Part shown: in pieces, positions 1-64,000 of the stretch
Layout of the letters: every line of letters begins with the position of its first letter
How positions within the stretch are numbered: the first letter of the stretch is position 1
Origin: Luteolibacter pohnpeiensis
Lineage (GTDB): Bacteria > Verrucomicrobiota > Verrucomicrobiia > Verrucomicrobiales > Akkermansiaceae
Length of the DNA stretch: 64,000 nucleotides
Assembly (NCBI RefSeq): GCF_016595435.1
Contig: NZ_JAENIJ010000008.1
Span: 1-64,000, forward strand
Reading direction: 5' to 3'
Program-made: the position numbers and the translations under genes
Notes under the pieces: model-generated
Databases searched by the model: none
What the model was told of the DNA's origin: nothing
What the model saw: only the letters and a program-made list of their open reading frames with translations

Positions 1-37
1 AAACTACCGGCTCCGCGTGATCGCCCAATGCGGCTGA
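1..37 (+). CDS. 3' end of an unidentified gene (partial)
   Basis: Read from base 2, eleven codons (N Y R L R V I A Q C G) run to a TGA at 35-37. This could be the C-terminal tail of a gene that starts before the window. The fragment is too short to identify. It lies just upstream of the direct repeats and the tRNA gene, so a mobile-element gene is possible but cannot be shown. Confidence 0.25.
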   Translation, partial: NYRLRVIAQCG

Positions 38-65
38 AAACCCATCCTCAAAACCTCAACAAAAA

Positions 66-94
66 GCCTCATCCCCAATCTTTGGTGTAGACCC
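66..94 (+). repeat. 29-bp direct repeat, copy 1
   Basis: Bases 66-94 (beginning GCCTCATCCCC and ending GTGTAGACCC) recur exactly at 257-285. The two copies start 191 bp apart and are not palindromic. No third copy was noticed in the window. The spacing is far too large for a CRISPR array. Confidence 0.8.
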
Positions 95-295
95 AAGGAT
101 GCTGCCGATGACACTTCATCAGGGCTGGATCAGGTGGGTGCGGCTGCGGATGAAACCGGTGATGAGCTGAAACTCCCCGAAGCGAAGCAAGGGACGAAGT
201 CGCTCAACCAGCTCACTGCCGAGCTACAACGACTGGAAAAGGAGTTGCTGGATCTTGCCTCATCCCCAATCTTTGGTGTAGACCCGGTTATTTAA
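95..295 (+). pseudogene. Possible coding remnant between and into the direct repeats
   Basis: The frame containing 101-103 (GCT) is open from the first repeat to a TAA at 293-295. It has a coding-like, helix-forming composition, with an AADDTSSGL/AADETGDEL internal similarity followed by a K/E/L-rich stretch ending in LEKELLDLA. It has no convincing start codon and stops just after the second repeat copy. The two repeat copies are read in different contexts (NLWCRPKD versus IFGVDPVI). It looks like a decayed or chimeric fragment rather than an intact gene. No family was recognised. Confidence 0.3.
257..285 (+). repeat. 29-bp direct repeat, copy 2
   Basis: This is an exact second copy of 66-94. 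It ends 17 bp before the CCA end of the tRNA-Ser gene. Repeats next to a tRNA can mark integration or duplication events, but neither copy overlaps the tRNA itself, so a classical tRNA attachment site is not demonstrated. Confidence 0.8.
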
Positions 296-302
296 CAAAA
301 AG

Positions 303-392
303 TGGCGGAGAGGGTGGGATTTGAACCCACGGTGAGTTTTACCCCACGTCCGATTTCGAATCGGGTGCCTTAGACCACTCAGCCACCTCTCC
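303..392 (-). tRNA. tRNA-Ser (anticodon CGA)
   Basis: On the minus strand the gene begins GGAGAGGTGG and ends CTCTCCGCCA, giving a 7-bp acceptor stem, a discriminator G and an encoded CCA. The anticodon loop is TTCGAAA, so the anticodon is CGA (reads UCG). Four anticodon-stem pairs are clear and the outermost is a C/A mismatch. A long variable arm (GTGGG/CTCAC stem) identifies a class II tRNA and supports Ser. The T arm contains GTTCAAATC. The total length of 90 nt is normal for tRNA-Ser with CCA. Confidence 0.95.
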
Positions 393-482
393 TTTGCTGG
401 AGCGCGGAAGCTAGCAATCTAGACAGACTTGTAAAGCGCTCACTTGATGAAAATGGAAAAATTGAAGGGATAACCAGAAAGA

Positions 483-1103
483 TCAGCGAGAAACCGAAGG
501 CGTGAGCAGCGAGAGTTCCGTGGAATGAATTTTATTTTTTGATTCGGTAGCTACGGCTGTTTGTGTCGCTGGAGATTTCCACCAGATTTCTGATGTTCCG
601 TGGGTGGATTTTATCTCGTGACGTGTTTTCAGCGAATGAGTGATCAGTCCACCTGCCATCAGGGCCGCTAGTGAGAGTCCTGCTACTGTTGCGATCCACC
701 AGCGATGTCCACCTGAGTGTGGAGCGCCGATGCCGGGCTCTTGTTCGAGGGATCGAAATGTAAGTTTGGGCGCGGCAGGTCTTTGCTTCTCAAGATTCAG
801 GGAAATGGCCGTGGCACTGCTTTTGCTGACTGGCGGTTGGGGTGATGGAGGGGCTACTGCTACGAGCTGGCGGGGCTCAGTTTTGGGCGTTCTCATCCAA
901 CCTGCAAAATCGTCTTCATCGGCAGTCAGAATGAGGTCCTGAACGGAAGGTGAGGGGCGCTGTGCCCGTGTTGGATCAATCAGCTCTAAAATGGCATCCT
1001 CATCGACGAAACCATGCATTTGCTGATTGTTTTCCGCAGGTGCGATCTTTGGCGATGCATCCGAAGGTGCAATCGGCAGTGGGGATAACTTCATGGCAAA
1101 CAT
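483..1103 (-). CDS. Hypothetical single-pass membrane protein
   Basis: The protein is 206 aa (203 if the internal ATG at 1094 is used) and no family was recognised. Residues 1-130 are Pro/Ala/Ser-rich and acidic, with a segment (GFVDEDAILELIDPTRAQ) that could be a short binding element. One clear membrane segment follows at about 134-157 (WWIATVAGLSLAALMAGGLI), then a polar tail of about 50 aa. There is no signal peptide, so the N-terminal two thirds is probably cytoplasmic. It stands alone, with the tRNA downstream and an AT-rich gap upstream. Neither candidate start has a clear Shine-Dalgarno sequence. The low-complexity composition makes it a weak but plausible gene. Confidence 0.6.
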   Translation of the reverse strand: MFAMKLSPLPIAPSDASPKIAPAENNQQMHGFVDEDAILELIDPTRAQRPSPSVQDLILTADEDDFAGWMRTPKTEPRQLVAVAPPSPQPPVSKSSATAISLNLEKQRPAAPKLTFRSLEQEPGIGAPHSGGHRWWIATVAGLSLAALMAGGLITHSLKTRHEIKSTHGTSEIWWKSPATQTAVATESKNKIHSTELSLLTPSVSR

Positions 1104-1529
1104 GGCGGATCGGGAATTAGGGCTATGAAATCGGATTGCTTGCGGAGGTCAATAATTGAATCAATAATTAAAACGAAAAATCAATATAGCAGATCGATCT
1201 GATTCGCGATAAAGAACTCCGCCAGAATTCCGGGGATCACTTTCGAAGCATTGGAATATTTAACCATGCTTAAGAATTGAGCATTCAGAGCGGATTTTTT
1301 AGCCGATGGGATCGGGGAAATCAGTTTTGTGAGGCGGTGGTGGAACTGCATCGCGGACGAGGTTTGCTTTCAACTTCCATTACGATCAAACCTGATTTTC
1401 AATAAAGGTCAATTTTTAATGTTTCTTAATTAAAACACGTTTATCCTACGTCTCGGTGTTGCCTCAATGAAAGGTCTGCCATGGTTGAGATTGCATTTCG
1501 CGGGGAGTCATGGATGCTCTCCACCAATC
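1104..1529. other. AT-rich intergenic region between divergent genes
   Basis: About 425 bp separate the divergent genes starting at 1103 (minus) and 1530 (plus). The stretch 1150-1200 and the stretch 1380-1445 are markedly AT-rich and are the likely promoter zones. No clear -35/-10 pair, hairpin or RNA gene could be assigned. An in-frame ATG at 1467 could extend the downstream gene by 21 codons. Confidence 0.5.
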
Positions 1530-3179
1530 ATGGCTTCTGAAAACGAAGAGAAACCCTCGCTCAAAATCCGGTGTCCCTCATGTTCACAACGCTTCAACGT
1601 CAGTGCTGACCTGAATAACCGGACTGTTGAGTGCGGGAGCTGCGAGCATCGTTTCAAAATTAGCGATGAAGTCATTGTGCGTTCCAAACGGTTTTATCCT
1701 GGTGAACGGCCTAGTCCTTTTGACAAAAAAGTATCGAGAGTTCCGATGGCTTCATCGGCCGCATCGAGTTCACCGGTTTCCCCATTGGAGGGGAAGGGGC
1801 GCCCTCAACATCCAGTGCAAACTCCTCCACTGAAGCCTGCGCACTATGGAAAGGAGCCGGACCCAGCGGTGATCTTTCCCGTGTCGCCGCAACGCATTCT
1901 CGCAGGATTTGTGGGGGTGGGAATTATGCTTATCACGGCAATGCTGTTGATGTTTTCCACGGGAGTCGGGGAAGTGCTCAATGGGGTACCGACTGCGACG
2001 CGATTGGTAATTGCTTCGTTTGCAGTGCTTTTGGGTGTTGTTTTCCTGGTTTATGCCAACCCGAAGGCACGCATGAAGGGATTGATCGTTGGCTGCTTGA
2101 TTGGAGCAGGGGTTATGACGGTGCCGTTTTTTTTCAAGGAAGGAACGAAGCAATTTGATCCAAATGCTGAAAAGGTGGCTGCCAAGCCGCTGATTCCAGT
2201 GGTTGATCCCGAGGTAGAAGCCTTTGAGAAACTAAAGGAAACGATAGGTTTGGCGCCACTGGTTAAAGAACAGGAGCGTTTGGATAAGGTTGGTGAGGGC
2301 AAGCACGCATACGGAATTTGGCTTCGAAACCTCACAGAGTTTAACAAATTGAAGGTGAAGGACTTCTTGGTGCAGGCCGCACATGCTGACGATTCATCTC
2401 ATTGTTACCCGCGAGATCATGATAGTTACCTGATGATTTTGACCGGGCTGGATCAATCGATTGATCAAATTGCGGATATTACGAAAACCATTGGCAAGGT
2501 CAAAAACGTGTATGACCAGATTGATGTCATTGAAGTCGAGTTCAATGACGCCGTTTTCAGCGGTGGTTCGTTGGACAAACTCATCGAGTCTTCAGATCCT
2601 GCATTTTATGATCTCAACAAGCGTGAACTCGACAGCATTCAAATGAAGCGAGTTGAACGCGCCGTTGAGCGATTGGCAGATGTAGAACCCAAGATTTACC
2701 GGACGGATATTTCACGGAAATTGTTAGAGCTGCTGGCAGATCCCAAGGTTCAGTTCAAGGGGACCATTTGCCGCGCGCTGATGGTTTGGTCCGAGGATTC
2801 GGATCAAACTGCCAAGGTGGTGAACTCCACATTGCAAGACATGGTCAAGGTCTCACAGCCTGTGCCAACGGAGATGGTCGCTTTGCTCGCTCAGTTGGGA
2901 TCGGTGGAGTCGATGCCTCAGATCACGATGTTGTGGTTCAATGACCCGATGAAGTGGGAGTTGGATTACGGCAAGTTTGGGGCGGCGATTGAAGATCAGC
3001 TGCTCCACGAATTCAGTAATACCAGCGGGCTCAACCGAGCTTCGGCTGTGCGCTTGCTGGCCAAAGTCGGTTCCAAGAAGAGCTTGCCTTATCTTGAAGA
3101 GGCGAAAAAGAGCGCCAGTGCTGAACTCTCGATCAGCATCGATAATGCGTTGAGCGCAATTCGTGAAAGATCATCCTAA
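1530..3179 (+). CDS. Zinc-ribbon multi-pass membrane protein of unknown function
   Basis: The protein is about 549 aa. Residues about 10-48 form an MJ0042-type zinc ribbon with two CxxC pairs (IRCPSCSQRF and VECGSCEHRF), normally a structural zinc site. A Pro/Ser-rich linker follows. Three hydrophobic segments come next, at roughly 118-142, 150-172 and 176-196. The remaining 350 aa are soluble and largely helical, ending in segments that resemble HEAT-type helical pairs (for example SGLNRASAVRLLAKVGSKKSLPY, read as separate helices). No enzyme motif is visible. The ATG at 1530 is preferred because the conserved ribbon follows closely. The upstream in-frame ATG at 1467 would add 21 residues without a recognisable domain. 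A membrane-anchored scaffold is a guess only. Confidence 0.8.
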   Translation: MASENEEKPSLKIRCPSCSQRFNVSADLNNRTVECGSCEHRFKISDEVIVRSKRFYPGERPSPFDKKVSRVPMASSAASSSPVSPLEGKGRPQHPVQTPPLKPAHYGKEPDPAVIFPVSPQRILAGFVGVGIMLITAMLLMFSTGVGEVLNGVPTATRLVIASFAVLLGVVFLVYANPKARMKGLIVGCLIGAGVMTVPFFFKEGTKQFDPNAEKVAAKPLIPVVDPEVEAFEKLKETIGLAPLVKEQERLDKVGEGKHAYGIWLRNLTEFNKLKVKDFLVQAAHADDSSHCYPRDHDSYLMILTGLDQSIDQIADITKTIGKVKNVYDQIDVIEVEFNDAVFSGGSLDKLIESSDPAFYDLNKRELDSIQMKRVERAVERLADVEPKIYRTDISRKLLELLADPKVQFKGTICRALMVWSEDSDQTAKVVNSTLQDMVKVSQPVPTEMVALLAQLGSVESMPQITMLWFNDPMKWELDYGKFGAAIEDQLLHEFSNTSGLNRASAVRLLAKVGSKKSLPYLEEAKKSASAELSISIDNALSAIRERSS

Positions 3180-3443
3180 ACCATCAATCGAGGTTGTTCA
3201 GCAGCGGACTGTTTGATCATTCCGCGAACTAAAACCTTGATTGAAAAATAGTTTGATTCTAGCATCACGCAGCCCTTCGTCTCGCTTGGGGTCAGGGTAA
3301 TCCGGGGGGAGAACTCTGGCCTGAGAGGCGGAGGGCACAGCCACGGTTTGACCAAACGAGGATAGCTCGATCGCTGGTGTTCTGACGCGTGCTCATTACC
3401 CATTGGGCCCAATTGGACCCACCTAATGGATACAAGCTCTGGT
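3180..3443. other. Intergenic region between convergent genes, with a 12-bp palindrome
   Basis: The 264 bp separate the convergent genes ending at 3179 and 3444. It contains a perfect palindrome, ATTGGGCCCAAT, at 3402-3413. A weak long-range inverted repeat pairs 3184-3195 with 3233-3244 (one mismatch, 37-nt loop). Neither is a convincing terminator. No small ORF in it looks coding. Confidence 0.4.
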
Positions 3444-4796
3444 TCAGGCGAAGTCCAGATCGTCGTCCGTGCCTTCTTCCCGAAGCTGGCGCTCCCAGAT
3501 GAATCGGCGGAATAGAACTTTCACCGCAGCTGTAAATGGAACGGCCAGCAAGGCCCCGACAAATCCGCCCAGGATCAGCGACCAGAACAGCATCGAGAAA
3601 ATCACGGTCAGTGGATGAAGCCCTACCGAATCTCCAACAATTTTCGGAGCCGTTACCAGTGAGTTGATTTGTTGGACCACGACGAAAATGACCACTGTGC
3701 CGGCGGTATAAGCCCAGGGACTTAGGCCGAAAGGGCCACCATTTTGCGCGTGCAAGTAGGCGATGATGCAGGCTGGAATCAGGCAGAGGATGTTTCCAAT
3801 GTAGGGAATTACCCCCAGAATCGCCATGAAGATGCCGATGAGGAAGCCGTAGGGGAGATCGTAGATCTCAAGTGAGATGCCGACCAAGACCCCGTCGATT
3901 GCGGCGACCACGACTTGCCCGCGGAAGAAAGAAATCAGGTATCGGTTGATCTCCTGCAGGGTCGAGATCAGCTCTGTCTTGAATCGGGATGCCTTGAGAG
4001 GGACATAATTCTGCCATTGGCTGCGAATTCCTGCCGAATCCTTCAAAAAGAAAAACAGATACACCGGCACCATGATCATGCCGAGCACGAGACCGAGGAA
4101 GCCCAGGATTTTGGTAGATCCGGCGGTTAACCAGGTTTTGCCGGTCTTGAGGATATTCCCCATGTTTTTGTTCATCGCCCTGCCTGCTCGGGTGCGGTAG
4201 AAGAAATCCAAGGATTCAGGCTCTGGGACGACGCCGTTCGCATAACTGATGGGTTCCCCCGATTCAGTGGTCTCGGTCAAAGCCCAGCCGATGGGACCAC
4301 CTGCGTGTTCGATGCGGAGTTTGTGAAGTGAGCGAGCGAGAGCCGGGACTAGATTTTTTTCATCCTCTTTGGTTTTTTCCTCCATCTGGTCCTGTTCGGA
4401 GCCGGTTTCAGAATTTGCAGATGGGGTGGAAATGACGGTCTCTGTCGAGCTGGCGGCAGGTTTCGACATGAACTCCTGCAAACTCATCCTGGCATTTTGA
4501 ATACCCGGTAAAACCGCTGCGACGAGGATGGCGACCGCTACCAGGATACAGGAAAACAAGATCACAACTGCCCAAAGGCGGCTGATGCCACGTTTTTCAA
4601 TCCACCCCACGATCGGGTCCAGCAGGTAAGCGATGATACCCGCCACGATCAGGGGAACCAGCACCGGCTGGAGAAAGCCGAAAATCATGCCGACCAGCCA
4701 GATGAATCCAACTGCGAGGGCGCCGAGAACGAGAATGGATAAGCCCGTTGCGGCGTTCCAAAGGGTTTTTTGCTGAAAACGAGTCGGATAACGCAT
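3444..4796 (-). CDS. AI-2E family transporter (PF01594-type permease)
   Basis: The 450-aa polytopic inner-membrane protein matches the AI-2E/YdiK/PerM family. A pair of N-terminal membrane helices (about 18-75) contains the typical LVPLIVAGIIAYLLDPIVGW segment. A third hydrophobic segment and a charged loop follow, and the C-terminal half contains the family signature GFLIGIFMAILGVIPYIGN with further helices to about 430. The loop at about 115-210 is unusually long and rich in Glu, Ser and Thr. Members export autoinducer-2 or other small molecules, or act as Na+/H+ antiporters, so substrate cannot be assigned. It is monocistronic, 72 bp downstream of nusB in the same orientation. Confidence 0.9.
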   Translation of the reverse strand: MRYPTRFQQKTLWNAATGLSILVLGALAVGFIWLVGMIFGFLQPVLVPLIVAGIIAYLLDPIVGWIEKRGISRLWAVVILFSCILVAVAILVAAVLPGIQNARMSLQEFMSKPAASSTETVISTPSANSETGSEQDQMEEKTKEDEKNLVPALARSLHKLRIEHAGGPIGWALTETTESGEPISYANGVVPEPESLDFFYRTRAGRAMNKNMGNILKTGKTWLTAGSTKILGFLGLVLGMIMVPVYLFFFLKDSAGIRSQWQNYVPLKASRFKTELISTLQEINRYLISFFRGQVVVAAIDGVLVGISLEIYDLPYGFLIGIFMAILGVIPYIGNILCLIPACIIAYLHAQNGGPFGLSPWAYTAGTVVIFVVVQQINSLVTAPKIVGDSVGLHPLTVIFSMLFWSLILGGFVGALLAVPFTAAVKVLFRRFIWERQLREEGTDDDLDFA

Positions 4797-4868
4797 GGAT
4801 CAGTGATTGACCCGCAAAGTTAATAGCAACGGATCAACTCCCTCCAATGAGAAAAATCGAACAAGTTT

Positions 4869-5762
4869 CTAATTCTCGGACAATTGCTTGGCGACCTTAT
4901 CCAAAACCCCGTTTACGAACCGACCGGAGTCGGTGGTGCCAAAGCGCTTAGCGAGCTCGATGGCCTCATTGATCACCGCTTTTTTAGGAATGTCGGTATG
5001 TTGGATCTCGTAGGTTCCAAGTCGCAGAATCGCGCGGTCCACGGGATTGATGCGTTCTGGCGCGAAATTGTCCACCACACCAGCCAGGCTCGCATCGATT
5101 TTTTCCTTTAGGGAAAGGACCGCATCCACCGTTTGATCCGCGCGTTCCCGCAGGGCTGAGATTTCGGCTTTGGAGTCACGGAGTTTTGCCAAATCCGTTT
5201 GCTCTGGAAATTTTTCAGGCTCCTCGACCATGCGGAGACGATCAGAGATTCTTTGCAAGCGGCGGATGGAAGCAGCCACGGCTTCAAGGGAACCACGCAA
5301 GGAAGGGAAATCCTCCATGCCGTGCAGGAAGCGCTGACGGGTGGCGGCGACTTCCCGATCCGTTTTGAAAAATGCGGCCAAGGCTTCGCTGAAACTGTCG
5401 GCGACAGCGGCATCATCGTCGTCCTTCGGGAGACGCTCCAGTCGGGCCAATGCGGTGCTCCAGTTCGACTCGAGCATGGCGAGTCGTTCCAGATCGATTT
5501 TCAGGTGCTCCGCTTGTGGCCATGCGGATAGAGACGCGCAGGCATTGGTGGAGCGATCAATAAATTCGACCAAGCGACCATCACGCCCGTGGGCTAAATG
5601 GTGAACGGTGCGAAAGGTGGCGAGCTGAAGAGCTTTCCGGTCCGATTCGGTAACAAAATTCCAGAATGGTTCGCGGAGCGCGGCGGGGTCGGCTCCCCCT
5701 TCGAGATCAGCGCAATACAGGAACTGAATGACCGCCTCGCGGATTTGGCGGCGGCTAGGCAT
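4869..5762 (-). CDS. nusB: NusB transcription antitermination factor with a large internal insertion
   Basis: NusB binds boxA RNA with NusE (S10) and supports antitermination on rRNA operons. The N-terminus (SRRQIREAVIQFLYCADLEG) and the last about 95 residues, including NPVDRAILRLGTYEI, the KAVINEAIELAKRFG helix and FVNGVLDKVA, are typical NusB. The protein is 297 aa against a usual 140-150. The excess is a helical, charged insertion at about residues 45-200 in the middle of the fold. The gene overlaps ribH by 8 bp, the common ribH-nusB arrangement, so the two are probably translationally coupled. The start ATG at 5762 is fixed by the N-terminal homology. Confidence 0.92.
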   Translation of the reverse strand: MPSRRQIREAVIQFLYCADLEGGADPAALREPFWNFVTESDRKALQLATFRTVHHLAHGRDGRLVEFIDRSTNACASLSAWPQAEHLKIDLERLAMLESNWSTALARLERLPKDDDDAAVADSFSEALAAFFKTDREVAATRQRFLHGMEDFPSLRGSLEAVAASIRRLQRISDRLRMVEEPEKFPEQTDLAKLRDSKAEISALRERADQTVDAVLSLKEKIDASLAGVVDNFAPERINPVDRAILRLGTYEIQHTDIPKKAVINEAIELAKRFGTTDSGRFVNGVLDKVAKQLSEN

Positions 5763-6276
5763 TGCGGTTTTTGGATCGGGTGGGAATGGTGTTGCCGGGC
5801 ATGGTGCGGTCGAGCTCTTGGAAAATGTCGATCATGGACACAGCGGCTCTGGCGGCCTCGCGACCGCGGTTCAACTGGGATCCAATGCACCGGGCATAGG
5901 CTTGTTTTTCGTCCTCCACAAGCAGGACTTCATGAATGACCGGCCGTTTGTAGCGTGTTGCAAGTTGTTGCAATGCATAGGTTACGGACTTGCCCACCAA
6001 GTCAGCATGGTCGGTGGAACCACGGATGATGAGGCCGAGTGCGATGACGCAGGCAGGAGCCTCCCGCTCAATGACCGTGGCCACAGTGACTGGGACTTCA
6101 AAGGCACCAGGAACACGGATCAGATCAACACGGGCATTTGGGGCCAGTTCAGCTAGCTCCTCGATGGTGTTTTCCACCAAGGCATCGGTGAACTTCTCAT
6201 TGTATTTGGATGCGACGATACAAATACGGGCCTTAGGGCCGATGACCCTCGGCTTTGGAGGCAACGCGGACGACAT
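5755..6276 (-). CDS. ribH: 6,7-dimethyl-8-ribityllumazine synthase
   Basis: RibH condenses 5-amino-6-ribitylamino-uracil with dihydroxybutanone phosphate in riboflavin biosynthesis. The 173-aa protein shows the family landmarks: ICIVASKYNEKFTDAL near the start, VPGAFEVPV with the phosphate/substrate loop at about 60-68, ALGLIIRGSTDHADLVG, and the downstream KRPVIHEVLLVEDEKQA segment containing the conserved strand and catalytic-site region. Length is close to the usual 150-170. It is followed by nusB with an 8-bp overlap. The 158-bp gap upstream shows no recognisable FMN riboswitch. Confidence 0.95.
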   Translation of the reverse strand: MSSALPPKPRVIGPKARICIVASKYNEKFTDALVENTIEELAELAPNARVDLIRVPGAFEVPVTVATVIEREAPACVIALGLIIRGSTDHADLVGKSVTYALQQLATRYKRPVIHEVLLVEDEKQAYARCIGSQLNRGREAARAAVSMIDIFQELDRTMPGNTIPTRSKNRNA

Positions 6277-6434
6277 AACCGGGGTATGCAGGGAGCTTGG
6301 GAAAAAGTCAATCGGCGGGGTGAGGGAATCTGCAAGATTGTCGGCAAACGATCCGGTTGCTGCGCATGTCGGTTGAGCTCAACGCCCTAGCTCTCGCCAT
6401 GAATCACCAGCGGAAACGCCGATCCGTCGTGAGT

Positions 6435-7340
6435 TTAAGCCGCGACGCTGCGTTGGCGGCGGAATTCACTCGGACTCAGTCCGGTGATGCGGGCAAATGA
6501 GCGGTTGAACTGGGACAGCGATTGGTAGCCAACCAAAAAGGCAATTTCCGAGACCCGTGCCCGTGGTGCCAGAAGTTCCCGCTGTGCCCATTGGATGCGC
6601 GAGTGATTGACGTAATCGGTGAATGTCAGTCCGGTGGCTTCTTTGAAAATCCGGCAAAAGTGCGATCCACTCGCGCCAGCTACGGGGGCGACGTCATTCA
6701 GCGTCAGACGTTGGTCGAGATGGGAGTGTATGTATTTCAGTGCCTTTTTCACGACCTCCGGTGCCTTCGAATCTTCGGCCAATGCAGCTTCGTCAGCATC
6801 CTTGGAAAGTTGGTCTGCGAAAATGACGATGAGCTCGATCATGCCGGCATAGCGCCGTGGATCCAGGGCTTTGGTTTGGAAGTATGAGTTCTTCAGCGCT
6901 TCGATTTCACTTTCGGTGAGACTTTTTCGACCGATGGCACCGATGGTTTGCTCGAACATTTCCTCGGTAGGCGTTTGCTGGAAAATCTGGCCGGTTTTCA
7001 GGAAACCCACGGTCTCGGCACCCAATTTCACGGCAACGGCAGTGGCAGACATGCCGGAAAAACAACGGCAGGTCGAAGGTCCGTTGACTTCGGCTTCGAT
7101 CATCAATTTTCGATTCACCTCGCGGCAGGCCTTGCAGGCGTCATTGCACAGGTTGATGCGTTCGCAGAAAGAGCTGCGGTTCTCGATATTGTCATCCAGA
7201 CACCAGGAATCGACATCAGCAGGAACGAGGCGGAGTGGCAATCCGGTGGAAGCTCGAAACGCGTCCTGATAGCGTAAAAAACGCTCAGAGGACTTGAGTC
7301 GTTCATAAATGCGCCGGGTGAATTCGGAAGCTTCCGTCAT
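6435..7340 (-). CDS. PocR-type sensory domain plus AraC-family transcriptional regulator
   Basis: The N-terminal part (about 15-165) matches the PocR sensory domain, with the cysteine cluster CNDACKACREVN and a further Cys pair in STCRCF. The C-terminal part (about 200-300) is an AraC/XylS double helix-turn-helix, with FCRIFKEATGLTFTDYVNHSRI and the second HTH IAFLVGYQSLSQFNRSFARI. PocR domains bind small molecules such as diols or other ligands, and the cysteines could also hold metal or sense redox state. The gene follows ccoI after about 85 bp on the same strand and may be transcribed with the cbb3 operon. The ATG at 7340 fits the domain start better than the upstream ATG at 7388. Confidence 0.9.
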   Translation of the reverse strand: MTEASEFTRRIYERLKSSERFLRYQDAFRASTGLPLRLVPADVDSWCLDDNIENRSSFCERINLCNDACKACREVNRKLMIEAEVNGPSTCRCFSGMSATAVAVKLGAETVGFLKTGQIFQQTPTEEMFEQTIGAIGRKSLTESEIEALKNSYFQTKALDPRRYAGMIELIVIFADQLSKDADEAALAEDSKAPEVVKKALKYIHSHLDQRLTLNDVAPVAGASGSHFCRIFKEATGLTFTDYVNHSRIQWAQRELLAPRARVSEIAFLVGYQSLSQFNRSFARITGLSPSEFRRQRSVAA

Positions 7341-7426
7341 GATTGGTTCGATTGGGCACAAGGTGCCGCACCCTGGCGGAACCCGCAAGGATGGATCGAT
7401 ATTTCATGAATTTTCAGGTCGGATGG

Positions 7427-9790
7427 CTATTTGGCAGTGGTGACGAGCGCGATGGAAATGATTGAACTAAGGGGCATTAGGATGGCGGCGAGCAAGGGGT
7501 TCATCCCGCCGGTTAGACAAATCGCGATGGCGATGAGATTGTAGATTAGGGTAAACGCAAAAGTCCGGTGAATGCCCCGGTTGCGATTGCGGGAAATTTG
7601 AAACAGCTGTGGCAGCCAGTTGAGGCCACTGCCGAGGGTGTAGAAGTCGGCTTTTTTCTCTAACAAGCTGCGATCTGCCACGGGGGTGCCGGTTGCGAGA
7701 GCCCGATCGAATGCGAGTGAGTCATTAGCGCCATCGCCGAGATAGAGAGTATCCCGATGGTCGATTTGCTGCATTTCCTGTGCCTTTTGTGCGGAGGTGA
7801 GGCCACCCCGTGCATTCTCAGTGTGGATGCCCAATTCACCTGCCAGCTTGGTGACTTTATCCGCATGGTCACCGGAAAGGATGAAGAGCTGGAACGTCCG
7901 GTGAAGTTCTTGAATGACCTTCGTCGCGTCTGGTCGCAATGAGTCGGTAAATCGAAATGCGGCAATCAGGATGCCATTTTTCGCCAGAACCGTGGTCCCT
8001 GGTTCACCGGGAGCTTTCCAGTTCGGACGACCCAATGACCAAAGGTCGCCGTGGTCATCGAGATGAACTCCCAATCCGGGTTCTTCCGCGATAGCGGGAC
8101 CGGATTTCGCGGTCTGGAGCAGTTTTTGGCCGCGTGAGCCAAGTGCTTCGATGAGTGTGCGAGAAACGGGATGGCAGGTGCCGGAGCAAAGACGTGTCAA
8201 TGCGAGCGCTGCGTCGGAATCCAGCCCCTGCAAAACCTCTGGATTGGTGAGGACAGGACGTTCCAGAGTGAGTGTTCCGGTTTTATCGAAGACGATTTTC
8301 CGGACTCGGGGCAGTCGCGACCAGAATGTAGAGTTTCTAACAAATGCCCCGGCGCGTGCCGCAAATTTCGTGGCCCGTTCATCGGCCATCGGAATGGCGA
8401 TCCCGAGGGCGCATGGGCAGGATACGACGAAAATCGAGATCATGACCTGCACGCCGGTGGCGGCGTGTCCGCGCAGACACCAGAACCCCAAACCGGCCAT
8501 GCCGATGATCAGGACGGCTGTTAGATAGGCCCGAAGCACCTTCGTCAGAAGCGGTGACGATGCTTCGGAGTTGGAAGGTGCGGTGAGTTGGGAAAGCAGG
8601 GATTGATCCCATGTTTCACGGGCGACCACGGTGACGCTGGAGCGACTCAGTAGAATCGTTCCGGCGGGTAACACGGTGCCGGATTTCATCGTTACTGGAT
8701 GCGGCTCGCCGTGGATCCATTCCAATGAAACTTCCGCAATCTCCGAGGTAAGGGTTGCGGCGACTGGGAGGGCGCGACCGGTCTGTAGCTCGAACGGGGT
8801 TTCCGGCTGGATGGCGGATAGGGGTAGTGGTGCCCCGTTGGAAATCACGGTTTCGCTGATCGGCGATGTCCGTGCGATCCGGCGGCGGTTTTTTTCTACT
8901 GCCAGAGTCTGCAGCCAGCGGCCACCGAGCATCAGGAACACAAAGGTGCAGACGAAGTCGAAATATAGAAGTCCTTCCAAATCCAGAGCCCAACCGACAA
9001 TCGAGCCGAGGTAGGCAGCGATCAGTCCAAGTGCGATCGGAAGATCGATGTGGAGCGTGCGCATCTGCAAGGCTCGCCAAGCCCGCGCAATGAACCAGCC
9101 GCCACCAGTCAGCATGGCGAGTGTCGCGGAGAGAAAGGCAATCAAGCGGAACAACGGAGCCAATTCGAAACTGATCGGCATGCCTGCGTAGAACGGCAGG
9201 GTGAAGATCATCGCATTTAGGGCAAATGCAGCGCAGAGGCCCGTGCGTGCGGCGAGTGCTGAGGTTTCCCGATTCTCGGATGATCGGTCGCTGGGAGCCG
9301 GAGTATAACCGTAGGAAACGAGAAGCTCGGCAAAGGCGGTGACGTCGCAGGCACCGGGTTGCCACTCGAGATGCAGGGTCGATCTTGCTGGATGTGCGAC
9401 TGCGCGGATGGCCCCGGGTTGTTCCGTGAACAATCGCTCGATCAGCCAGACGCAGGCCACGCAGGAGAGACCTTCCAATGAGTAGTCGAGGCTCGCGGAG
9501 GTGCCTTCAGGGGTGGCTTCTGCTGCGGCGATTTTTTCACTTAACCAGGCAAAATCCGGCGATTCGAAGGGTCGCGATTTTACCGGTGCCAGCACTTGCC
9601 CGGCTTTCAATTCGTAGAATCGATCCAGTCCTTGATCGAGGATGAGTTGGTGAACGCATTCACATCCTTTGCAGCAGAAATCCGCTTGGTCAGCCGTGGG
9701 GCTGAAGTGGCTCCCGCAGTGAAGGCATGATGCGGTCGTTGCCTCCATCGGGGGGGCGCTGGCGCTGATCGCAGAGTTCATTCGCAGCAA
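7427..9790 (-). CDS. ccoI: Copper-transporting P-type ATPase for cbb3 oxidase assembly (CcoI/FixI)
   Basis: The 787-aa P1B-type ATPase exports or delivers copper for the CuB site of cbb3 oxidase. It has an N-terminal Cys-rich metal-binding segment (CLHCGSHF...FCCKGCECVH, residues about 21-48). An HMA-type domain follows with CVAC near residue 113. The membrane CPC motif (VVSCPCALGIAIP) is near 460, the phosphorylation site FDKTGTLT near 503, and the hinge GDGANDSLAF near 687. The Cys-rich front end plus HMA is characteristic of CcoI rather than housekeeping CopA. Its start overlaps the end of the SafE-like gene by 13 bp, so the two are coupled. Confidence 0.95.
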   Translation of the reverse strand: MLRMNSAISASAPPMEATTASCLHCGSHFSPTADQADFCCKGCECVHQLILDQGLDRFYELKAGQVLAPVKSRPFESPDFAWLSEKIAAAEATPEGTSASLDYSLEGLSCVACVWLIERLFTEQPGAIRAVAHPARSTLHLEWQPGACDVTAFAELLVSYGYTPAPSDRSSENRETSALAARTGLCAAFALNAMIFTLPFYAGMPISFELAPLFRLIAFLSATLAMLTGGGWFIARAWRALQMRTLHIDLPIALGLIAAYLGSIVGWALDLEGLLYFDFVCTFVFLMLGGRWLQTLAVEKNRRRIARTSPISETVISNGAPLPLSAIQPETPFELQTGRALPVAATLTSEIAEVSLEWIHGEPHPVTMKSGTVLPAGTILLSRSSVTVVARETWDQSLLSQLTAPSNSEASSPLLTKVLRAYLTAVLIIGMAGLGFWCLRGHAATGVQVMISIFVVSCPCALGIAIPMADERATKFAARAGAFVRNSTFWSRLPRVRKIVFDKTGTLTLERPVLTNPEVLQGLDSDAALALTRLCSGTCHPVSRTLIEALGSRGQKLLQTAKSGPAIAEEPGLGVHLDDHGDLWSLGRPNWKAPGEPGTTVLAKNGILIAAFRFTDSLRPDATKVIQELHRTFQLFILSGDHADKVTKLAGELGIHTENARGGLTSAQKAQEMQQIDHRDTLYLGDGANDSLAFDRALATGTPVADRSLLEKKADFYTLGSGLNWLPQLFQISRNRNRGIHRTFAFTLIYNLIAIAICLTGGMNPLLAAILMPLSSIISIALVTTAK

Positions 9791-10482
9791 GACGGAAGTT
9801 CAGAGTCGGAGGCGGTCGGACTTTTCGTGGGCTCAAATGGCAGCGTGCCGTGCAATCGCCAAGCGAGCACCAGCGCCGCAACGAGGGCGAGACCTCGTTT
9901 CACTTTGGCCAGATTCCCCGGGGTCAAGCGGGTGCGGAGCCGATGGAACTGGCTTTGCGCCAACCAGAGCAAAGGGACCGTGCCGAGACCGAACGCGAAG
10001 GCGGATTCCGCCCCACGGGCCGCCGAACCAGAAGCAATCAAAGCAATGAATACCGCGTAGAGCGGACCGCAGGGCAGAAAGGGGGTTAGCAAACCCATCG
10101 CTGCTGCTCCGGCGGCAGGTGGGAAATGAAGGGATTTGATCCTTACCCGCGCCGTGAACTTCACCAGAAACGCGGGGCGCGGAATGCGTTTATCCAGCCC
10201 CGTGGCGATCAGCAGCAGTGCTGCAACCAAGGCCCAAGGGAGTAAAACGGCGGGCGAATTGAAAAACCAGGACAGTGGTTCACGGCCCAATGCTCCGCAA
10301 AGTGTGCCGATGATGGTGTAGGATGAAAGCCGGCAAATGTGATAGAGCGATGCCGCGATCAACCGTGCCCCTTCGGATTTTCCACGACTGCCAATCCCGC
10401 ACGCAAGTGGGCCGCACATTCCGGCGCAATGCACGCTGGTGGCGAGGCCGGCGATCAGGAAACCGAACAGGGTGGAGTTCAT
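9778..10482 (-). CDS. SafE/TauE-like membrane protein of the cbb3 maturation cluster
   Basis: The 234-aa polytopic protein starts with the family signature LIAGLATSVHCAGMCGPLACG and has about six membrane segments. This COG2836-type protein (sometimes named sulfite exporter or UreH-like) regularly sits beside ccoI/fixI and is thought to help copper handling, with the Cys and His of HCAGMC as candidate ligands. The C-terminus ends in two cysteines (ELPSCCE). It overlaps ccoI by 13 bp and lies 24 bp downstream of the FixH-like microprotein gene. Its role in cbb3 assembly is inferred from context. Confidence 0.85.
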   Translation of the reverse strand: MNSTLFGFLIAGLATSVHCAGMCGPLACGIGSRGKSEGARLIAASLYHICRLSSYTIIGTLCGALGREPLSWFFNSPAVLLPWALVAALLLIATGLDKRIPRPAFLVKFTARVRIKSLHFPPAAGAAAMGLLTPFLPCGPLYAVFIALIASGSAARGAESAFAFGLGTVPLLWLAQSQFHRLRTRLTPGNLAKVKRGLALVAALVLAWRLHGTLPFEPTKSPTASDSELPSCCE

Positions 10483-10506
10483 GGATGAAGGAGGTGCAGC
10501 GTTGAG

Positions 10507-10671
10507 TCAGCGATGTTCGCTGATGGGAGAGGTCTCAATCACCTGTGGTGAATTCTTGATCGCGACCACAATCAGAGACGACCACGCGGCCAGTAAGATT
10601 GAGAATGCGACAACGACAAATAACCACGGATGACGGGCTAACAAACCGGGACGAATATCAGTAGTGCTCAT
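10507..10671 (-). CDS. 54-aa single-TM microprotein, FixH/CcoH N-terminus-like
   Basis: Minus-strand reading gives 54 residues starting MSTTDIRPGLLARHPWLF and ending in SPISEHR. A single membrane helix spans about 19-42. The ATG at 10671 overlaps the ccoG stop as ATGA, so translation is probably coupled. Position between ccoG (fixG) and the SafE-like gene is exactly where fixH (ccoH) lies in other bacteria. The proline-tryptophan before the helix and the short periplasmic SPQVIE segment resemble the FixH N-terminus, but the periplasmic domain of FixH (normally about 150 aa in total) is missing. Assignment as reduced CcoH is inference. Confidence 0.7.
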   Translation of the reverse strand: MSTTDIRPGLLARHPWLFVVVAFSILLAAWSSLIVVAIKNSPQVIETSPISEHR

Positions 10672-12077
10672 GGTGATTCTTGAATGGATTGTGGATTGGG
10701 GCCGAGGAATTGGAATTGATGGGTGAGGGTGACATTGCCGGGATCGCCGAGGATCTGGAACCTCAGTGGAGTCGGGCCGGTGTAGTTTTTCCCTGTGACG
10801 AGAACGATGACGGTGCGGGTGATTTCCCCTCCGGGCTCGACATCGATTTCTCCGGAAGTCCCGCTCAAGCTGAATCCAGCAGGTGGATTCAACAGCTTAA
10901 CGGAGAAATGCGCGGGTTGGTTACGCTTGTTGTGCAGACGGATTTGGAAATGGTTTCTTACCAAGCTGCCATCGACATAAAACGGCTGACCGCGCATCCG
11001 GGAGACATCCGCCGTATAAGGTCTCGCGTTCAGGCTGAAGGTAACGCCGAACGCAATCAGCCCAAACAGACCGAGCAGGCTGTAGACAAAGATGCGTGGA
11101 CGCAGCAGTCGGCGGGGTTTGCGGGCAAAGCCGCGTTGTGAATCATAGCGGATTAACCCGGTTGGCTGCTTGATCTTGCGCATGATGTCATCGCAGGCAT
11201 CGATGCAGGAGGTGCAGCCGATGCATTCCATCTGCAGCCCTTCACGAATGTCGATGCCCGTAGGGCAGACCTTGACGCAGCGCATGCAATCGATGCAGGA
11301 ACCTTCGGTTTTGCCTTTGGGGCCGCGAGGTTCGCCACGCAATTCATCGTAGCCGACGATGATCGTGTCTTCATCCGTTAGAGCGCTTTGCAAGCGGCCA
11401 TATGGGCACATCATGATGCAGAACTGCTCGCGGAACCAGCCGAAGCAGAACCACAGTGCGCCGGTTAAAAACATCACGATGCCAAAGGCGGTGGCATTGG
11501 CCAGCGGGCTTTGTTGCATGAATTCATAGAGCCGTGGCAGTGGAATGAAGTAGGAGAGAAAAATGTGAGCAAGGGTGGTGGCGGCAATCAGATACAGCCC
11601 TTGCTTGATGATTTGCTTGGTGGCTTTGCTTGCAGTCCATGGTGCTGAAGCCAGCTTTTTGCGTTGCACCGCATCGCCCTCGATCAGGCGTTCGATGCGG
11701 CGGAAAATGTGCTCGAGAAAGACGGTGTAAGGGCACGCCCAGCCGCACCAAATGCGGCCGAGCAGTGCCGTGATAAAGAACAGGCCAAATCCCAGCCCCG
11801 TGATTCCAAAGAACAGCACCCAAAGGTCTTGGGGGAGAAGCGTCAGCCCGAAAAAGTGGAACCGGCGATTTTCCACATCCAACAGCACCGCGGGGTTGCC
11901 ATTGAGGGGAATCCAGGGAAGCAGGATGTAGATGGCGATCAGAACATAGCCAAAAATCCGCCGCATGACCGCCCAGCGCCCATGCACATCGGCTGGGTAG
12001 AGCTTGTAGTGGGAGCCGTCGGAATTGATCGTAGTAACGGCATCCCGGATGGGCTTTTTCTGGAGGTCAGCGGACAT
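10668..12077 (-). CDS. ccoG: cbb3 oxidase accessory ferredoxin-like protein CcoG (FixG/RdxA)
   Basis: The 469-aa membrane protein carries two 4Fe-4S cysteine motifs, CIDCMRCVKVCP near residue 262 and CIGCTSCIDACD near 282. About five membrane segments precede them, including the NapH-like WCGWACPYTVFLEH. One further helix and a C-terminal Ig-like FixG domain (about 360-460) follow. CcoG is known as a membrane Cu(II) reductase supplying Cu(I) for cbb3 assembly. It starts 6 bp after ccoP ends and its stop overlaps the next microprotein start, so it belongs to the same operon. Confidence 0.95.
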   Translation of the reverse strand: MSADLQKKPIRDAVTTINSDGSHYKLYPADVHGRWAVMRRIFGYVLIAIYILLPWIPLNGNPAVLLDVENRRFHFFGLTLLPQDLWVLFFGITGLGFGLFFITALLGRIWCGWACPYTVFLEHIFRRIERLIEGDAVQRKKLASAPWTASKATKQIIKQGLYLIAATTLAHIFLSYFIPLPRLYEFMQQSPLANATAFGIVMFLTGALWFCFGWFREQFCIMMCPYGRLQSALTDEDTIIVGYDELRGEPRGPKGKTEGSCIDCMRCVKVCPTGIDIREGLQMECIGCTSCIDACDDIMRKIKQPTGLIRYDSQRGFARKPRRLLRPRIFVYSLLGLFGLIAFGVTFSLNARPYTADVSRMRGQPFYVDGSLVRNHFQIRLHNKRNQPAHFSVKLLNPPAGFSLSGTSGEIDVEPGGEITRTVIVLVTGKNYTGPTPLRFQILGDPGNVTLTHQFQFLGPNPQSIQESP

Positions 12078-12083
12078 GGGAGT

Positions 12084-12731
12084 TTATTCTGAAAGGCCGA
12101 AGTCCTTTGGATTACGGGAAATGACGTAGGCGGTGACTTCTGCAACGGTTTTCGGTGAGAAAACCTGTCCCCAAGCCTGCATCCGCGCACCATTGTGGCC
12201 TTCGGAGTCCGCAGGTGTGCCTTCGTTGATCAGCTTGAACAGATCCATCGGTTTGGAGCCGTATTTCCATTGGCCGTCCACCAGCGAAAGTCCGGGGAGC
12301 GGGTAGGATTTGCCATCGACCGTCATGGTAGCGGAAAGATCCGCACCGTGGCAGGCGACGCAGTTGGCGGTGAAGGTGGTCTCACCGGCAGCGATGACGG
12401 CTGGATCCGGCACCCATTTGGTAAGCATGGTTTCGTCGTTGAGTGTGCGGAGGGTTTCCTCCAGGGCTTTCGCCTTTTGCTGCTCAACGGAAACGATCTC
12501 CGCCTGGACCCGTTGTTGGTCGGTTTGAATACTGTTGGTGTAGTAGTAAATGCACCAATGGACGACCGTCCAACCGATGGCGATGTAGAGGGTAAACAAC
12601 CACCAGTTCGGCAGTTTTTGGTCGAACTCCTGGATGCCGTCGTATTCATGTTCGCGCAGAACGATTTCGTTTTTGCTCTGCGCGTAATTTCCCCGGCGAA
12701 CTTGCTTGTCTTCAGGTGATGTATCGGACAT
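12084..12731 (-). CDS. ccoP: cbb3 cytochrome c oxidase subunit III (CcoP), mono-haem form
   Basis: CcoP passes electrons from soluble cytochrome c to the catalytic core. The N-terminus has the CcoP signature EYDGIQEFDQKLPNWW and a membrane helix at about 42-62, in keeping with an anchored periplasmic protein. Only one haem c motif is present, CVACH near residue 124, with the likely axial Met in NGARMQAWG. Canonical CcoP is about 290-310 aa with two haems, whereas this one is 215 aa with one. The missing second cytochrome domain is the main oddity. A helical linker (about 65-105) replaces it. It lies between the ccoQ-like gene and ccoG. Confidence 0.93.
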   Translation of the reverse strand: MSDTSPEDKQVRRGNYAQSKNEIVLREHEYDGIQEFDQKLPNWWLFTLYIAIGWTVVHWCIYYYTNSIQTDQQRVQAEIVSVEQQKAKALEETLRTLNDETMLTKWVPDPAVIAAGETTFTANCVACHGADLSATMTVDGKSYPLPGLSLVDGQWKYGSKPMDLFKLINEGTPADSEGHNGARMQAWGQVFSPKTVAEVTAYVISRNPKDFGLSE

Positions 12732-12743
12732 GGCGATGTGTGG

Positions 12744-12911
12744 TTAGTTGCGGGTGGTTTCGTCTAAGGGCAGGGTGGCGAGTCGTTCGCGTTCACCCGG
12801 GCGGATGCGGAGCGCGCGGATGGTGGCGACGACAAACACGGCGAAGGTCAGTCCGAACGAGATGAAGGGAATGATGTGGGTCCAGTCTTCGTGAAGGATG
12901 CGTTTAAACAT
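12744..12911 (-). CDS. ccoQ: CcoQ-like small membrane subunit
   Basis: Reading the minus strand from the ATG at 12911 gives 55 residues, MFKRILHEDWTHIIPFIS and onward, with one membrane helix (about 13-34) followed by a basic stretch (RALRIRPGERERL). It stops 12 bp before ccoP and starts 5 bp after ccoNO. Size, topology and position match CcoQ, the small stabilising subunit of cbb3 oxidase. Sequence conservation in CcoQ is low, so the name rests mainly on context. Confidence 0.8.
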   Translation of the reverse strand: MFKRILHEDWTHIIPFISFGLTFAVFVVATIRALRIRPGERERLATLPLDETTRN

Positions 12912-12916
12912 GGCCG

Positions 12917-15451
12917 TTAGTTTCCGATTTGAGTGGTTTTCTTGGAGTCAGCATCCGTTGGGGTGGATGCTCTGCGGTAAGAATCGGGATCGAGCGTTTT
13001 CGGCTCAACGGGTCCGTCATGATTGACTTCATGATAAGCACCGATCTTTTGAATGTAGGCGATCAGGGCAATGATCTGACGTTCGGAGAAGGTGTTGACG
13101 AGTTCTGCCGAAGTTGCCTTGGGCATGCCGTCGTAGGAAACTGGAGTTCCGCCCTCGAACAATGACTTGGCGATTTCCATGGCCTGTTCACGGGCTTTCT
13201 CGTCGATGTCATCCTTGGTCATCGCTGGGTATGGGTAAGGAACCCCGAGGTTGCGGAGAGCTTTGATTTTCGATGGCAGTGCCTTGAAGTCGGTCTTGGC
13301 CTCATACAGGTGGGCGTAGGAGGGCATGTTGGAGTCTTCGTTCGCCCAGCGTGGATTTCTGAAGTGGAACCAGTGCCACTTGTTATCGCGTTTACCGCTG
13401 CGCATCAGATCGCTGCCTTTGACCAGATCGCCACCTTCGCGTGCCAAGTCCGGACCGGTGCGCTTGGAGCCCCATTGGAACGGGTGGTCGTAGATTGATT
13501 CACCCAAGTGCGAGTAGTCGTCGGAATGGCCGGCGCGACCATAGCGCATCACGTCCGGCTTCAAGGTGCGGATCATTTGCGAATGGCAGTTGTAGCAACC
13601 TTCCGAGACGTAGATGTCGCGACCTGCGAGCTCCAGTGGAGTGTAGAGTTCCTGCAAGCGGCCTTCGACGTTTTTATCGGTGTTAACGATCAGGGAAGGA
13701 ATGATTTGAGCGGAACCACCGATGGCCGCAGCGATGCCGACCAGAACCGTGAACGGTAGGTAGTTGTGGAGCAGGCGTTCGTGCCAGTCGTCCCATTTTT
13801 TCGGATCCTTTTTGAAATCGACGATGGCTTTGATCGCGATGATGACCGCCAGTCCAAGAGCCGCCTTGTCCGCGTGTGGGGGCAGGAAGAACCACAGGCA
13901 AATGAGCAGAATGAAGATCAGGATGTGAAGCACCGGATCGTTGGTGAGGCCTTTGCTCAGAGCCAGGCGATCGTAGGTTTTTTCTGGAACATTGACTTCC
14001 ACCGTGTCGTCCACCGGCTTACCGGAACGGGCGGTCATCACGATGTTGATTGCACACAAGATGAAGCCGAACAGGAAGAAGCCACCGCCAATGCTGCGGA
14101 AGATATATTCCGGCTGAATCTTCTTCAGCGTTTCAACAAACTCATACTTCATGCTGATGCCATCCGGATTCAGCGTGCCAAGCATCAAGCCTTGCGTGAT
14201 ACCAGCGGCCCACATGGAACCGACGTAGATCAGGATGCCGACGAGCCCGATCCAGAAGTGGAAATCGGCCATGGTTTTTGACCAGAGTTTGGTTTTCCAA
14301 AGGCGAGGGGCGAGCCAGTAAAACATGCCTGCTGCCATGAAGCCGTTCCAGCCCAAGGCACCCGAGTGAACGTGACCAATGGTCCAGTCGGTGTAGTGCG
14401 ACAGGGCATTCACCGGACGAATCGCAAGCAGTGGCCCTTCAAAGGTGGCCATGCCATAGAACGTGACGCCTGCGGCGAAGAATTTCAGCACCGGGTCGGT
14501 GCGAAGTTTATCCCAAGCTCCGCGGAGGGTGAACAAACCATTGAGCATGCCGCCCCACGATGGTGCCCACAGCATGAGTGAGAAAAGCATCCCGAGCATC
14601 TGCATCCAGTGTGGCAGCGCGGTGTTGAGCAAGTGGTGAGGGCCGGCCCAAATGTAGATGAAGACCAACGACCAGAAGTGAATGATCGAAAGCCGGTAGC
14701 TGTAAACCGGGCGGTTCGCGGCTTTCGGCAGGAAGTAATACATGATCCCCAAAATCGGAGTCGTGAGGAAGAACGCGACGGCGTTGTGACCATACCACCA
14801 TTGAACCAAAGCATCCTGAAGTCCGCCGAAGATCGGGTAGGAGTGAAGCAGTGAGGTTGGGAGGGAAAGGTGATTGACGACATAAAGCATCGTCACGGTT
14901 AGAATGGTGGCGATGTAGAACCACAGTGCCACGTAGAGGCTCGGCTCATTGCGTTTGGCCAAGGTCCAGAAGAAGTTGACGGCAAAAACCAACCAGATCA
15001 CCGCGACAGCAACATTGATCGGCCAGATCAGCTCGGCGTACTCCTTGCCACGGGTGAAACCTGCGGGAAGCGTGATAGCAGCCGAGAGGATGATCAGCTG
15101 CCAACCCCAGAAGTGGATTATTGACAAGATATCAGACGCAGTCCGGCATTTGCACAGCCGCTGGGTCGAATAATAAATCCCGGCGAACATCATGTTGCCG
15201 ACAAAGGCAAAGATCACCGCATTGGTATGCAGCGGCCGCAAACGACCAAATGTTAGATATGCCACTCCATCCCCTTTGAATAAGCCAAAGGTGAGCGTTT
15301 CGAGGAATTTGCCGTTCATTTGCCACCAGGAGAGCTGGGTGGCGCAGATCAGGCCCACCAGCATGCCGATGAGGCCCCACGCGATGGAGGCGATCATGAA
15401 TCGGCGGACGCTGGCGTCGTCGTAGGTTATGGTCCGAGTGTTGGTCGTCAT
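12917..15451 (-). CDS. ccoNO: Fused cbb3 cytochrome c oxidase subunits I and II (CcoN-CcoO)
   Basis: The 844-aa protein joins the catalytic haem-copper subunit to the mono-haem CcoO subunit. The CcoN part (about 1-480) has PLHTNAVIFAFVGN, the CuB ligand regions WWYGHNAVAFF and GPHHLLNT, and the haem ligand segment IGHVHSGALGWNG. The CcoO part starts after about residue 520 and has CYNCH near 620, the HLGESIYDHPFQWGSKRTGP block and NMPSYAHLYE. It reduces O2 to water and pumps protons in the inner membrane. The fusion is known in Verrucomicrobiota and Bacteroidota. The ATG overlaps the stop of the upstream ccoS-like gene as ATGA. Confidence 0.96.
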   Translation of the reverse strand: MTTNTRTITYDDASVRRFMIASIAWGLIGMLVGLICATQLSWWQMNGKFLETLTFGLFKGDGVAYLTFGRLRPLHTNAVIFAFVGNMMFAGIYYSTQRLCKCRTASDILSIIHFWGWQLIILSAAITLPAGFTRGKEYAELIWPINVAVAVIWLVFAVNFFWTLAKRNEPSLYVALWFYIATILTVTMLYVVNHLSLPTSLLHSYPIFGGLQDALVQWWYGHNAVAFFLTTPILGIMYYFLPKAANRPVYSYRLSIIHFWSLVFIYIWAGPHHLLNTALPHWMQMLGMLFSLMLWAPSWGGMLNGLFTLRGAWDKLRTDPVLKFFAAGVTFYGMATFEGPLLAIRPVNALSHYTDWTIGHVHSGALGWNGFMAAGMFYWLAPRLWKTKLWSKTMADFHFWIGLVGILIYVGSMWAAGITQGLMLGTLNPDGISMKYEFVETLKKIQPEYIFRSIGGGFFLFGFILCAINIVMTARSGKPVDDTVEVNVPEKTYDRLALSKGLTNDPVLHILIFILLICLWFFLPPHADKAALGLAVIIAIKAIVDFKKDPKKWDDWHERLLHNYLPFTVLVGIAAAIGGSAQIIPSLIVNTDKNVEGRLQELYTPLELAGRDIYVSEGCYNCHSQMIRTLKPDVMRYGRAGHSDDYSHLGESIYDHPFQWGSKRTGPDLAREGGDLVKGSDLMRSGKRDNKWHWFHFRNPRWANEDSNMPSYAHLYEAKTDFKALPSKIKALRNLGVPYPYPAMTKDDIDEKAREQAMEIAKSLFEGGTPVSYDGMPKATSAELVNTFSERQIIALIAYIQKIGAYHEVNHDGPVEPKTLDPDSYRRASTPTDADSKKTTQIGN

Positions 15452-15603
15452 TTTCTTGGTTCTGGAGAAGGATCATCTAACGGCAGCAAGGAATCGCGCT
15501 CCGGGGACGAATCCTTCGAGCGCCTGATTTCCAAGGCGAAGCAGACAATGAAAACTCCTGCCAGGCAGGAGCTGATGAGAATGGTGAGAGCGATCACGTT
15601 CAT
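15448..15603 (-). CDS. ccoS: CcoS-like 51-aa membrane microprotein, first gene of the cbb3 operon
   Basis: The minus strand gives 51 residues beginning MNVIALTILISSCLAGVF and ending PEPRK. An N-terminal membrane helix (about 3-24) is followed by EIRR and an acidic Pro-rich tail (LLPLDDPSPEP). CcoS proteins are about 50-70 aa, have one N-terminal helix and a short charged tail, and are required for cofactor insertion into CcoN. Its TGA overlaps the ccoNO ATG. Placement at the operon front rather than beside ccoI is unusual, so the name is probable, not certain. Confidence 0.7.
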   Translation of the reverse strand: MNVIALTILISSCLAGVFIVCFALEIRRSKDSSPERDSLLPLDDPSPEPRK

Positions 15604-15702
15604 AATTGAACGGTTGCAGAATGCATTCTAACCAAAATGGGGTCAACGCACCTTTTGCCAGAGATTGTGCATATCTTTTTTGCTCGATAGGAACTGAGCA
15701 AA

Positions 15703-15728
15703 ATTTGACTAGCCAGCGCGTTGTCAAA
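15703..15728. promoter_or_regulatory. Inverted repeat TTTGAC-N14-GTCAAA between divergent genes
   Basis: TTTGAC at 15703-15708 is mirrored by GTCAAA at 15723-15728. It lies about 100 bp upstream of the cbb3 operon start and about 17 bp upstream of the ATG of the plus-strand gene. The geometry suits a dimeric regulator, or TTGAC could be a -35 element. It is not the FNR/ANR consensus (TTGAT-N4-ATCAA). Confidence 0.35.
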
Positions 15729-15744
15729 CGGTTCTATTTATTGT

Positions 15745-17151
15745 ATGAAACTTCTGATTTCCAGTCTGATGATGACTCTCTTTTTGAGCATCCTTCCCAT
15801 GAGCGGGGCGCAAATCACTCTGGAGATGCTCAAAAATCAGATGCAGCCTGTCGCTGCTGATTTCGAAAGAATGGAGATCGGCGATGCGAAAGAACCGCAT
15901 TCGTTCAAGATTCAGTTAGGTGATCAACCGATCAAACTGGGTGATGACTATTTTGATGGCTTTCGTTTCACGTGCCCCAAAATCGAAAAGGGTTCGGATT
16001 TTGTTTGGTATTTCAATGCGCCTGCCAATTGGGGCCAGTGGTATTTGATTCAATCCGAAGGAGATCCCCGGGAATCATTCAAAAATTGGTTAGATGGAGA
16101 TAAACTTTATAGCTCCTACGACGCAGCGGGGGAGAAAGATCGGTTACGCATCCTGCAGACCCTTGACGGCTCCTATTTCGAACCCGGAAAGGAATACATC
16201 TTATGGTTTTCCCGCACCCATGGAGAAGCCGCAGGAGAACTCCGGGGTGTGTTGGGTTTCGCCAAATCCAGCGATCAGGAAAAGAAGTCCTGGGATTATG
16301 ATGATATCGAAAAGGCGTTGAATTTGAAACCATTGCCACCTGCAGATCAAATGACAGAACTTGGGAGCCGCGGTGGCTCAATCCTGCTTGATGAAGACTT
16401 GTTCGATCCGAGAGATGCTGCTGACCGGATCGATGCGCTGTTTTTCTCAAAAAGGCGAACAAGTCACTATCGAGGGGGATACTTCATGACGATGTCGACC
16501 TCCGTGCCTCCTTGCCGGAAAACTCCTCCACTCGAGGCGATTATCGCAAAATATGGTGAACCGGATTTCGTCCGCAGCTTGGAGGAAAAAGACCGCAGGC
16601 TGGACAATGACGATGACGAGGAGGAAGAACCGACCGTTACTTACTACTACGACTATTTCGGATTTGAGGTGGATCCTAAGAATCAAGCAAAAGTGGTCGA
16701 AGCGGTCGAAGCCCAAGCCAATGATTTTTCCAAACTTCGATCGAAAGTAACGGGTAAAACCATCGGAGTAATGCCGATGGAAAATCTCACCACTTTCTAC
16801 GATGAAGGGAAGGAAGTCGGACGGGTTTACGGGTTAAGTGAGGGCCCAGAGGTTCCAGTGGTCATTCAGGAACCTCCTGTGGGAAAATACGAAATGAAGG
16901 GTAGAACGTTGCTGAACCGAGGCAGTGGCGAGTGGGTGGAAGAATACCTTTTTCCCGATGGAACCGTGAAAACGCGCTGCCATTACGAGAAAAATCTCAT
17001 CACCGGCAAGGCGGAGGGATTTTACCCGAGTGGCAAACTCTATTACACGCTCAGTTACAAGGATGGCCAGTTGGACGGACCTGCTGTCAAATACGATGAG
17101 AATGGAAAGGAGATCGATCGCCAGAGTTGGTCAGAAGGACAGCGCCAGTAA
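15745..17151 (+). CDS. Secreted protein with C-terminal MORN-like repeats
   Basis: The protein is 468 aa. A signal peptide is clear (MKLLISSLMMTLFLSILP, cleavage probably after SGAQ or nearby). The body is charged and has no recognised enzyme motif. The acidic run NDDDDEEEEP lies near residues 285-300. The last about 80 residues contain two or three MORN-2-type repeats: GEWVEEYLFPDGTVKT, GKAEGFYPSGKLYYTLSY and GQLDGPAVKYDENGKE. Such repeats occur in surface and YwqK-like proteins. The ATG at 15745 is chosen because the signal peptide starts there. It is divergent from the cbb3 operon and has no clear functional link to it. Confidence 0.8.
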   Translation: MKLLISSLMMTLFLSILPMSGAQITLEMLKNQMQPVAADFERMEIGDAKEPHSFKIQLGDQPIKLGDDYFDGFRFTCPKIEKGSDFVWYFNAPANWGQWYLIQSEGDPRESFKNWLDGDKLYSSYDAAGEKDRLRILQTLDGSYFEPGKEYILWFSRTHGEAAGELRGVLGFAKSSDQEKKSWDYDDIEKALNLKPLPPADQMTELGSRGGSILLDEDLFDPRDAADRIDALFFSKRRTSHYRGGYFMTMSTSVPPCRKTPPLEAIIAKYGEPDFVRSLEEKDRRLDNDDDEEEEPTVTYYYDYFGFEVDPKNQAKVVEAVEAQANDFSKLRSKVTGKTIGVMPMENLTTFYDEGKEVGRVYGLSEGPEVPVVIQEPPVGKYEMKGRTLLNRGSGEWVEEYLFPDGTVKTRCHYEKNLITGKAEGFYPSGKLYYTLSYKDGQLDGPAVKYDENGKEIDRQSWSEGQRQ

Positions 17152-17224
17152 GGTCTCGTCTTTACAATCTGCTCAGGGTTTCGGTTGGGCATTTGGAAAT
17201 AATGGTGGATGGTAAGGCCGTCGC

Positions 17225-18643
17225 ATGCCTGCCACCCGATCTTCACTGACTGAGGGACCGATCCTCAAGTCGCTTGTTTCCCTTTCGTTGCCAATCGTTT
17301 TTGCCAACGTTTTGCAGTCCATGTATCAGCTCACCGATACTTTTTGGGTGGGACGTCTGGGTGGAAACGCGGTTGCAGCAGTCTCAGTGAGTTTCCCGCT
17401 GATTTTCCTGATGATTGCACTTGGCGGAGGCTTTACGGTGGCCGGCTCGACTCTCGTTGCTCAATACACGGGAGCGAAAAATTCGAAAATGGTGAATCAC
17501 GTCACTTCGCAAACGCTGATGATCGTGTTTTTTGCCGCAGCTTGCCTCTCGTTGCTGGGCTTTCTCTCATCGGGTGCCTTATTGCGTTTGATTGGAGTGG
17601 AAAAAGTCATTTTGGGTGATGCGACCACGTATCTCCGAGTCTCTTTCTCTGGGTTGATCTTCCTGTTTGGTTACTTCATGTATCAATCGATCATGCGGGG
17701 TCTGGGAGAGGTGAGGGTTCCACTTTATATCGTATCGGGCACGGTGTTGCTCAATCTTTTGTTAGATCCGCTTTTCATCTTCGGTTGGGGACCGATACCG
17801 GGCTCGGGAGTTTCCGGGGCTGCTTATGCGACCATTGGAACCCAGTCGATTGCCATGTTGACCGGCTTCTGTGTCTTGTTCAGCGGGCGCTATGGCATTC
17901 ATTTTCGCCTCGCCGGATTCCGGCCGGATTTTGGCATGATGAAGCGAATCCTCAAACTGGGCCTGCCCGCATCGATCGAACAATCGACACGCGCTTTAGG
18001 CATGTCGATGATGATCTTTCTGGTTGCAGGGTTTGGAACACTTACCGTTGCGATCTTTGGGATTGGCTCGCGGATTTTGAGCTTTGTCATCATCCCGGCG
18101 CTGGGTTTATCGATGGCCACCGCTACACTGGTCGGCCAAAACATTGGAGCGGGGAATTTGCCGCGTGCGAACTCAATTGCCAGACTTAGCGCACTGGTCG
18201 CGTTCGCCGCTCTGACCGTGGTGGGCATACTCTGTTTCTGTTTCGCCCAACCGTTAATCCGCTTCTTTGTTCCATCGGATGAGGCCGTGGTTTCTGGGGC
18301 AGTGATCTTTTTGAAAACCATGGCGCTTTTCTTCGGTCTGATTGGTGCCCAGCAGGCATTGATTGGGGCGTTCCGTGGATCTGGAAATACCTTTATGAGC
18401 ATGATGCTCGCGATTGTTTCCATGTGGGTATTCCAATTTCCGTTGGCTTATATTTTATCCCGACACACCGGGATGGGACCTCGTGGAATTTGGTGGACCT
18501 ATCCGATTGCCAATTTTCTATCGACTGCCGTTACTCTGGCCTGGTTCCTTCAAGGTAGCTGGCAGAAGAAACGTATCACGGAAGAGGCGCCCGAAGAAAC
18601 TTCCGTGAGTGAAGAGATTATCACGCAGGAAGGATTACGCTGA
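17225..18643 (+). CDS. MATE family efflux transporter
   Basis: The 472-aa protein has twelve predicted membrane segments and the MATE/DinF hallmarks: ILKSLVSLSLPIVFANVLQ near the N-terminus, QLTDTFWVGRLGG at about 35, LLDPLFIFGWGPIPGSGVSG near 180, and the half-repeat PASIEQSTRALGMSMM near 250. MATE proteins expel cationic drugs or small metabolites against Na+ or H+. The stop is directly abutted by the stop of the convergent PPTase gene (no gap). It could export the product of the adjacent NRPS, but the opposite orientation means this is only a neighbourhood inference. The C-terminal tail is acidic. Confidence 0.92.
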   Translation: MPATRSSLTEGPILKSLVSLSLPIVFANVLQSMYQLTDTFWVGRLGGNAVAAVSVSFPLIFLMIALGGGFTVAGSTLVAQYTGAKNSKMVNHVTSQTLMIVFFAAACLSLLGFLSSGALLRLIGVEKVILGDATTYLRVSFSGLIFLFGYFMYQSIMRGLGEVRVPLYIVSGTVLLNLLLDPLFIFGWGPIPGSGVSGAAYATIGTQSIAMLTGFCVLFSGRYGIHFRLAGFRPDFGMMKRILKLGLPASIEQSTRALGMSMMIFLVAGFGTLTVAIFGIGSRILSFVIIPALGLSMATATLVGQNIGAGNLPRANSIARLSALVAFAALTVVGILCFCFAQPLIRFFVPSDEAVVSGAVIFLKTMALFFGLIGAQQALIGAFRGSGNTFMSMMLAIVSMWVFQFPLAYILSRHTGMGPRGIWWTYPIANFLSTAVTLAWFLQGSWQKKRITEEAPEETSVSEEIITQEGLR

Positions 18644-19327
18644 TCACGGAGTGAAATGTTGTATCTCCAGTTTGGCGACATTTGCTGAAGAAATCATGGC
18701 AGTATAATCTGCTAGATCGGGATGTTCAATACGCCGAATGCACTGACTCGATAAGCCGGGTAGCAATGCGTCGCAATGGGCATTTGCATGGGTTCCCGAA
18801 AACCTAATTTTCAAACTCTCTGGTGCTTGGAAAAGACCAACACCCATTGCTTTCAGCACTGCTTCTTTCGCTGTCCAGATTTCGAGTAATTGCTGGCAGC
18901 GGAGGTTTTTCTGAGATGATAGTGTGGCGATTTCCTCCGGGTGACAGAAAAAATCGACGCATTCCAAAAGCTCTCGACCCCGGATGCCGGGTTCTAAGTC
19001 GACCCCAATTTCGCGATCTGTGGAGACTGCAAAGATCGCTAAATGATCGCAGTGAGAAAGATTGAAATAGAAGTTGTTTTCAGGCTTTTCCAACATGGGC
19101 TTACCCATCGCTCCGGTAATAATCGCGATGCTTTCCGGAGATTGATCTAACATTCCTCCCAGGATCATACGCATGGCAGCACGGTAGGAAATCCATGGCT
19201 CAGCATGTTTTTTAAAAATAAATCCGTCAGCGCGTTCCATTTCATCGGATGAAAGCACAGCTCTGGCTTGATCCATTGGAATCATACCTGGAGTGATCAG
19301 GAATACTTGGATGACGGGTGAGGCCAT
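18644..19327 (-). CDS. 4'-phosphopantetheinyl transferase (Sfp type)
   Basis: The 227-aa enzyme loads phosphopantetheine from CoA onto carrier-domain serines. Diagnostic motifs are IGVDLEPG near residue 105 (metal-binding Asp and Glu) and IWTAKEAVLKAMGVGL near 150. The N-terminal ISYRAAMRMILGG helix and KPENNFYFNLSHCDHLAIFA segment (residues about 75-100) are also family-like. Its ATG overlaps the NRPS stop codon (TAATG), so it is translated with that gene and most likely serves its two carrier domains. Length is typical of Sfp/EntD-like enzymes. Confidence 0.93.
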   Translation of the reverse strand: MASPVIQVFLITPGMIPMDQARAVLSSDEMERADGFIFKKHAEPWISYRAAMRMILGGMLDQSPESIAIITGAMGKPMLEKPENNFYFNLSHCDHLAIFAVSTDREIGVDLEPGIRGRELLECVDFFCHPEEIATLSSQKNLRCQQLLEIWTAKEAVLKAMGVGLFQAPESLKIRFSGTHANAHCDALLPGLSSQCIRRIEHPDLADYTAMISSANVAKLEIQHFTP

Positions 19328-22300
19328 TAATCGAGAAGTGTCGGACTGCGAGGAATACGTGCAGCAAGTTCGGTGCCCAGTGAATCTGCGTTTTCCGGAT
19401 CAAAGATTGTTAGATGCCTGCCGACGACACGAACAACCTCGACTCCTTCTGCCGCATAATTCGTCCACCCGTAATCTTCTGGCCATGCGATCTTGTCGCT
19501 GGAAGTAGTAGCGCGAAAGAGCACGATGCGACCTTGGAAAAGTCGAGGATGATGAGATTGCATGGCGCGAAGGTTTTCTTCTCGAACTTGAATGCGGCGT
19601 TGCTCACTGTGCGGCTCAGTGGTGTGTATGCCCCGCACTTTGCGTTGACCTGATTTCACATGCCAATGAGTTTCGATACCATCTACCATGCGTCGGATAA
19701 GCTTTGCTAAACGCGCCGGGATTGTGAGATTTTGATGTTGAGACCAGAAAACCTTCAATCGCTCAAGCGGTGAGTAATAACGATAGGGCTCCGATAAGTT
19801 ATAGGTGTCAAATAGGCCAAGGAAGTCGACTTTGTGGCCTGCTGAGGTCAATTGGCAGGCGATCTCGTGAGCAACAACCCCGCCAAAGGAGTAGCCAGCA
19901 AGTCGGTAAGGGCCAGCAGGCTGCTGAGCCTGGATTTCTTGGATGTAGGAACCTGCTATGTCTTGGATGCTCGTAAGGTGCGTGTGTTCGGGGCTGCTGA
20001 GATCGTGTGATTCGATCGCAAACATAGGAAGATCATCCGGTAATGATGCTGTTAGATTGCGATAAAATAAAATCCCGCCATCGCCGCCATGGATGCAGAA
20101 TAACGGAGGCTGATCGCCACCATCAGATAATGCAACGAGGACACCTGGACTTGCATGATCTTCGTAGCGCTCGAGCAGGGCGGCCAGATCTGCCAGGGTA
20201 GGTGCATCCAACAAAAGGGAGAGGGGTGCCAGAATTTTCAATTCTTGGTGGATTCTGGAAAACAGTTGCAGAGCAAGCAACGAATGTCCTCCCAGTTGGA
20301 ACCAATTGGATTCACGGCCAATATCGTGTGTGCCTAGTAGATCACTCCAGATTTGTTTCAGTGTCTTCTCGGTGCGAGTTGCGACCGGGGAGATTTTCGC
20401 ATTTTCCACAGTCGCAGGCAACGGCAGGCTGCTGACATTTGTTTTGCCGTTCTTATCTAATGGAAATGCTTTCAGTATTCCAATACCCGCCGGAATCATG
20501 TAGCTCGGAATCTTGCTGGAAAGAAATGAAATGACTTCCTTGGGTGTCAGTTTCGAACCATCTACGGGAATCACCCAAGCATACAATTGCCTGCTCGTGA
20601 CTTCATCTCCACGAGCTTCTGCTTTTGCTGAGGCAATTTGTGAATGGGATAAAAGGGCTTCTTCGAGTTCTGCTAGTTCGACGCGGTAGCCGCGAATTTT
20701 GATCTGTGAGTCGATTCGACCAATCAATAGGATAGACCCGTCCATAAGATATCGGCACCGGTCGCCGGTTCGATAGATTCGACCTAAATCCGGATATTGA
20801 ATGAAGGAACTAAGGGTGAGCTCCGGGTTTTTGTGATACCCGATTGCAAGTCCATCGCCTGCTAGATAGAGCTCACCTGGCATGCCAATCGCGACAGGTC
20901 GCAATTCCTGATCAAGGATGTATCCGGTGGTATTCGCAATGGGCTTGCCGATGGGAATCGTCGGTCGAGTAAGATCCGATTCGGTGACATGATGGCTGGT
21001 GGAAAACGTGGTGTTTTCCGTTGGTCCGTATCCGTTGATTAACTTGGTATGCGGCAACGTTTTGATTGCCAGGCGGGCATGTCGTGGAGACATGATATCG
21101 CCGCCTGAAATGAGGTAGCGGACATTGATGAGTTTTTCTGGATGATGTTCGATCATCAACTGGAAAAGCCCGGCCGTAAGCCACAGGATGGAGATTTGTT
21201 CTGAATGGATGGACTGCGCTAGTGTGTCCAGATTGCTAGAAGGAGGTGATAGAACAAGTTTTGCTCCATTCAGTAGCGCTCCCCAAATCTCGAATGTTGC
21301 CGCATCGAATGATAACGAAGCGGTTTGAAGAAAGACGTCCGTTTTCGAAATTTCGACATATTGTTGTTGCCGAACCAGGCGTGTGACAGCTCGTTGGGGG
21401 ATGACGACACCTTTGGGCGAACCCGTGGTGCCACTGGTATAAAGGAGGTAGGCGGGGGATTCGCCATCGGCGTGGACAGGAAATTCTACGGCGCTTTCTC
21501 TGCGGATCACGCTCTCGGAATCGATGTTGATTCGATCCGGCGAAAATGATTCGGATTCAGTAGATCCAGCATGCAATATGATTCGGATATCGGCATGCTC
21601 CAGTATGAACTGCTTGCGGTTCACCGGGAGCGATGGATCGATAGGAACGTATGCGGCGCCGGTGTGGAGAATTCCGATCATGGACGCGATCCACTGGAAC
21701 GATGAGCCGCCAGTGATAGCGATGAAATCGCCCTGTTTGGCGCCGTGTTCCCTGAGGTCTGAGGCGATTTTCCACGATGCATCTAGTAGTTCGCGGTAAG
21801 TCCAGGTATTTCCCTCATGCAAAATCGCCGGGCTGTTAGGATGGGCATTCGCGACTTCCAAGAAGAGAGTCGAGAGAGATTCCTGCCTTGGATAAGGAAT
21901 GAGACATGGCGGAAATTCTGCAGGTGGAATTCCTATCCGAACGTCTTTTCCGGGTTTACTTGACTCGACTAGTAAATCTGAAAGCAAAGCCGTGAATTGC
22001 TCGCCAAGCCGTTGAATGGTGGATTTGGTGAATCGACCAGGATCATAGTCGAGATACGCGGTGATGCTGTCGGTGGAATCGATGAGGCGAAGTGTGAGGT
22101 CGAATTTAACTCCGGAAGGTTGTGGATAGAATGGCTCAATGCTTAAGTCGCCGATTTTTGGGTTAGTTGTTTCTTGATGGAGGACGAACGCGACTTGGAA
22201 AATTGGGTGACGATCCGCTTTTCGAGGCGGGTTGATGCATTGAACCAATTCCGGAAAGGAAATACTTTGATGCTGGATCGCTGCGGCGACCTTGGTCGAC

Positions 22301-25011
22301 GTGAGTTTGGTTAGATCGCTGAAATTTTCATCACCCGATGTTTGGATGCGAACTGGTATCATGTTCGCAAAGTAGCCGATCAATGGCTCGAATTCAGTTA
22401 GAGTTCGGTTGGCGGTAGGTGTGCCGATGACGATGTCATCTTTACCAGTCCATCGAGCGAGCAGCGCAGCAAACGCGCTAAGAAGGGTGGTGAATCGGGT
22501 GATGGATTCGCGTTGGCAAAAGTTTCCGAGCTCCACGAGCAGATGTCTCGGGAGCTGGAGCTCAACCATGGATTCAGACCGCCTTCGTCCGTTGGTGGGT
22601 AAGTGGTCGAGCGGTAACTCACAAAATGGCGGAGCATCGCTGAGTTCTTGTCGCCAGTATTCCCGAGCTGCATGATGATCACGTTGGTTATCCCAGATTG
22701 CAAAATCATTGAACTGAATTGCCATCGGCTGCGGGTCTTGATTTCCATGTTGATAGTAAAAATCAAGTTCTTGCATGAATACATCTATCGACCATTGATC
22801 GGAGATGATGTGATGAAAGCTGACCAATAACGCATGATCAAGCTCGCCCATCTTGAAAATGATAGCTCTGAACAATGGGCCGTTTTCCAGATCGAATACA
22901 AAGGCTGCCGTTTCTTTGGCAATTCGTCTGAGTTCGAAGGATTGGGCGTCCTCTTGTTCCAGGCTCAAATCATGAAACTCCAAACAAAATGGCTTTTGTT
23001 GAAGTGCGGGTCCTTGCTCGGGAATGATCAGCCGCAGAATATCGTGTCGGTCAATGATGCGAGCTATGGCGCTTTCAAGCTTTTTTAGATCGAGCAACCC
23101 GTGAATGCGTCTTCCCTCAGTTAGATTGTAGTCGGTTTCATTTGGATGTGATTTTTCCAACATCAATAGCCCTTGCTGGGCTCTCGAAAGCGTCAGACGA
23201 GTGCCTGGCTGGTGAATCAGTGATGCGGCATGGGATGGTGATTGATCCGCGATCGCGCGGATCATTTGCTCGACACTTGGATTTCTAAACAATGCATCTG
23301 TTGTTAGATGGATTCCCAATGCTTGATTGATCCGATTAATCGCCCGCATCGCGGTCAATGAGTGGCCTCCCAAATGGAAGAAATTCTGACGTGGATCTAT
23401 GGAGTGATTGCCTAGAACTTCGCCGAAAATAGCGGCGACCTTTTGGGTGATCGGATCCTGTGACTCCTGTGACAACACTGGGAATGTTTTGAAGTCCCAT
23501 TGACCTGGCTCAGGCATGGCCTTCCGATTAATTTTACCGTTCGGCGTCAGCGGCATTCGGTCCAGTTTTGTGAAACTGGAGGGAAGCATGTAAGTGGGCA
23601 GGGAGGCTGATAGTTCTTCGCGGATTTTTTCCGAAACGGGCGAATGGTCACCTGTGAAAAAAGCGGCAATGTTTTTTTCGCCATCAGGAGATTCATGCAA
23701 AATGGCAACGGACTCCGTGATGCCATCAATCATCCGCATGGCGGACTCGATTTCTCCGAGTTCAATGCGAAATCCACGCAGCTTGACCTGCTGATCGATT
23801 CGCCCGAGGCAATCGATTTTTCCATCTTCACGCCAGCGAGCCAGATCACCGGTGCGATAAACTTTTTCGTAACTCCCGTCTGCTAATCGCAGCTGGAAGA
23901 ACTTTTCCGCAGTGAGTTTTGGCTGTTGATAATAGTCGATCGCCAGTCCTGCTCCTCCGATGCATAATTCGCCAATTTCTCCACCAGTAACCGGGCGGTC
24001 ATGGTCATCTAACAGATAGATTGTTGTATGATCAATTGGCCGACCAATCGATATATCTGAATCGCGGACTTGATCGACCGTGGACCAAATCGTCGCTTCG
24101 GTTGGTCCGTAAAGATTCCAGAGTTCACCACATCGAGGAAGTAATTCGGTGGCGAGCGCGGGTGATAATGATTCTCCGCCACAGAGGATTTTGAAATCAG
24201 CATGGCCTGTCCAACCGGCTTCGACCAATAGTCGCCAGGTCGCGGGCGTGGCCTGCATCACGTTGGCTTTAGAATCGATTAGTAACTGCTTCAGAGCTAG
24301 GCCATTGCTGGCAGTTGCGCGATCCGATAGAATGATTCGTCCGCCATTGACCAAGGGCAGGATCAGTTCGAGAAAGGCAATATCGAACGATAGGGTGGTG
24401 ACCGCGACTAAGCGGTCATTTTTGGTGAAACCCGGCAAGCGGGACATCGATTGCAAGAGATTGATGCACGCTGCGTGGGAAATACGAACGCCCTTGGGCA
24501 GGCCTGTTGAACCGGAGGTGTAGATCAGATAAGCGCAATCTGTTTGATTAGATCGATGCCCCGTGAACGTAGCGGGAAATGCAGAGATCACCTCTGAATC
24601 GTCATCCAAGCGGATCTGTTGGATCGAGTCGGTTGGGAATGCATCTTCACTTGCCCGTTCGGTGATCACCCATTGAGCTCCGGAATCTTCCAGCATGTGG
24701 GAAATCCGGAGTGGGGGAAAGGACGGATCGATCGGCAAGTAGCTGGCTCCAGTTTTTAATACCGCGAGGAGCGCGATCAGCATGTTCGGTGAGCGCCCAA
24801 GACCTAATGCGATGATTTGGCCACACCCAATTCCAGCTTTCGCCAAATAGCCTGCAAGCTGGTTGGTTCTTACCTCTAATTCAGCATAGGAGAGATGCAG
24901 CCCTCCAAACTGGAGTGCGATCGCATCATCTGGTTGCAAGTTACATGTTCTGGAAACCCATTCGTGAACCGAACCTGCTCTCGATGAGAAGGTTGGAGCT
25001 GGGTTAGCCAT
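19327..25011 (-). CDS. Bimodular nonribosomal peptide synthetase (A-T-C-A-T-TE)
   Basis: The 1894-aa protein has a complete two-module order. A1 spans about 20-500 (YTSGSTGLPKG near 165). T1 has GGHSLTAMR near 550. C spans about 600-1020, with HHIISDQ near 733. A2 spans about 1050-1500 (YTSGTTGSPKG near 1190). T2 has GGHSLLAL near 1573. TE spans about 1620-1890, with GYSFGG near 1706 and a late His in VGRHLTIF. Reading the ten specificity positions by eye gives D-I-L-Q-L-G-L-I-W-K for A1, which matches the glycine code I recall, and D-A-F-W-I-G-G-T-F-K for A2, which matches the valine code I recall. The predicted product is thus a Gly-Val dipeptide or its cyclic form. There is no starter C domain, epimerase or reductase. 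It is followed directly by its PPTase. Confidence 0.96.
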   Translation of the reverse strand: MANPAPTFSSRAGSVHEWVSRTCNLQPDDAIALQFGGLHLSYAELEVRTNQLAGYLAKAGIGCGQIIALGLGRSPNMLIALLAVLKTGASYLPIDPSFPPLRISHMLEDSGAQWVITERASEDAFPTDSIQQIRLDDDSEVISAFPATFTGHRSNQTDCAYLIYTSGSTGLPKGVRISHAACINLLQSMSRLPGFTKNDRLVAVTTLSFDIAFLELILPLVNGGRIILSDRATASNGLALKQLLIDSKANVMQATPATWRLLVEAGWTGHADFKILCGGESLSPALATELLPRCGELWNLYGPTEATIWSTVDQVRDSDISIGRPIDHTTIYLLDDHDRPVTGGEIGELCIGGAGLAIDYYQQPKLTAEKFFQLRLADGSYEKVYRTGDLARWREDGKIDCLGRIDQQVKLRGFRIELGEIESAMRMIDGITESVAILHESPDGEKNIAAFFTGDHSPVSEKIREELSASLPTYMLPSSFTKLDRMPLTPNGKINRKAMPEPGQWDFKTFPVLSQESQDPITQKVAAIFGEVLGNHSIDPRQNFFHLGGHSLTAMRAINRINQALGIHLTTDALFRNPSVEQMIRAIADQSPSHAASLIHQPGTRLTLSRAQQGLLMLEKSHPNETDYNLTEGRRIHGLLDLKKLESAIARIIDRHDILRLIIPEQGPALQQKPFCLEFHDLSLEQEDAQSFELRRIAKETAAFVFDLENGPLFRAIIFKMGELDHALLVSFHHIISDQWSIDVFMQELDFYYQHGNQDPQPMAIQFNDFAIWDNQRDHHAAREYWRQELSDAPPFCELPLDHLPTNGRRRSESMVELQLPRHLLVELGNFCQRESITRFTTLLSAFAALLARWTGKDDIVIGTPTANRTLTEFEPLIGYFANMIPVRIQTSGDENFSDLTKLTSTKVAAAIQHQSISFPELVQCINPPRKADRHPIFQVAFVLHQETTNPKIGDLSIEPFYPQPSGVKFDLTLRLIDSTDSITAYLDYDPGRFTKSTIQRLGEQFTALLSDLLVESSKPGKDVRIGIPPAEFPPCLIPYPRQESLSTLFLEVANAHPNSPAILHEGNTWTYRELLDASWKIASDLREHGAKQGDFIAITGGSSFQWIASMIGILHTGAAYVPIDPSLPVNRKQFILEHADIRIILHAGSTESESFSPDRINIDSESVIRRESAVEFPVHADGESPAYLLYTSGTTGSPKGVVIPQRAVTRLVRQQQYVEISKTDVFLQTASLSFDAATFEIWGALLNGAKLVLSPPSSNLDTLAQSIHSEQISILWLTAGLFQLMIEHHPEKLINVRYLISGGDIMSPRHARLAIKTLPHTKLINGYGPTENTTFSTSHHVTESDLTRPTIPIGKPIANTTGYILDQELRPVAIGMPGELYLAGDGLAIGYHKNPELTLSSFIQYPDLGRIYRTGDRCRYLMDGSILLIGRIDSQIKIRGYRVELAELEEALLSHSQIASAKAEARGDEVTSRQLYAWVIPVDGSKLTPKEVISFLSSKIPSYMIPAGIGILKAFPLDKNGKTNVSSLPLPATVENAKISPVATRTEKTLKQIWSDLLGTHDIGRESNWFQLGGHSLLALQLFSRIHQELKILAPLSLLLDAPTLADLAALLERYEDHASPGVLVALSDGGDQPPLFCIHGGDGGILFYRNLTASLPDDLPMFAIESHDLSSPEHTHLTSIQDIAGSYIQEIQAQQPAGPYRLAGYSFGGVVAHEIACQLTSAGHKVDFLGLFDTYNLSEPYRYYSPLERLKVFWSQHQNLTIPARLAKLIRRMVDGIETHWHVKSGQRKVRGIHTTEPHSEQRRIQVREENLRAMQSHHPRLFQGRIVLFRATTSSDKIAWPEDYGWTNYAAEGVEVVRVVGRHLTIFDPENADSLGTELAARIPRSPTLLD

Positions 25012-25244
25012 TTCGTAGAAAATCTGTAGGAGTAGGCATGATCGGGGGGAGTGGATGCCGCGCTAGGTTGATATCCTATGCCTGAAATCGCCTTCGGCAA
25101 CAAGCTGGGATCAAACGAAATAGAAAATCTTTCCCATCCAATCCACCCAGTGGGTGCCGAAGTCGACTGGATTCTGGGTTGTCATTCGCCATGCAGACGA
25201 TTAGCTTTTCCAGGCTTTGCACCCACACCAGCAAGCAGTTGAGT

Positions 25245-25673
25245 ATGAATTCGATGGCCGAATACCAACAGTTTCGTGATCAGGAGCACTTAAACATGCT
25301 CGCGATTTTCCATTATGTGGTGGCTGGTATTTTGGCCCTGGCTTCATGCATCCCGGTGATTCATTTAACTTTCGGACTTTTCCTCGTTTTCAATCCTCCA
25401 GTTACAAAAGGAGCTGAAGCTTTTCCCCCGGAGTTTGGATGGTTTATTGTCATCATAGCTTGCTTTTTCATCACGATCGGTTGGGCGGTTGCCATTGCCA
25501 CCTTTCTCTCCGGCCGCTTCATTTCAAAGCGTCAGAACCGGATGTTCAGTTTTGTCGTGGCGTGCATGATATGTCTTTTCATGCCATTGGGGACCATACT
25601 TGGCGTCTTCACGCTGATTATTCTCAGTCGTGACTCGGTGGTCGCACTTTACAACGATCGCCGGATTGTCTGA
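25245..25673 (+). CDS. Small three-helix membrane protein of unknown function
   Basis: The protein is about 142 aa from the ATG at 25245. An upstream alternative start at 25179 adds 22 residues with no conserved look. Three long hydrophobic segments lie at about 17-44, 61-92 and 100-125, the last including GTILGVFTLIIL. The last residues are polar (SRDSVVALYNDRRIV). This LGxFTLxxL-type ending is common in small DUF-type membrane proteins of Gram-negatives. It is divergent from the NRPS with about 230 bp between them. No link to peptide synthesis can be seen. Confidence 0.7.
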   Translation: MNSMAEYQQFRDQEHLNMLAIFHYVVAGILALASCIPVIHLTFGLFLVFNPPVTKGAEAFPPEFGWFIVIIACFFITIGWAVAIATFLSGRFISKRQNRMFSFVVACMICLFMPLGTILGVFTLIILSRDSVVALYNDRRIV

Positions 25674-25891
25674 CTGGGCGACTTCGATCCCTATCAGGGA
25701 ATCTCCGGTTTCGCAGGGCTTGTCGGCTTTGAGGCGCACGCACGGCGAGAAGGGTGCCGCTTGCTGGCGAACGTTGGATTTGCACGTCGATGTGATGTGC
25801 AACTGAAGAATTCTCTACAAATTCAGAATTGCCACCGAGAACAAAAAATACAACAGTGTTTATAAATCGAAGTGCTGATCTCTGAACTGAA

Positions 25892-26545
25892 ATGAGCGTT
25901 CCTCCCCCCAAGAAAGAAAAGAAATACCGAGCAAGATCGATGGCGGCAGGCGCTGTGTTTTGTCCGTCGTGCGGCTACCGCCTCAAGGATCGTGATCGAG
26001 ACCATGAGACTGGCTGTTGCCCGGCTTGTGGCTTTTCAGGCCAGGATACCATGAGCCTATTTCCTTATCTGCCTCCCTTGTTAGAGCAGGTGACAGATAC
26101 AGCGAATCTGTTTTCGGCCGCCGATGTGAAGCTCATTGAAAAGGAGATCAAACGCTTCCAGCGAGCCTTTCCTCAGTTTCATTGGCGAGTTGCGACTGCA
26201 AACTTGAATGAACATGAAAGCCCGAGCTTGTTTGCATTCTGGCTGCTGAATGTCAGTGGCTTGGGGAGTGACGAACGAATGGAAAATCGGCCATGGACGA
26301 TCCTGCTGGTGATTCTGCGGGACGGGAGCGTGGCCCTTGCTCCGGGATACGCCGCAGAGATTTGGTTGGCTGCAGATCGATGGGGTAAACTGCTGGCGGA
26401 GCTCAATCGCGATGTCCGCAGGCGAAACTACGGCCCTGGCGTTCGTGATTTCATTGCACGTGGAGCGTTGCTTATGGGGAAGGCATGGACGAGCGCCAAC
26501 CGAATCGTTCAGCGGAAGTCAAAACGACCATCGTTCCTGTCATGA
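25892..26545 (+). CDS. Zinc-ribbon TPM-domain-like protein
   Basis: The protein is 217 aa and has two CxxC pairs at about 28-31 and 47-50 (FCPSCGYRL and CCPACGFSG), forming a zinc ribbon. A TPM-like domain follows (about 60-190): TANLFSAADVKLIEKEIKRF and the strand PWTILLVILRDGSVALAPGY are like the TPM/YgcG fold. It has no signal peptide, unlike the next gene product. Its stop overlaps the start of the next gene (ATGA). The fold was originally linked to phosphatases and also to photosystem II repair, and function here is unknown. Confidence 0.75.
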   Translation: MSVPPPKKEKKYRARSMAAGAVFCPSCGYRLKDRDRDHETGCCPACGFSGQDTMSLFPYLPPLLEQVTDTANLFSAADVKLIEKEIKRFQRAFPQFHWRVATANLNEHESPSLFAFWLLNVSGLGSDERMENRPWTILLVILRDGSVALAPGYAAEIWLAADRWGKLLAELNRDVRRRNYGPGVRDFIARGALLMGKAWTSANRIVQRKSKRPSFLS

Positions 26546-27330
26546 ATCGCTGGAAATGGATGATCGTCGCCCTTCTCGGCTGTTGGGGAATGCTCGCGCA
26601 TGCTGCGCCGGAAATTGGGCCTCGACCCGAGAACCGGATCTACGATCCCGATCATCAAATTTCAGAAGCGAAGCGTGATGAGATCAGTCGGAATTTGGCA
26701 TCCATTCATCAGAATGCAGGCATCGATATGCTGGTGGCTGTGGTCAGTGATGTTCGAGGCACTGAACCACAAAGATTGGCGAAAAATTTTGCAGACCAGT
26801 GGGGGTATCATGGTGGCCACGCGCTGGTGTTGTTTGTCCCGGGAATGGGCGGAGGACCTTGGATCGAAGTCGGAGGAATGATCCGGAGTGAAATTCCGGA
26901 TCCGACTCTCGCTCAGATTACACAAAACGCGATCAATCGTGCCCGGATGGAAATCTCCACGGATGAATCAATTTTGCGAGCTGTTGAGTCACTGGGGGAT
27001 GATTTGCGGTTTTTCGGAGGCCAGGCGGCGAGAGGCACTGCGCCAACGGTCATTACGATGCAACCCCAAGCTCCAATCCGTTACCGGAACCCTGTGATCG
27101 TGGGTTTGCTCCAGCTTTTCCGGGATTGGAGAGAACTGATGATCTTTGGCGTTATCGGAGTGTTGGTAATCCTTTTCCTCGTCCTCGGCTTATTCCGCAG
27201 CTGGCGTCGGTTCAAACTGATGACGCCCAAGAAATTTCCATCGATCTCGTGGAAGCCCCGGTTTGGTGCGCCTCACGCAGCGATCGTCTATACCTATTCC
27301 CAAAAACATAAAACCCGTTCATCCCGATGA
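26542..27330 (+). CDS. TPM-domain exported membrane protein
   Basis: The protein is 262 aa. The signal peptide MNRWKWMIVALLGCWGMLAHA is followed by a canonical TPM domain (about 30-155): NRIYDPDHQISEAKRDEISR, then GIDMLVAVVSDV, then GHALVLFVPGMGGGPWIEVG. One membrane helix near 198-218 (LMIFGVIGVLVILFLVLGLF) leads to a basic cytoplasmic tail. The ATG at 26542 is favoured over in-frame upstream codons because the signal peptide begins there and the start overlaps the upstream stop. It is coupled by ATGA to the lipoprotein gene downstream. Confidence 0.85.
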   Translation: MNRWKWMIVALLGCWGMLAHAAPEIGPRPENRIYDPDHQISEAKRDEISRNLASIHQNAGIDMLVAVVSDVRGTEPQRLAKNFADQWGYHGGHALVLFVPGMGGGPWIEVGGMIRSEIPDPTLAQITQNAINRARMEISTDESILRAVESLGDDLRFFGGQAARGTAPTVITMQPQAPIRYRNPVIVGLLQLFRDWRELMIFGVIGVLVILFLVLGLFRSWRRFKLMTPKKFPSISWKPRFGAPHAAIVYTYSQKHKTRSSR

Positions 27331-28088
27331 TATCTCGTCCAATCCATAGTCGAATTTTGGTTGCCGCTTGTTTGTTAACGGCTGGTGCTTCGGTTTCCTG
27401 TGAAAAGTCGGCTCCTGCGGCAAAACAAGAGGAAAAGCCTGCAGCCGAGCTGCCGCTAAGTGAACTGGCCCAAGCTGACTCACCGGTTTTGGAAATTCTC
27501 CCGGGGCATACCTGGAGTTATCAGGTCACGGTCGAGAATCCTTATGACACCCGGATCGAAAAATCTCTGAAAGGGAGTTTTGTTAGAACCAGAACTTACC
27601 TGGGAAAAGTGAATCCAGGCGAAGGTCATCCGATGACCGATTGTTTCGAGGTCCAAGCGAAAGGAGCGAAGACCCAGCGGGAATACGTCGATATCCAGCC
27701 CAACGAGATTCAGTTGCGTGGGCAGGTGGATGTTGAGGCTGACGGCGCTCAGTCAAACTTCGTCTGGCTGCAGCAACCCATGACTTTTTTCCGCGCCGGG
27801 TTGGACGCAGGAGATACTTTACCATTTGCAGTCTTCAATCAGGACAAAGACGTCTGGCGCGTCATCCGCGTGATTGGGCGTGAGGATTTAACCGTGCCAG
27901 CCGGGACTTTCAAAACGGTCCGTTTGCAGATGTTCGGTAAAGACGGAAATGTTGGGTTGAGGCGAACCTACTGGTTCGCTCCCGGAGTGGGAATCATCCG
28001 CGAGGAGAAAGTCAGAGAGGTTGATGAAAAACCGGTGTTCCGCGAAACTGACGAGCTTGTTTCCTCGACCCCAGGAAAGAACGCCTGA
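27327..28088 (+). CDS. Putative lipoprotein of the TPM operon
   Basis: The protein is 253 aa. A lipobox-like end of the signal peptide (LTAGASVSC, Cys at about residue 25) suggests lipid anchoring in the envelope. The mature part is beta-rich, starting with an HTWSYQVTVENPYD strand and ending with RRTYWFAPGVGIIREE. That ending is common in DUF3108-like and other outer-membrane-associated lipoproteins. It overlaps the TPM gene by 4 bp and is followed by a strong hairpin, so it closes the three-gene operon. No enzymatic motif is visible. Confidence 0.75.
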   Translation: MISRPIHSRILVAACLLTAGASVSCEKSAPAAKQEEKPAAELPLSELAQADSPVLEILPGHTWSYQVTVENPYDTRIEKSLKGSFVRTRTYLGKVNPGEGHPMTDCFEVQAKGAKTQREYVDIQPNEIQLRGQVDVEADGAQSNFVWLQQPMTFFRAGLDAGDTLPFAVFNQDKDVWRVIRVIGREDLTVPAGTFKTVRLQMFGKDGNVGLRRTYWFAPGVGIIREEKVREVDEKPVFRETDELVSSTPGKNA

Positions 28089-28147
28089 GTTGCCGTAAAT
28101 TAGCTTATTCCGCGCAGTTCGATTTTTTCAAAGTAACCTGCGGATGC

Positions 28148-28183
28148 AAATAGGCGCCGTTGCCTCAAAACACGGCGCCTATT
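28148..28183. terminator. Bidirectional terminator hairpin
   Basis: A perfect 13-bp stem (AAATAGGCGCCGT paired with ACGGCGCCTATTT) with an 11-nt loop lies between the convergent TPM operon and the PEP-CTERM gene. The A/T ends provide a short U-tract in both directions. Confidence 0.85.
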
Positions 28184-28211
28184 TGTCCAACTAGTCTAAC
28201 CAAAACCAGGT

Positions 28212-28691
28212 TCAGCGCCGACGGCGCACGAACAATCCTGCGGCTCCTAACAAACCGAGGACAGCTGAGCTTGGCTCAGGCACAGCGGCAGCGTTGAAGG
28301 TTACGGCTCCAATTCCAGCACCATCGGTGGACCCTTGGAGTGCCACGGCGTATTGAGATGAAGAAATAGGAATCACCACAAACTGTTCGCCGGAGATCGC
28401 CGATACGGCCACTGTGCTGAAGTCAACGTCTGTAGGCACACCACCGAGGAAGGTCACCAGAACGACCTCGTTGTTGTCGAATTGAAGCGTGGCTCCACCG
28501 TAGAAGTCGGTGCCGACTTCAAGGGAAGACGCATAGTTCGCGCTGAAACTGACATCACCGTATCCAGGAACGTTGATGACCAGATCGGACGGTAGCGTTG
28601 CACCCACACTCGATGCAAAATCGAGCGTGAACGCATGAAGAGCTGGTGCCAGCAGGAGAAGTGCTGCCACCATGGTTGCTTTGATTTTCAT
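28212..28691 (-). CDS. PEP-CTERM sorted small exported protein
   Basis: The protein is 159 aa. The signal peptide MKIKATMVAALLLLAPALHA is followed by a beta-rich mature region of about 110 aa. The C-terminus has the PEP-CTERM sorting signal: VPEPSSA, a hydrophobic stretch (VLGLLGAAGLFV) and the basic end RRRR. Such signals direct processing by an exosortase and are linked to extracellular polysaccharide. The ATG at 28691 is chosen over upstream codons because the signal peptide starts there. No exosortase gene is in this window. Confidence 0.88.
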   Translation of the reverse strand: MKIKATMVAALLLLAPALHAFTLDFASSVGATLPSDLVINVPGYGDVSFSANYASSLEVGTDFYGGATLQFDNNEVVLVTFLGGVPTDVDFSTVAVSAISGEQFVVIPISSSQYAVALQGSTDGAGIGAVTFNAAAVPEPSSAVLGLLGAAGLFVRRRR

Positions 28692-28819
28692 GTTTTGGGG
28701 GATTTCGATTTGTGTTGAAAGACGGACTCCCAATCGAGAGACCATCTTCAAATGCAAAGGAAACAGAACAAAAAATCAAACACAAGATAAATCATGTAAA
28801 TATTTCAGATGAACACATC

Positions 28820-28862
28820 TAAGAAAAAGAAAACCCGCACGGCTCGTGATGCCGGGCGGGTT
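28820..28862 (-). terminator. Intrinsic terminator of the ABC-F gene
   Basis: A 12-bp stem with one mismatch (AACCCGCACGGC at 28832-28843, GCCGGGCGGGTT at 28851-28862) has a 7-nt loop. On the minus strand it is followed by a TTTTCTTTTTCTT tract. It lies about 28 bp after the ABC-F stop codon. Confidence 0.85.
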
Positions 28863-28890
28863 GATGAGTTTCAGGTCAGACAACAGCTGC

Positions 28891-30525
28891 TTATGCTGTG
28901 ACTGCTCCGCGATCATCCGAAAGGCCGGATTTCTCGAGGAAATAGTCGTATCCGCCGGTGTAGCGGGTGACGATGGCGCCATTTTCAGGGTCTTTGTCGT
29001 TGCGGGTGACGTGCAAGGTGGTTTCAGCCAGGTTGCGGATGAAGTGCACATCGTGGGAGATGAAAACCAGCGTGCCTTCGTAGGTTTTCAGCGCGTTCAC
29101 CAACGAATCGATGGAAAGAATGTCCAAGTGAGTCGTTGGCTCGTCCATCAGCAGCAAGTTTGGCGGATCGACCAGGAATTTCACCAGGTTCAGACGAGAT
29201 TTTTCGCCTCCGGAAAGGACGCCGCAGCGTTTTTCAACATCGGCGCGGCGGAACAAGAAGGTCCCGAGAATTGCTCGGGCGTCCTCCTCGCGCAAGGTCG
29301 GGCAGGCTCCCATGACTTCATCGAGCACGGTGTTGAACTCGTTCAAAGCCTCGGCTCGATGCTGGGAGTAGTAACCGATCTTTGTCAGGTAGCCGGGTTC
29401 GCGCTTGCCAGCATCGATTTCCAGTTCACCGGCGAGCAGTTTGAGCAGAGTGGTTTTACCCGCACCGTTCGGGCCGACCAGGACGATTTTGTCGCCGCGT
29501 TCAATCGTGAGATCGAGGTCTTTGTAAATGCGTTTGGTGCCGTAGGACTGGCCGACTTTTTCCATCTCGATGACCTTTTGGTTCGATCGAGGAGGCTGGG
29601 GGAATGAGAACTTGAAGGGCTTGCGCGGAGCGCGTGGCTTTTCGATTCGCTCGATCTTTTCGACCAATTTGATCCGGGATTGGACTTGCGCAGCCTTCGA
29701 GCCGACCTGGCGGAAGCGCTCGATGAACTCCATGTGGCCTTCGATTTCTTTGTTTTGGTTGCGATACGCCTGGACTTGCAGTTCGTAGCGCTTCTCGCGT
29801 TGATCGAGGTAAGAGGAGTAATTGCCGGTGTAGGAAATCAGGGCCGCTGCGTCGGGATCAATCTCAATGACGGTCTCGATCATGGCATCCATGAAGTCGC
29901 GATCGTGGGAAATCATCAGGATGGCTCCCGAATAGTTGAGCAAGTAACGTTGCAGCCAAAGCAGGGAAAGCAGGTCTAGGTGGTTGGTCGGCTCGTCGAG
30001 CATCAGCAGGTCCGGCTCCATGACCAAAAGTCGGGCAAGGTGGGCACGCATGACCCAGCCACCGGAGTATTGGCTGGCGGGCTTGTTGAAATCTTCCTGC
30101 TTGAAGCCCAATCCGTTGAGGATTTTTTTCGCTTTCGGCTCCAATTGATACCCATTCAGAGCGGTGAATTGATCCTGTGCCTTGCCAAATTCCGGCGAAG
30201 AAAGGTCACCGGATTTCTCACCTTCGCGGATCGTGCGCAGCAGACCGATCATTTCCGGGGTGATGCCCATCGCAATTTCCAGGATCGTCTCGTCCGATGG
30301 CTCGCCAGCTTCCTGCGGGAGGTAGCCGGTGATTGCGTATTCATCGCGCTCGATGGTGCCTTCATCAGGCTGGTCCTCATCGAGAATCATGCGGAAAAGG
30401 GTCGATTTACCGGCACCGTTAGGGCCGACGAGGGCCACCCGTTCGCCCCAGTTGATGGACATTTCTGCCTCGCGGAGCAGGGTGCGGCCGCCGAGGGTCT
30501 TGGTGAGCTTGTGAATCGTTAACAC
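28891..30525 (-). CDS. ABC-F family ATPase
   Basis: The 544-aa protein has two ABC domains in one chain and no membrane part, as in ABC-F translation factors (EttA/Uup/YbiT/YheS group). Walker A is GPNGAGKS at about 36 and GPNGAGKT near 350. Signatures are YSGGW and LSGGEKSR, and LLMDEPTTHLD and LLMLDEPTNHLD are the Walker B regions. The linker is rich in Arg and Lys (AAQVQSRIKLVEKIERIEK). These proteins act on the ribosome E site. A GTG start at 30525 is used, since no ATG precedes the conserved LTIHKLTKTLGGR strand. It is divergent from bamA. The subtype cannot be settled by eye. Confidence 0.93.
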   Translation of the reverse strand: MLTIHKLTKTLGGRTLLREAEMSINWGERVALVGPNGAGKSTLFRMILDEDQPDEGTIERDEYAITGYLPQEAGEPSDETILEIAMGITPEMIGLLRTIREGEKSGDLSSPEFGKAQDQFTALNGYQLEPKAKKILNGLGFKQEDFNKPASQYSGGWVMRAHLARLLVMEPDLLMLDEPTNHLDLLSLLWLQRYLLNYSGAILMISHDRDFMDAMIETVIEIDPDAAALISYTGNYSSYLDQREKRYELQVQAYRNQNKEIEGHMEFIERFRQVGSKAAQVQSRIKLVEKIERIEKPRAPRKPFKFSFPQPPRSNQKVIEMEKVGQSYGTKRIYKDLDLTIERGDKIVLVGPNGAGKTTLLKLLAGELEIDAGKREPGYLTKIGYYSQHRAEALNEFNTVLDEVMGACPTLREEDARAILGTFLFRRADVEKRCGVLSGGEKSRLNLVKFLVDPPNLLLMDEPTTHLDILSIDSLVNALKTYEGTLVFISHDVHFIRNLAETTLHVTRNDKDPENGAIVTRYTGGYDYFLEKSGLSDDRGAVTA

Positions 30526-30651
30526 GCCGCCGGTTTACTGAAGGACCGGGAGATGAGCAAGAATTCACTCGAACCTGTCGAAACGGCGTTCGCTATTGAC
30601 CTTGACGAGTCCCCGAATCACCGCGCTTTATAGCGCATCTTGAATACCCGC

Positions 30652-33006
30652 ATGCGACTCCCATTATCTCCTCCTCCACTCGTGGCCAGCGGTCTTGGCC
30701 AATTCGCTGCTCTTACCTCGATTTCGGTGCTGGCTCTCGCAGGAACCGTCCATGCGCAGGATTTCGAAGGGAAAACCATTTCCGAAGTCGCCATTCGCTA
30801 CCGCGGGGTCAAGACCGTGGACGAGTCGCGTCTGCGCAACTTCATTTCCAGCAAAGCAGGCACGCCTTATCGCACCGAGAAGCTGGATGACGACATCAAG
30901 GCCCTGTACAATTCGGGTTTGGTGACCGACATCCGCTGGCTGGCTGAGCCTGTTGGGGATCAAGTGAAGCTAATTGCAGAAGTAACCACTCAACCTTCAT
31001 TGCATGCGGTTGGATTTTTGGGTAATAGCTCTTCTTTCAAGGATCAAACCCTCGCGAAGGAATCAAAGCTGAAGGCCGGTGGTCCGCTGAGCGATGCGGA
31101 AATTCTCGAAGCCCGCCGCAATATCGAGAAATACTACCAAGGCTACGGATACCCGGACGTCACGGTAACACACCGCTTCCAGCCAAGCAGCGAGCCTGGC
31201 TCTTCCGATCTGATCTTTGTGATTGATGAAGGATTGAAGAACGAAATCCGCCACATCCGTTTCGAAGGCAACAAGGCATTCACCACGCCGGAGCTGAAGA
31301 AGGAAATGAAGGTGAAGGAAAAGGGTTGGTTCTCCTGGCTCACCAAATCCGGCCGTTTCGAATCTTCCAAACTCGGCGACGATGTCGAGGCGGTGTTGGA
31401 TTACTATCGCAGCAAAGGCTACCTCCGCGCGAGCAGCCCGGGCATTCGCCGTGAGCCAGTGGGTGACGGTCGCGTAGATCTGATCATCCCGATCAATGAA
31501 GGTGAGAAATACACCGTCAAAGGCGTCAGTTTCGGCAAGATGACTGTCTTCAAGCCGGATGAGCTTTATCCAGCGCTTACGTTGAATGGCAACGATGCCT
31601 ATTCTTCCAAGAAAATGCGGGCCGATGTCACCATGATCCGCAGCTACTACGGTTCTCGTGGTTATGCGGATGCTCAGGTCAGACCTGAAATCACCGATGC
31701 AGGTCCCAATCAGGTAAACATCAAATATTTTGTCACTGAAGGCTCCCGTTTCCGCGTCGGCCAGGTGCACATCGAAGGCAACACCAAGACCAAGGATAAG
31801 GTCATCCGCCGGGAAATTCCTTTGGAGCCGGGCGATTGGTTCAACTCGGTTGAATTGGAAACCACCAAGAACCGCCTGACAAACCTCCAATACTTCAGCG
31901 AAGTCCAAGCGACCGGCTCACCTGGCGGATCGGGCTATCGCGATGTGAACGTCCTGGTCGAAGAAAAGTCGACCGGTACCGTCGGTGTCGGTGTCGGCTT
32001 CAGCTCGATCGATAGCGTGGTCGGATTCCTGAACCTCGAACAAGCGAACTTCGATCTATTCAACCCATGGAATTTCACCGGTGGTGGACAACGTTTCGCC
32101 ATGAATCTTCGCCTGGGTAGCGAGCGCACCGATTTCAGCATCTCGCTCACCGAACCATGGTTCATGGACAAGAAACTCGCCCTTGGTGGTGAATTGTTCT
32201 ATCGCCAATCGGATTACTTCAGCGACGAGTATCAACAAACCAACGTTGGTGCGGCGATCTCACTTCGCAAGCCACTGACAGAAAAGAGCTCGGTCAAGCT
32301 CGAGTATCGTTTGGAAAACATCGATATCGATGTGGATAGCGATGTTCCTGTTGCTTCCGTCTTCCACGATGACGATGGGAAATACGTGCGTAGTGCGGTC
32401 AGCCTCGACTACATTTATGACAATCGCGACAGCACCTTGCTGCCACGGGTTGGTCATCGTTTCGATGCAAGTGCATCGCTCGCCGGCGGCCCATTCGGCG
32501 GTGATGTCGATACCTTCACCCTTTCCCTGCGTGGCCAGAAATATTGGAACCTGAAATGGGATTCGATCTTCTCGATCAACGGTGAGCTTGCCTTCGTCGA
32601 TAGCGTCAAGGGTGACCGGGTTCCTGTGTTCGATCGCTTGTTCCTCGGCGGTGGACGCACGCTTCGCGGTTTCGAATTCCGCGATGTGGGACCACGTGAC
32701 AACCCGGGTGGAACCGATGAAGCAATCGGCGGTAAATCGCTGGGTTATGTTTCGTTCGAATACACCGTGCCAATCATCGAAACCGTCCGTGCGGCCGTGT
32801 TCTATGACACCGGTTTCGTCAACTCAGGCGCATGGGATCCCGCTCCGGATGATCTTTACAGCGACGTCGGTATCGGTATTCGCCTGACGCTCCCTGCGAT
32901 CAGTCAGGTGCCACTTGCTCTGGACTACGCAGTTCCAGTCTCATCACCGGATGACGAGGCGGACAAGGGTGGTCAGTTCAACTTCTACCTGAACTACGGA
33001 TTCTAA
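30652..33006 (+). CDS. bamA: Outer membrane protein assembly factor BamA (Omp85)
   Basis: BamA folds and inserts beta-barrel proteins into the outer membrane. The 784-aa protein has a signal region ending at about 36 (VLALAGTVHAQD), then POTRA repeats to about residue 415. The repeats start with ISEVAIRYRGVKTVDESRL and later contain IRHIRFEGNKAFTTPEL, VKGVSFGK and VGQVHIEGNTKTKDKVI. The C-terminal barrel contains the conserved FDRLFLGGGRTLRGFEFRDVGP, whose RGF is the lid-lock signature, and ends with NFYLNYGF, an aromatic C-terminus. The ATG at 30652 is chosen over a TTG four codons upstream. A small hairpin at 30623-30636 lies just before it. Confidence 0.95.
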   Translation: MRLPLSPPPLVASGLGQFAALTSISVLALAGTVHAQDFEGKTISEVAIRYRGVKTVDESRLRNFISSKAGTPYRTEKLDDDIKALYNSGLVTDIRWLAEPVGDQVKLIAEVTTQPSLHAVGFLGNSSSFKDQTLAKESKLKAGGPLSDAEILEARRNIEKYYQGYGYPDVTVTHRFQPSSEPGSSDLIFVIDEGLKNEIRHIRFEGNKAFTTPELKKEMKVKEKGWFSWLTKSGRFESSKLGDDVEAVLDYYRSKGYLRASSPGIRREPVGDGRVDLIIPINEGEKYTVKGVSFGKMTVFKPDELYPALTLNGNDAYSSKKMRADVTMIRSYYGSRGYADAQVRPEITDAGPNQVNIKYFVTEGSRFRVGQVHIEGNTKTKDKVIRREIPLEPGDWFNSVELETTKNRLTNLQYFSEVQATGSPGGSGYRDVNVLVEEKSTGTVGVGVGFSSIDSVVGFLNLEQANFDLFNPWNFTGGGQRFAMNLRLGSERTDFSISLTEPWFMDKKLALGGELFYRQSDYFSDEYQQTNVGAAISLRKPLTEKSSVKLEYRLENIDIDVDSDVPVASVFHDDDGKYVRSAVSLDYIYDNRDSTLLPRVGHRFDASASLAGGPFGGDVDTFTLSLRGQKYWNLKWDSIFSINGELAFVDSVKGDRVPVFDRLFLGGGRTLRGFEFRDVGPRDNPGGTDEAIGGKSLGYVSFEYTVPIIETVRAAVFYDTGFVNSGAWDPAPDDLYSDVGIGIRLTLPAISQVPLALDYAVPVSSPDDEADKGGQFNFYLNYGF

Positions 33007-33016
33007 TCACTTACCG

Positions 33017-33042
33017 CCCGCAGAGGAATGGTTCTCTGCGGG
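33017..33042. terminator. Terminator-like hairpin between bamA and uvrB
   Basis: A perfect 9-bp stem (CCCGCAGAG/CTCTGCGGG) with an 8-nt loop lies 11 bp after the bamA stop, in the 58-bp gap between convergent genes. No clean U-tract follows, so its strength is uncertain. Confidence 0.6.
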
Positions 33043-33064
33043 CCGGAAAAATTCCTTCGGTTTG

Positions 33065-35266
33065 CTAGCGGGCGCCGCGTCGCCCCTTTGGCTTGCCTTG
33101 GCCTTTCCCTTTGCCGTATTTGACCGGCTGGGTGGTGTGCGTGGTGGATTTGTCGTTCTTGAGTGCGGCGATCTGGTCGCGCAAATGAGCGGCGCGCTCA
33201 AATTCCAAGCGCGAGGACGCTTCCCGCATTTCTTCCTCAAGCTCTGAAATGACACGGAGCTTATCGTAGGTCGCTTCATCATCCGCAACCATCGAAGCAT
33301 TCAATCGATCAGCTCCCGCTTTTTCGCGTTCGTGGGTTTGCAGCGATTGCTGCAGCGCGCGTTTCACGCTTTGAGGAGTGATCCCGTGCTCCTCGTTATG
33401 TGCCTGCTGCCTGGAGCGGCGGTATTCAGTGACGTTGATCAGCGCCTGAATCGAGTCAGTGACATTATCGCAAAAAAGCACGCATTCGCCGCCGACGTGG
33501 CGTGCGGCGCGCCCTGCGGTCTGGATCAATGAGGTCTCGTTGCGCAGGAAACCTTCCTTGTCCGCATCCAGGATGCAAACCAGTGAAACTTCCGGCAAAT
33601 CGAGGCCTTCCCGCAGCAGGTTGATGCCGATCAGAATATCGAATGCGGCAGCCCGCAGTTGGCGCAGGATTTCGACCCGTTCCACGGCGTCGATATCTGA
33701 ATGCAGGTATCGCACCTTGAGGCCGGTGCCTTGCAGGTATTCCGAAAGATCCTCCGCCGTTTTTTTGGTTAGAGTTGTGATGAGAACGCGTTCGTGGCGT
33801 TCCACCCGCTGTCTGCAGAGCTCGATGGTTTCGTCGATTTGCCGTTCAAGCGGACGCAGAACCAACACCGGATCGAGCAATCCCGTGGGGCGGATGATTT
33901 GTTCTACGACGAGTGGCGTACCGCGCTTTTCCGGATCGAAATCGCCTACCGGCTCATCATTGCCACTGGGTTTCACTCGCAGTTTTTTCAGATCGAACGG
34001 CGTGAAACCGCCGGAATCCTTGCGCGATTTGACGGGGATGTAAGTTCGGTTTTCCGGTCGTGAATTGACGATTTCAAATGGCCCGGGTGTTGCCGAAACA
34101 TACACCCGCTGGTTGGTCATCTGGATGAATTCATCAAATCGCAGCGGCCGGTTATCCAGTGCGCTTGGCAGTCGGAAGCCGTGATCGACAAGCACGGTCT
34201 TGCGGCTCTTGTCGCCTTCGAACATGCCGCCGATCTGCGGGATGGTGGCGTGGCTTTCATCCACCAGAAGCAGGAAATCGCGCGGGAAGAAATCTAACAA
34301 GGTGTGTGGCCTTGCCCCCGGTTCGCGGCCTGTTAGATGGCGTGAATAGTTTTCGATGCCTTGGCAGAATCCCATTTCCGCCATCATTTCGAGGTCGTAT
34401 TCCGTGCGCATCCGCAGCCGCTGGGCTTCGACCAGTTTGCCTTCTTTTTCAAAGTTCTTGATCGACTCCTCCAACTCCTGCCGGATGGCGACTGTTGCGC
34501 GTTTCATCTTGTCGCCGGGAGTGACGAACTGCTTGGCGGGGAAAAAGGTGTGATTTTCCAACCGGTCAATGGTGTTGCCGGTGAGGGTGTGGATGCTGCT
34601 GATGCGCTCGACTTCGTCATCGAAAAATTCCACGCGGATCGCGGTTTCGTCGAGGTAGGCAGGGTGGATTTCCACAACGTCGCCACGAACCCGGAATTTA
34701 CCGCGGCCGAAGGCGATGTCGTTTCTTTCGAACAACATGCCGACCAGTGAGGTCAGAAATTCCTCGCGGCTCAGATTTTGCCCGACCCAGACCGGCAGCA
34801 TCATGTTCTCGTAATCTTCCGGCGATCCCAAACCGTAAATGCACGACACCGAGGCGACGACGATGGTGTCGGGGCGGGTCAGCAGCGAGCCCATGGTGGA
34901 CAGGCGCAGACGCTCGATCTCATCATTAATGGACGAGTCCTTTTCAATGTAAGTATCGCTTCGCGGGATATAGGCTTCCGGCTGGTAGTAATCGAAGTAA
35001 GAGACGAAGTATTCGACCGCGTTGTGCGGGAAAAAGTTTTTGAACTCGGAGTAAAGCTGCGCCGCAAGAGTCTTGTTGTGACTCATGATCAGCGTTGGCT
35101 TGCCATGATTCTGGATCAGGTTCGCCATCGTGAACGTCTTCCCCGAACCCGTGACGCCGAGCAAGGTCTGATGCTTGTTTCCAGCAGCCAGAGATTTCGA
35201 CAGCTTGGCAATCGCCTGACCTTGGTCGCCCTGAGGTTGGTAATCGCTGACAAGTTGGAACGGCAT
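33065..35266 (-). CDS. uvrB: UvrABC excision nuclease subunit B
   Basis: UvrB is the damage-verification helicase-like subunit of nucleotide excision repair. The 733-aa protein has Walker [14 protein letters not shown] near 38, the beta-hairpin region around [20 protein letters not shown] (about 92-111), DESHATIPQ, and helicase motifs V/VI ([23 protein letters not shown]). A C-terminal UVR motif (about 660-695) reads [20 protein letters not shown]. It is about 60 aa longer than typical, ending in a Gly/Lys/Arg-rich tail ([13 protein letters not shown]). It is convergent with bamA. Confidence 0.96.
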
Positions 35267-35300
35267 CGCGGTCGAAGCTTTGGAACAAGGGTGGGGGAAT

Positions 35301-35331
35301 GATCGAAGCCGCTTCAGTCACGGCTTCGATC
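35301..35331. terminator. Inverted repeat between the ACT-domain gene and uvrB
   Basis: A perfect 11-bp stem (GATCGAAGCCG/CGGCTTCGATC) with a 9-nt loop lies in the 86-bp gap. An A-tract follows it on the plus strand, which on the minus strand puts the T-run before the hairpin. It is therefore not a textbook intrinsic terminator for the minus-strand ACT gene. Confidence 0.5.
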
Positions 35332-35352
35332 TGCAAAAAAATCCCGGCGGGA

Positions 35353-35862
35353 TCAGAGAATCTCGACGGAAAGGTCGCCGCCCAGTTTCTCGATTGAGCT
35401 GGTGAGAATGGCTGGATCGCTTCCTGCGGGGATGGAAACCACGCCACGCGCGCGGAACATCGGGTGGCCGGCCATCGCGGCACTTTCCAGTCCGGTGGTG
35501 AATTCCTCAACGTTACCGCCGCCATTGGAGATGGCAGCTGCCAGTTCGCGGACGATGCCGGGACGGTCGTGAGCCACCACATCGATGGTCACGGTTTCGC
35601 GTTTTTCCGGTGATTCCGGGCCGTCTTGCGGAACGGCTTGGACGATGAGGCCGAGCGTGGCGAGGCCTTGCAGCGCTTCGATCAGATCTTTGGTCGAAGA
35701 GCTTGGGCACTCGACGCGGACAATGCCTGCGAATTGACCGGCAAGGCGGGCCATGCGGCTGTCCAGCCAGTTTCCGCCGTTGGCGGCGATCGCATCGGAA
35801 AGGAGTTTAACGAGGCCCGGGCGATCTGCGCCGAGCACGGTCATGACAAGGGAGGTGGGCAT
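35353..35862 (-). CDS. GcvR-like protein with two ACT domains
   Basis: Two ACT domains are recognisable, at about 3-75 (LVMTVLGADRPGLVKLLSDA) and about 85-165 (VTIDVVAHDRPGIVRELAAA). DRPGxV turns, which bind amino acids in ACT proteins, occur in both. Tandem ACT proteins of this size resemble GcvR, a glycine-cleavage repressor partner. Glycine-cleavage genes are not nearby, so the role is open. The ATG at 35862 begins right at the first domain. An in-frame ATG at 35976 would add 38 residues of no family character. Confidence 0.8.
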   Translation of the reverse strand: MPTSLVMTVLGADRPGLVKLLSDAIAANGGNWLDSRMARLAGQFAGIVRVECPSSSTKDLIEALQGLATLGLIVQAVPQDGPESPEKRETVTIDVVAHDRPGIVRELAAAISNGGGNVEEFTTGLESAAMAGHPMFRARGVVSIPAGSDPAILTSSIEKLGGDLSVEIL

Positions 35863-35989
35863 GGGGCCAAGGTGGCGCATCTGTTTGAGGGATGCGAGGG
35901 TTTTTCGTTCGTCGATTTTCGCCACCTGCAGGCTTGTGATATTGCCAAATGAGGAGCACGCTTCTTGCACCGTCATTCAACGATCCCCC

Positions 35990-37711
35990 ATGGTTAGCGC
36001 GCATCCCTTTCAAATTCTCTTCGAATCATTCGGCCGTTTGCCGGTCGATCATGCGGAAAACGTCAATCGCGAGGCTTATGAGACGTTGCTGGATGTTTTA
36101 AAGGTCCCGACTGAAAGCGTCGGCCGCTGTGTCTTGCTGCGCGCGCCACGGGCTGGTCATGGAAAGACGCATTTGCTTTCACGACTGCAACATCAGTTGG
36201 TCGGCTCCCACGAGTTTATCTCACTGCAACCCTCGTCCGGGACGCGGATCACAGCTTCAACTGTGATCGAAGATGCCATACGCCGCCTGACCCGGACTTT
36301 GCCGGCATCCGGTGGATTGACTGCGATGGATTTGTTGGTACGGAAGCTCTTTGCCTTTTCACTGCAGCCGCTGGTGCGCTCTGGCGAAGTTCCCTGTCAG
36401 GATCGCGATGGTGCTCTGGGCGCATTGAAAAACCGGCCGATCGAGACCTTTGATTTCCACCATCCCAACGCGGTGACCGCCCAGTGGGCGCGGGAAAATT
36501 TCGAAGTTCTGGGGCCTCGATTGGGGATGGAACTTGCCCAGCAATGCGGCATTCCGGTGCGGGATGTGACGTTCTGGCTGGATTCGATGTTCCGATTTGC
36601 TTCGACACCGCTGGACTACCCATCGCGCATGCAGACGCTGGCACAGGCGGTTTTGGGAGCAGAAATGACGGAAGGGGTGGCCATGGATCGTCTGGAGGCG
36701 ATTCTTGGATTGCTGGCGTCCCAGCAACGGGTTGTCTTGGTCGCAGATGAACTTGAAGGGTTTTCAGCTGACGAAACCGCCGCACTGAAATTGTCCGCGT
36801 TCATCGGCGCTTTGCGGCAGTCCGTGGACCGCTTGGATGTCATTTTATCATTGAATCAGGACATCTGGGACAGCGCGTTTCTTCCCCGACTCAGCGGAGG
36901 CTTGGCGGACCGCTTGTCAGAGGTGTTGGTGGAGCTGAAACCACTTTCTGAAGATGAAATCATCGCTTTGCTTAACTCCCGGGCTCCAGGGCTTGGTGAG
37001 CAAGTCAGGGCGCACATCGATACCAGCGATCTACATGCGCGTGGCCTGATCCGCGCCGCAGGTGAGGCATGGGTCAATGCGGCGCGCGCGAGATCCTCGC
37101 AGCCTGTAGAACCAATTTCGGAAGCACCGGTGGCAGAACCAACAGTTCCTGCAGCCCAGCCGGTCGAGCCGGAAGTGGAATACACCGAAGTTGAATACAG
37201 CGCACCAACTGAAGCTGAAATCGCTCCGCCGGAACCACCTGCCGAGCCTGAATTGCCAGCCGAAGAGGAAGATTTCAGTTCGCCATTTACCATCGCTGCC
37301 GAGCCCGCAGTTGAAGAGAAACCTGTCGATTCACCGTTCATGGCAGTAGCGGAGGTAGAGGAGTCTTCGTGGGAGGCGCCAGTTGAAGATTCGCCGTTCC
37401 AGATCGCCGAAGAGCCGGTTGTAACTGAGGTCGAACCTGCATTTGAACCTGAAAAAGCGCCTTCTCCCTTCGAAGCCATTGCTTCGGATGCTTCACCATT
37501 TACGGCGGTGCCGGATCAGCCAGAACCTGCCCAGCCGGAGGAGGATTTGAGCCAGCCAATTTTTGAGGAAAAACCGCCAATTGCTGAGGAAACACCGGTC
37601 CAAAGCCAACCAGATACAGCGCCGAAACCTTCGGAAGTGGCTGGCGATCAGAAGCGTGTCGATGACCTGCTGCGGCAGTTCAGAGAGCGCTATGGTCGCG
37701 GGAGTTTGTGA
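35990..37711 (+). CDS. AAA-type ATPase with a C-terminal SPF-motif tail
   Basis: The protein is 573 aa. Residues about 1-390 form a P-loop ATPase: a Walker A-like RAPRAGHGKTHLL near residue 50 (Pro in the first glycine position), Walker B VVLVADELEG near 250, a sensor-like DVILSLNQD near 285 and LADRLSEV as a possible arginine-finger region. Residues about 390-540 are a Pro/Glu-rich disordered region holding five similar motifs: SSPFTIAAE, DSPFMAVAE, DSPFQIAEE, PSPFEAIAS and ASPFTAVPD. The last 20 residues form a helix (QKRVDDLLRQFRERYGRG). The start ATG at 35990 gives a start just before ILFESFGRLP. It precedes nuoD by 65 bp. No specific family was recognised. Confidence 0.8.
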   Translation: MVSAHPFQILFESFGRLPVDHAENVNREAYETLLDVLKVPTESVGRCVLLRAPRAGHGKTHLLSRLQHQLVGSHEFISLQPSSGTRITASTVIEDAIRRLTRTLPASGGLTAMDLLVRKLFAFSLQPLVRSGEVPCQDRDGALGALKNRPIETFDFHHPNAVTAQWARENFEVLGPRLGMELAQQCGIPVRDVTFWLDSMFRFASTPLDYPSRMQTLAQAVLGAEMTEGVAMDRLEAILGLLASQQRVVLVADELEGFSADETAALKLSAFIGALRQSVDRLDVILSLNQDIWDSAFLPRLSGGLADRLSEVLVELKPLSEDEIIALLNSRAPGLGEQVRAHIDTSDLHARGLIRAAGEAWVNAARARSSQPVEPISEAPVAEPTVPAAQPVEPEVEYTEVEYSAPTEAEIAPPEPPAEPELPAEEEDFSSPFTIAAEPAVEEKPVDSPFMAVAEVEESSWEAPVEDSPFQIAEEPVVTEVEPAFEPEKAPSPFEAIASDASPFTAVPDQPEPAQPEEDLSQPIFEEKPPIAEETPVQSQPDTAPKPSEVAGDQKRVDDLLRQFRERYGRGSL

Positions 37712-37776
37712 AAAATTTCACAAAGCCCTTGCGATTCGCCAGGGTTTGGTCGCTTATTGTAGAGGTAGAAACCCGC

Positions 37777-39033
37777 ATGAGCACCACACAGGATTATCAG
37801 GCGCCCGATACCCATGCCAAAGCGGCCAAAGCCATGGAAGATTACCATGGTGAGACCGATGATTTGATGGGAGAGCGCATGGTCCTGAACATGGGCCCAT
37901 CGCATCCGGCCACGCATGGCGTGTTGCGTTTGGTGCTGGAGCTTGATGGCGAAGTGATAGTTTCGGCTGACCCCGATGTGGGTTTTTTGCATCGGGGCGA
38001 TGAGAAAATCGCCGAAAATATGCACTACAACCAATTCGTGCCATACACGGATCGGCTGGATTACCTCGCTCCGCTTGCGAACAACGTGGCCTACGCCTGC
38101 GCGGTCGAGAAATTGATGGACTGGACCTTGCCGCCCCGCGGTCAGGCCTTGCGTGTGCTCTGCTGTGAGTTGGCACGCATTTCCGCCCACATGCTGGGTG
38201 TGGGTGTCTGCGCGATGGATGTCGGCGCAATGACGGTTTTCCTCTACACCTTCACCGAGCGAGAAAAAATCTACAATCTTTGCGAACAACTCACCGGTGC
38301 GCGCTTCACCACTTCCTACACCCGGGTTGGCGGTCAGTTGCGCGACATGCCAGCGGGTTTCGAAGCAGCCGTGCGCAAGTTTCTGGATGAGTGCCTGATC
38401 GCGATCGGCGAAATCGGTAAACTCCTCGATAAGAACAAGATCTTCCTCGATCGGATGATCGATATTGGTGTCATTTCCAAAGAATCAGCCGTCAGCTGGG
38501 GGCTTACAGGCCCGAATCTCCGGGCTGCTGGAGTGCCACGGGATTTGCGCAAGGATCGGCCCTACCTGGGTTACGAAAACTATGACTTCGATGTCCCAAT
38601 CGCCGACGAAAGCGATTGTTATGCCCGATATCAGGTGCGGATGGAGGAAATGCGTCAATCGATCAAAATCTGCCGTCAGGTGCTGGATACCATGCCGGAC
38701 GGGCCCGTCAATTTGGTCGATGCCAAGAGTACGCTGCCGAAGAAGGAGCGGGTGTTGATGTCGATGGAAGAGCTGATCCACCATTTCATCATCTCGACCC
38801 AAGGGATCGACGCGCCGGCGGGAGAAATTTATTTCGGTGCGGAAAACCCGAAAGGAGAGCTCGGATTTTACATTCATTCCAAGGGCGGCGGTGTTCCGTA
38901 TCGGTTAAAAATCCGCAGCCCGTCATTCTGCAATCTTTCCATCGTATCTCGTCTGTTGCCGGGTCATATGGTATCCGATATTCCGGCGATCCTTGGTTCA
39001 CTCGATTTTGTCATGGGCGAGTGTGATCGTTGA
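37777..39033 (+). CDS. nuoD: NADH-quinone oxidoreductase subunit D
   Basis: NuoD is the 49-kDa quinone-site subunit of complex I. The 418-aa protein has MGPSHPATHGVLRLVLELDGE near residue 35, GFLHRGDEKIAE, then YAPLANN-like DYLAPLANNVAYACAVEKL, and the C-terminal KGEIGFY-like GELGFYIHSKGGGVPYRLKIRSP and LPGHMVSDIPAILGSLDFVMGECDR. The latter are diagnostic. The ATG at 37777 is used. The usual nuoABC partners are not upstream; only nuoE follows. Confidence 0.96.
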   Translation: MSTTQDYQAPDTHAKAAKAMEDYHGETDDLMGERMVLNMGPSHPATHGVLRLVLELDGEVIVSADPDVGFLHRGDEKIAENMHYNQFVPYTDRLDYLAPLANNVAYACAVEKLMDWTLPPRGQALRVLCCELARISAHMLGVGVCAMDVGAMTVFLYTFTEREKIYNLCEQLTGARFTTSYTRVGGQLRDMPAGFEAAVRKFLDECLIAIGEIGKLLDKNKIFLDRMIDIGVISKESAVSWGLTGPNLRAAGVPRDLRKDRPYLGYENYDFDVPIADESDCYARYQVRMEEMRQSIKICRQVLDTMPDGPVNLVDAKSTLPKKERVLMSMEELIHHFIISTQGIDAPAGEIYFGAENPKGELGFYIHSKGGGVPYRLKIRSPSFCNLSIVSRLLPGHMVSDIPAILGSLDFVMGECDR

Positions 39034-39075
39034 TGTTAGAACCCGTGATCCATGGTCGAATCCTGATTTCTTCTC

Positions 39076-39651
39076 ATGTCATCTTCCGCTCTCAACGAAA
39101 ACATAGCATCTCATGAAACTCCGGGCTCGAAGTTTCATCCGGCATTCGAGGTGACTCCTGAGCTGGAAAAAGAAGCCGATGATCGGATTTCGCATTATCC
39201 GGTGAACAAGCGTTCGGCAGTGCTGCCGTTACTCCACATCGTCCAGCATCGATTCGGCTACATTTCCGCTCCTGCGATCGATTGGGTAGCGGCGAAGCTC
39301 GAAATATTGCCGATCAAGGTGTTAGAAGTCGTTACATTCTATCCGGGTTTCCGACAATCAGCGCCGGGGAAGTATCATATACGCGTTTGCAGAACCTTAT
39401 CCTGTGCCATGGGAGGTAGCCATGAATTGATGGAAAAAATCTGCGAATTAACAGGGATAGACCGATCCGCCAGCGATCCTCACCATCACCCGATTTCCAT
39501 TTCACCTTGTGGTCGTTTTTCAGTCGAGTTCGCGGAATGCCTTGCTTCCTGTGGAACGGCTCCTGTTTGTATGGTCAATGATGACTTTCATGCGGCAATT
39601 CCTGCGGAGAAGGCAGAGGATTTGCTGAAGAAATATGTCGATAAAATTTGA
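39076..39651 (+). CDS. nuoE: NADH-quinone oxidoreductase subunit E (2Fe-2S)
   Basis: NuoE carries the N1a 2Fe-2S cluster of the NADH dehydrogenase module. The 191-aa protein has KRSAVLPLLHIVQHRFGYIS, a helix typical of NuoE, then ligand Cys pairs CRTLSC (about 105-110) and CLASC (about 155-159). The region SPCGRFSVEFAECLAS matches the second half of the fold. It follows nuoD after 42 bp. nuoF and nuoG would be expected next, but an mprF gene comes instead. Confidence 0.93.
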   Translation: MSSSALNENIASHETPGSKFHPAFEVTPELEKEADDRISHYPVNKRSAVLPLLHIVQHRFGYISAPAIDWVAAKLEILPIKVLEVVTFYPGFRQSAPGKYHIRVCRTLSCAMGGSHELMEKICELTGIDRSASDPHHHPISISPCGRFSVEFAECLASCGTAPVCMVNDDFHAAIPAEKAEDLLKKYVDKI

Positions 39652-39729
39652 TCGCAAAATCCGGGCGATCTGTTGAATTTTGGGCACAAACCGGCTCCGA
39701 ATGCCGCTTTGAGTTTGTGACGGAAGCAG

Positions 39730-42375
39730 ATGAGTGAGCATGAAGAATTGCCGGTCGAGGTATCAGGACCTGTTCATGTTTCGCGTCTTCGCGTCTGGAT
39801 TTGGCGTTTGGGGATAGCGGCTTGGTTGGTGATTCTTGCGTTTGCATTGGCGGCCCTGCACAAGGAATGGGCACATTTTCACGCCAAGGATTTCAAAGCG
39901 GCGCTGGCGCGCTTGGGTTGGATGCATGTTGGACTGGCACTTGGGTGCACCGCTCTTAGTTATTTCAGCAACGCGGCGATCGATCTGTTTTCGCTTCGTT
40001 GGCTTGGCAAAAAAGTCTCCACGGTTAAGGCATTGGGGTGTTCCTACATCGCTGCCGCGTTCAGCTTGAATGCCGGGGGCACCTTGTTAGGTGGTGGTGG
40101 CGTCCGCATGAGACTCTACACGGGGCTTGGTCTCACGCCTGGTGAGGTTGCGCGAATGGCTGGATTTGCGGTCTTTGCCGGATGGGCTGGGAATGCTCTG
40201 GTTGCGGGAATTTTGCTGATCCTTTCACCCGCTGCCTTGCCGATGGTGGGTGGGGCGTTGGCTCGGGGAATCGGTGTCTTGCTTGTCATCGCAGTGGGTT
40301 GCCTGCTGCTTTGGAACTACTGGCGGCGTGGAAAACATGACGTCGATGAAAACCTGCGCTGGCCGCCAACCGGGTTGTTGTTTGCCGCTATTTTGTCTTC
40401 AGCGCTTGACTGGGTCATGGCAGGAATGGCGATTCGTGTTTTGCTGCCTGGTGATCTGGGAAATATCGGCACGGCGGGTTTCCTCGGCGTGGTGTTGGTT
40501 TCGCAACTTTTAAGCGCCCTGAGCCACGTTCCTGGAGGCGTTGGAGTGTTGGAACTCTCGATTACCCGGTTGGCTGGCGCGGCGGTCCCGCACGCTTGGC
40601 TAGCAGCGGCGTTACTTTGTTATCGGGCGTTGTTTTATCTGCTCCCATTTGCCTTGGCCGCTGCTTGGATGGGCGGACGGGAAGCCTGGGCACATCGCCG
40701 GAAAGTGACGCGCAGTGTGGAAATTCTCGGCGGTGTCTGGATGCGCCTCGGGCCGAGGCTGGGTGCTTTGTTGGCCCTCGGCGGTGGATTTGTTCTGATG
40801 CTTTCAGCGAATACGCCGATGCTAGCAGCCCGCCGGATGTGGTTGAAGGATACCCTGCCGCTAACCTTTGTCGAAACCTCGCATTTTCTTTCGAGCATTG
40901 CCGGCGTTGCCTTGATCGTGGTGGCTCGCGGTCTACAGCGGCGGGTTCATGCCGCATGGTGGGCGGCGGTGTTGCTATCCATCGCGGGAATGATTCTATC
41001 GCTCCTGAAAGGGTTCGATTATGAAGAGGCGCTCTTGCTCGGCTTTCTGCTCCTTTGTCTGATTCCTTATCGGGATCAATTTCATCGCCATGCGGCCATG
41101 TGGTCGCGCCGTTTTACCGTCGAGTGGTGGTTCTTACTGATCGGGTTGACCACGGTTTCCGTTTGGCTAGGATTTTTCAGCACTCGTCATGTCGAATATC
41201 GCAACGATTTGTGGTGGCGGTTTTCCTTTGATGGTGATGCTTCGCGATTCCTGCGGGCGCAGGTTGGTGTCGCGGTTGTTCTGATTGCCGTATTGCTTGC
41301 GCAATGGCTGCGTCCAACGCCGCCAAGAGTCCGTAAAAAACAGGCGGAGTTGAGCGATGAGAAACGTGCCAAAGTTGCGGCACTTGTCGCTGAGGCCCCG
41401 CAGTGCCAGGCGCATCTGGCGTTGTTAGGCGATAAGATGTTTCATTTCAGCCGGTCTGGTAATGCCTTTTTGATGTATGGCGAGCAAGGTCGCTCGCGGA
41501 TCGTCATGGGGGATCCGGTCGGTGACGAAGATGAGTGGGATGATCTCCTGTGGAATTTCAACGAAACCGCAGAAGATGAAGGTCGGCGTGTTTGTTATTA
41601 CCAGATATCATCGGTGACGCTCGCGCGATGCATTGATATGGGAATGAGATTGTTCAAACTCGGTGAGGAAGCCCGGGTTTCTCTAACCGAATTTTCCCTG
41701 GAAAGCCCGGATTCACGTAGGTTGAGACAGGCAAGAAGTCGCGCGGTTCGTGACGGAATGAGCTTTGAAATGTGGACGCCGGAACAATCGAAAGCGCACA
41801 TGACCGAGCTGCGCACGGTATCCGATCAATGGCTGGATAAACATTCGGCACGCGAGAAAAGTTTTTCATTAGGTCGTTTTGATGAGGCTTATCTAACAAC
41901 GGGACCGATGGCGGTTATCCTGAAATCGGGCACCATTCTAGCGTTTGCAAATCTATGGTGCGGTGGTTCGAAGGAGGAGCTTTCGATTGATCTGATGCGA
42001 TACGGTTCCGATGCTCCGGGAGGTGTGATGGATTATCTTTTCACCGAGTTGCTGGTTTGGGGCAAAGAGCAGGGATACCATTGGTTCAGTTTGGGCATGG
42101 CACCGCTCTCGGGTATGGCCGCGCATCCGCTAGCCCCTCTCTGGCAGAAGCTCGGCTCGTTGATCTATTTGCGTGGAGGAGCCTTTTACAATTTTCGTGG
42201 TTTGAGGGATTTTAAAGAAAAGTTCCATCCGGAGTGGGATCCCCATTATTTGGCGGTTCCCAGTCCCTGGCATTTGCCTGCTGCTTTGACCGATATCACC
42301 ACGCTGATCGGCGGCGGATGGCGTGGTGTCATGGGTAGGCAAAATAGGAAAATAAGTTCGAACGCATCACCATGA
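39730..42375 (+). CDS. mprF: Bifunctional phosphatidylglycerol lysyltransferase/flippase (MprF/LpiA-type)
   Basis: MprF transfers an amino acid (often Lys) from aminoacyl-tRNA to phosphatidylglycerol and flips the product to the outer leaflet, lowering negative surface charge. The 881-aa protein has about twelve membrane segments (1-530), with the UPF0104-like LLGGGGVRMRLYTGLGLTPGEVAR and HVPGGVGVLELS elements. A C-terminal DUF2156 (GNAT-like) synthase domain runs from about 560, with DMGMRLFKLGEEARVSL near 640 and KEKFHPEWDPHYLAVP near the end. The amino acid donor cannot be told from sequence. It overlaps the next gene by 4 bp. Confidence 0.93.
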   Translation: MSEHEELPVEVSGPVHVSRLRVWIWRLGIAAWLVILAFALAALHKEWAHFHAKDFKAALARLGWMHVGLALGCTALSYFSNAAIDLFSLRWLGKKVSTVKALGCSYIAAAFSLNAGGTLLGGGGVRMRLYTGLGLTPGEVARMAGFAVFAGWAGNALVAGILLILSPAALPMVGGALARGIGVLLVIAVGCLLLWNYWRRGKHDVDENLRWPPTGLLFAAILSSALDWVMAGMAIRVLLPGDLGNIGTAGFLGVVLVSQLLSALSHVPGGVGVLELSITRLAGAAVPHAWLAAALLCYRALFYLLPFALAAAWMGGREAWAHRRKVTRSVEILGGVWMRLGPRLGALLALGGGFVLMLSANTPMLAARRMWLKDTLPLTFVETSHFLSSIAGVALIVVARGLQRRVHAAWWAAVLLSIAGMILSLLKGFDYEEALLLGFLLLCLIPYRDQFHRHAAMWSRRFTVEWWFLLIGLTTVSVWLGFFSTRHVEYRNDLWWRFSFDGDASRFLRAQVGVAVVLIAVLLAQWLRPTPPRVRKKQAELSDEKRAKVAALVAEAPQCQAHLALLGDKMFHFSRSGNAFLMYGEQGRSRIVMGDPVGDEDEWDDLLWNFNETAEDEGRRVCYYQISSVTLARCIDMGMRLFKLGEEARVSLTEFSLESPDSRRLRQARSRAVRDGMSFEMWTPEQSKAHMTELRTVSDQWLDKHSAREKSFSLGRFDEAYLTTGPMAVILKSGTILAFANLWCGGSKEELSIDLMRYGSDAPGGVMDYLFTELLVWGKEQGYHWFSLGMAPLSGMAAHPLAPLWQKLGSLIYLRGGAFYNFRGLRDFKEKFHPEWDPHYLAVPSPWHLPAALTDITTLIGGGWRGVMGRQNRKISSNASP

Positions 42376-43175
42376 GCTCAAATCCTAAACGCCGCCGCAA
42401 GCGATGGCTGCTATTTGGAATCGGTGGTTTGATTTTCGCCGCCGTAGTGGCGTTTATTTTACACATGGTGCTGCCGCATCACTTTCTTGGAACCGGGCAG
42501 GCACTGGTTCTGACATTGCCTCACGGGAAATTCGAAACGCTTTATTATAACTTGGGACGGCGCCACCCAAAGGGCATCGTCATTGTCGCCACAGGCGATG
42601 GAGGTTGGTCCTACTGGGAGGAAAATGTGGCCAAACATTTGTCGGGACAGGGCTATGCGGTCGGTGGTTGGGATTGCCGGAAGTTTGCCGATACACGCAC
42701 CTACGATGCGGCGGAATTGTCCGCCGGATTTCGTCAAGCGGTTGAGGTTGTTAGAAAACATTCCGGAGCGGGTGATGTGCCGATTTGGTATCTGGGTTGG
42801 TCTACCGGAGCAGAGCAATCCGTGGCGGCAGCAGCTTTTCCCGGGCGGCCGGATGGCTTGGTCGGATTGTTGCTGGCAGCGCCAGGTCGAACCGGTCGCT
42901 ATGGGATCGATGATAGTGATTTGTTAGGTGTCGAGCCCCAGGGGGAAAATACCTTCCGACTATCTTCATTGGCTCCCAAGTTGAAGGGACTCAAGATTGT
43001 TCAATTTGCTGCCGGGCTGGATCCGCTGGATGATACCAGCTGGTTGCCAGCTTTGGGCGATATTCCTCACCAGCTGATCGAGTTCCCCACAGAACTGCAC
43101 GATATGGGTGGAGCAGGGGATGAGTTTCTGAAAAAGGTGGATGAAGCCATGAGCTGGACTCTGAAGCGGCCCTGA
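42372..43175 (+). CDS. VirJ/AcvB-like alpha/beta hydrolase
   Basis: The 267-aa protein has an N-terminal membrane anchor (about 12-36) and an alpha/beta-hydrolase body. GWSTGAE near residue 146 is the nucleophile elbow (Ser), KGIVIVATGDGGWSYWEE begins the fold, and a Asp/His pair is available in LDPLDDT and ELHDMGGAG. AcvB/VirJ proteins of Agrobacterium and Rhizobium act with LpiA and hydrolyse lysyl-phosphatidylglycerol. The gene starts within the mprF stop (ATGA), so a coupled synthesis/turnover unit is likely by analogy. Confidence 0.85.
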   Translation: MSSNPKRRRKRWLLFGIGGLIFAAVVAFILHMVLPHHFLGTGQALVLTLPHGKFETLYYNLGRRHPKGIVIVATGDGGWSYWEENVAKHLSGQGYAVGGWDCRKFADTRTYDAAELSAGFRQAVEVVRKHSGAGDVPIWYLGWSTGAEQSVAAAAFPGRPDGLVGLLLAAPGRTGRYGIDDSDLLGVEPQGENTFRLSSLAPKLKGLKIVQFAAGLDPLDDTSWLPALGDIPHQLIEFPTELHDMGGAGDEFLKKVDEAMSWTLKRP

Positions 43176-43193
43176 ATTCCAGCGTACTTTGCC

Positions 43194-44126
43194 TCAAGGA
43201 TCTAACAGATTGCGTTGCTTGCGGGCTTTCCACCACGGAATCCCCGCGTGAATGGCGTTCGCCCCGATGATGGTCAAGGTTCCGAAATAGAACCCTGGAT
43301 GCAGATCTTGATACTCTTTGAAAATGATCAAGGCCGCTGTGATACCGTAGACTGGCTCAAAGTTGATCGCTAGATTGCTGGTGTATGCGGATAAACTGCG
43401 CAGCAAGTGGATATGAAATCCGTGCGCAAACACCGTGCAGATCCACGAAAGAGCGAGCAACCAGATCCAATCGTACCCATGCCACTGGAATAGCTGCACC
43501 CAACTGGCGATCGGGCTCGCGATATTTCCTGATACGATCGGCATCAGGAGCGCCACCACGATGAAGGCTCCAGTCATTTCCCAGGCGACCATCACCTGAG
43601 TATCAAGCCGACCTTGATTGACCAATCTGCGATTCAATACCGGAAAGACAGCTGCAAGAAATGCGGCTAGCAACGCAATTGCCAAACCTAACAAATGCGA
43701 GCTGGACCTTTCAAAACCTGCGATCATCACTATACCTGCAGCTACCAATCCACCTAACAGAACTTCGGACATGCGGATTGGTCGCTTTTCCAGCCAAGGT
43801 TCGGTAAAAGCCGTGAACAGTGAAATGGTCGCAACACCAGCCAGGCAGATCGAAATGTTGGCAACTTTAACGGCGCCGAAAAAACAGAGCCAGTGGAGTC
43901 CGACGAGTGCGCCAATCAGTAAGAGGCGAATCGTATCTTTCCCAGCCGCAAGCGATTTTCGTTTGAACAGACACGTTACGATTGCCGCCCCAACTGCTGC
44001 TAGAAAAGTTCGACAACAAACAATCGCGGGTGCTGGGAGAGAAATCAACCGTCCGAGAATGGCAGTTGCCGCAAACACCATGACCAGCAGGTGCAGTTGG
44101 AAGATAGGTTTCATGCGAAGAGCCAT
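43194..44126 (-). CDS. DMT superfamily (EamA) transporter
   Basis: The 310-aa protein has ten predicted membrane segments arranged as two EamA repeats, as in DMT metabolite exporters. The first half contains PAPAIVCCRTFLAAVGA and VGLHWLCFFGAVKVANIS. The second contains SAYTSNLAINFEPVYGITAALI, with the conserved N and EP residues of the family. The substrate is unknown. Two ATG codons (44126, 44114) are close together. It is convergent with the VirJ-like gene, with an 18-bp gap. A TGTTAGA heptamer (TCTAACA at 43201) lies at its C-terminus. Confidence 0.9.
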   Translation of the reverse strand: MALRMKPIFQLHLLVMVFAATAILGRLISLPAPAIVCCRTFLAAVGAAIVTCLFKRKSLAAGKDTIRLLLIGALVGLHWLCFFGAVKVANISICLAGVATISLFTAFTEPWLEKRPIRMSEVLLGGLVAAGIVMIAGFERSSSHLLGLAIALLAAFLAAVFPVLNRRLVNQGRLDTQVMVAWEMTGAFIVVALLMPIVSGNIASPIASWVQLFQWHGYDWIWLLALSWICTVFAHGFHIHLLRSLSAYTSNLAINFEPVYGITAALIIFKEYQDLHPGFYFGTLTIIGANAIHAGIPWWKARKQRNLLDP

Positions 44127-44268
44127 AGCTAAACTCAGAACCCAGGTATCGGCGTATGGATTGACTTCGGCAACTGCAGTTTAGCTCAGGCCAGCGAATA
44201 CTTCTCTTGTGATCTTCTTCTATCGCTGGAAATGCAACGCATTCTCGCATGGCGCGATAGCATGCGCT

Positions 44269-44835
44269 TTATCCTGGATTGCTGAGGAAGATATCGACAC
44301 TTGATGACCGACCGTGCTCTTCCCACCAATCGCTCAGAAGCCAATGGATGCACTCACCTGTCGACCAGACGGGTGGGCCGAATGGTGAATGTTTTCCAGT
44401 ACTCAGCGAACCCAATAAAACCGAAGCTGCGCTCACCCTACAGGCTAAAATGTCCAACGCCTGCAATGGAAACCCATAAAGTTGAGAATCCAGTGATAGT
44501 GACATCCTACAAATCACGGTGTCGACTTCACGGAACCAGACGGACTCATATTCCGCGAGAGCTTTTCTTAACTCAGGGGCTTTCATGCCCGGGCGATAGA
44601 GGCGTTGTAGAACATTCGAATCTAAAACGCCGATGGACATCAATTTGACGAGAATATTCATAAAGTACGACGCTAGCCGATCCCATGATGGAAGGGGAGC
44701 TGCTGGCCGGAAAGAATGACGCGATGAATAATCAATCATCTTGGGTTCGATTGTGAATTGTTTTCCAAATGTCAGATTGAAGAAATATACGATTCGTGAT
44801 ATCGCGGCTATTCCAAAGGGAACTCCATTTTCCAC
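44269..44835 (-). CDS. Hypothetical protein, no recognised family
   Basis: The ORF is 188 codons with a GTG start at 44835. An ATG at 44739 (MIDYSSRH) would give about 157 residues. Composition is mixed, without signal peptide or clear membrane helix. The later part, SVDIFLSNPG, is near the stop. Local GC is lower than in neighbours, as is the surrounding gap (44127-45027). It may be a genuine small orphan gene or a chance ORF. No operon partner is seen. Confidence 0.4.
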   Translation of the reverse strand: MENGVPFGIAAISRIVYFFNLTFGKQFTIEPKMIDYSSRHSFRPAAPLPSWDRLASYFMNILVKLMSIGVLDSNVLQRLYRPGMKAPELRKALAEYESVWFREVDTVICRMSLSLDSQLYGFPLQALDILACRVSAASVLLGSLSTGKHSPFGPPVWSTGECIHWLLSDWWEEHGRSSSVDIFLSNPG

Positions 44836-45027
44836 GATCTTTGTCTCTAGAATTTCGCGATATTTTCGCTAATGGCAAAATCGATTTGATTCGTCCTCCA
44901 TCCAAAGGTGTTCGAATCATTTTTTGATTGGACCGCTCCACCTATTCCTGAGTTGGTGCAAGATGGGTGAACTCGAAAATGAAAATCTCTGTTTGCGAAC
45001 GCCTGATTTGGAACGAAGATTTTCGGA

Positions 45028-45183
45028 ATGAGTAAACTTCTCCTCTTCGCCGCCCTGTTATTGGTTTTGTGGGTAATTCTCCGAGTCGCTTTGGCAATCA
45101 CCGGTGTATTTCTTCACCTGCTTTGGGTGGCTGCTGTGATCATGGCCATCATCTGGTTGATCGGGAAATTCCGAGGGAAATGA
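45028..45183 (+). CDS. 51-aa membrane protein, lmo0937/DUF5670-like
   Basis: Plus-strand reading from the ATG at 45028 gives 51 residues, starting MSKLLLFAALLLVLWVILR and ending WLIGKFRGK. Two closely spaced hydrophobic segments are separated by a short turn. The second segment, HLLWVAAVIMAIIWLI before a basic end, resembles lmo0937-type (DUF5670) proteins, small membrane proteins often induced in stress. The GGAATG context has a weak ribosome site. It ends at the hairpin region 45181-45228. Confidence 0.65.
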   Translation: MSKLLLFAALLLVLWVILRVALAITGVFLHLLWVAAVIMAIIWLIGKFRGK

Positions 45184-45228
45184 TCTCCTGATCGGAGATC
45201 AGGGCTTATCTACTACACTGATAGTAGA
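45181..45228. terminator. Two adjacent hairpins between convergent genes
   Basis: An 8-bp stem TGATCTCC/GGAGATCA with a 5-nt loop (45181-45201) is followed by a 7-bp stem TCTACTA/TAGTAGA with a 6-nt loop (45209-45228). They fill the gap between the DUF5670-like gene and hemW. They may terminate both; no strong T-tract is present. Confidence 0.55.
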
Positions 45229-45239
45229 AATGCCCATCC

Positions 45240-46334
45240 TTAGACCAGTTCTGCAGCGATAGGGTCGACCAAAGCTCGGCCCCGTTGAACTAGAATCAAC
45301 GATGTCTCGGTCATTTCGGCCAGGCCTTCTTCTGCTAGGGTCAAGGCGCGGCGTTTCCCCTCGCTGTCCAGCAGGGTGAGGGGAATGCCTTCCTTGGTCC
45401 GCAAGCCCAGTGCGATCCTTTCCAACCGCCAAGCTTCCTCATCAATCGTTTCCGATTCGTGGATGGCGTTGCCAATGCTTTCGATCTGGCTGACATAGTG
45501 CGCCGTGTCCGGTATATTTTTATGACGCACCATGCCCACGGTGGAGACAGCGGAAGGTCCTAAGCCGAGATAATCTTCGCCGGACCAATACCCCTGGTTA
45601 TGGGTGGAATGGTGGTCAGGTTGAGCGTAGTTGGAAGTTTCGTAGTGATCGAATCCAGCCTGGGTGAGAAGTTCATCTGCCAGATGAAAATGATCCGCGT
45701 CGTGATCCTCGTTTTGAGACATTTCTCCTTTGCGAAGAGATTCGAAAAACGCTGTGTCCTCCTCGTAAGTTAGATTATATGCCGAGATATGCTGAGGTTC
45801 TAACGAGACGGCAGTTTGCAAGGTTTGCTTCCAATCTTCAAGCGATTGACCGGGGATTGAGAACATCAGATCAATGTTGATGGAGCGCATGCCGGTTCGT
45901 CTCAACATGTCAACTGAAGCGCTGGCTTCTTCAGGGGTATGCTCGCGCCCCAGAGTTTTCAAAACATGTGGAGCAAAAGACTGAATACCGAGTGAGGTGC
46001 GTGTAACACCCAGTTCGGTAAACAATGCCGCCTTCTTTTCATCGAAGGTCGCAGGATTTGCTTCCATCGTGACATCATCGAGTTGGGTGAAATCGATTGA
46101 TTCTTTCAGCCCCTGAAACAATTTCGTCAGATGCGCTGGCGAAAGCATGCTCGGAGTTCCTCCACCGAGATAGATGGTTCGTGGCACCTGGCCAGAACTG
46201 GCAATACGAGCGGCTGATTCAGTGACTAGGGCGTCGATGAATCGCCCGATCGAAGTTTGTCCGGGAGTGTGCTTGTAAAACGAGCAATAGGGACAGATCC
46301 GATGGCAGAACGGGATGTGCAGATAGAGCAACAA
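45240..46334 (-). CDS. hemW: Radical SAM HemW/HemN-like protein
   Basis: The 364-aa protein has the radical SAM motif CHRICPYC close to the N-terminus (Cys3 arranged CxxxCxxC), GGGTPSMLSP, the YNLTYEEDTAFFESLRKGE segment and a Tyr/Asn-rich stretch typical of HemW (YETSNYAQPDHHSTHNQGYW). HemW is a haem chaperone rather than a true coproporphyrinogen oxidase. The gene probably uses TTG at 46334, 6 bp after the panB stop. The N-terminal LLYLHIPFCHRICPYC would begin there. A longer in-frame extension upstream lies inside panB and is not conserved in character. Confidence 0.88.
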   Translation of the reverse strand: MLLYLHIPFCHRICPYCSFYKHTPGQTSIGRFIDALVTESAARIASSGQVPRTIYLGGGTPSMLSPAHLTKLFQGLKESIDFTQLDDVTMEANPATFDEKKAALFTELGVTRTSLGIQSFAPHVLKTLGREHTPEEASASVDMLRRTGMRSINIDLMFSIPGQSLEDWKQTLQTAVSLEPQHISAYNLTYEEDTAFFESLRKGEMSQNEDHDADHFHLADELLTQAGFDHYETSNYAQPDHHSTHNQGYWSGEDYLGLGPSAVSTVGMVRHKNIPDTAHYVSQIESIGNAIHESETIDEEAWRLERIALGLRTKEGIPLTLLDSEGKRRALTLAEEGLAEMTETSLILVQRGRALVDPIAAELV

Positions 46335-46339
46335 AATGA

Positions 46340-47122
46340 TCAGCCAGAATTTCGTGCGTGGTCCGTGATCCGGGAAATGTAGCGGCCGGTTGCATCGCGA
46401 ACGGCTGTGGCGACGTCCGCTTCTGGAATTGCAAAAGGCGGAACAAACCATGGGAATGATCCGACCAAATCGGTGATGACTGCGATTTCTCCATCGCAAG
46501 TATGCTGGCCACAACCGATCCCGATGGTCGGGACACTTAAGGTTTGAGTGAGTGACGCAGCCGTTTCGGGAACCACGGATTCCAGCACGATGGCACAGAC
46601 ACCGGCATCGATTATGGCCTGGGCTCCCTTGAGAATAAACTCGGCTTGCTCCGGAGTTTTGCCTTTTTTCCGGTATCCGCCTTCTTCGACCACACGTTGC
46701 GGTAGCATGCCAAGATGTCCTACGACGGGGATGCCCGCTTCGACGATCGCGCGGATTTTGTCGGCCTGGCGGATGCCGCCTTCTAATTTGATCGCTTCAG
46801 CTCCGACTTCGACCAAGCGTTTGGCATTCGCCAGTGCTTGTTCAGGTGTGTCGTAGGTATGAATCGGCAAATCTGCGACCAGTAGAGCTTTCGGTTTTGC
46901 TCTGGCGACAGCCGCTGTGTGGTGGATCATGTGGTCCAAGGTCACACTGGTGGTATCCGGAAATCCCAGCACGACCATGCCCAGCGAATCACCGACTAAC
47001 AGTAAATCCACGCCTGCTTCATCTAACAAGCGGGCTGTGGGGTAGTCATAGGCAGTGAGCGCGGAAATCGGCCGACCGTTTTTCCGGTTCCTTAGTGATT
47101 CAGATTTTTCGAGAGCTGTCAC
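46340..47122 (-). CDS. panB: 3-methyl-2-oxobutanoate hydroxymethyltransferase
   Basis: PanB makes ketopantoate from 2-oxoisovalerate and methylene-THF for pantothenate and CoA. The protein is about 260 aa with LTAYDYPTARLLDEAGVDLLLVGDSLGMVV, whose DS pair binds metal and substrate, then VVGHLGMLPQRV (GHLGLTPQ-like) and KLEGG. A GTG start at 47122 fits the family N-terminus (VTALEKSE). Upstream ATG codons would add about 47 non-conserved residues. The family normally has 260-270 aa. It is co-oriented with hemW. Confidence 0.93.
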   Translation of the reverse strand: MTALEKSESLRNRKNGRPISALTAYDYPTARLLDEAGVDLLLVGDSLGMVVLGFPDTTSVTLDHMIHHTAAVARAKPKALLVADLPIHTYDTPEQALANAKRLVEVGAEAIKLEGGIRQADKIRAIVEAGIPVVGHLGMLPQRVVEEGGYRKKGKTPEQAEFILKGAQAIIDAGVCAIVLESVVPETAASLTQTLSVPTIGIGCGQHTCDGEIAVITDLVGSFPWFVPPFAIPEADVATAVRDATGRYISRITDHARNSG

Positions 47123-47284
47123 GGGTTGCGTCCGGTAATCGTAGGCGCTCAAGTGGAGGTGGTCACTCGAAATGTGCGTAAAGCTGGAACTAAGGCGATA
47201 AGAGAATTTTAAATCGTGATGGGGCGGTGAAATTCCGGATTTTTTGACGCGTTCCGGTGCCACTCATCGTGTAGTCTCATCCTG

Positions 47285-48889
47285 ATGTCCGCCGGTTCCT
47301 CGCCCTTACGTGTTCCTCTTTTCAGGGCTTTGTGGATCGCAAGCATCATTTCGAATATCGGCTCGACCATGAACGACACCGCGGCGGTGTGGACAATGAC
47401 GACGCTGACGAGTTCTCCCACGATGGTTTCGCTGATGCAGACCATGTCCAGCTTGCCATTGTTTCTCTTTGCGCTTCCGGCTGGAGCATTGGCGGATTTG
47501 GTGGATCGGCGAAATCTGATTCAAGCGGCTCAAGTGGGAGCGTTACTCACTGCTACGGGCATGGCTTTGCTCTCATGGGCCGGTATGCTTTCAGAATCGC
47601 TGCTGCTTTTGGCGACGTTCCAACTCGGCTTGACCATGGCGTTTCGGACACCCGCTTGGCAGGCTTTGATTCCGGAAATCGTCGAGAAAAAGCAGCTATC
47701 GATGGCCATTGTTTTGGGAGGCCTGGGTTACAATATCGCCCGGGCATTGGGACCCATTCTTGGAGGAATTCTGGTCGCGTGGTTGGGACCAGCTCCAGTG
47801 TTTGGCCTGAACGCCCTGTCCTTCGTGGCGGTCATCGTTGCCATCTACGGTGGTGAGAAGATCGGAAAACCCCGCAGCGCCCAGCGCGAGCAAATGTTAG
47901 GAGCGATGGCGGCAGCAATCCGTTATGTGAACCACGCGCCGGTGATGAAGGCAGTCCTGTTGCGTGGTGGGGTTCACATGTTTTCAGCAGTCGCGCCAGT
48001 CGTGCTTTTACCAATCATCATCCATTCACGCGGTTGGACCGGGGCGGATTTCGGCATTCAAATGGGCTGCTATGGAGCGGGTGCCATCACCATAGCTCTA
48101 CTGGTCTTGCCGAAATTGCGCAATAAGCTGCCACTCGATCGGGTCATTGGCGGGGCGAGCTGGTGCGCTGCCGCATCGACGTTTGCCCTGGCATTTGTGC
48201 CAGGAAAAGTTCTGATGGGCTTGGTTCTGTTTGTGATCGGTGGATCCTGGTTGACCGCGCTCAATAGCTTCAATTTCGCCTCACAAAGCGCTTTCCCGAA
48301 TTGGGTGCGGGCGCGCAGTTCCGCAATTTATCTGGTGGTGATGCAAGGCGCGTTTGCAGGAGGAGCCGCAGTCTGGGGCTTGGTGACGGATCACGCCAAT
48401 TCAACGGTTGCCTTGGAAATCGCTTCTGTCGGACTCATTGTTAGTGCGATCTTATGCCGTTATTTCCCGATTAGCCATGTGGTGAATCTTGATCTCAGTC
48501 CATCTCCGCATTGGCCAGGCCCAGTGATTGCGAATGCTCCGGCACTGGAAGATGGTCCGATTTTGGTTTCCACGGAATATCGGATCGATCCCGCTGAGGC
48601 GGCTGGTTTCCGCAAAGCGATGTTTCATTTGCGTGAAATCCGGCTCCGAGACGGCGCTTTCCGTTGTTCGGTTTTCAATGACTTGGATGATCCCTGGATC
48701 TGGCAAGAAACGTTTCTGGTCGGTTCATGGGCTGAATACCTTCGTCAACATGAACGGGCGACTGTCGCAGATCGAGCCGTGGAAGAAGCCGTTTTGAAAT
48801 TCCACCAATCGTCAGAAGCTCCAAAAGTCCAACACCTGCTAATGACGAATTTACGAGATAAGAAAGTGTTTCGTGGCTCCGGTGATTAG
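47285..48889 (+). CDS. MFS transporter with a C-terminal ABM-like domain
   Basis: The 534-aa protein has twelve membrane segments of the MFS_3/PF05977 type (transmembrane secretion effector, enterobactin-exporter-like), including a FRTPAWQALIPEIVEKKQL motif and LGPILGGILVA. Residues about 425-525 form a soluble domain with VSTEYRIDPAEAAGFRKAM and DPWIWQETFLVGSWAEYLRQHE, which resembles antibiotic biosynthesis monooxygenase (ABM) folds. This C-terminal domain belongs to the PF05977 family and is not a novel fusion. The substrate is unknown. The start is the ATG at 47285. Confidence 0.9.
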   Translation: MSAGSSPLRVPLFRALWIASIISNIGSTMNDTAAVWTMTTLTSSPTMVSLMQTMSSLPLFLFALPAGALADLVDRRNLIQAAQVGALLTATGMALLSWAGMLSESLLLLATFQLGLTMAFRTPAWQALIPEIVEKKQLSMAIVLGGLGYNIARALGPILGGILVAWLGPAPVFGLNALSFVAVIVAIYGGEKIGKPRSAQREQMLGAMAAAIRYVNHAPVMKAVLLRGGVHMFSAVAPVVLLPIIIHSRGWTGADFGIQMGCYGAGAITIALLVLPKLRNKLPLDRVIGGASWCAAASTFALAFVPGKVLMGLVLFVIGGSWLTALNSFNFASQSAFPNWVRARSSAIYLVVMQGAFAGGAAVWGLVTDHANSTVALEIASVGLIVSAILCRYFPISHVVNLDLSPSPHWPGPVIANAPALEDGPILVSTEYRIDPAEAAGFRKAMFHLREIRLRDGAFRCSVFNDLDDPWIWQETFLVGSWAEYLRQHERATVADRAVEEAVLKFHQSSEAPKVQHLLMTNLRDKKVFRGSGD

Positions 48890-48899
48890 CGCAAAAAAA

Positions 48900-48926
48900 G
48901 CCATCCGCTCTTGAAAAGCGGATGGC
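48900..48926. terminator. Bidirectional terminator between MFS and hsp20 genes
   Basis: A 10-bp perfect stem (GCCATCCGCT/AGCGGATGGC) with a 7-nt loop is flanked by an A7 run on the left and a T5 run (CGTTTTTGC) on the right. It lies between the convergent MFS gene and hsp20. Confidence 0.9.
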
Positions 48927-48947
48927 GAATTCGTTTTTGCTAGTTTG

Positions 48948-49307
48948 TTAGTTCACCAAAATTTCTCGCGGTTTCGCTGCTTCAGAAAATGGAATCAGCA
49001 AAGTTAAGACACCGTTTTCCAAATTGGCTTCGATTCGGTTGCCATCCAGTCGGCGAGTCAATTTAGCTTGCAGCTGGTACTGAACCGGGGCGGTGTTGCT
49101 TGGCGATGCTTTCCAGTTTTCTGGAACTTTGGACGATCGGGGCGCTTCAATATGCAGTGCGGAATCGTTGAGTTTGATCTTCAGATCTTCCTTGCTGACT
49201 CCAGGCAGCGCGACTTCCAAGCGGATGCCGTTTTCGTCTTCGTAAGTTTGAGTCGCAGGAGTGATGGTCCGTTGTTGAGTGGTAGGATTGCAAAGATTGT
49301 TGTTCAT
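48948..49307 (-). CDS. Small heat shock protein Hsp20, second of a tandem pair
   Basis: The 119-aa protein has an alpha-crystallin domain (about 20-110): the early YEDENGIRLEVALPGVSKEDLKIKLNDS strand and the NGVLTLLIPF signature (equivalent to NGVLTLTLPK). The end REILVN provides an I-x-V oligomerisation motif. It is a short member with a brief N-terminal arm. It starts 7 bp after the end of the other Hsp20 gene on the same strand, so it is the second gene of a two-gene operon. Confidence 0.93.
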   Translation of the reverse strand: MNNNLCNPTTQQRTITPATQTYEDENGIRLEVALPGVSKEDLKIKLNDSALHIEAPRSSKVPENWKASPSNTAPVQYQLQAKLTRRLDGNRIEANLENGVLTLLIPFSEAAKPREILVN

Positions 49308-49314
49308 AAATGGA

Positions 49315-49689
49315 TTAGTTGATGTTGATTTCGACCGTTTCAGGAGTCACTGGGGCGGCTTTCGGTATCGCAATTTCGAGCACGCCATTTTCGAGTTTGG
49401 CGGTGATGCCGCTGCTGTCGGCTTTGTCTCCGAGCTTCCATTGCCGTTCGAGTTTCGATGTGAAGGAACGCTCTTCGCCAGGCTCTGCCGTGAGCTTTAA
49501 AAGCCGATCCGTTACCTTCAACCCCACTTCGGATTTCACATAACCCGGAAGATCGATTCGAATGATATACGATTCGGGCGATTCGTAGATGGACTCATTC
49601 GGAGTAAGGGCTGCGGCTGCTGTGACACTTCGGCTCAGGAAGCGATCCAGATCGTCAAAAAATGGTTGGGTTCGTTGGATGAATCTCAT
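49315..49689 (-). CDS. Small heat shock protein Hsp20, first of a tandem pair
   Basis: The 124-aa protein begins MRFIQRTQPFFDDLDRFL, a typical sHSP amphipathic N-terminus. The alpha-crystallin domain follows: ESYIIRIDLPGYVKSEVGLKV and ENGVLEIAIPKA. The final VEININ is an I-x-I tail. The ATG at 49689 is the start because upstream in-frame residues (MIQFCTNHAKQG...) do not look conserved. Two sHSPs may form hetero-oligomers. No CIRCE element (TTAGCACTC-N9-GAGTGCTAA) is visible upstream. Confidence 0.93.
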   Translation of the reverse strand: MRFIQRTQPFFDDLDRFLSRSVTAAAALTPNESIYESPESYIIRIDLPGYVKSEVGLKVTDRLLKLTAEPGEERSFTSKLERQWKLGDKADSSGITAKLENGVLEIAIPKAAPVTPETVEININ

Positions 49690-49809
49690 AGTTGCCCCTT
49701 GTTTCGCATGATTCGTGCAAAACTGGATCACGGATCATAAATGATTGAATGCTAGAGGTTTGGGTATTTTTGCAGCTGGTGGTGATATGCGAACAATTGG
49801 GAAAAAATG

Positions 49810-49840
49810 ACGCGATCCGGCCATATTGACCGGATCGCGT
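49810..49840 (-). terminator. Intrinsic terminator of rng
   Basis: An 11-bp perfect stem (ACGCGATCCGG/CCGGATCGCGT) with a 9-nt loop lies 36 bp after the rng stop. On the minus strand it is followed by CATTTTTTCCC, a U-tract. It ends the mre-mrdA-rng cluster. Confidence 0.9.
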
Positions 49841-49875
49841 TGTCGCAGTTCGAAAGTTGGAAGGCGGGGAGGGGA

Positions 49876-51468
49876 TCAGCCCTGATCGATGGTCTTTTCG
49901 CTACCAGCATCAATGATGGCGAAGCGCTCACGATGGAGGGTCGGATCGGAGCGGAAAATCAACCGTCCGGTGTGTGAACGCTCCAGTTCGACCAATAGTT
50001 TTGCGTCATCGGATTTGAATCGATTCAGCACGTCACTGTTCACGATCACGATCAGGTCGCCGACGTTGTCGCGATGCTTTTGGATCACAACATTCAACCG
50101 GCGCTGAATCTCGACTGACATGGTCATCGGAGTTTTGACGCGACCGCGACCGGAGCAATACGGGCATGGCTCATACATGGAGTCGCGCAACGATTCGTTG
50201 AGTCGTTGGCGGGTCATTTCCATCAGGCCGATCGGTGAGATCTGCAGGACCTGGGTTTTCGCTTTGTCTTTCTTTAGGCGATCTTTCATCGCCTTGTAGA
50301 CCGCTTGTTGATCCTTGCGGTGACGCATGTCGATAAAGTCGACGACCACCAATCCGCCAATGTTCCGGAGGCGAAGCTGGCGGGCGACTTCCTGTGCCGC
50401 CTCGATGTTCGTTTCCAGGATCATCTTGTCCACGTCCTTGGAGCCACGGTTCCGACCCGTGTTGACGTCGACCGAAATCAGAGCCTCGGTTTCATCAATC
50501 ACGATGTAGCCACCGCATGGCAGCCAAACTTGGCGTGAGAATGCCTCGTCGATTTGCTTTTGAATGCCCACACGCTCAAAAATCGGCTGGGTGGCAGTCG
50601 GAAGATGATGCACGCGGCGTTTCGCACGTCGTGAAATTTTGCCCGCGATCTCACGGATGATTTCGGTTGTTTCTTCGTCGTCGCAAAGAACTTGGTCGAT
50701 CTCATCGGTCAGGAAATCGCGTGCAGTGCGCTCAATCAATCCTGGTTCACGGAACACGCATGCCGGTGCCGGACTGTTGGCGCGGCGTTCTTCAATCGAG
50801 TCCCACTGCTCTAGCAGCATCGCGAGGTCGCGCACGAAGTGGCGGGCCCGTGTGCCACTGGCCACGGTCCGCATGATGATACCCATGCCTTCAGGAACTG
50901 ATAGATTTTGCACGATCTTGCGCAGGCGAGCGCGTTCCTTGGGATCTTCGATTTTTCGGGAAATTCCGAATTGTTCGGTGAACGGCATCAACACCAGATA
51001 TCGTCCAGCGAGGGAGATGTTGGTGGTGACGCGCGGACCTTTCGTGCCGATCGGACCTTTGGAAACCTGGATGACGATTTCCGAGCCGATCGGATAGATG
51101 TCCGGAATGTCCTTCGAAGTGATTTTTTTCTTCTGTGGGCGCTTTTTGGTGCCTTCACGCTGGATTTCTTCCAAGCCACCATCGAGGGCGGCAGGGATGG
51201 CATCCCAAAAGTGAAGGAAAGCGTTTTTGTCGAGGCCGATATCGACAAACATCGCCTTCAGTCCGGGTTCGATGTTTTTTACCCGGCCTTTGAAAATGCC
51301 ACCGACGATGTTTTGTTCGCCTTCGCGCTCGACGGTGTATTCTTCGAGGACACCGTCTTCAAGCAAGGCGACGCGGCGTTCCAGCCGTTCGACGTTGACG
51401 ACGATGCTATTCCCTCGGGCCGAATCGGGCTTGCCGATGCCGAAGAGTCTTTTGATACGTTGAATCAT
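49876..51468 (-). CDS. rng: Ribonuclease E/G
   Basis: The protein is 530 aa and is an endoribonuclease acting in rRNA maturation and mRNA decay. It has the S1 domain (about 35-125, NIVGGIFKGRVKNIEPGLKAMFVDIG), RNase E/G core FTEQFGISRKI, the catalytic region ETEALISVDVNTGR and IDMRHRKDQ (the two aspartates bind metal). A zinc-link motif CPYCSGRG lies near residue 443. It is short, lacking the C-terminal scaffold of RNase E, hence RNase G-like. Proximity to mreBCD-mrdA is also known in E. coli (mreBCD-rng). Confidence 0.93.
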   Translation of the reverse strand: MIQRIKRLFGIGKPDSARGNSIVVNVERLERRVALLEDGVLEEYTVEREGEQNIVGGIFKGRVKNIEPGLKAMFVDIGLDKNAFLHFWDAIPAALDGGLEEIQREGTKKRPQKKKITSKDIPDIYPIGSEIVIQVSKGPIGTKGPRVTTNISLAGRYLVLMPFTEQFGISRKIEDPKERARLRKIVQNLSVPEGMGIIMRTVASGTRARHFVRDLAMLLEQWDSIEERRANSPAPACVFREPGLIERTARDFLTDEIDQVLCDDEETTEIIREIAGKISRRAKRRVHHLPTATQPIFERVGIQKQIDEAFSRQVWLPCGGYIVIDETEALISVDVNTGRNRGSKDVDKMILETNIEAAQEVARQLRLRNIGGLVVVDFIDMRHRKDQQAVYKAMKDRLKKDKAKTQVLQISPIGLMEMTRQRLNESLRDSMYEPCPYCSGRGRVKTPMTMSVEIQRRLNVVIQKHRDNVGDLIVIVNSDVLNRFKSDDAKLLVELERSHTGRLIFRSDPTLHRERFAIIDAGSEKTIDQG

Positions 51469-51527
51469 GATTTTGCTATGGGGAAAGCTGTAGGGAAATG
51501 AATAGTTAGGGCTTTTGAAGCAACTTG

Positions 51528-53774
51528 TCAGTTGTTTTCAGGGACCAAGATGGCCCGGGGAATGGTTCCTTCCTGATCCGGAACAGGTGTGATGGTGGGA
51601 TCAGGAATGATGGGGTTTTCCTGAGTTGGTCGAATGGTGTTGGAGATATCTCCGACTTCGTCACCGGTTTCGCCATCTGATTCGTTAGATTGCTGATCTG
51701 CCTGTTGTTCGGCAGCTGCTTCGGCGATCTCGTCCTGTGTAGGGCTGGTGTCACCGGCTTCGACAGAAGCAATCATTTCGGCAGGGACTTCGATCGACTC
51801 GACCAATTCGCCGAGGAATCCATCGGCTTTTTCCTGTGGTTTCAGCGGCAGGCGAATCCCTTTGGAATCGCGCGCATGAAGGCCGCGGTAGACCAGGTTG
51901 ACCAATGGTCCTGCAACTCCACCGCCGGATTTGCCGTTTTGGACCATGACGCAGATGGCGTAGCGGGGATGATCATAAGGAGCGAAACTCATGATCCAAG
52001 AGTTATCCGAGGCCTTGCCATCATCCATGGTTTGAGCGGTTCCGCTCTTCGCCGCGACTACGAAAGTATCATCAAAGCCGGTGCGAACCTTGCCTGAAGT
52101 GCCGCCAGGTTTATTCGATGACAAATACATGCCGTGGCGGATCAACTCGATGTCCTCGGCGCTGATGCCTGCCTTGGTGAGGTCGATTTTCAACTTCGGC
52201 GTGTCAGGAACGAGCACTTTGCCGTTGGCTGCGACCACCGTTTTGACAATACGAGGTTGGTAGTATTTGCCACCGTTCGCGACACATGCAGCAACCGCGC
52301 ACATTTGCAGAGGAGTGGCAGCAGCGTCGCCCTGGCCGATGGATAGGAAAGCCGTTAGGACCGGCGTGACCGCTTGTCCCGGGTTGGCAGCACGCCATTC
52401 GCGACTGCCGGTTAGAGTGCCCGCCGATTCATTCGGGAGTTCGATGCCGGTCTTCTGGCCGATGCCGACCAGTTGGCAACCTTCGACCATGGCTTTCCAG
52501 CCGATGGCATTGGCCAATTTGTTGAAGTAAGGATTGCAGGAATGCTGGATCGCTTCCGACAAGTCCTCCATGCCGTGGCTACCCCCATGCATGTTGTAAA
52601 TCCAGCAGCCAATTTTGCTGTTTCCGTATGGGACATAGCCATCGCAGGAAAAATGTTGTTTTGCCATCCCTGCCAGTGCACCAGCAAAGGCAGTGGGGAT
52701 TTTCATGGTAGAGCCTGGCGTGTAACTGGAAATGGCTCGATTGGTCAGAGGAGATAACTGTTGGCTTGATAGATACTCCTCCCACTTCTTTGGAGATATG
52801 GATGGAACGAAATCGTTGGGATTGTAATCTGGCACCGATGCCATGGCGAGCACCTCACCCGTGTTAACATCCATGACAACGCCGGCAGCACGTCCAGCAA
52901 GTCGCAGCGAGTTCTCGAGCAGATATTGGACATGCGCGTCGATCGTCAATGTTACATCAGCCCCCGCGCCTGGGTTGGTGATGTCGGTCACTCTTACCAT
53001 GCGATCTTTCTCGTCCTTCAACACAGTGCGGACACCTTCCAAACCGCAAAGTACGTCATCCATCGTAGCTTCGACTCCTGCGATTCCCTTGTCATCGCCA
53101 AGATAATTCAAGTTGAACTTCCGTGCCGCCTCTTCCGGGATGAACTTGTCCCTTTCCCATTTTTTCAGATAGCCAAGAACATGCGAAGCCAAAGAGCCAT
53201 AAGGGTAGGTCCGCTTGGGCCGGACTCCCACATAAACTCCCGGCAGTTCGAGGTTGTGTTCGGCGAATCGCGCAAACTCTTCGTAGGTTAGATCCGTACG
53301 GTAAGTGAATGGAATGAGCCCACCAAAGGTTAGGTAATGGTTTCCAAGATTGCGTGCGTTGAAGTTTGCTGCCAGCTTGAGGTCTTTCTCTGCAAGCCGT
53401 TTGATCACATAAGTTTTAACGATGCCAATAATGTCCGTTACTTCCTGTTTGCGGTCCATCCCTTGCTCGCGCGTAATTCTTTCGACTTTGGGAATTTTGC
53501 TATACTGGCTGCTGTAGGCTTGTTTGATCTCCTCCAGATTGAGGCTGACTATATATTCAGGAACATTCTCAGCGAGAACGACGCCGCTTCGGTCTTTGAT
53601 TTGTCCGCGGACACCAGGCTCGCGAACCGAAACGCTGTGGCTGCCAGGGACTTTTTTAAGAAACTCATCCCGTCGTTCGATCTGGTAACTGTAGAGACGT
53701 GACAATAAAGCCCCAATACCCAGGACGATGAGTGTGGTTAGAAGGTAGAGGCGAAAGCGAAAATGCGGTTGCAT
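51528..53774 (-). CDS. mrdA: Penicillin-binding protein 2 (elongation transpeptidase)
   Basis: MrdA crosslinks septal-independent, lateral-wall peptidoglycan. The 748-aa protein has a membrane anchor at about 8-28, a dimerisation/pedestal region (about 45-280) with YIVSLNLEEIKQA, and the transpeptidase domain: STMK near 358 (active Ser), SCN in HSCNPYF near 418 and KSGTAQ near 576. A C-terminal tail (about 670-748) is acidic and Gln/Pro-rich with no fold seen. It lies 10 bp after mreD. rodA is not adjacent. Confidence 0.95.
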   Translation of the reverse strand: MQPHFRFRLYLLTTLIVLGIGALLSRLYSYQIERRDEFLKKVPGSHSVSVREPGVRGQIKDRSGVVLAENVPEYIVSLNLEEIKQAYSSQYSKIPKVERITREQGMDRKQEVTDIIGIVKTYVIKRLAEKDLKLAANFNARNLGNHYLTFGGLIPFTYRTDLTYEEFARFAEHNLELPGVYVGVRPKRTYPYGSLASHVLGYLKKWERDKFIPEEAARKFNLNYLGDDKGIAGVEATMDDVLCGLEGVRTVLKDEKDRMVRVTDITNPGAGADVTLTIDAHVQYLLENSLRLAGRAAGVVMDVNTGEVLAMASVPDYNPNDFVPSISPKKWEEYLSSQQLSPLTNRAISSYTPGSTMKIPTAFAGALAGMAKQHFSCDGYVPYGNSKIGCWIYNMHGGSHGMEDLSEAIQHSCNPYFNKLANAIGWKAMVEGCQLVGIGQKTGIELPNESAGTLTGSREWRAANPGQAVTPVLTAFLSIGQGDAAATPLQMCAVAACVANGGKYYQPRIVKTVVAANGKVLVPDTPKLKIDLTKAGISAEDIELIRHGMYLSSNKPGGTSGKVRTGFDDTFVVAAKSGTAQTMDDGKASDNSWIMSFAPYDHPRYAICVMVQNGKSGGGVAGPLVNLVYRGLHARDSKGIRLPLKPQEKADGFLGELVESIEVPAEMIASVEAGDTSPTQDEIAEAAAEQQADQQSNESDGETGDEVGDISNTIRPTQENPIIPDPTITPVPDQEGTIPRAILVPENN

Positions 53775-53784
53775 GGTAATGATT

Positions 53785-54375
53785 TCATCGGCGCCGCCTG
53801 CGGTTTTTCTTTTTCGCAGCAGCTGGGTTAATGGAATGGCGACATAAAGCGGCGATCCGGAATAGGATCCAAAAAACGATGGGGGAAAATAGCATGGTGA
53901 GCAGGGCCGTGCAGGCCATCTGGATCACGATGAATCGGTCCATCATCATTCCGCCTCGTACGAAGCAAATGATGAGATATTCAGCCATCAGATAAAGGAA
54001 GATGGCGATTCCCGATAGAACTACAGAAAATTGCCATTTGCCCTGGTGGAAAAGTGGCTGCACTCCCTGCATGAGGTAGCCCATGGCAGCGAACAACAGG
54101 ATCGAATAGCCAAAACGAAGTGATTCAACCGGTTGGGTATAGATCTGAGGATCGCCATTGAGCGTGCCAATGTAGGATTGGGTATCCCAAAGGAAGCCTG
54201 AGATGAACGCCAGCAGCAGCATGGTCGGGGAGCCGACCGTGACTGCGGAGCAGAGGAATACCAATTGGACAAGCAGGATCCGGGATTGATGAAATCCCGT
54301 AAAGGCTGGAATGAACTGCTGCACGACAAACGACGCGAGCACCAGCAGAACGGTGGTAATGGTATAGCGAATCAC
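53785..54375 (-). CDS. mreD: Rod shape-determining membrane protein MreD-like
   Basis: The protein is about 196 aa with a GTG start at 54375, 7 bp after the mreC stop. It has about five or six membrane segments, including ILLVQLVFLCSAVTVGSPTM and MLLLAFISGFLWDTQSYIG. It ends in a basic cluster (AKKKNRRRRR). Sequence conservation in MreD is low, and the assignment rests on topology and its place between mreC and mrdA. An earlier in-frame start lies inside mreC and is not used. Confidence 0.85.
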   Translation of the reverse strand: MIRYTITTVLLVLASFVVQQFIPAFTGFHQSRILLVQLVFLCSAVTVGSPTMLLLAFISGFLWDTQSYIGTLNGDPQIYTQPVESLRFGYSILLFAAMGYLMQGVQPLFHQGKWQFSVVLSGIAIFLYLMAEYLIICFVRGGMMMDRFIVIQMACTALLTMLFSPIVFWILFRIAALCRHSINPAAAKKKNRRRRR

Positions 54376-54382
54376 AAACGTT

Positions 54383-55189
54383 TCATGGGTCTCCTGAAAG
54401 AACCACGAATACCGTGCTGAGATCGGCGAAGTCCACTGCGGGACGGACGATAGCTTCGGAATTGAGGGCGTCACTTTCGACGGACTCGATGGTTCCTAAA
54501 ACAATATTAGGCTGGAAGATTCCTCCCAGGCCGGTGGTGAGGACCCGCTGGCCGGCTTTCAGCTGCGCGTCTTTGGATAAATATTTCAACCGGAGGCGTG
54601 GTTCTCCGTCTGCTTGGCTGCGTTGACCGCTGAGGATGCCGACTTCACGACTGCCTTCCACTTTTGCTGACACCAGACATTTTTCATCGGTCAGTAGCAA
54701 AACGGAGGAACGGTCTTTATCGATCCGGTCGATTTTCCCGACCAAACCTTCATTGGAAAGCACAACGTATTGCAGAGCGATGCCGCTTTTTTCGCCTGCA
54801 TCGATCTCGACCGTCTGCCACCAGGTCGTGGGTTGTCGGCGGATCACCTGGGCACCTACGACATCGAAGCGGGTCAGCTTTTTGAAAGCGAGCGCCCGCC
54901 GCATCTGATTGTTTTCCGTTTCCAGATCGCGGTAGCGGGATTCGATGAGCCGCAGTCGACCCATTTCGCCACGCATGGCTTCGAGCTCGGTTTCCAGTGC
55001 TTTGGAATGATTGGTTTCTTCCAGGAAGGCACGGGCATGAGTTTCCAGCTCAGATCCGGATTTCAGAAATGGCGAGATTGCTGCAAAGTATTTGCTCTGG
55101 ATATCTCGGACTGCCGACTCGCTGCGAGTGAGAGCCCATGTAGCTGCCCCGAGAAAGAGCAGCAGTGCGATGAGGTTGAGCGGCTTCAT
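54383..55189 (-). CDS. mreC: Rod shape-determining protein MreC
   Basis: The protein is 268 aa. A single N-terminal membrane helix is followed by a coiled coil (about 45-95, KALETELEAMRGEMGRLRLIESRYRDLETE) and the beta-rich periplasmic domain. That domain contains TWWQTVEIDAGEKSGI and DRSSVLLLTDEKCLVSAKV, as in MreC. It bridges the cytoplasmic MreB filament to the cell-wall enzymes. Its start is 27 bp after mreB. Confidence 0.93.
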   Translation of the reverse strand: MKPLNLIALLLFLGAATWALTRSESAVRDIQSKYFAAISPFLKSGSELETHARAFLEETNHSKALETELEAMRGEMGRLRLIESRYRDLETENNQMRRALAFKKLTRFDVVGAQVIRRQPTTWWQTVEIDAGEKSGIALQYVVLSNEGLVGKIDRIDKDRSSVLLLTDEKCLVSAKVEGSREVGILSGQRSQADGEPRLRLKYLSKDAQLKAGQRVLTTGLGGIFQPNIVLGTIESVESDALNSEAIVRPAVDFADLSTVFVVLSGDP

Positions 55190-55216
55190 GGCCGGAGGAT
55201 CATGTGCAGGATCGGG

Positions 55217-56245
<1,029 letters not shown>

Positions 56246-56462
56246 GGAAGCGGTTGAAAATAAGACAGATAGATGAAAGTTGCGGAATTCGGCGGTGCCC
56301 AGGTGGCTTCGCGTTCCGGCGGGCAAGCCGTGCAAAAACTGAAGCGATGGCGGAGCTGCGCCGAAAGTATCCCAAAGTCCCTATTCAGACCGTCAAGGTC
56401 AAGCGGGAAACCAGTGTTCCTCGCTGATGGGGCATTGGTTCCACGGACTTCAAAAACCGATT

Positions 56463-57251
56463 TTAGGCAAGGACAGGTCCGACCTTGGCATGGCGGGTCA
56501 AAAACTCATCTGCCAGGTCGCCGTAAGACTGGGCTCCGATGCCTCCCTGATCGTGTTCAAAGATGGTCCGGCCGTGACTTGGCGCTTCGCCCAAACGGAT
56601 CGTTCTAGGAATGACCGAGCGGTAAATTTGATCCGGGAAATAATTGGAAACTTCATCGACGACCTGGCGCGAAAGCAAGGTGCGACCATCATACATGGTC
56701 ATCAGAATGCCTTCGAGGCGCAGATTCGGATTCGCATCCGAGTTGCGGATTTGGTCGATGACATGGACGATTTTTGCCAAACCTTCCAGGCCAAACCATT
56801 CGCATTGAAGCGGAATCAGGATTTCGTCCGCAGCTGCCAGGGCGGATGTCATCAGCACGCCCAGCGATGGTGGGGTATCCAGAATGCAGTATTCGAAAAG
56901 ATCGTTCGGTTTCAGCGCCTGAAGGATCGAGCGCAGTCGGGTGAGGTGGTCATCGCTCCGTGCCAGCTCGATTTCGACACCAGCCAAGTCCATTTCAGAG
57001 GGAACGAGTGACAAATTGTCACGTCCGGTTGCCAAAATCTGATCGTAGACCGTTTTTTGCCCGATCAGAACCGGATACATGCTGCTGTTTTCCGGTGGCT
57101 CAATTCCGAGTCCGCTGGTGCAGTTGGCTTGTGGGTCCAGATCGATCAAAAGCACGCGCTGGCCGCGAAGCGCAAGGGCTGCGGAGAGGTTGAGCGCGGT
57201 GGTGGTTTTACCCACGCCGCCTTTTTGGTTGCCGATGGCGACGACTTTCAT
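56463..57251 (-). CDS. parA: ParA/Soj-family chromosome partitioning ATPase
   Basis: The protein is 262 aa. It has the deviant Walker [10 protein letters not shown] (about 10-18), [29 protein letters not shown], and the Walker B region [13 protein letters not shown]. Such ATPases bind DNA as dimers and move ParB-bound DNA or protein cargo. No parB or parS site (TGTTTCACGTGAAACA) is seen in the window. The gene lies 217 bp upstream of mreB on the same strand and could be co-transcribed with it. Confidence 0.92.
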
Positions 57252-57446
57252 GAGGTGACAGCATTGTTCCGTTTGTCGCGCCGGATGGCAATCAAAACCC
57301 CTTCTTAACCGGTTAGGAGCCTATGCGTAGGAGAATATTTCCTAGGTTTGATCGGCAATTCTCGGGACGATTGGCATGCAGAATAGTTGTCAGAATGTCT
57401 GATTGACGTCTCTGGTTAAACCCGATTGTTTAATTGCTACTTTCAG

Positions 57447-57980
57447 ATGGAGAGCGAGTTGGAATTATCCCATTTTTCAGAAGACGACATCCGGCGTCTT
57501 TACCCGACCTTGCGTGCCATGGCGGGAGAAAAAATGGCTCATGAGCGACTCGGCCACACTCTTCAGCCCACTGCACTGGTGCATGAAGCTTGGCTGAGAA
57601 TGCGTGAAAGCGAAAATCAAACCTGGCGAAACACCGCCCATTTTTGTGCGGCGGCGGCGGAGACGATGCGTCGGATTTTGATCGATCGCGGCCGTCGACG
57701 TGCTCGTAAAAAGCATGGCGGCGGCTTGAAGCAGGTCCCGATGCAGCAGCTGGATTTGGAAGAACCCGAACATAAGGACTCGATCGTGGTGATCGATGAA
57801 GCCTTGAAGCGTTTGGAGGAAGTCGACCCGCAACGCGCCCGTTTGGTTCTACTGAAATACTTCGGCGGCATGTCGAATCGGGAAATCGCTCATGAAATGA
57901 AAGTGACTGAGCGAACCGTGGAGCGCTATTGGGCGTTTGCCAGAACCTGGCTTTATCGCGAGATCCAGAGTCGCCTCTGA
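57447..57980 (+). CDS. ECF-family RNA polymerase sigma factor (PVC type)
   Basis: The 177-aa protein matches the Sigma70_ECF (PF07638) group that is abundant in planctomycetes and verrucomicrobia. Region 2 has LYPTLRAMAGEKMAHERLGHTLQPTALVHEAWLRM and RRILIDRGRRRARKKHGG. Region 4 has YFGGMSNREIAHEMKVTERTVERYWAFARTWL. The start ATG at 57447 begins MESELELSHF. In related genomes such genes are often adjacent to a Ser/Thr kinase, which here lies about 4.8 kb downstream. Two exported proteins are between them. Confidence 0.93.
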   Translation: MESELELSHFSEDDIRRLYPTLRAMAGEKMAHERLGHTLQPTALVHEAWLRMRESENQTWRNTAHFCAAAAETMRRILIDRGRRRARKKHGGGLKQVPMQQLDLEEPEHKDSIVVIDEALKRLEEVDPQRARLVLLKYFGGMSNREIAHEMKVTERTVERYWAFARTWLYREIQSRL

Positions 57981-58147
57981 GGTTCGAGATTTGTTAGAAT
58001 CGCTGGAGATTCGATTTTGAAGATTGCTTGTCGGGTTTGAAGCCTGAACGGCGCGGAAAGGAGAGAGGACGAAATCATCGTCCGAAAAACCCAACCCTAA
58101 CAATCGGTGAACCCACACCGGTTTCCGGAAGTTTCCGGCCTTTCCCT

Positions 58148-59218
58148 ATGTCATTAAAACTTTTTCTGGCAAGACGTCGCAGTCGAGCCATCGCCAGGAT
58201 TTTACCGTCCGTTGTCATTTTATCGTGGTTCGCCACATCGACCGAAACGTCCATCGCTGCCGAGCGCGGACGCGATCCGTGGGTGTTTCGGATGATTTTC
58301 GAAAACCGATCGAGAATGTTGGTAATGGCTCTGCGCTCTGACTTGTGGGCGGCCTACAATCCAGCGAATGGATCGCTGTACAAGGTTTGGAATGGCGGTA
58401 TCGAATATCACGGCAAGGTCTACGACTTCGGACAGCGGAATTCCAAAGCGCTCGGGCAGGTTTACCATCGCTGCGAAAAGTCGTCATTGTTAGAGGCCAC
58501 GGATGAATCGGTGATTCCCTCAGGCTGGACGACGGAGGGAATAGCGACAGGTGCGGAATCGTGGACTCTAACAAATAGCAATTCGGAATTGGTCACACGG
58601 AGTTTTGATACTCGGAGATATGATCAGGTCATGGTGACCTATCGCACGCCGGGAGGCAACAATCGGCTGTTGGTGGATGTTTCCACAGATAATGGTTTGA
58701 GCTGGAATGCCCAAACCTGGATGTCCATTGATGCACCGGCGGAAGACGGTCACCAAAAGCGGTTGGCTGTGACAGCGGAGCAGGTCAAACTGAGGTTCCG
58801 GCGAAATACGACTGGCAGCACCGCAACCCTGGCAGACCTCGTCGTGATGGGGGACTACCAAGTTTGGTCGTTTCAGAAAGACGGCCAGATGGTTTTTCCA
58901 AAAGTGGATTGGCGTGGTTATCGGCTTTCGGGGCAGACAGACGGTGTCACGCTTCTGTACGATCTGATATTGCCCGATGAAACCCGAATCTCCGTGGCAG
59001 AAACTCCTGAGCAGGTTGTTGGCGCGGGCATGACGCGGAAGTTTGAAATTCTTGGGCTGCCTGCCGATTCAAGAGTTTCACTTGAACTCGATGGCACGGG
59101 CTATCAAGCGGCTCATCAGCTGGCTGGCGCAGGTAGTTTGCGGACTGAAAACGACGATACGTTTTTGGATTTTGTGACCGATGGAAGTTCCACTCTAACC
59201 ACTACCTGGACCCCATGA
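58148..59218 (+). CDS. Exported protein, haem-/dehydrogenase-associated N-terminal domain
   Basis: The protein is 356 aa. The signal region spans about 1-40, with hydrophobic segment RILPSVVILSWFATST. The following segment, RDPWVFRMIFENRSRMLVMAL and DLWAAYNPANGSLYKVW, matches the domain commonly found before haem-binding or dehydrogenase modules in Bacteroidota and Verrucomicrobiota (recalled, not searched). Residues about 150-250 have a jelly-roll-like composition (VMVTYRTPGGNNRLLVDVS). No CxxCH haem motif is present. The ATG at 58148 is chosen at the signal peptide. It overlaps the next gene (ATGA), suggesting the two act together. Confidence 0.7.
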   Translation: MSLKLFLARRRSRAIARILPSVVILSWFATSTETSIAAERGRDPWVFRMIFENRSRMLVMALRSDLWAAYNPANGSLYKVWNGGIEYHGKVYDFGQRNSKALGQVYHRCEKSSLLEATDESVIPSGWTTEGIATGAESWTLTNSNSELVTRSFDTRRYDQVMVTYRTPGGNNRLLVDVSTDNGLSWNAQTWMSIDAPAEDGHQKRLAVTAEQVKLRFRRNTTGSTATLADLVVMGDYQVWSFQKDGQMVFPKVDWRGYRLSGQTDGVTLLYDLILPDETRISVAETPEQVVGAGMTRKFEILGLPADSRVSLELDGTGYQAAHQLAGAGSLRTENDDTFLDFVTDGSSTLTTTWTP

Positions 59219-62200
59219 GACTTTTGGCGATTGTAGCAATGGTTTTGGCGACTGCTCACCTGGGCTGGAGCCAGGAAAAGGCGATGAGGCCTGGAGTCAC
59301 GGTTTGGGTTTACGAGCTTGGGGAGGAACTTCGCGAGCTACCGTTGCTGGTGGACGGACAAACCCCAAATGTTTCTGGTTATTACCCGGCTGTCGATTTC
59401 TCGGGAGCGTGGGAAACCATTTATAATTCTTCCCTGGAACAATATTATCTAGGGCATGCTTGGGGGAATCTAATCGTGGAAACCGGCGGGACTTATACTT
59501 TCCGCCTCACCAGCGATGATGGCGCGAAATTTTATATCGGAGATTCAGCGGCACTCGTTGTCGATGACGATCCAGCTGAAGAGGGTGGTCGATCCGCGAG
59601 TTTGAATTTATTGCCGGGCACCTATCCGTTCTACGTGGATTTCTATCAGAACACGGGAGATGCAAGAGTGTTGCTGGAATGGAAACCACCAGGTGCGCAA
59701 GATTTTGTTCCAATCCCGGAATCATCTCTGGAAACCGAGGACGGGCTGACTCATGTGACTTCGCCAGGGTTGAAGAATTATTATTACGAGGAAGGCGCTG
59801 GCGGAAGTGCGGGAGGTCCAGGCGATGGGCGACCCTTGATTGGCGTTCATCCGGGTTATGATTTGATCAACTTCCGCCCAAGTGATTTCCACCCGGCAGT
59901 AGGTGGTATGGATTTTCTGCCCGATGGGCGCTTGGCGATTTGCACTTGGGACAATACCGGATCTGTTTATTTTCTGGATGGCTTGGACGGAGATAGTCCG
60001 GCAACGGTGCATCGCTTCGCAACCGGGTTGGGCGAACCGCTCGGGTTGAAAGTGATTGATGGAGTTGTCTACGTGACCCAGAAGCAGGAGGTCACCAAGT
60101 TGTTAGATACAGATGGCGATGATGTGGCGGATGAATATCTTTCGGTAGCTCACGGATGGCCTGCATCGTTCAACTACCATGAGTTTAGTTTTAATCTGGT
60201 GCAAAAAGATGGCTACTTGTGGGTTACGACTTCCGTGCCGCTACGGACTGGAAATACGGCCTATCTTCCCGGCTCAGAGCCAGCATTTCCGGTCCCTCAT
60301 GGTCCGGGTTCGCTGCTGCGCATAGATCCACAAAATAGGACTTGGGAAATTGTTGCAAATGGCCTTCGGACCCCGAATGGCATGGGAGTCGGTGTGGATG
60401 GAGAATTGTTCTGCAGTGACAATCAGGGTGAATGGCTGCCATCTTCCCGGTTGAATCATTTGGTCCCTGGTAACTACTATGGACATCGTGAAGATCCGGA
60501 TGTCGAGTTGCCATACACGAGGCCGGCCCTGTGGTTGCCGCACGGTGAAATTTCCAATTCTCCAGCGGAACCGATTTTGATCCCAAGCGGTCCGTATGCC
60601 GGTCAGATGTTGATCGCTGAATTAACGCACGGCGGCATCAATCGCGCTTTTCTGGAGAAGGTGAAGTGTGAGTATCAAGGGGCTGTCTTTCAATTCACTC
60701 AAGGGTTGGAATGTGGAATGAATCGATTGGTGTGGGGGCCGGATGGTTCTTTGTATGCGGGAGGCGTCGGATCCGGCGGCAACTGGAATTGGAATGGAAC
60801 AACGTATGGTTTGCAGCGTCTCAAACCGAATGGACGGACGACCTTTGAGATGAAAAGTGTCCGGGCACGCGCGGACGGGATCATCATCGAATTTACTCAG
60901 CCGGTTCCTTATTCATGCATCGGTTCTGTAGCCAATTACAGTCTCCAGCAATACCATTACGAACCGGAAAGCACGTATGGGGGGCCGAAATATAACGTGG
61001 AGTCTTTGGCTGCTTCTTATGCAGATGTCTCACTCGATCGCACAAAGGTTTATCTCAATATTCCGGGATTGAAAGAGGATCGGGTGATTGCACTGCGGCT
61101 GAAAAATTTCGTCAATGAAAGCCAGGTGGCACCATGGGCAACGGAAGCTTGGTATACGATGAATCAATTGCCTGAGGATGCTGGTGCGGATTTTACGGTC
61201 ATGGATCCGCCGCCAGAATCGCAGATTCCCGTTTCACCGGACGTATCGATTCTTTATGAGGCGGAATCGGCGGAAAATATCGGCCCGGTAACGGCAACCG
61301 AGCATGCTGGTTACACGGGTTCGGGTTATTCCGACTATGGGAATGCAGCAGGTCAGATCATCCGCTGGAATATCGTTTCGACACACGCGGGTGATCATCA
61401 AGTTGCGTTTCGTTATGCGAATGGCGGCACCTCAGCCCGTCCTTTGGTTCTGAGTGTCAATGGAAGCGTTCTAACGACTCTCCAATTTTCTCCAACCTCA
61501 GGATGGGCGGATTGGGTGACTACGAACGTAGTTGTCGTCAATTTGAATAAGGGAACGAACACGATCCAATTGAGCAGTGCCGGTTCAACCGGACCGAATG
61601 TTGATTCCATGTCACTGATTGGTCCTTCCGCGGCTCCATCCAGTGCCGTGGTGTTATTTGACGGAACTGCAGCTTCGCTTCTGGCAAATTGGAAGCGCGA
61701 TCAGGATGGCGCCCGGCCAAGCTGGTCAGTGGAAGGGGGAGCCTTATTGGTGAATACCAGTCCATCGCCGAATGATATTTCCACGATTGCCGGATATAAC
61801 GATTTCACACTTCATCTGGAATGGCTCTCCCCGACTGGTGGAGTGGATCAGCTGGGAGGAAATTCCGGTGTGAAACTGCGGCGCAGTTATGAGGTGCAAA
61901 TCCTCAATTCAGCGGCCGGAATTGCATTGGCCAATGATTCTGCCGGTGCGATCTATCAACTCAAAGCCGCTGACCTCAATGCCAGTCTGGGTGCGGGAGC
62001 ATGGCAAAGCTATGATATCGATTTCACGGCTGCGCGCTGGAGTGGCACTACCAAAATTGAGAATGCCAAAGTGACAGTGCGATGGAATGGCGTAAAGATT
62101 CACGATGAGGTGGAAATTCCTGCCCCAACAGGGGCTTCGCTAGCGGAGGCATCAGGGTTGCAACCTTTGCTGCTGCAGGCTCATGCGTCAGACGCCTCCG

Positions 62201-62673
62201 GGCCAGTCAGGTTCCGGAACATCTGGATCATACCCAAAGATACGTTTTCCCAACATTGGCAATCCTGGCTGGAATCCCAAGGAATTGCATGGTCGACAGG
62301 TGTGGAATATCAGGATTCGGACCACGATGGTTTACCCAACCTTTGGGAGTATGCGGTCGATGGTGGCGCAACAGCAAATGACGATGGCGTTTCAAGAATG
62401 CCGACCATGAAGCTGGTCGAGGATGATGAGCAGGTTTATATGGAGTTCGAGTTTGTTAGACGCGCCGACTCCGCTGCGATCGGGTTGCGCTATTCTCTCC
62501 AAACCTCCGAATCTCTGGATTTTGGTTCGTGGACCAATCATCCAGCGAGTCAAATTGGACCTGCTGTGCCGATTGGTGATGGCCATCTGGAACGAGTTGT
62601 TTTGAAAATGGACGAGCCTGTAACCGGTCTGAAACGGATATTCGCGCGCTTACAAGCCGAGTTGATCGAATGA
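59215..62673 (+). CDS. Large exported PA14/dehydrogenase-like/CBM/DUF1080 protein
   Basis: The protein is 1152 aa with signal peptide MRLLAIVAMVLATAHLGWSQ. A PA14-like domain lies at about 30-165 (GGTYTFRLTSDDGAKFYI). A beta-propeller of the PQQ-dependent sugar-dehydrogenase/sorbosone type spans about 200-530 (HPAVGGMDFLPDGRLAICTWD, NGLRTPNGMGVGVDGELFCSD). A CBM6/35-like domain follows at about 680-800 (YEAESAENIGPVTA, HAGDHQVAFRYANG). A 3-keto-disaccharide hydrolase (DUF1080) domain at about 810-1005 begins VVLFDGTAASLLANW and has NSGVKLRRSYEVQILN. The C-terminal tail has the calcium-loop motif DSDHDGLPNLWEYA. It suggests extracellular carbohydrate binding and oxidation, but substrate and cofactor are unproven. 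Confidence 0.88.
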   Translation: MRLLAIVAMVLATAHLGWSQEKAMRPGVTVWVYELGEELRELPLLVDGQTPNVSGYYPAVDFSGAWETIYNSSLEQYYLGHAWGNLIVETGGTYTFRLTSDDGAKFYIGDSAALVVDDDPAEEGGRSASLNLLPGTYPFYVDFYQNTGDARVLLEWKPPGAQDFVPIPESSLETEDGLTHVTSPGLKNYYYEEGAGGSAGGPGDGRPLIGVHPGYDLINFRPSDFHPAVGGMDFLPDGRLAICTWDNTGSVYFLDGLDGDSPATVHRFATGLGEPLGLKVIDGVVYVTQKQEVTKLLDTDGDDVADEYLSVAHGWPASFNYHEFSFNLVQKDGYLWVTTSVPLRTGNTAYLPGSEPAFPVPHGPGSLLRIDPQNRTWEIVANGLRTPNGMGVGVDGELFCSDNQGEWLPSSRLNHLVPGNYYGHREDPDVELPYTRPALWLPHGEISNSPAEPILIPSGPYAGQMLIAELTHGGINRAFLEKVKCEYQGAVFQFTQGLECGMNRLVWGPDGSLYAGGVGSGGNWNWNGTTYGLQRLKPNGRTTFEMKSVRARADGIIIEFTQPVPYSCIGSVANYSLQQYHYEPESTYGGPKYNVESLAASYADVSLDRTKVYLNIPGLKEDRVIALRLKNFVNESQVAPWATEAWYTMNQLPEDAGADFTVMDPPPESQIPVSPDVSILYEAESAENIGPVTATEHAGYTGSGYSDYGNAAGQIIRWNIVSTHAGDHQVAFRYANGGTSARPLVLSVNGSVLTTLQFSPTSGWADWVTTNVVVVNLNKGTNTIQLSSAGSTGPNVDSMSLIGPSAAPSSAVVLFDGTAASLLANWKRDQDGARPSWSVEGGALLVNTSPSPNDISTIAGYNDFTLHLEWLSPTGGVDQLGGNSGVKLRRSYEVQILNSAAGIALANDSAGAIYQLKAADLNASLGAGAWQSYDIDFTAARWSGTTKIENAKVTVRWNGVKIHDEVEIPAPTGASLAEASGLQPLLLQAHASDASGPVRFRNIWIIPKDTFSQHWQSWLESQGIAWSTGVEYQDSDHDGLPNLWEYAVDGGATANDDGVSRMPTMKLVEDDEQVYMEFEFVRRADSAAIGLRYSLQTSESLDFGSWTNHPASQIGPAVPIGDGHLERVVLKMDEPVTGLKRIFARLQAELIE

Positions 62674-62754
62674 AGCAATTCGAGGCACAGAGCGCAGAAT
62701 GCTTGCCGGGAAACCGACTCTTCGATCATCTTGAAGGGCAATGTAGATTTCGAC

Positions 62755-64000
62755 ATGCCGGATCAACTGGATCAACATCATCTTGCGATAGAAAACGCCA
62801 TCTTTGATACCGCGCTGGAGATCAAAGATGGTGAGCTGCGTGAGCTATATCTTCAAAAAACCTTCCAAGGTGACCCGGATGGCCTGGAGCGGATGAGAAA
62901 CTTGTTGTCAGCAGTGGGGGAATCTGCGGCGTATTTCCTCCAAAGCAGAGTTGAGCGTGCTGAGTTAGCGGAGGATTTGATGCGGGAAATCGGCCCGGTG
63001 AATTTATCGCAACCAGAGCCTGACCCTGATGCTGAAGTTGAGGGTACGGTGATTGATCGCTATGTGCTTCTCAAGCGAATCGGCGAAGGTGGCTGCGGAG
63101 TCGTTTACGAGGCAAGGCAGGATGGCATGCGACGAACCGTAGCCCTGAAAATCATCCGTTTGGGCATGGATTCGGAATCCGTGGTTAAGCGATTCGATGC
63201 AGAACGGCATGCGCTTGAGCTCATGGATCATCCGAATATTGCACGGGTGGTCGATGCTGGCCGCACTCCTGTTGGACGCCCTTATTTCGTGATGGAGTTG
63301 GTGCGAGGACAGAAAATCACCGACTATTTCCGGTTGGAGAAGCCTGACCTTCGCGCCAAACTGCAAATCTTTTTGCAAGTCTGCCAAGCCATCCAACACG
63401 CCCACCAGAAGGGCATTGTTCACCGTGATATCAAGCCATCAAACATTCTGATAGAATCCCATGACGGCGTTGTTTTGCCGAAGGTGATCGACTTTGGAAT
63501 TGCAAAGGCTACGGAAAATCCGGTTCGGGATCGGGGGGAATTGACGACGCTCGGCCAGTTCCTTGGAACACCGGCCTACATGAGCCCCGAGCAAATCGAC
63601 ATGGGTGGAATTGATATCGATACCCGTAGTGATATTTACAGTCTTGGGACTTTGTTGTATGAATTGTTATCCGGGAGACCTCCCTTTGACAGCGTTGAAC
63701 TGACAAAGTCCGGAATGTCAGAATTGCGGCGCATTTTGTTAGAAGTCGATCCACCTATACCATCTGCTGTGGCGGAAAGCGGGGTATCTGCCTCGTTGAA
63801 AGGGGAACTCGATTGGATTGTCGTTAAAGCCATGGAGAAGGACCGGAACCGTCGTTACCAGACGGTCTACAGCCTCGCGATGGATATCCGCCGCTATCTA
63901 ACCAATGAGCCGGTATTGGCTCGGCGCCCAAGGAAGCTGTATCTTATGCGAAAGTTTTTCCTGCGGAATCAGGTCGCCTGTATTTCGGGAATTATGGTGG
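62755..64000 (+). CDS. Serine/threonine protein kinase (3' end beyond window)
   Basis: The frame is open for 415 codons from the ATG at 62755 to the window end, so the gene continues. Residues about 1-95 are an acidic helical N-terminal region. The Hanks-type kinase domain starts near 100: glycine loop GEGGCGVVYE, the catalytic Lys in VALKII, HRDIKPSN with the catalytic Asp, DFG in VIDFGIAKA, and the activation-segment end GTPAYMSPEQ. It is catalytically complete. The last codons (MRKFFLRNQVACIS...) begin a likely membrane region. WD40 or TPR repeats, typical of these kinases, would lie outside the window. Confidence 0.93.
   Translation, partial: MPDQLDQHHLAIENAIFDTALEIKDGELRELYLQKTFQGDPDGLERMRNLLSAVGESAAYFLQSRVERAELAEDLMREIGPVNLSQPEPDPDAEVEGTVIDRYVLLKRIGEGGCGVVYEARQDGMRRTVALKIIRLGMDSESVVKRFDAERHALELMDHPNIARVVDAGRTPVGRPYFVMELVRGQKITDYFRLEKPDLRAKLQIFLQVCQAIQHAHQKGIVHRDIKPSNILIESHDGVVLPKVIDFGIAKATENPVRDRGELTTLGQFLGTPAYMSPEQIDMGGIDIDTRSDIYSLGTLLYELLSGRPPFDSVELTKSGMSELRRILLEVDPPIPSAVAESGVSASLKGELDWIVVKAMEKDRNRRYQTVYSLAMDIRRYLTNEPVLARRPRKLYLMRKFFLRNQVACISGIMV

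Follow-up and report, generated by a model that had tools for sequence, protein, structure and literature searches.

The stretch of DNA analysed here (the window; 64,000 nucleotides of Luteolibacter pohnpeiensis) carries on its reverse strand an intact nonribosomal peptide synthetase (NRPS) gene, read from an ATG start without internal stop as 1894 amino acids, and a phosphopantetheinyl transferase (PPTase) gene whose start codon shares one base with the stop codon of the NRPS (ATTAATGG). The features of the locus are these:

17225-18643, + strand: MATE-family efflux transporter, candidate exporter (profile matches, motif scan; role suggested by position)
18644-19327, - strand: 4'-phosphopantetheinyl transferase, 227 amino acids, with ACPS and AASDHPPT_N matches and the motifs GVDLE and WTAKEAVLK (Pfam, NCBIfam, motif scan)
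19327-25011, - strand: dimodular NRPS, A-T-C-A-T-TE, 1894 amino acids (Pfam, single open frame, core motifs)
23488-24984, - strand: A1 domain, residues about 10-508, code DILQLGLIWK, Gly-type (Pfam, alignment, tree)
23242-23460, - strand: T1 domain, residues about 518-590, LGGHS at residues 547-551 (Pfam, motif scan)
21937-23214, - strand: C domain, residues about 600-1025, HHIISDQ (Pfam, C-domain alignment)
20416-21909, - strand: A2 domain, residues about 1035-1532, code DAFWIGGTFK, Val-type (Pfam, alignment, tree)
20158-20379, - strand: T2 domain, residues about 1545-1618, LGGHS at residues 1573-1577 (Pfam, motif scan)
19330-20124, - strand: TE domain, residues about 1630-1894, GYSFG at 1706 (Pfam, motif scan, alpha/beta-hydrolase TE fold)

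The Pfam matches in the NRPS (two AMP-binding, one Condensation, two PP-binding and one Thioesterase) and the motif positions give the domain order A-T-C-A-T-TE. The motif scan placed A3 of the A1 and A2 domains at residues 164 and 1191, YGPTE at 301 and 1328, YRTGD at 385 and 1413, A8 at 403 and 1431, NGK with the A10 lysine at 491 and 1521, the carrier motif LGGHS at 547 and 1573, the C-domain motif HHIISD at 733 and the TE motif GYSFG at 1706; the catalytic motifs (A3, A5, A7, A8, A10 lysine, carrier serine, C-domain HHxxxD, TE GxSxG) are intact. With two A domains, two T domains and a single C domain on one chain, and an initiation module that lacks a C domain, this is a dimodular type I NRPS, and the complete layout described in a sequence-only reading of the window, beginning with an A domain and ending with a TE, is borne out: the enzyme is an ordinary, complete, self-contained two-module NRPS. 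The GC3 values of the NRPS (0.50) and PPTase (0.46) genes compare with a mean of 0.59 (s.d. 0.065) over 27 chosen window genes, but two other genes of the window are equally low (0.47 and 0.51), and recent transfer is not claimed.

The sequence-only reading had missed the PPTase gene overlapping the NRPS stop and the adjacent MATE gene; its statement that no MbtH-like gene lies nearby extends to the whole genome (0 matches with PF03621). The PPTase is one of two found by genome search and is additional to a short AcpS-like one; it is predicted to act on these carriers. A PPTase match is present in 10 of the 18 stretches fetched from relatives and this genome. The MATE gene is convergent with the PPTase gene, and its end adjoins the PPTase stop. 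A search of 73 genomes of the genus at E <= 1e-80 matched no gene but this one, and at 1e-60 26 of 387 genomes of the phylum, this one included, have a match; no NRPS or PPTase match stands beside the seven fetched MATE homologues (loci reaching about 1.5 kb each side) and no MATE match was found in the other NRPS loci searched, adjacency being what connects the MATE gene to the NRPS. The genes just upstream of the NRPS run on the + strand, that at 25179-25673 matching no Pfam family and the two after it carrying TPM domains. When the flanking genes for CcoNO and BamA were sought in the 73 genus genomes as an empty-site test, three single-contig genomes had both (G004, G049, G068), about 0.4 to 1.5 Mb apart.

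The ten specificity positions of each A domain were anchored on core motifs and carried through a MAFFT alignment with relatives, the assignment of alignment positions to specificity positions being our own. The resulting strings, DILQLGLIWK for A1 and DAFWIGGTFK for A2, reproduce letter for letter those read previously by eye. In a tree of 64 A domains (omitting the duplicates L010 and L062 and matches of <=330 amino acids or <=150 bits), A1 belongs to a clade (support 1.0) in which the code of each of the ten other members is DILQ[LF]G[LV][VI]W, and A2 is placed among terminal domains that are mostly DA[LF]WLGGTF, the support of its nearest node being 0.54; the clade thus backs the predicted substrate strongly for A1 and more loosely for A2. 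The exact A1 code had no match in the literature search, but fragments of it and the A2 code led to one paper, in which DILQLGMIWK, one residue away from A1, is the code reported for four Gly-activating domains (PMC12283262). A2 likewise differs by one residue from DALWIGGTFK, listed there as one of the most frequent Leu/Ile/Val-group codes and named as a Val-domain sequence; Val and Ile domains can share codes, and the codes for dehydrovaline (DAWWIGGTFK) and Ala (DVFWLGGTFK) are one and two residues, respectively, from that of A2 (PMC12283262). In a PDB sequence search the best chains for both domains were those of linear gramicidin synthase subunit A, to which A1 scored 282 bits against the second A domain and 237 against the first, and A2 244 bits against both, values that are not decisive for the substrate. 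Alignment of A1 to Gramicidin synthetase 1 (1amu) pairs residues 10 to 477 of 479 with 467 residues of the chain, and A1 therefore has no large insert of the MOX or methyltransferase kind. With the Gly-type and Val-type assignments of the sequence-only reading backed by both code and clade, A1 is predicted to activate Gly and A2 Val, and Gly followed by Val is the best prediction of the substrates.

Taken together, the evidence of domains, motifs, codes and gene order points to a self-contained two-module NRPS that, with the PPTase encoded next to it, probably makes and releases Gly-Val. The PPTase (18644-19327) would load phosphopantetheine onto T1 and T2, A1 would activate glycine and pass it to T1, A2 would activate valine and pass it to T2, the C domain would join both residues to give Gly-Val-S-T2, and the TE serine would accept the dipeptide and then release the product, which the nearby MATE protein may export. 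The genome search gave only two C domains, the second being in a PKS-NRPS on another contig (C11), inside a 3485-amino-acid frame with its own TE, so there is no spare C domain to cap the glycine. Because the glycine amine would remain free, with no capping domain ahead of it, linear Gly-Val or its diketopiperazine is the likeliest product.

The sequence does not tell release as a linear dipeptide from release as a diketopiperazine or as an oligomer. In the gramicidin S and enterobactin synthetases the TE holds peptide units and joins several before release. The possibility, nested within the preferred reading and overlapping it in likelihood, that the TE here joins two or more Gly-Val units to give cyclo-(Gly-Val)n or an oligomer is a minority one. 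The TE is complete: its Ser, Asp and His, which we take to be the expected catalytic triad, are invariant in nine of nine aligned TEs, and it is 44-53% identical to the other eight, each of which ends a C-A-T-TE protein of a relative; its occupying the place of a reductase leaves room for oligomerisation. Against this, no sequence mark of an iterating TE was seen, and the structure model, with an alpha/beta-hydrolase TE fold, is of moderate confidence (mean pLDDT 77.3), its best PDB matches being TEs of differing chemistry (NocB-TE, Pks13-TE and EntF among them) at an rmsd of about 5-10, from which no release mode follows. The TEs that it resembles in relatives end long assembly lines, from one of which the enzyme may therefore have been reduced.

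Neither the 73 genus genomes (E <= 1e-200, at most six candidates scored in each) nor 387 sampled phylum genomes (E <= 1e-180, two in each) gave a close full-length relative of the NRPS, although a weaker or lower-ranked one could have escaped these limits; a single-protein scan of named genomes gave no match, a scan with the TE alignment listed the best 80 of 163 relatives, and the best two-module match in the genus (G019) has 36% identity over residues 26-1740. The failure of these searches to find a close orthologue counts against the preferred reading. The suggestion that few such systems exist in Verrucomicrobiota is qualified by two further A-T-C-A-T-TE proteins of about 2000 amino acids in the loci examined, L037 of the same genus (2015 amino acids, with a PPTase adjoining, as in the window) and L040 of the same order (1977 amino acids). 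Their open frames have the same domain order and the second code DAFWLGGTFK (DAFWIGGTFK in the window), but their first codes (DLTKVGEVGK and DIFNNALIYK, respectively) are not Gly-type, their identity to the window NRPS among the matches listed is 36% and 35%, their TEs are weakly similar to its TE (61-62 bits) and their C motif is HHSI[IV]DE. The strongest matches among those listed (38-43% identical) are C-A-T-TE subunits of the genus and family (e.g. L038, L039, L048, L049, L052, L053, L054), the group with the similar TEs, which read DALWLGGTF and are accompanied by a PPTase at L038, L039, L048 and L049. Each is a subunit of its own with a C domain at its start, preceded by another NRPS frame where an upstream frame is in view; the window NRPS, by contrast, contains a Gly-type starter module itself, with nothing ahead of it.

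It is improbable that the window NRPS is what truncation has left of a longer PKS-NRPS line and cooperates with components encoded at other sites, Gly-Val then being only the tail of a larger acylated product. The gene order of the window does recur with more upstream at L048 and L049, where C-A(Val-type)-T-TE and a PPTase come after a DILQLGVIW module; at L049, the one locus where the PKS nature is shown, the upstream protein has Pfam matches to ketosynthase and acyltransferase, an aminotransferase, and a methyltransferase insert inside an A domain; and at L038, L045 and L046 a DILQLGLVWK module lies beside C-A(Val-type)-T-TE on one strand. However, the protein starts at A1 without a C domain ahead, the sole other C domain given by the genome search belongs to the 3485-amino-acid frame with its own TE, and the upstream + strand genes encode the Pfam-less and TPM-domain proteins mentioned above.

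The C domain departs from the usual HHxxxDG in that the final Gly is replaced by Gln (HHIISDQ). In an alignment of 95 C domains, from which the motifs were read, this place holds Gly in 83, Ala in 6, Glu in 4, His in one and Gln solely in this NRPS; Gly is therefore missing also from 11 of the 94 others. In the C-domain tree (omitting the duplicates L010, L062, L072, L076, L080 and L084, C matches of <=350 amino acids and loci after L098, the last added for the motif count only), the domain has no close kin and a branch length of 1.49, two others being longer. That the gene is in frame but non-functional, or the C domain inactive so that only aminoacyl loading occurs, is marginally the least probable account: this motif, the long branch and the failure to find a close orthologue in the 73 genus and 387 phylum genomes favour it, but across 5.7 kb there is no frameshift and the remaining core motifs searched for are present, the PPTase keeps its own motifs, Gly is replaced elsewhere as just counted, and HQxxxDM is the motif of an active C domain covered in a review (PMC11546977).

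The nearest published layout to the preferred Gly-Val synthetase is AusA-AusB (aureusimine/phevalin) of Staphylococcus aureus. The second residue of AusA is Val, in keeping with the product names phevalin and tyrvalin. Its C-terminal domain is a reductase and its products are pyrazinones, whereas the window NRPS ends in a TE, and its predicted first residue, Gly, is unlike that of AusA. An AusA-type pyrazinone synthetase was rejected: the C-terminus matches PF00975 (Thioesterase) with no reductase match, and NCBIfam aureusi_NRPS aligns to residues 17-1153 with a score of 1088.8, under its cut-off of 2500. As excerpts of PMC12153313 describe it, AusA starts A1-T1-C-A2-T2- and has a cognate PPTase in the ausAB cluster, like the window locus. 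According to excerpts of PMC3397433, lubC-lubD of a sponge metagenome clone also comprises a two-module NRPS with a final Te followed by a PPTase gene, a predicted dipeptide and a putative efflux gene in the cluster, but begins with a C domain (C-A-T-C-A-T-Te) and has predicted aromatic residues. The fungal minimal diketopiperazine synthetase AacA (aspkyncin) forms a cyclic dipeptide with an A-T-C-A-T core, and A-T-C-A-T-TE/CT is named there as the typical diketopiperazine layout, but AacA has no TE and uses other substrates (PMC11942691). Pyrazinone synthetases in excerpts of PMC10979478 and PMC12144821 were set aside for their other ends (A-T-C-A-T-KS-AT-ACP-TE, or larger lines). Verrucomicrobial NRPSs in general have been described (PMC8692599, in part), and none of the literature matches listed concerns this very enzyme.

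The system, predicted to make Gly-Val or a simple derivative, is thus tidy but not of a new kind, and the general view of NRPS function is unchanged by it. If the Gly-Val prediction is right, an enzyme of 1894 amino acids with an adjoining PPTase, in a genome that lacks MbtH and with two substrates that are among the simplest, would be a compact natural system in which to study how NRPSs release their products, and would show a route from the parts of a long line to a short synthetase. More tentatively, a long PKS-NRPS line may have been cut down to its Gly-Val-TE-PPTase tail, the TE now giving a small cyclic or oligomeric Gly-Val product, with L037 and L040 as parallel cases; if so, these two, with other first residues and Val second, would belong with it to a set of natural 'X-Val' minimal synthetases in Verrucomicrobiota.

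An intact NRPS gene with the domain order A-T-C-A-T-TE (A, adenylation; T, carrier; C, condensation; TE, thioesterase) was borne out as first read: its open reading frame is real, the order of its Pfam domains matches, and a motif scan found the core motifs sought in each of the two modules as well as in the TE. A single base is common to its stop codon and the start codon of a phosphopantetheinyl transferase (PPTase) gene, which is followed by an efflux transporter (MATE) gene:

19327-25011 (-), intact NRPS of 1894 aa, A-T-C-A-T-TE (open frame and Pfam)
18644-19327, PPTase, one of two ACPS-family matches genome-wide
17225-18643 (+), MATE gene, its end adjoining the PPTase stop

In a whole-genome search, the other ACPS-family match fell in a frame of 131 aa, also on this contig, which from its short length is presumably AcpS; MbtH had no match anywhere in the genome, which extends the sequence-only reading that no MbtH-like gene is nearby. 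The solanimycin exporter model SolL matches the MATE protein at 460 bits, short of the model's cut-off of 780. The genes upstream of the NRPS are on the + strand, the first without a Pfam match and the next two with TPM domains. The G+C content is ~0.50 at 15000-26000, a stretch spanning the NRPS, PPTase, MATE and ORFs 15721-17151 and 25179-25673, versus 0.55-0.57 across much of the closer flanking sequence. In an 844-aa frame at 12917-15451 (-), the cbb3 oxidase parts CcoN and CcoO lie together (COX1 at 15-456, FixO at 557-805), with matches at E <= 1e-150 in 43 of 73 genomes of the genus.

Motif-anchored alignment with relatives, at the positions that we assume to make up the ten-letter code, returned the strings that had been read by eye, DILQLGLIWK for the first adenylation domain (A1) and DAFWIGGTFK for the second (A2). 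Neither exact string was found in a literature search. A1 differs at one position from DILQLGMIWK, which an excerpt of PMC12283262 gives as the code of four glycine-activating domains, and in a tree of 64 A domains it lies within a clade of support 1.0 whose ten other members all have DILQ-type codes. A2 differs at one position from DALWIGGTFK, which is among the commonest Leu/Ile/Val-group codes and is also named as a valine-domain sequence in that excerpt, and it falls among mostly Val-type domains of C-A-T-TE ends, with weak support (0.54) at the nearest node. Counting against valine for A2 are the dehydrovaline code DAWWIGGTFK and the alanine code DVFWLGGTFK of the same excerpt. By near codes and tree placement, the earlier assignment of glycine (A1) and valine (A2) is accepted as the best prediction, and the predicted Gly-Val is well grounded in sequence.

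Some match to the NRPS at E <= 1e-30 was present in 62 of 118 genomes. Among the matches listed for this set, the only whole-length, one-piece match was the window's own gene; residues 26-1740 were matched in genome G019 (36%) and 28-1407 in genome G097 (35%), and the strongest other matches were C-A-T-TE frames (38-43% identity). The C-A-T-TE frame is preceded by one containing C and A domains in the five relatives' loci where the preceding frame was in view (L038, L039, L046, L048, L049); the preceding frame scanned with Pfam, that of L049, has ketosynthase, acyltransferase, aminotransferase, C, A and T domains, the A domain carrying a methyltransferase insert. In the module directly before C-A(Val-type)-T-TE, the code is DILQLGVIW in L048 and L049 and DLFNNALTY in L038, L039 and L046. 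The window enzyme thus shares its last two predicted residues with some of these lines and has a related TE, but lacks what precedes them there. Among the loci examined, two other A-T-C-A-T-TE proteins, of ~2000 aa each, are in L037 and L040; a third (L102, a Bacteroidetes record, 2031 aa) adjoins a further frame that has C and A domains and so may belong to a larger line.

The kin of A1 are Gly-type A domains of relatives' assembly lines and those of A2 and the TE are ends of such lines, whereas the C domain shows no such kin and stands alone on a branch of 1.49 in the C-domain tree. Its motif, HHIISDQ, is the only one among 95 aligned C domains to end in Gln (the others: 83 Gly, 6 Ala, 4 Glu, 1 His). 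A fair reading of the sequences is that the enzyme may be a reshuffled one, for which the trees stop short of proof. In L037, L040, L042 and L043, the motif of the C domain directly before the Val-type module is HHSI[IVM]DE where HHxxxDG is usual, and these C domains form one cluster (support 1.0).

The expected Ser, Asp and His of the TE are invariant in all nine aligned TEs, and its structure model has a TE fold at moderate confidence; such residues and a modelled fold would fit hydrolysis, cyclisation or oligomerisation alike. A-T-C-A-T-TE/CT is called the typical diketopiperazine layout in an excerpt of PMC11942691. The nearest titled TE relatives, as recorded, include Verrucomicrobiaceae and Akkermansiaceae MAGs, Luteolibacter marinus and Haloferula sp. 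(best 80 of 163), in agreement with the assignment to Verrucomicrobiota; MAGs with recorded titles such as Akkermansia muciniphila are listed there too. TEs 49-50% identical to the window TE occur in L078 (Betaproteobacteria), L081 and L082 (Hydrogenophaga), titles as recorded, possibly by horizontal transfer or through mis-binned contigs; L078 and L082 have the code DALWLGGTFK.

Two further multidomain frames were found, one in a relative and one on another contig (C11) of the same genome:

L051:5610-11462 (-), frame of 1951 aa with AMP-binding (two), C, carrier (two) and TE matches
L035:9452-19906 (-), 3485-aa open frame, second megasynthase of the genome

The second A domain of the L051 frame has the code DILQLGLVWK, and the first AMP-binding domain looks, as we take it, like a fatty-acyl ligase, so that this frame may make an N-acyl-glycine. 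The L035 megasynthase has ketosynthase, acyltransferase, aminotransferase, C, A and TE domains together with three carrier matches, and the code of its A domain is DAFWLGGTFK. A PPTase match was present in 10 of 18 fetched stretches from relatives and the own genome. The window enzyme is an ordinary yet neat dimodular NRPS with a neighbouring PPTase gene and, since neither stretch fetched from C11 (L035, L036) had a PPTase match, that PPTase may serve both this NRPS and the L035 megasynthase.
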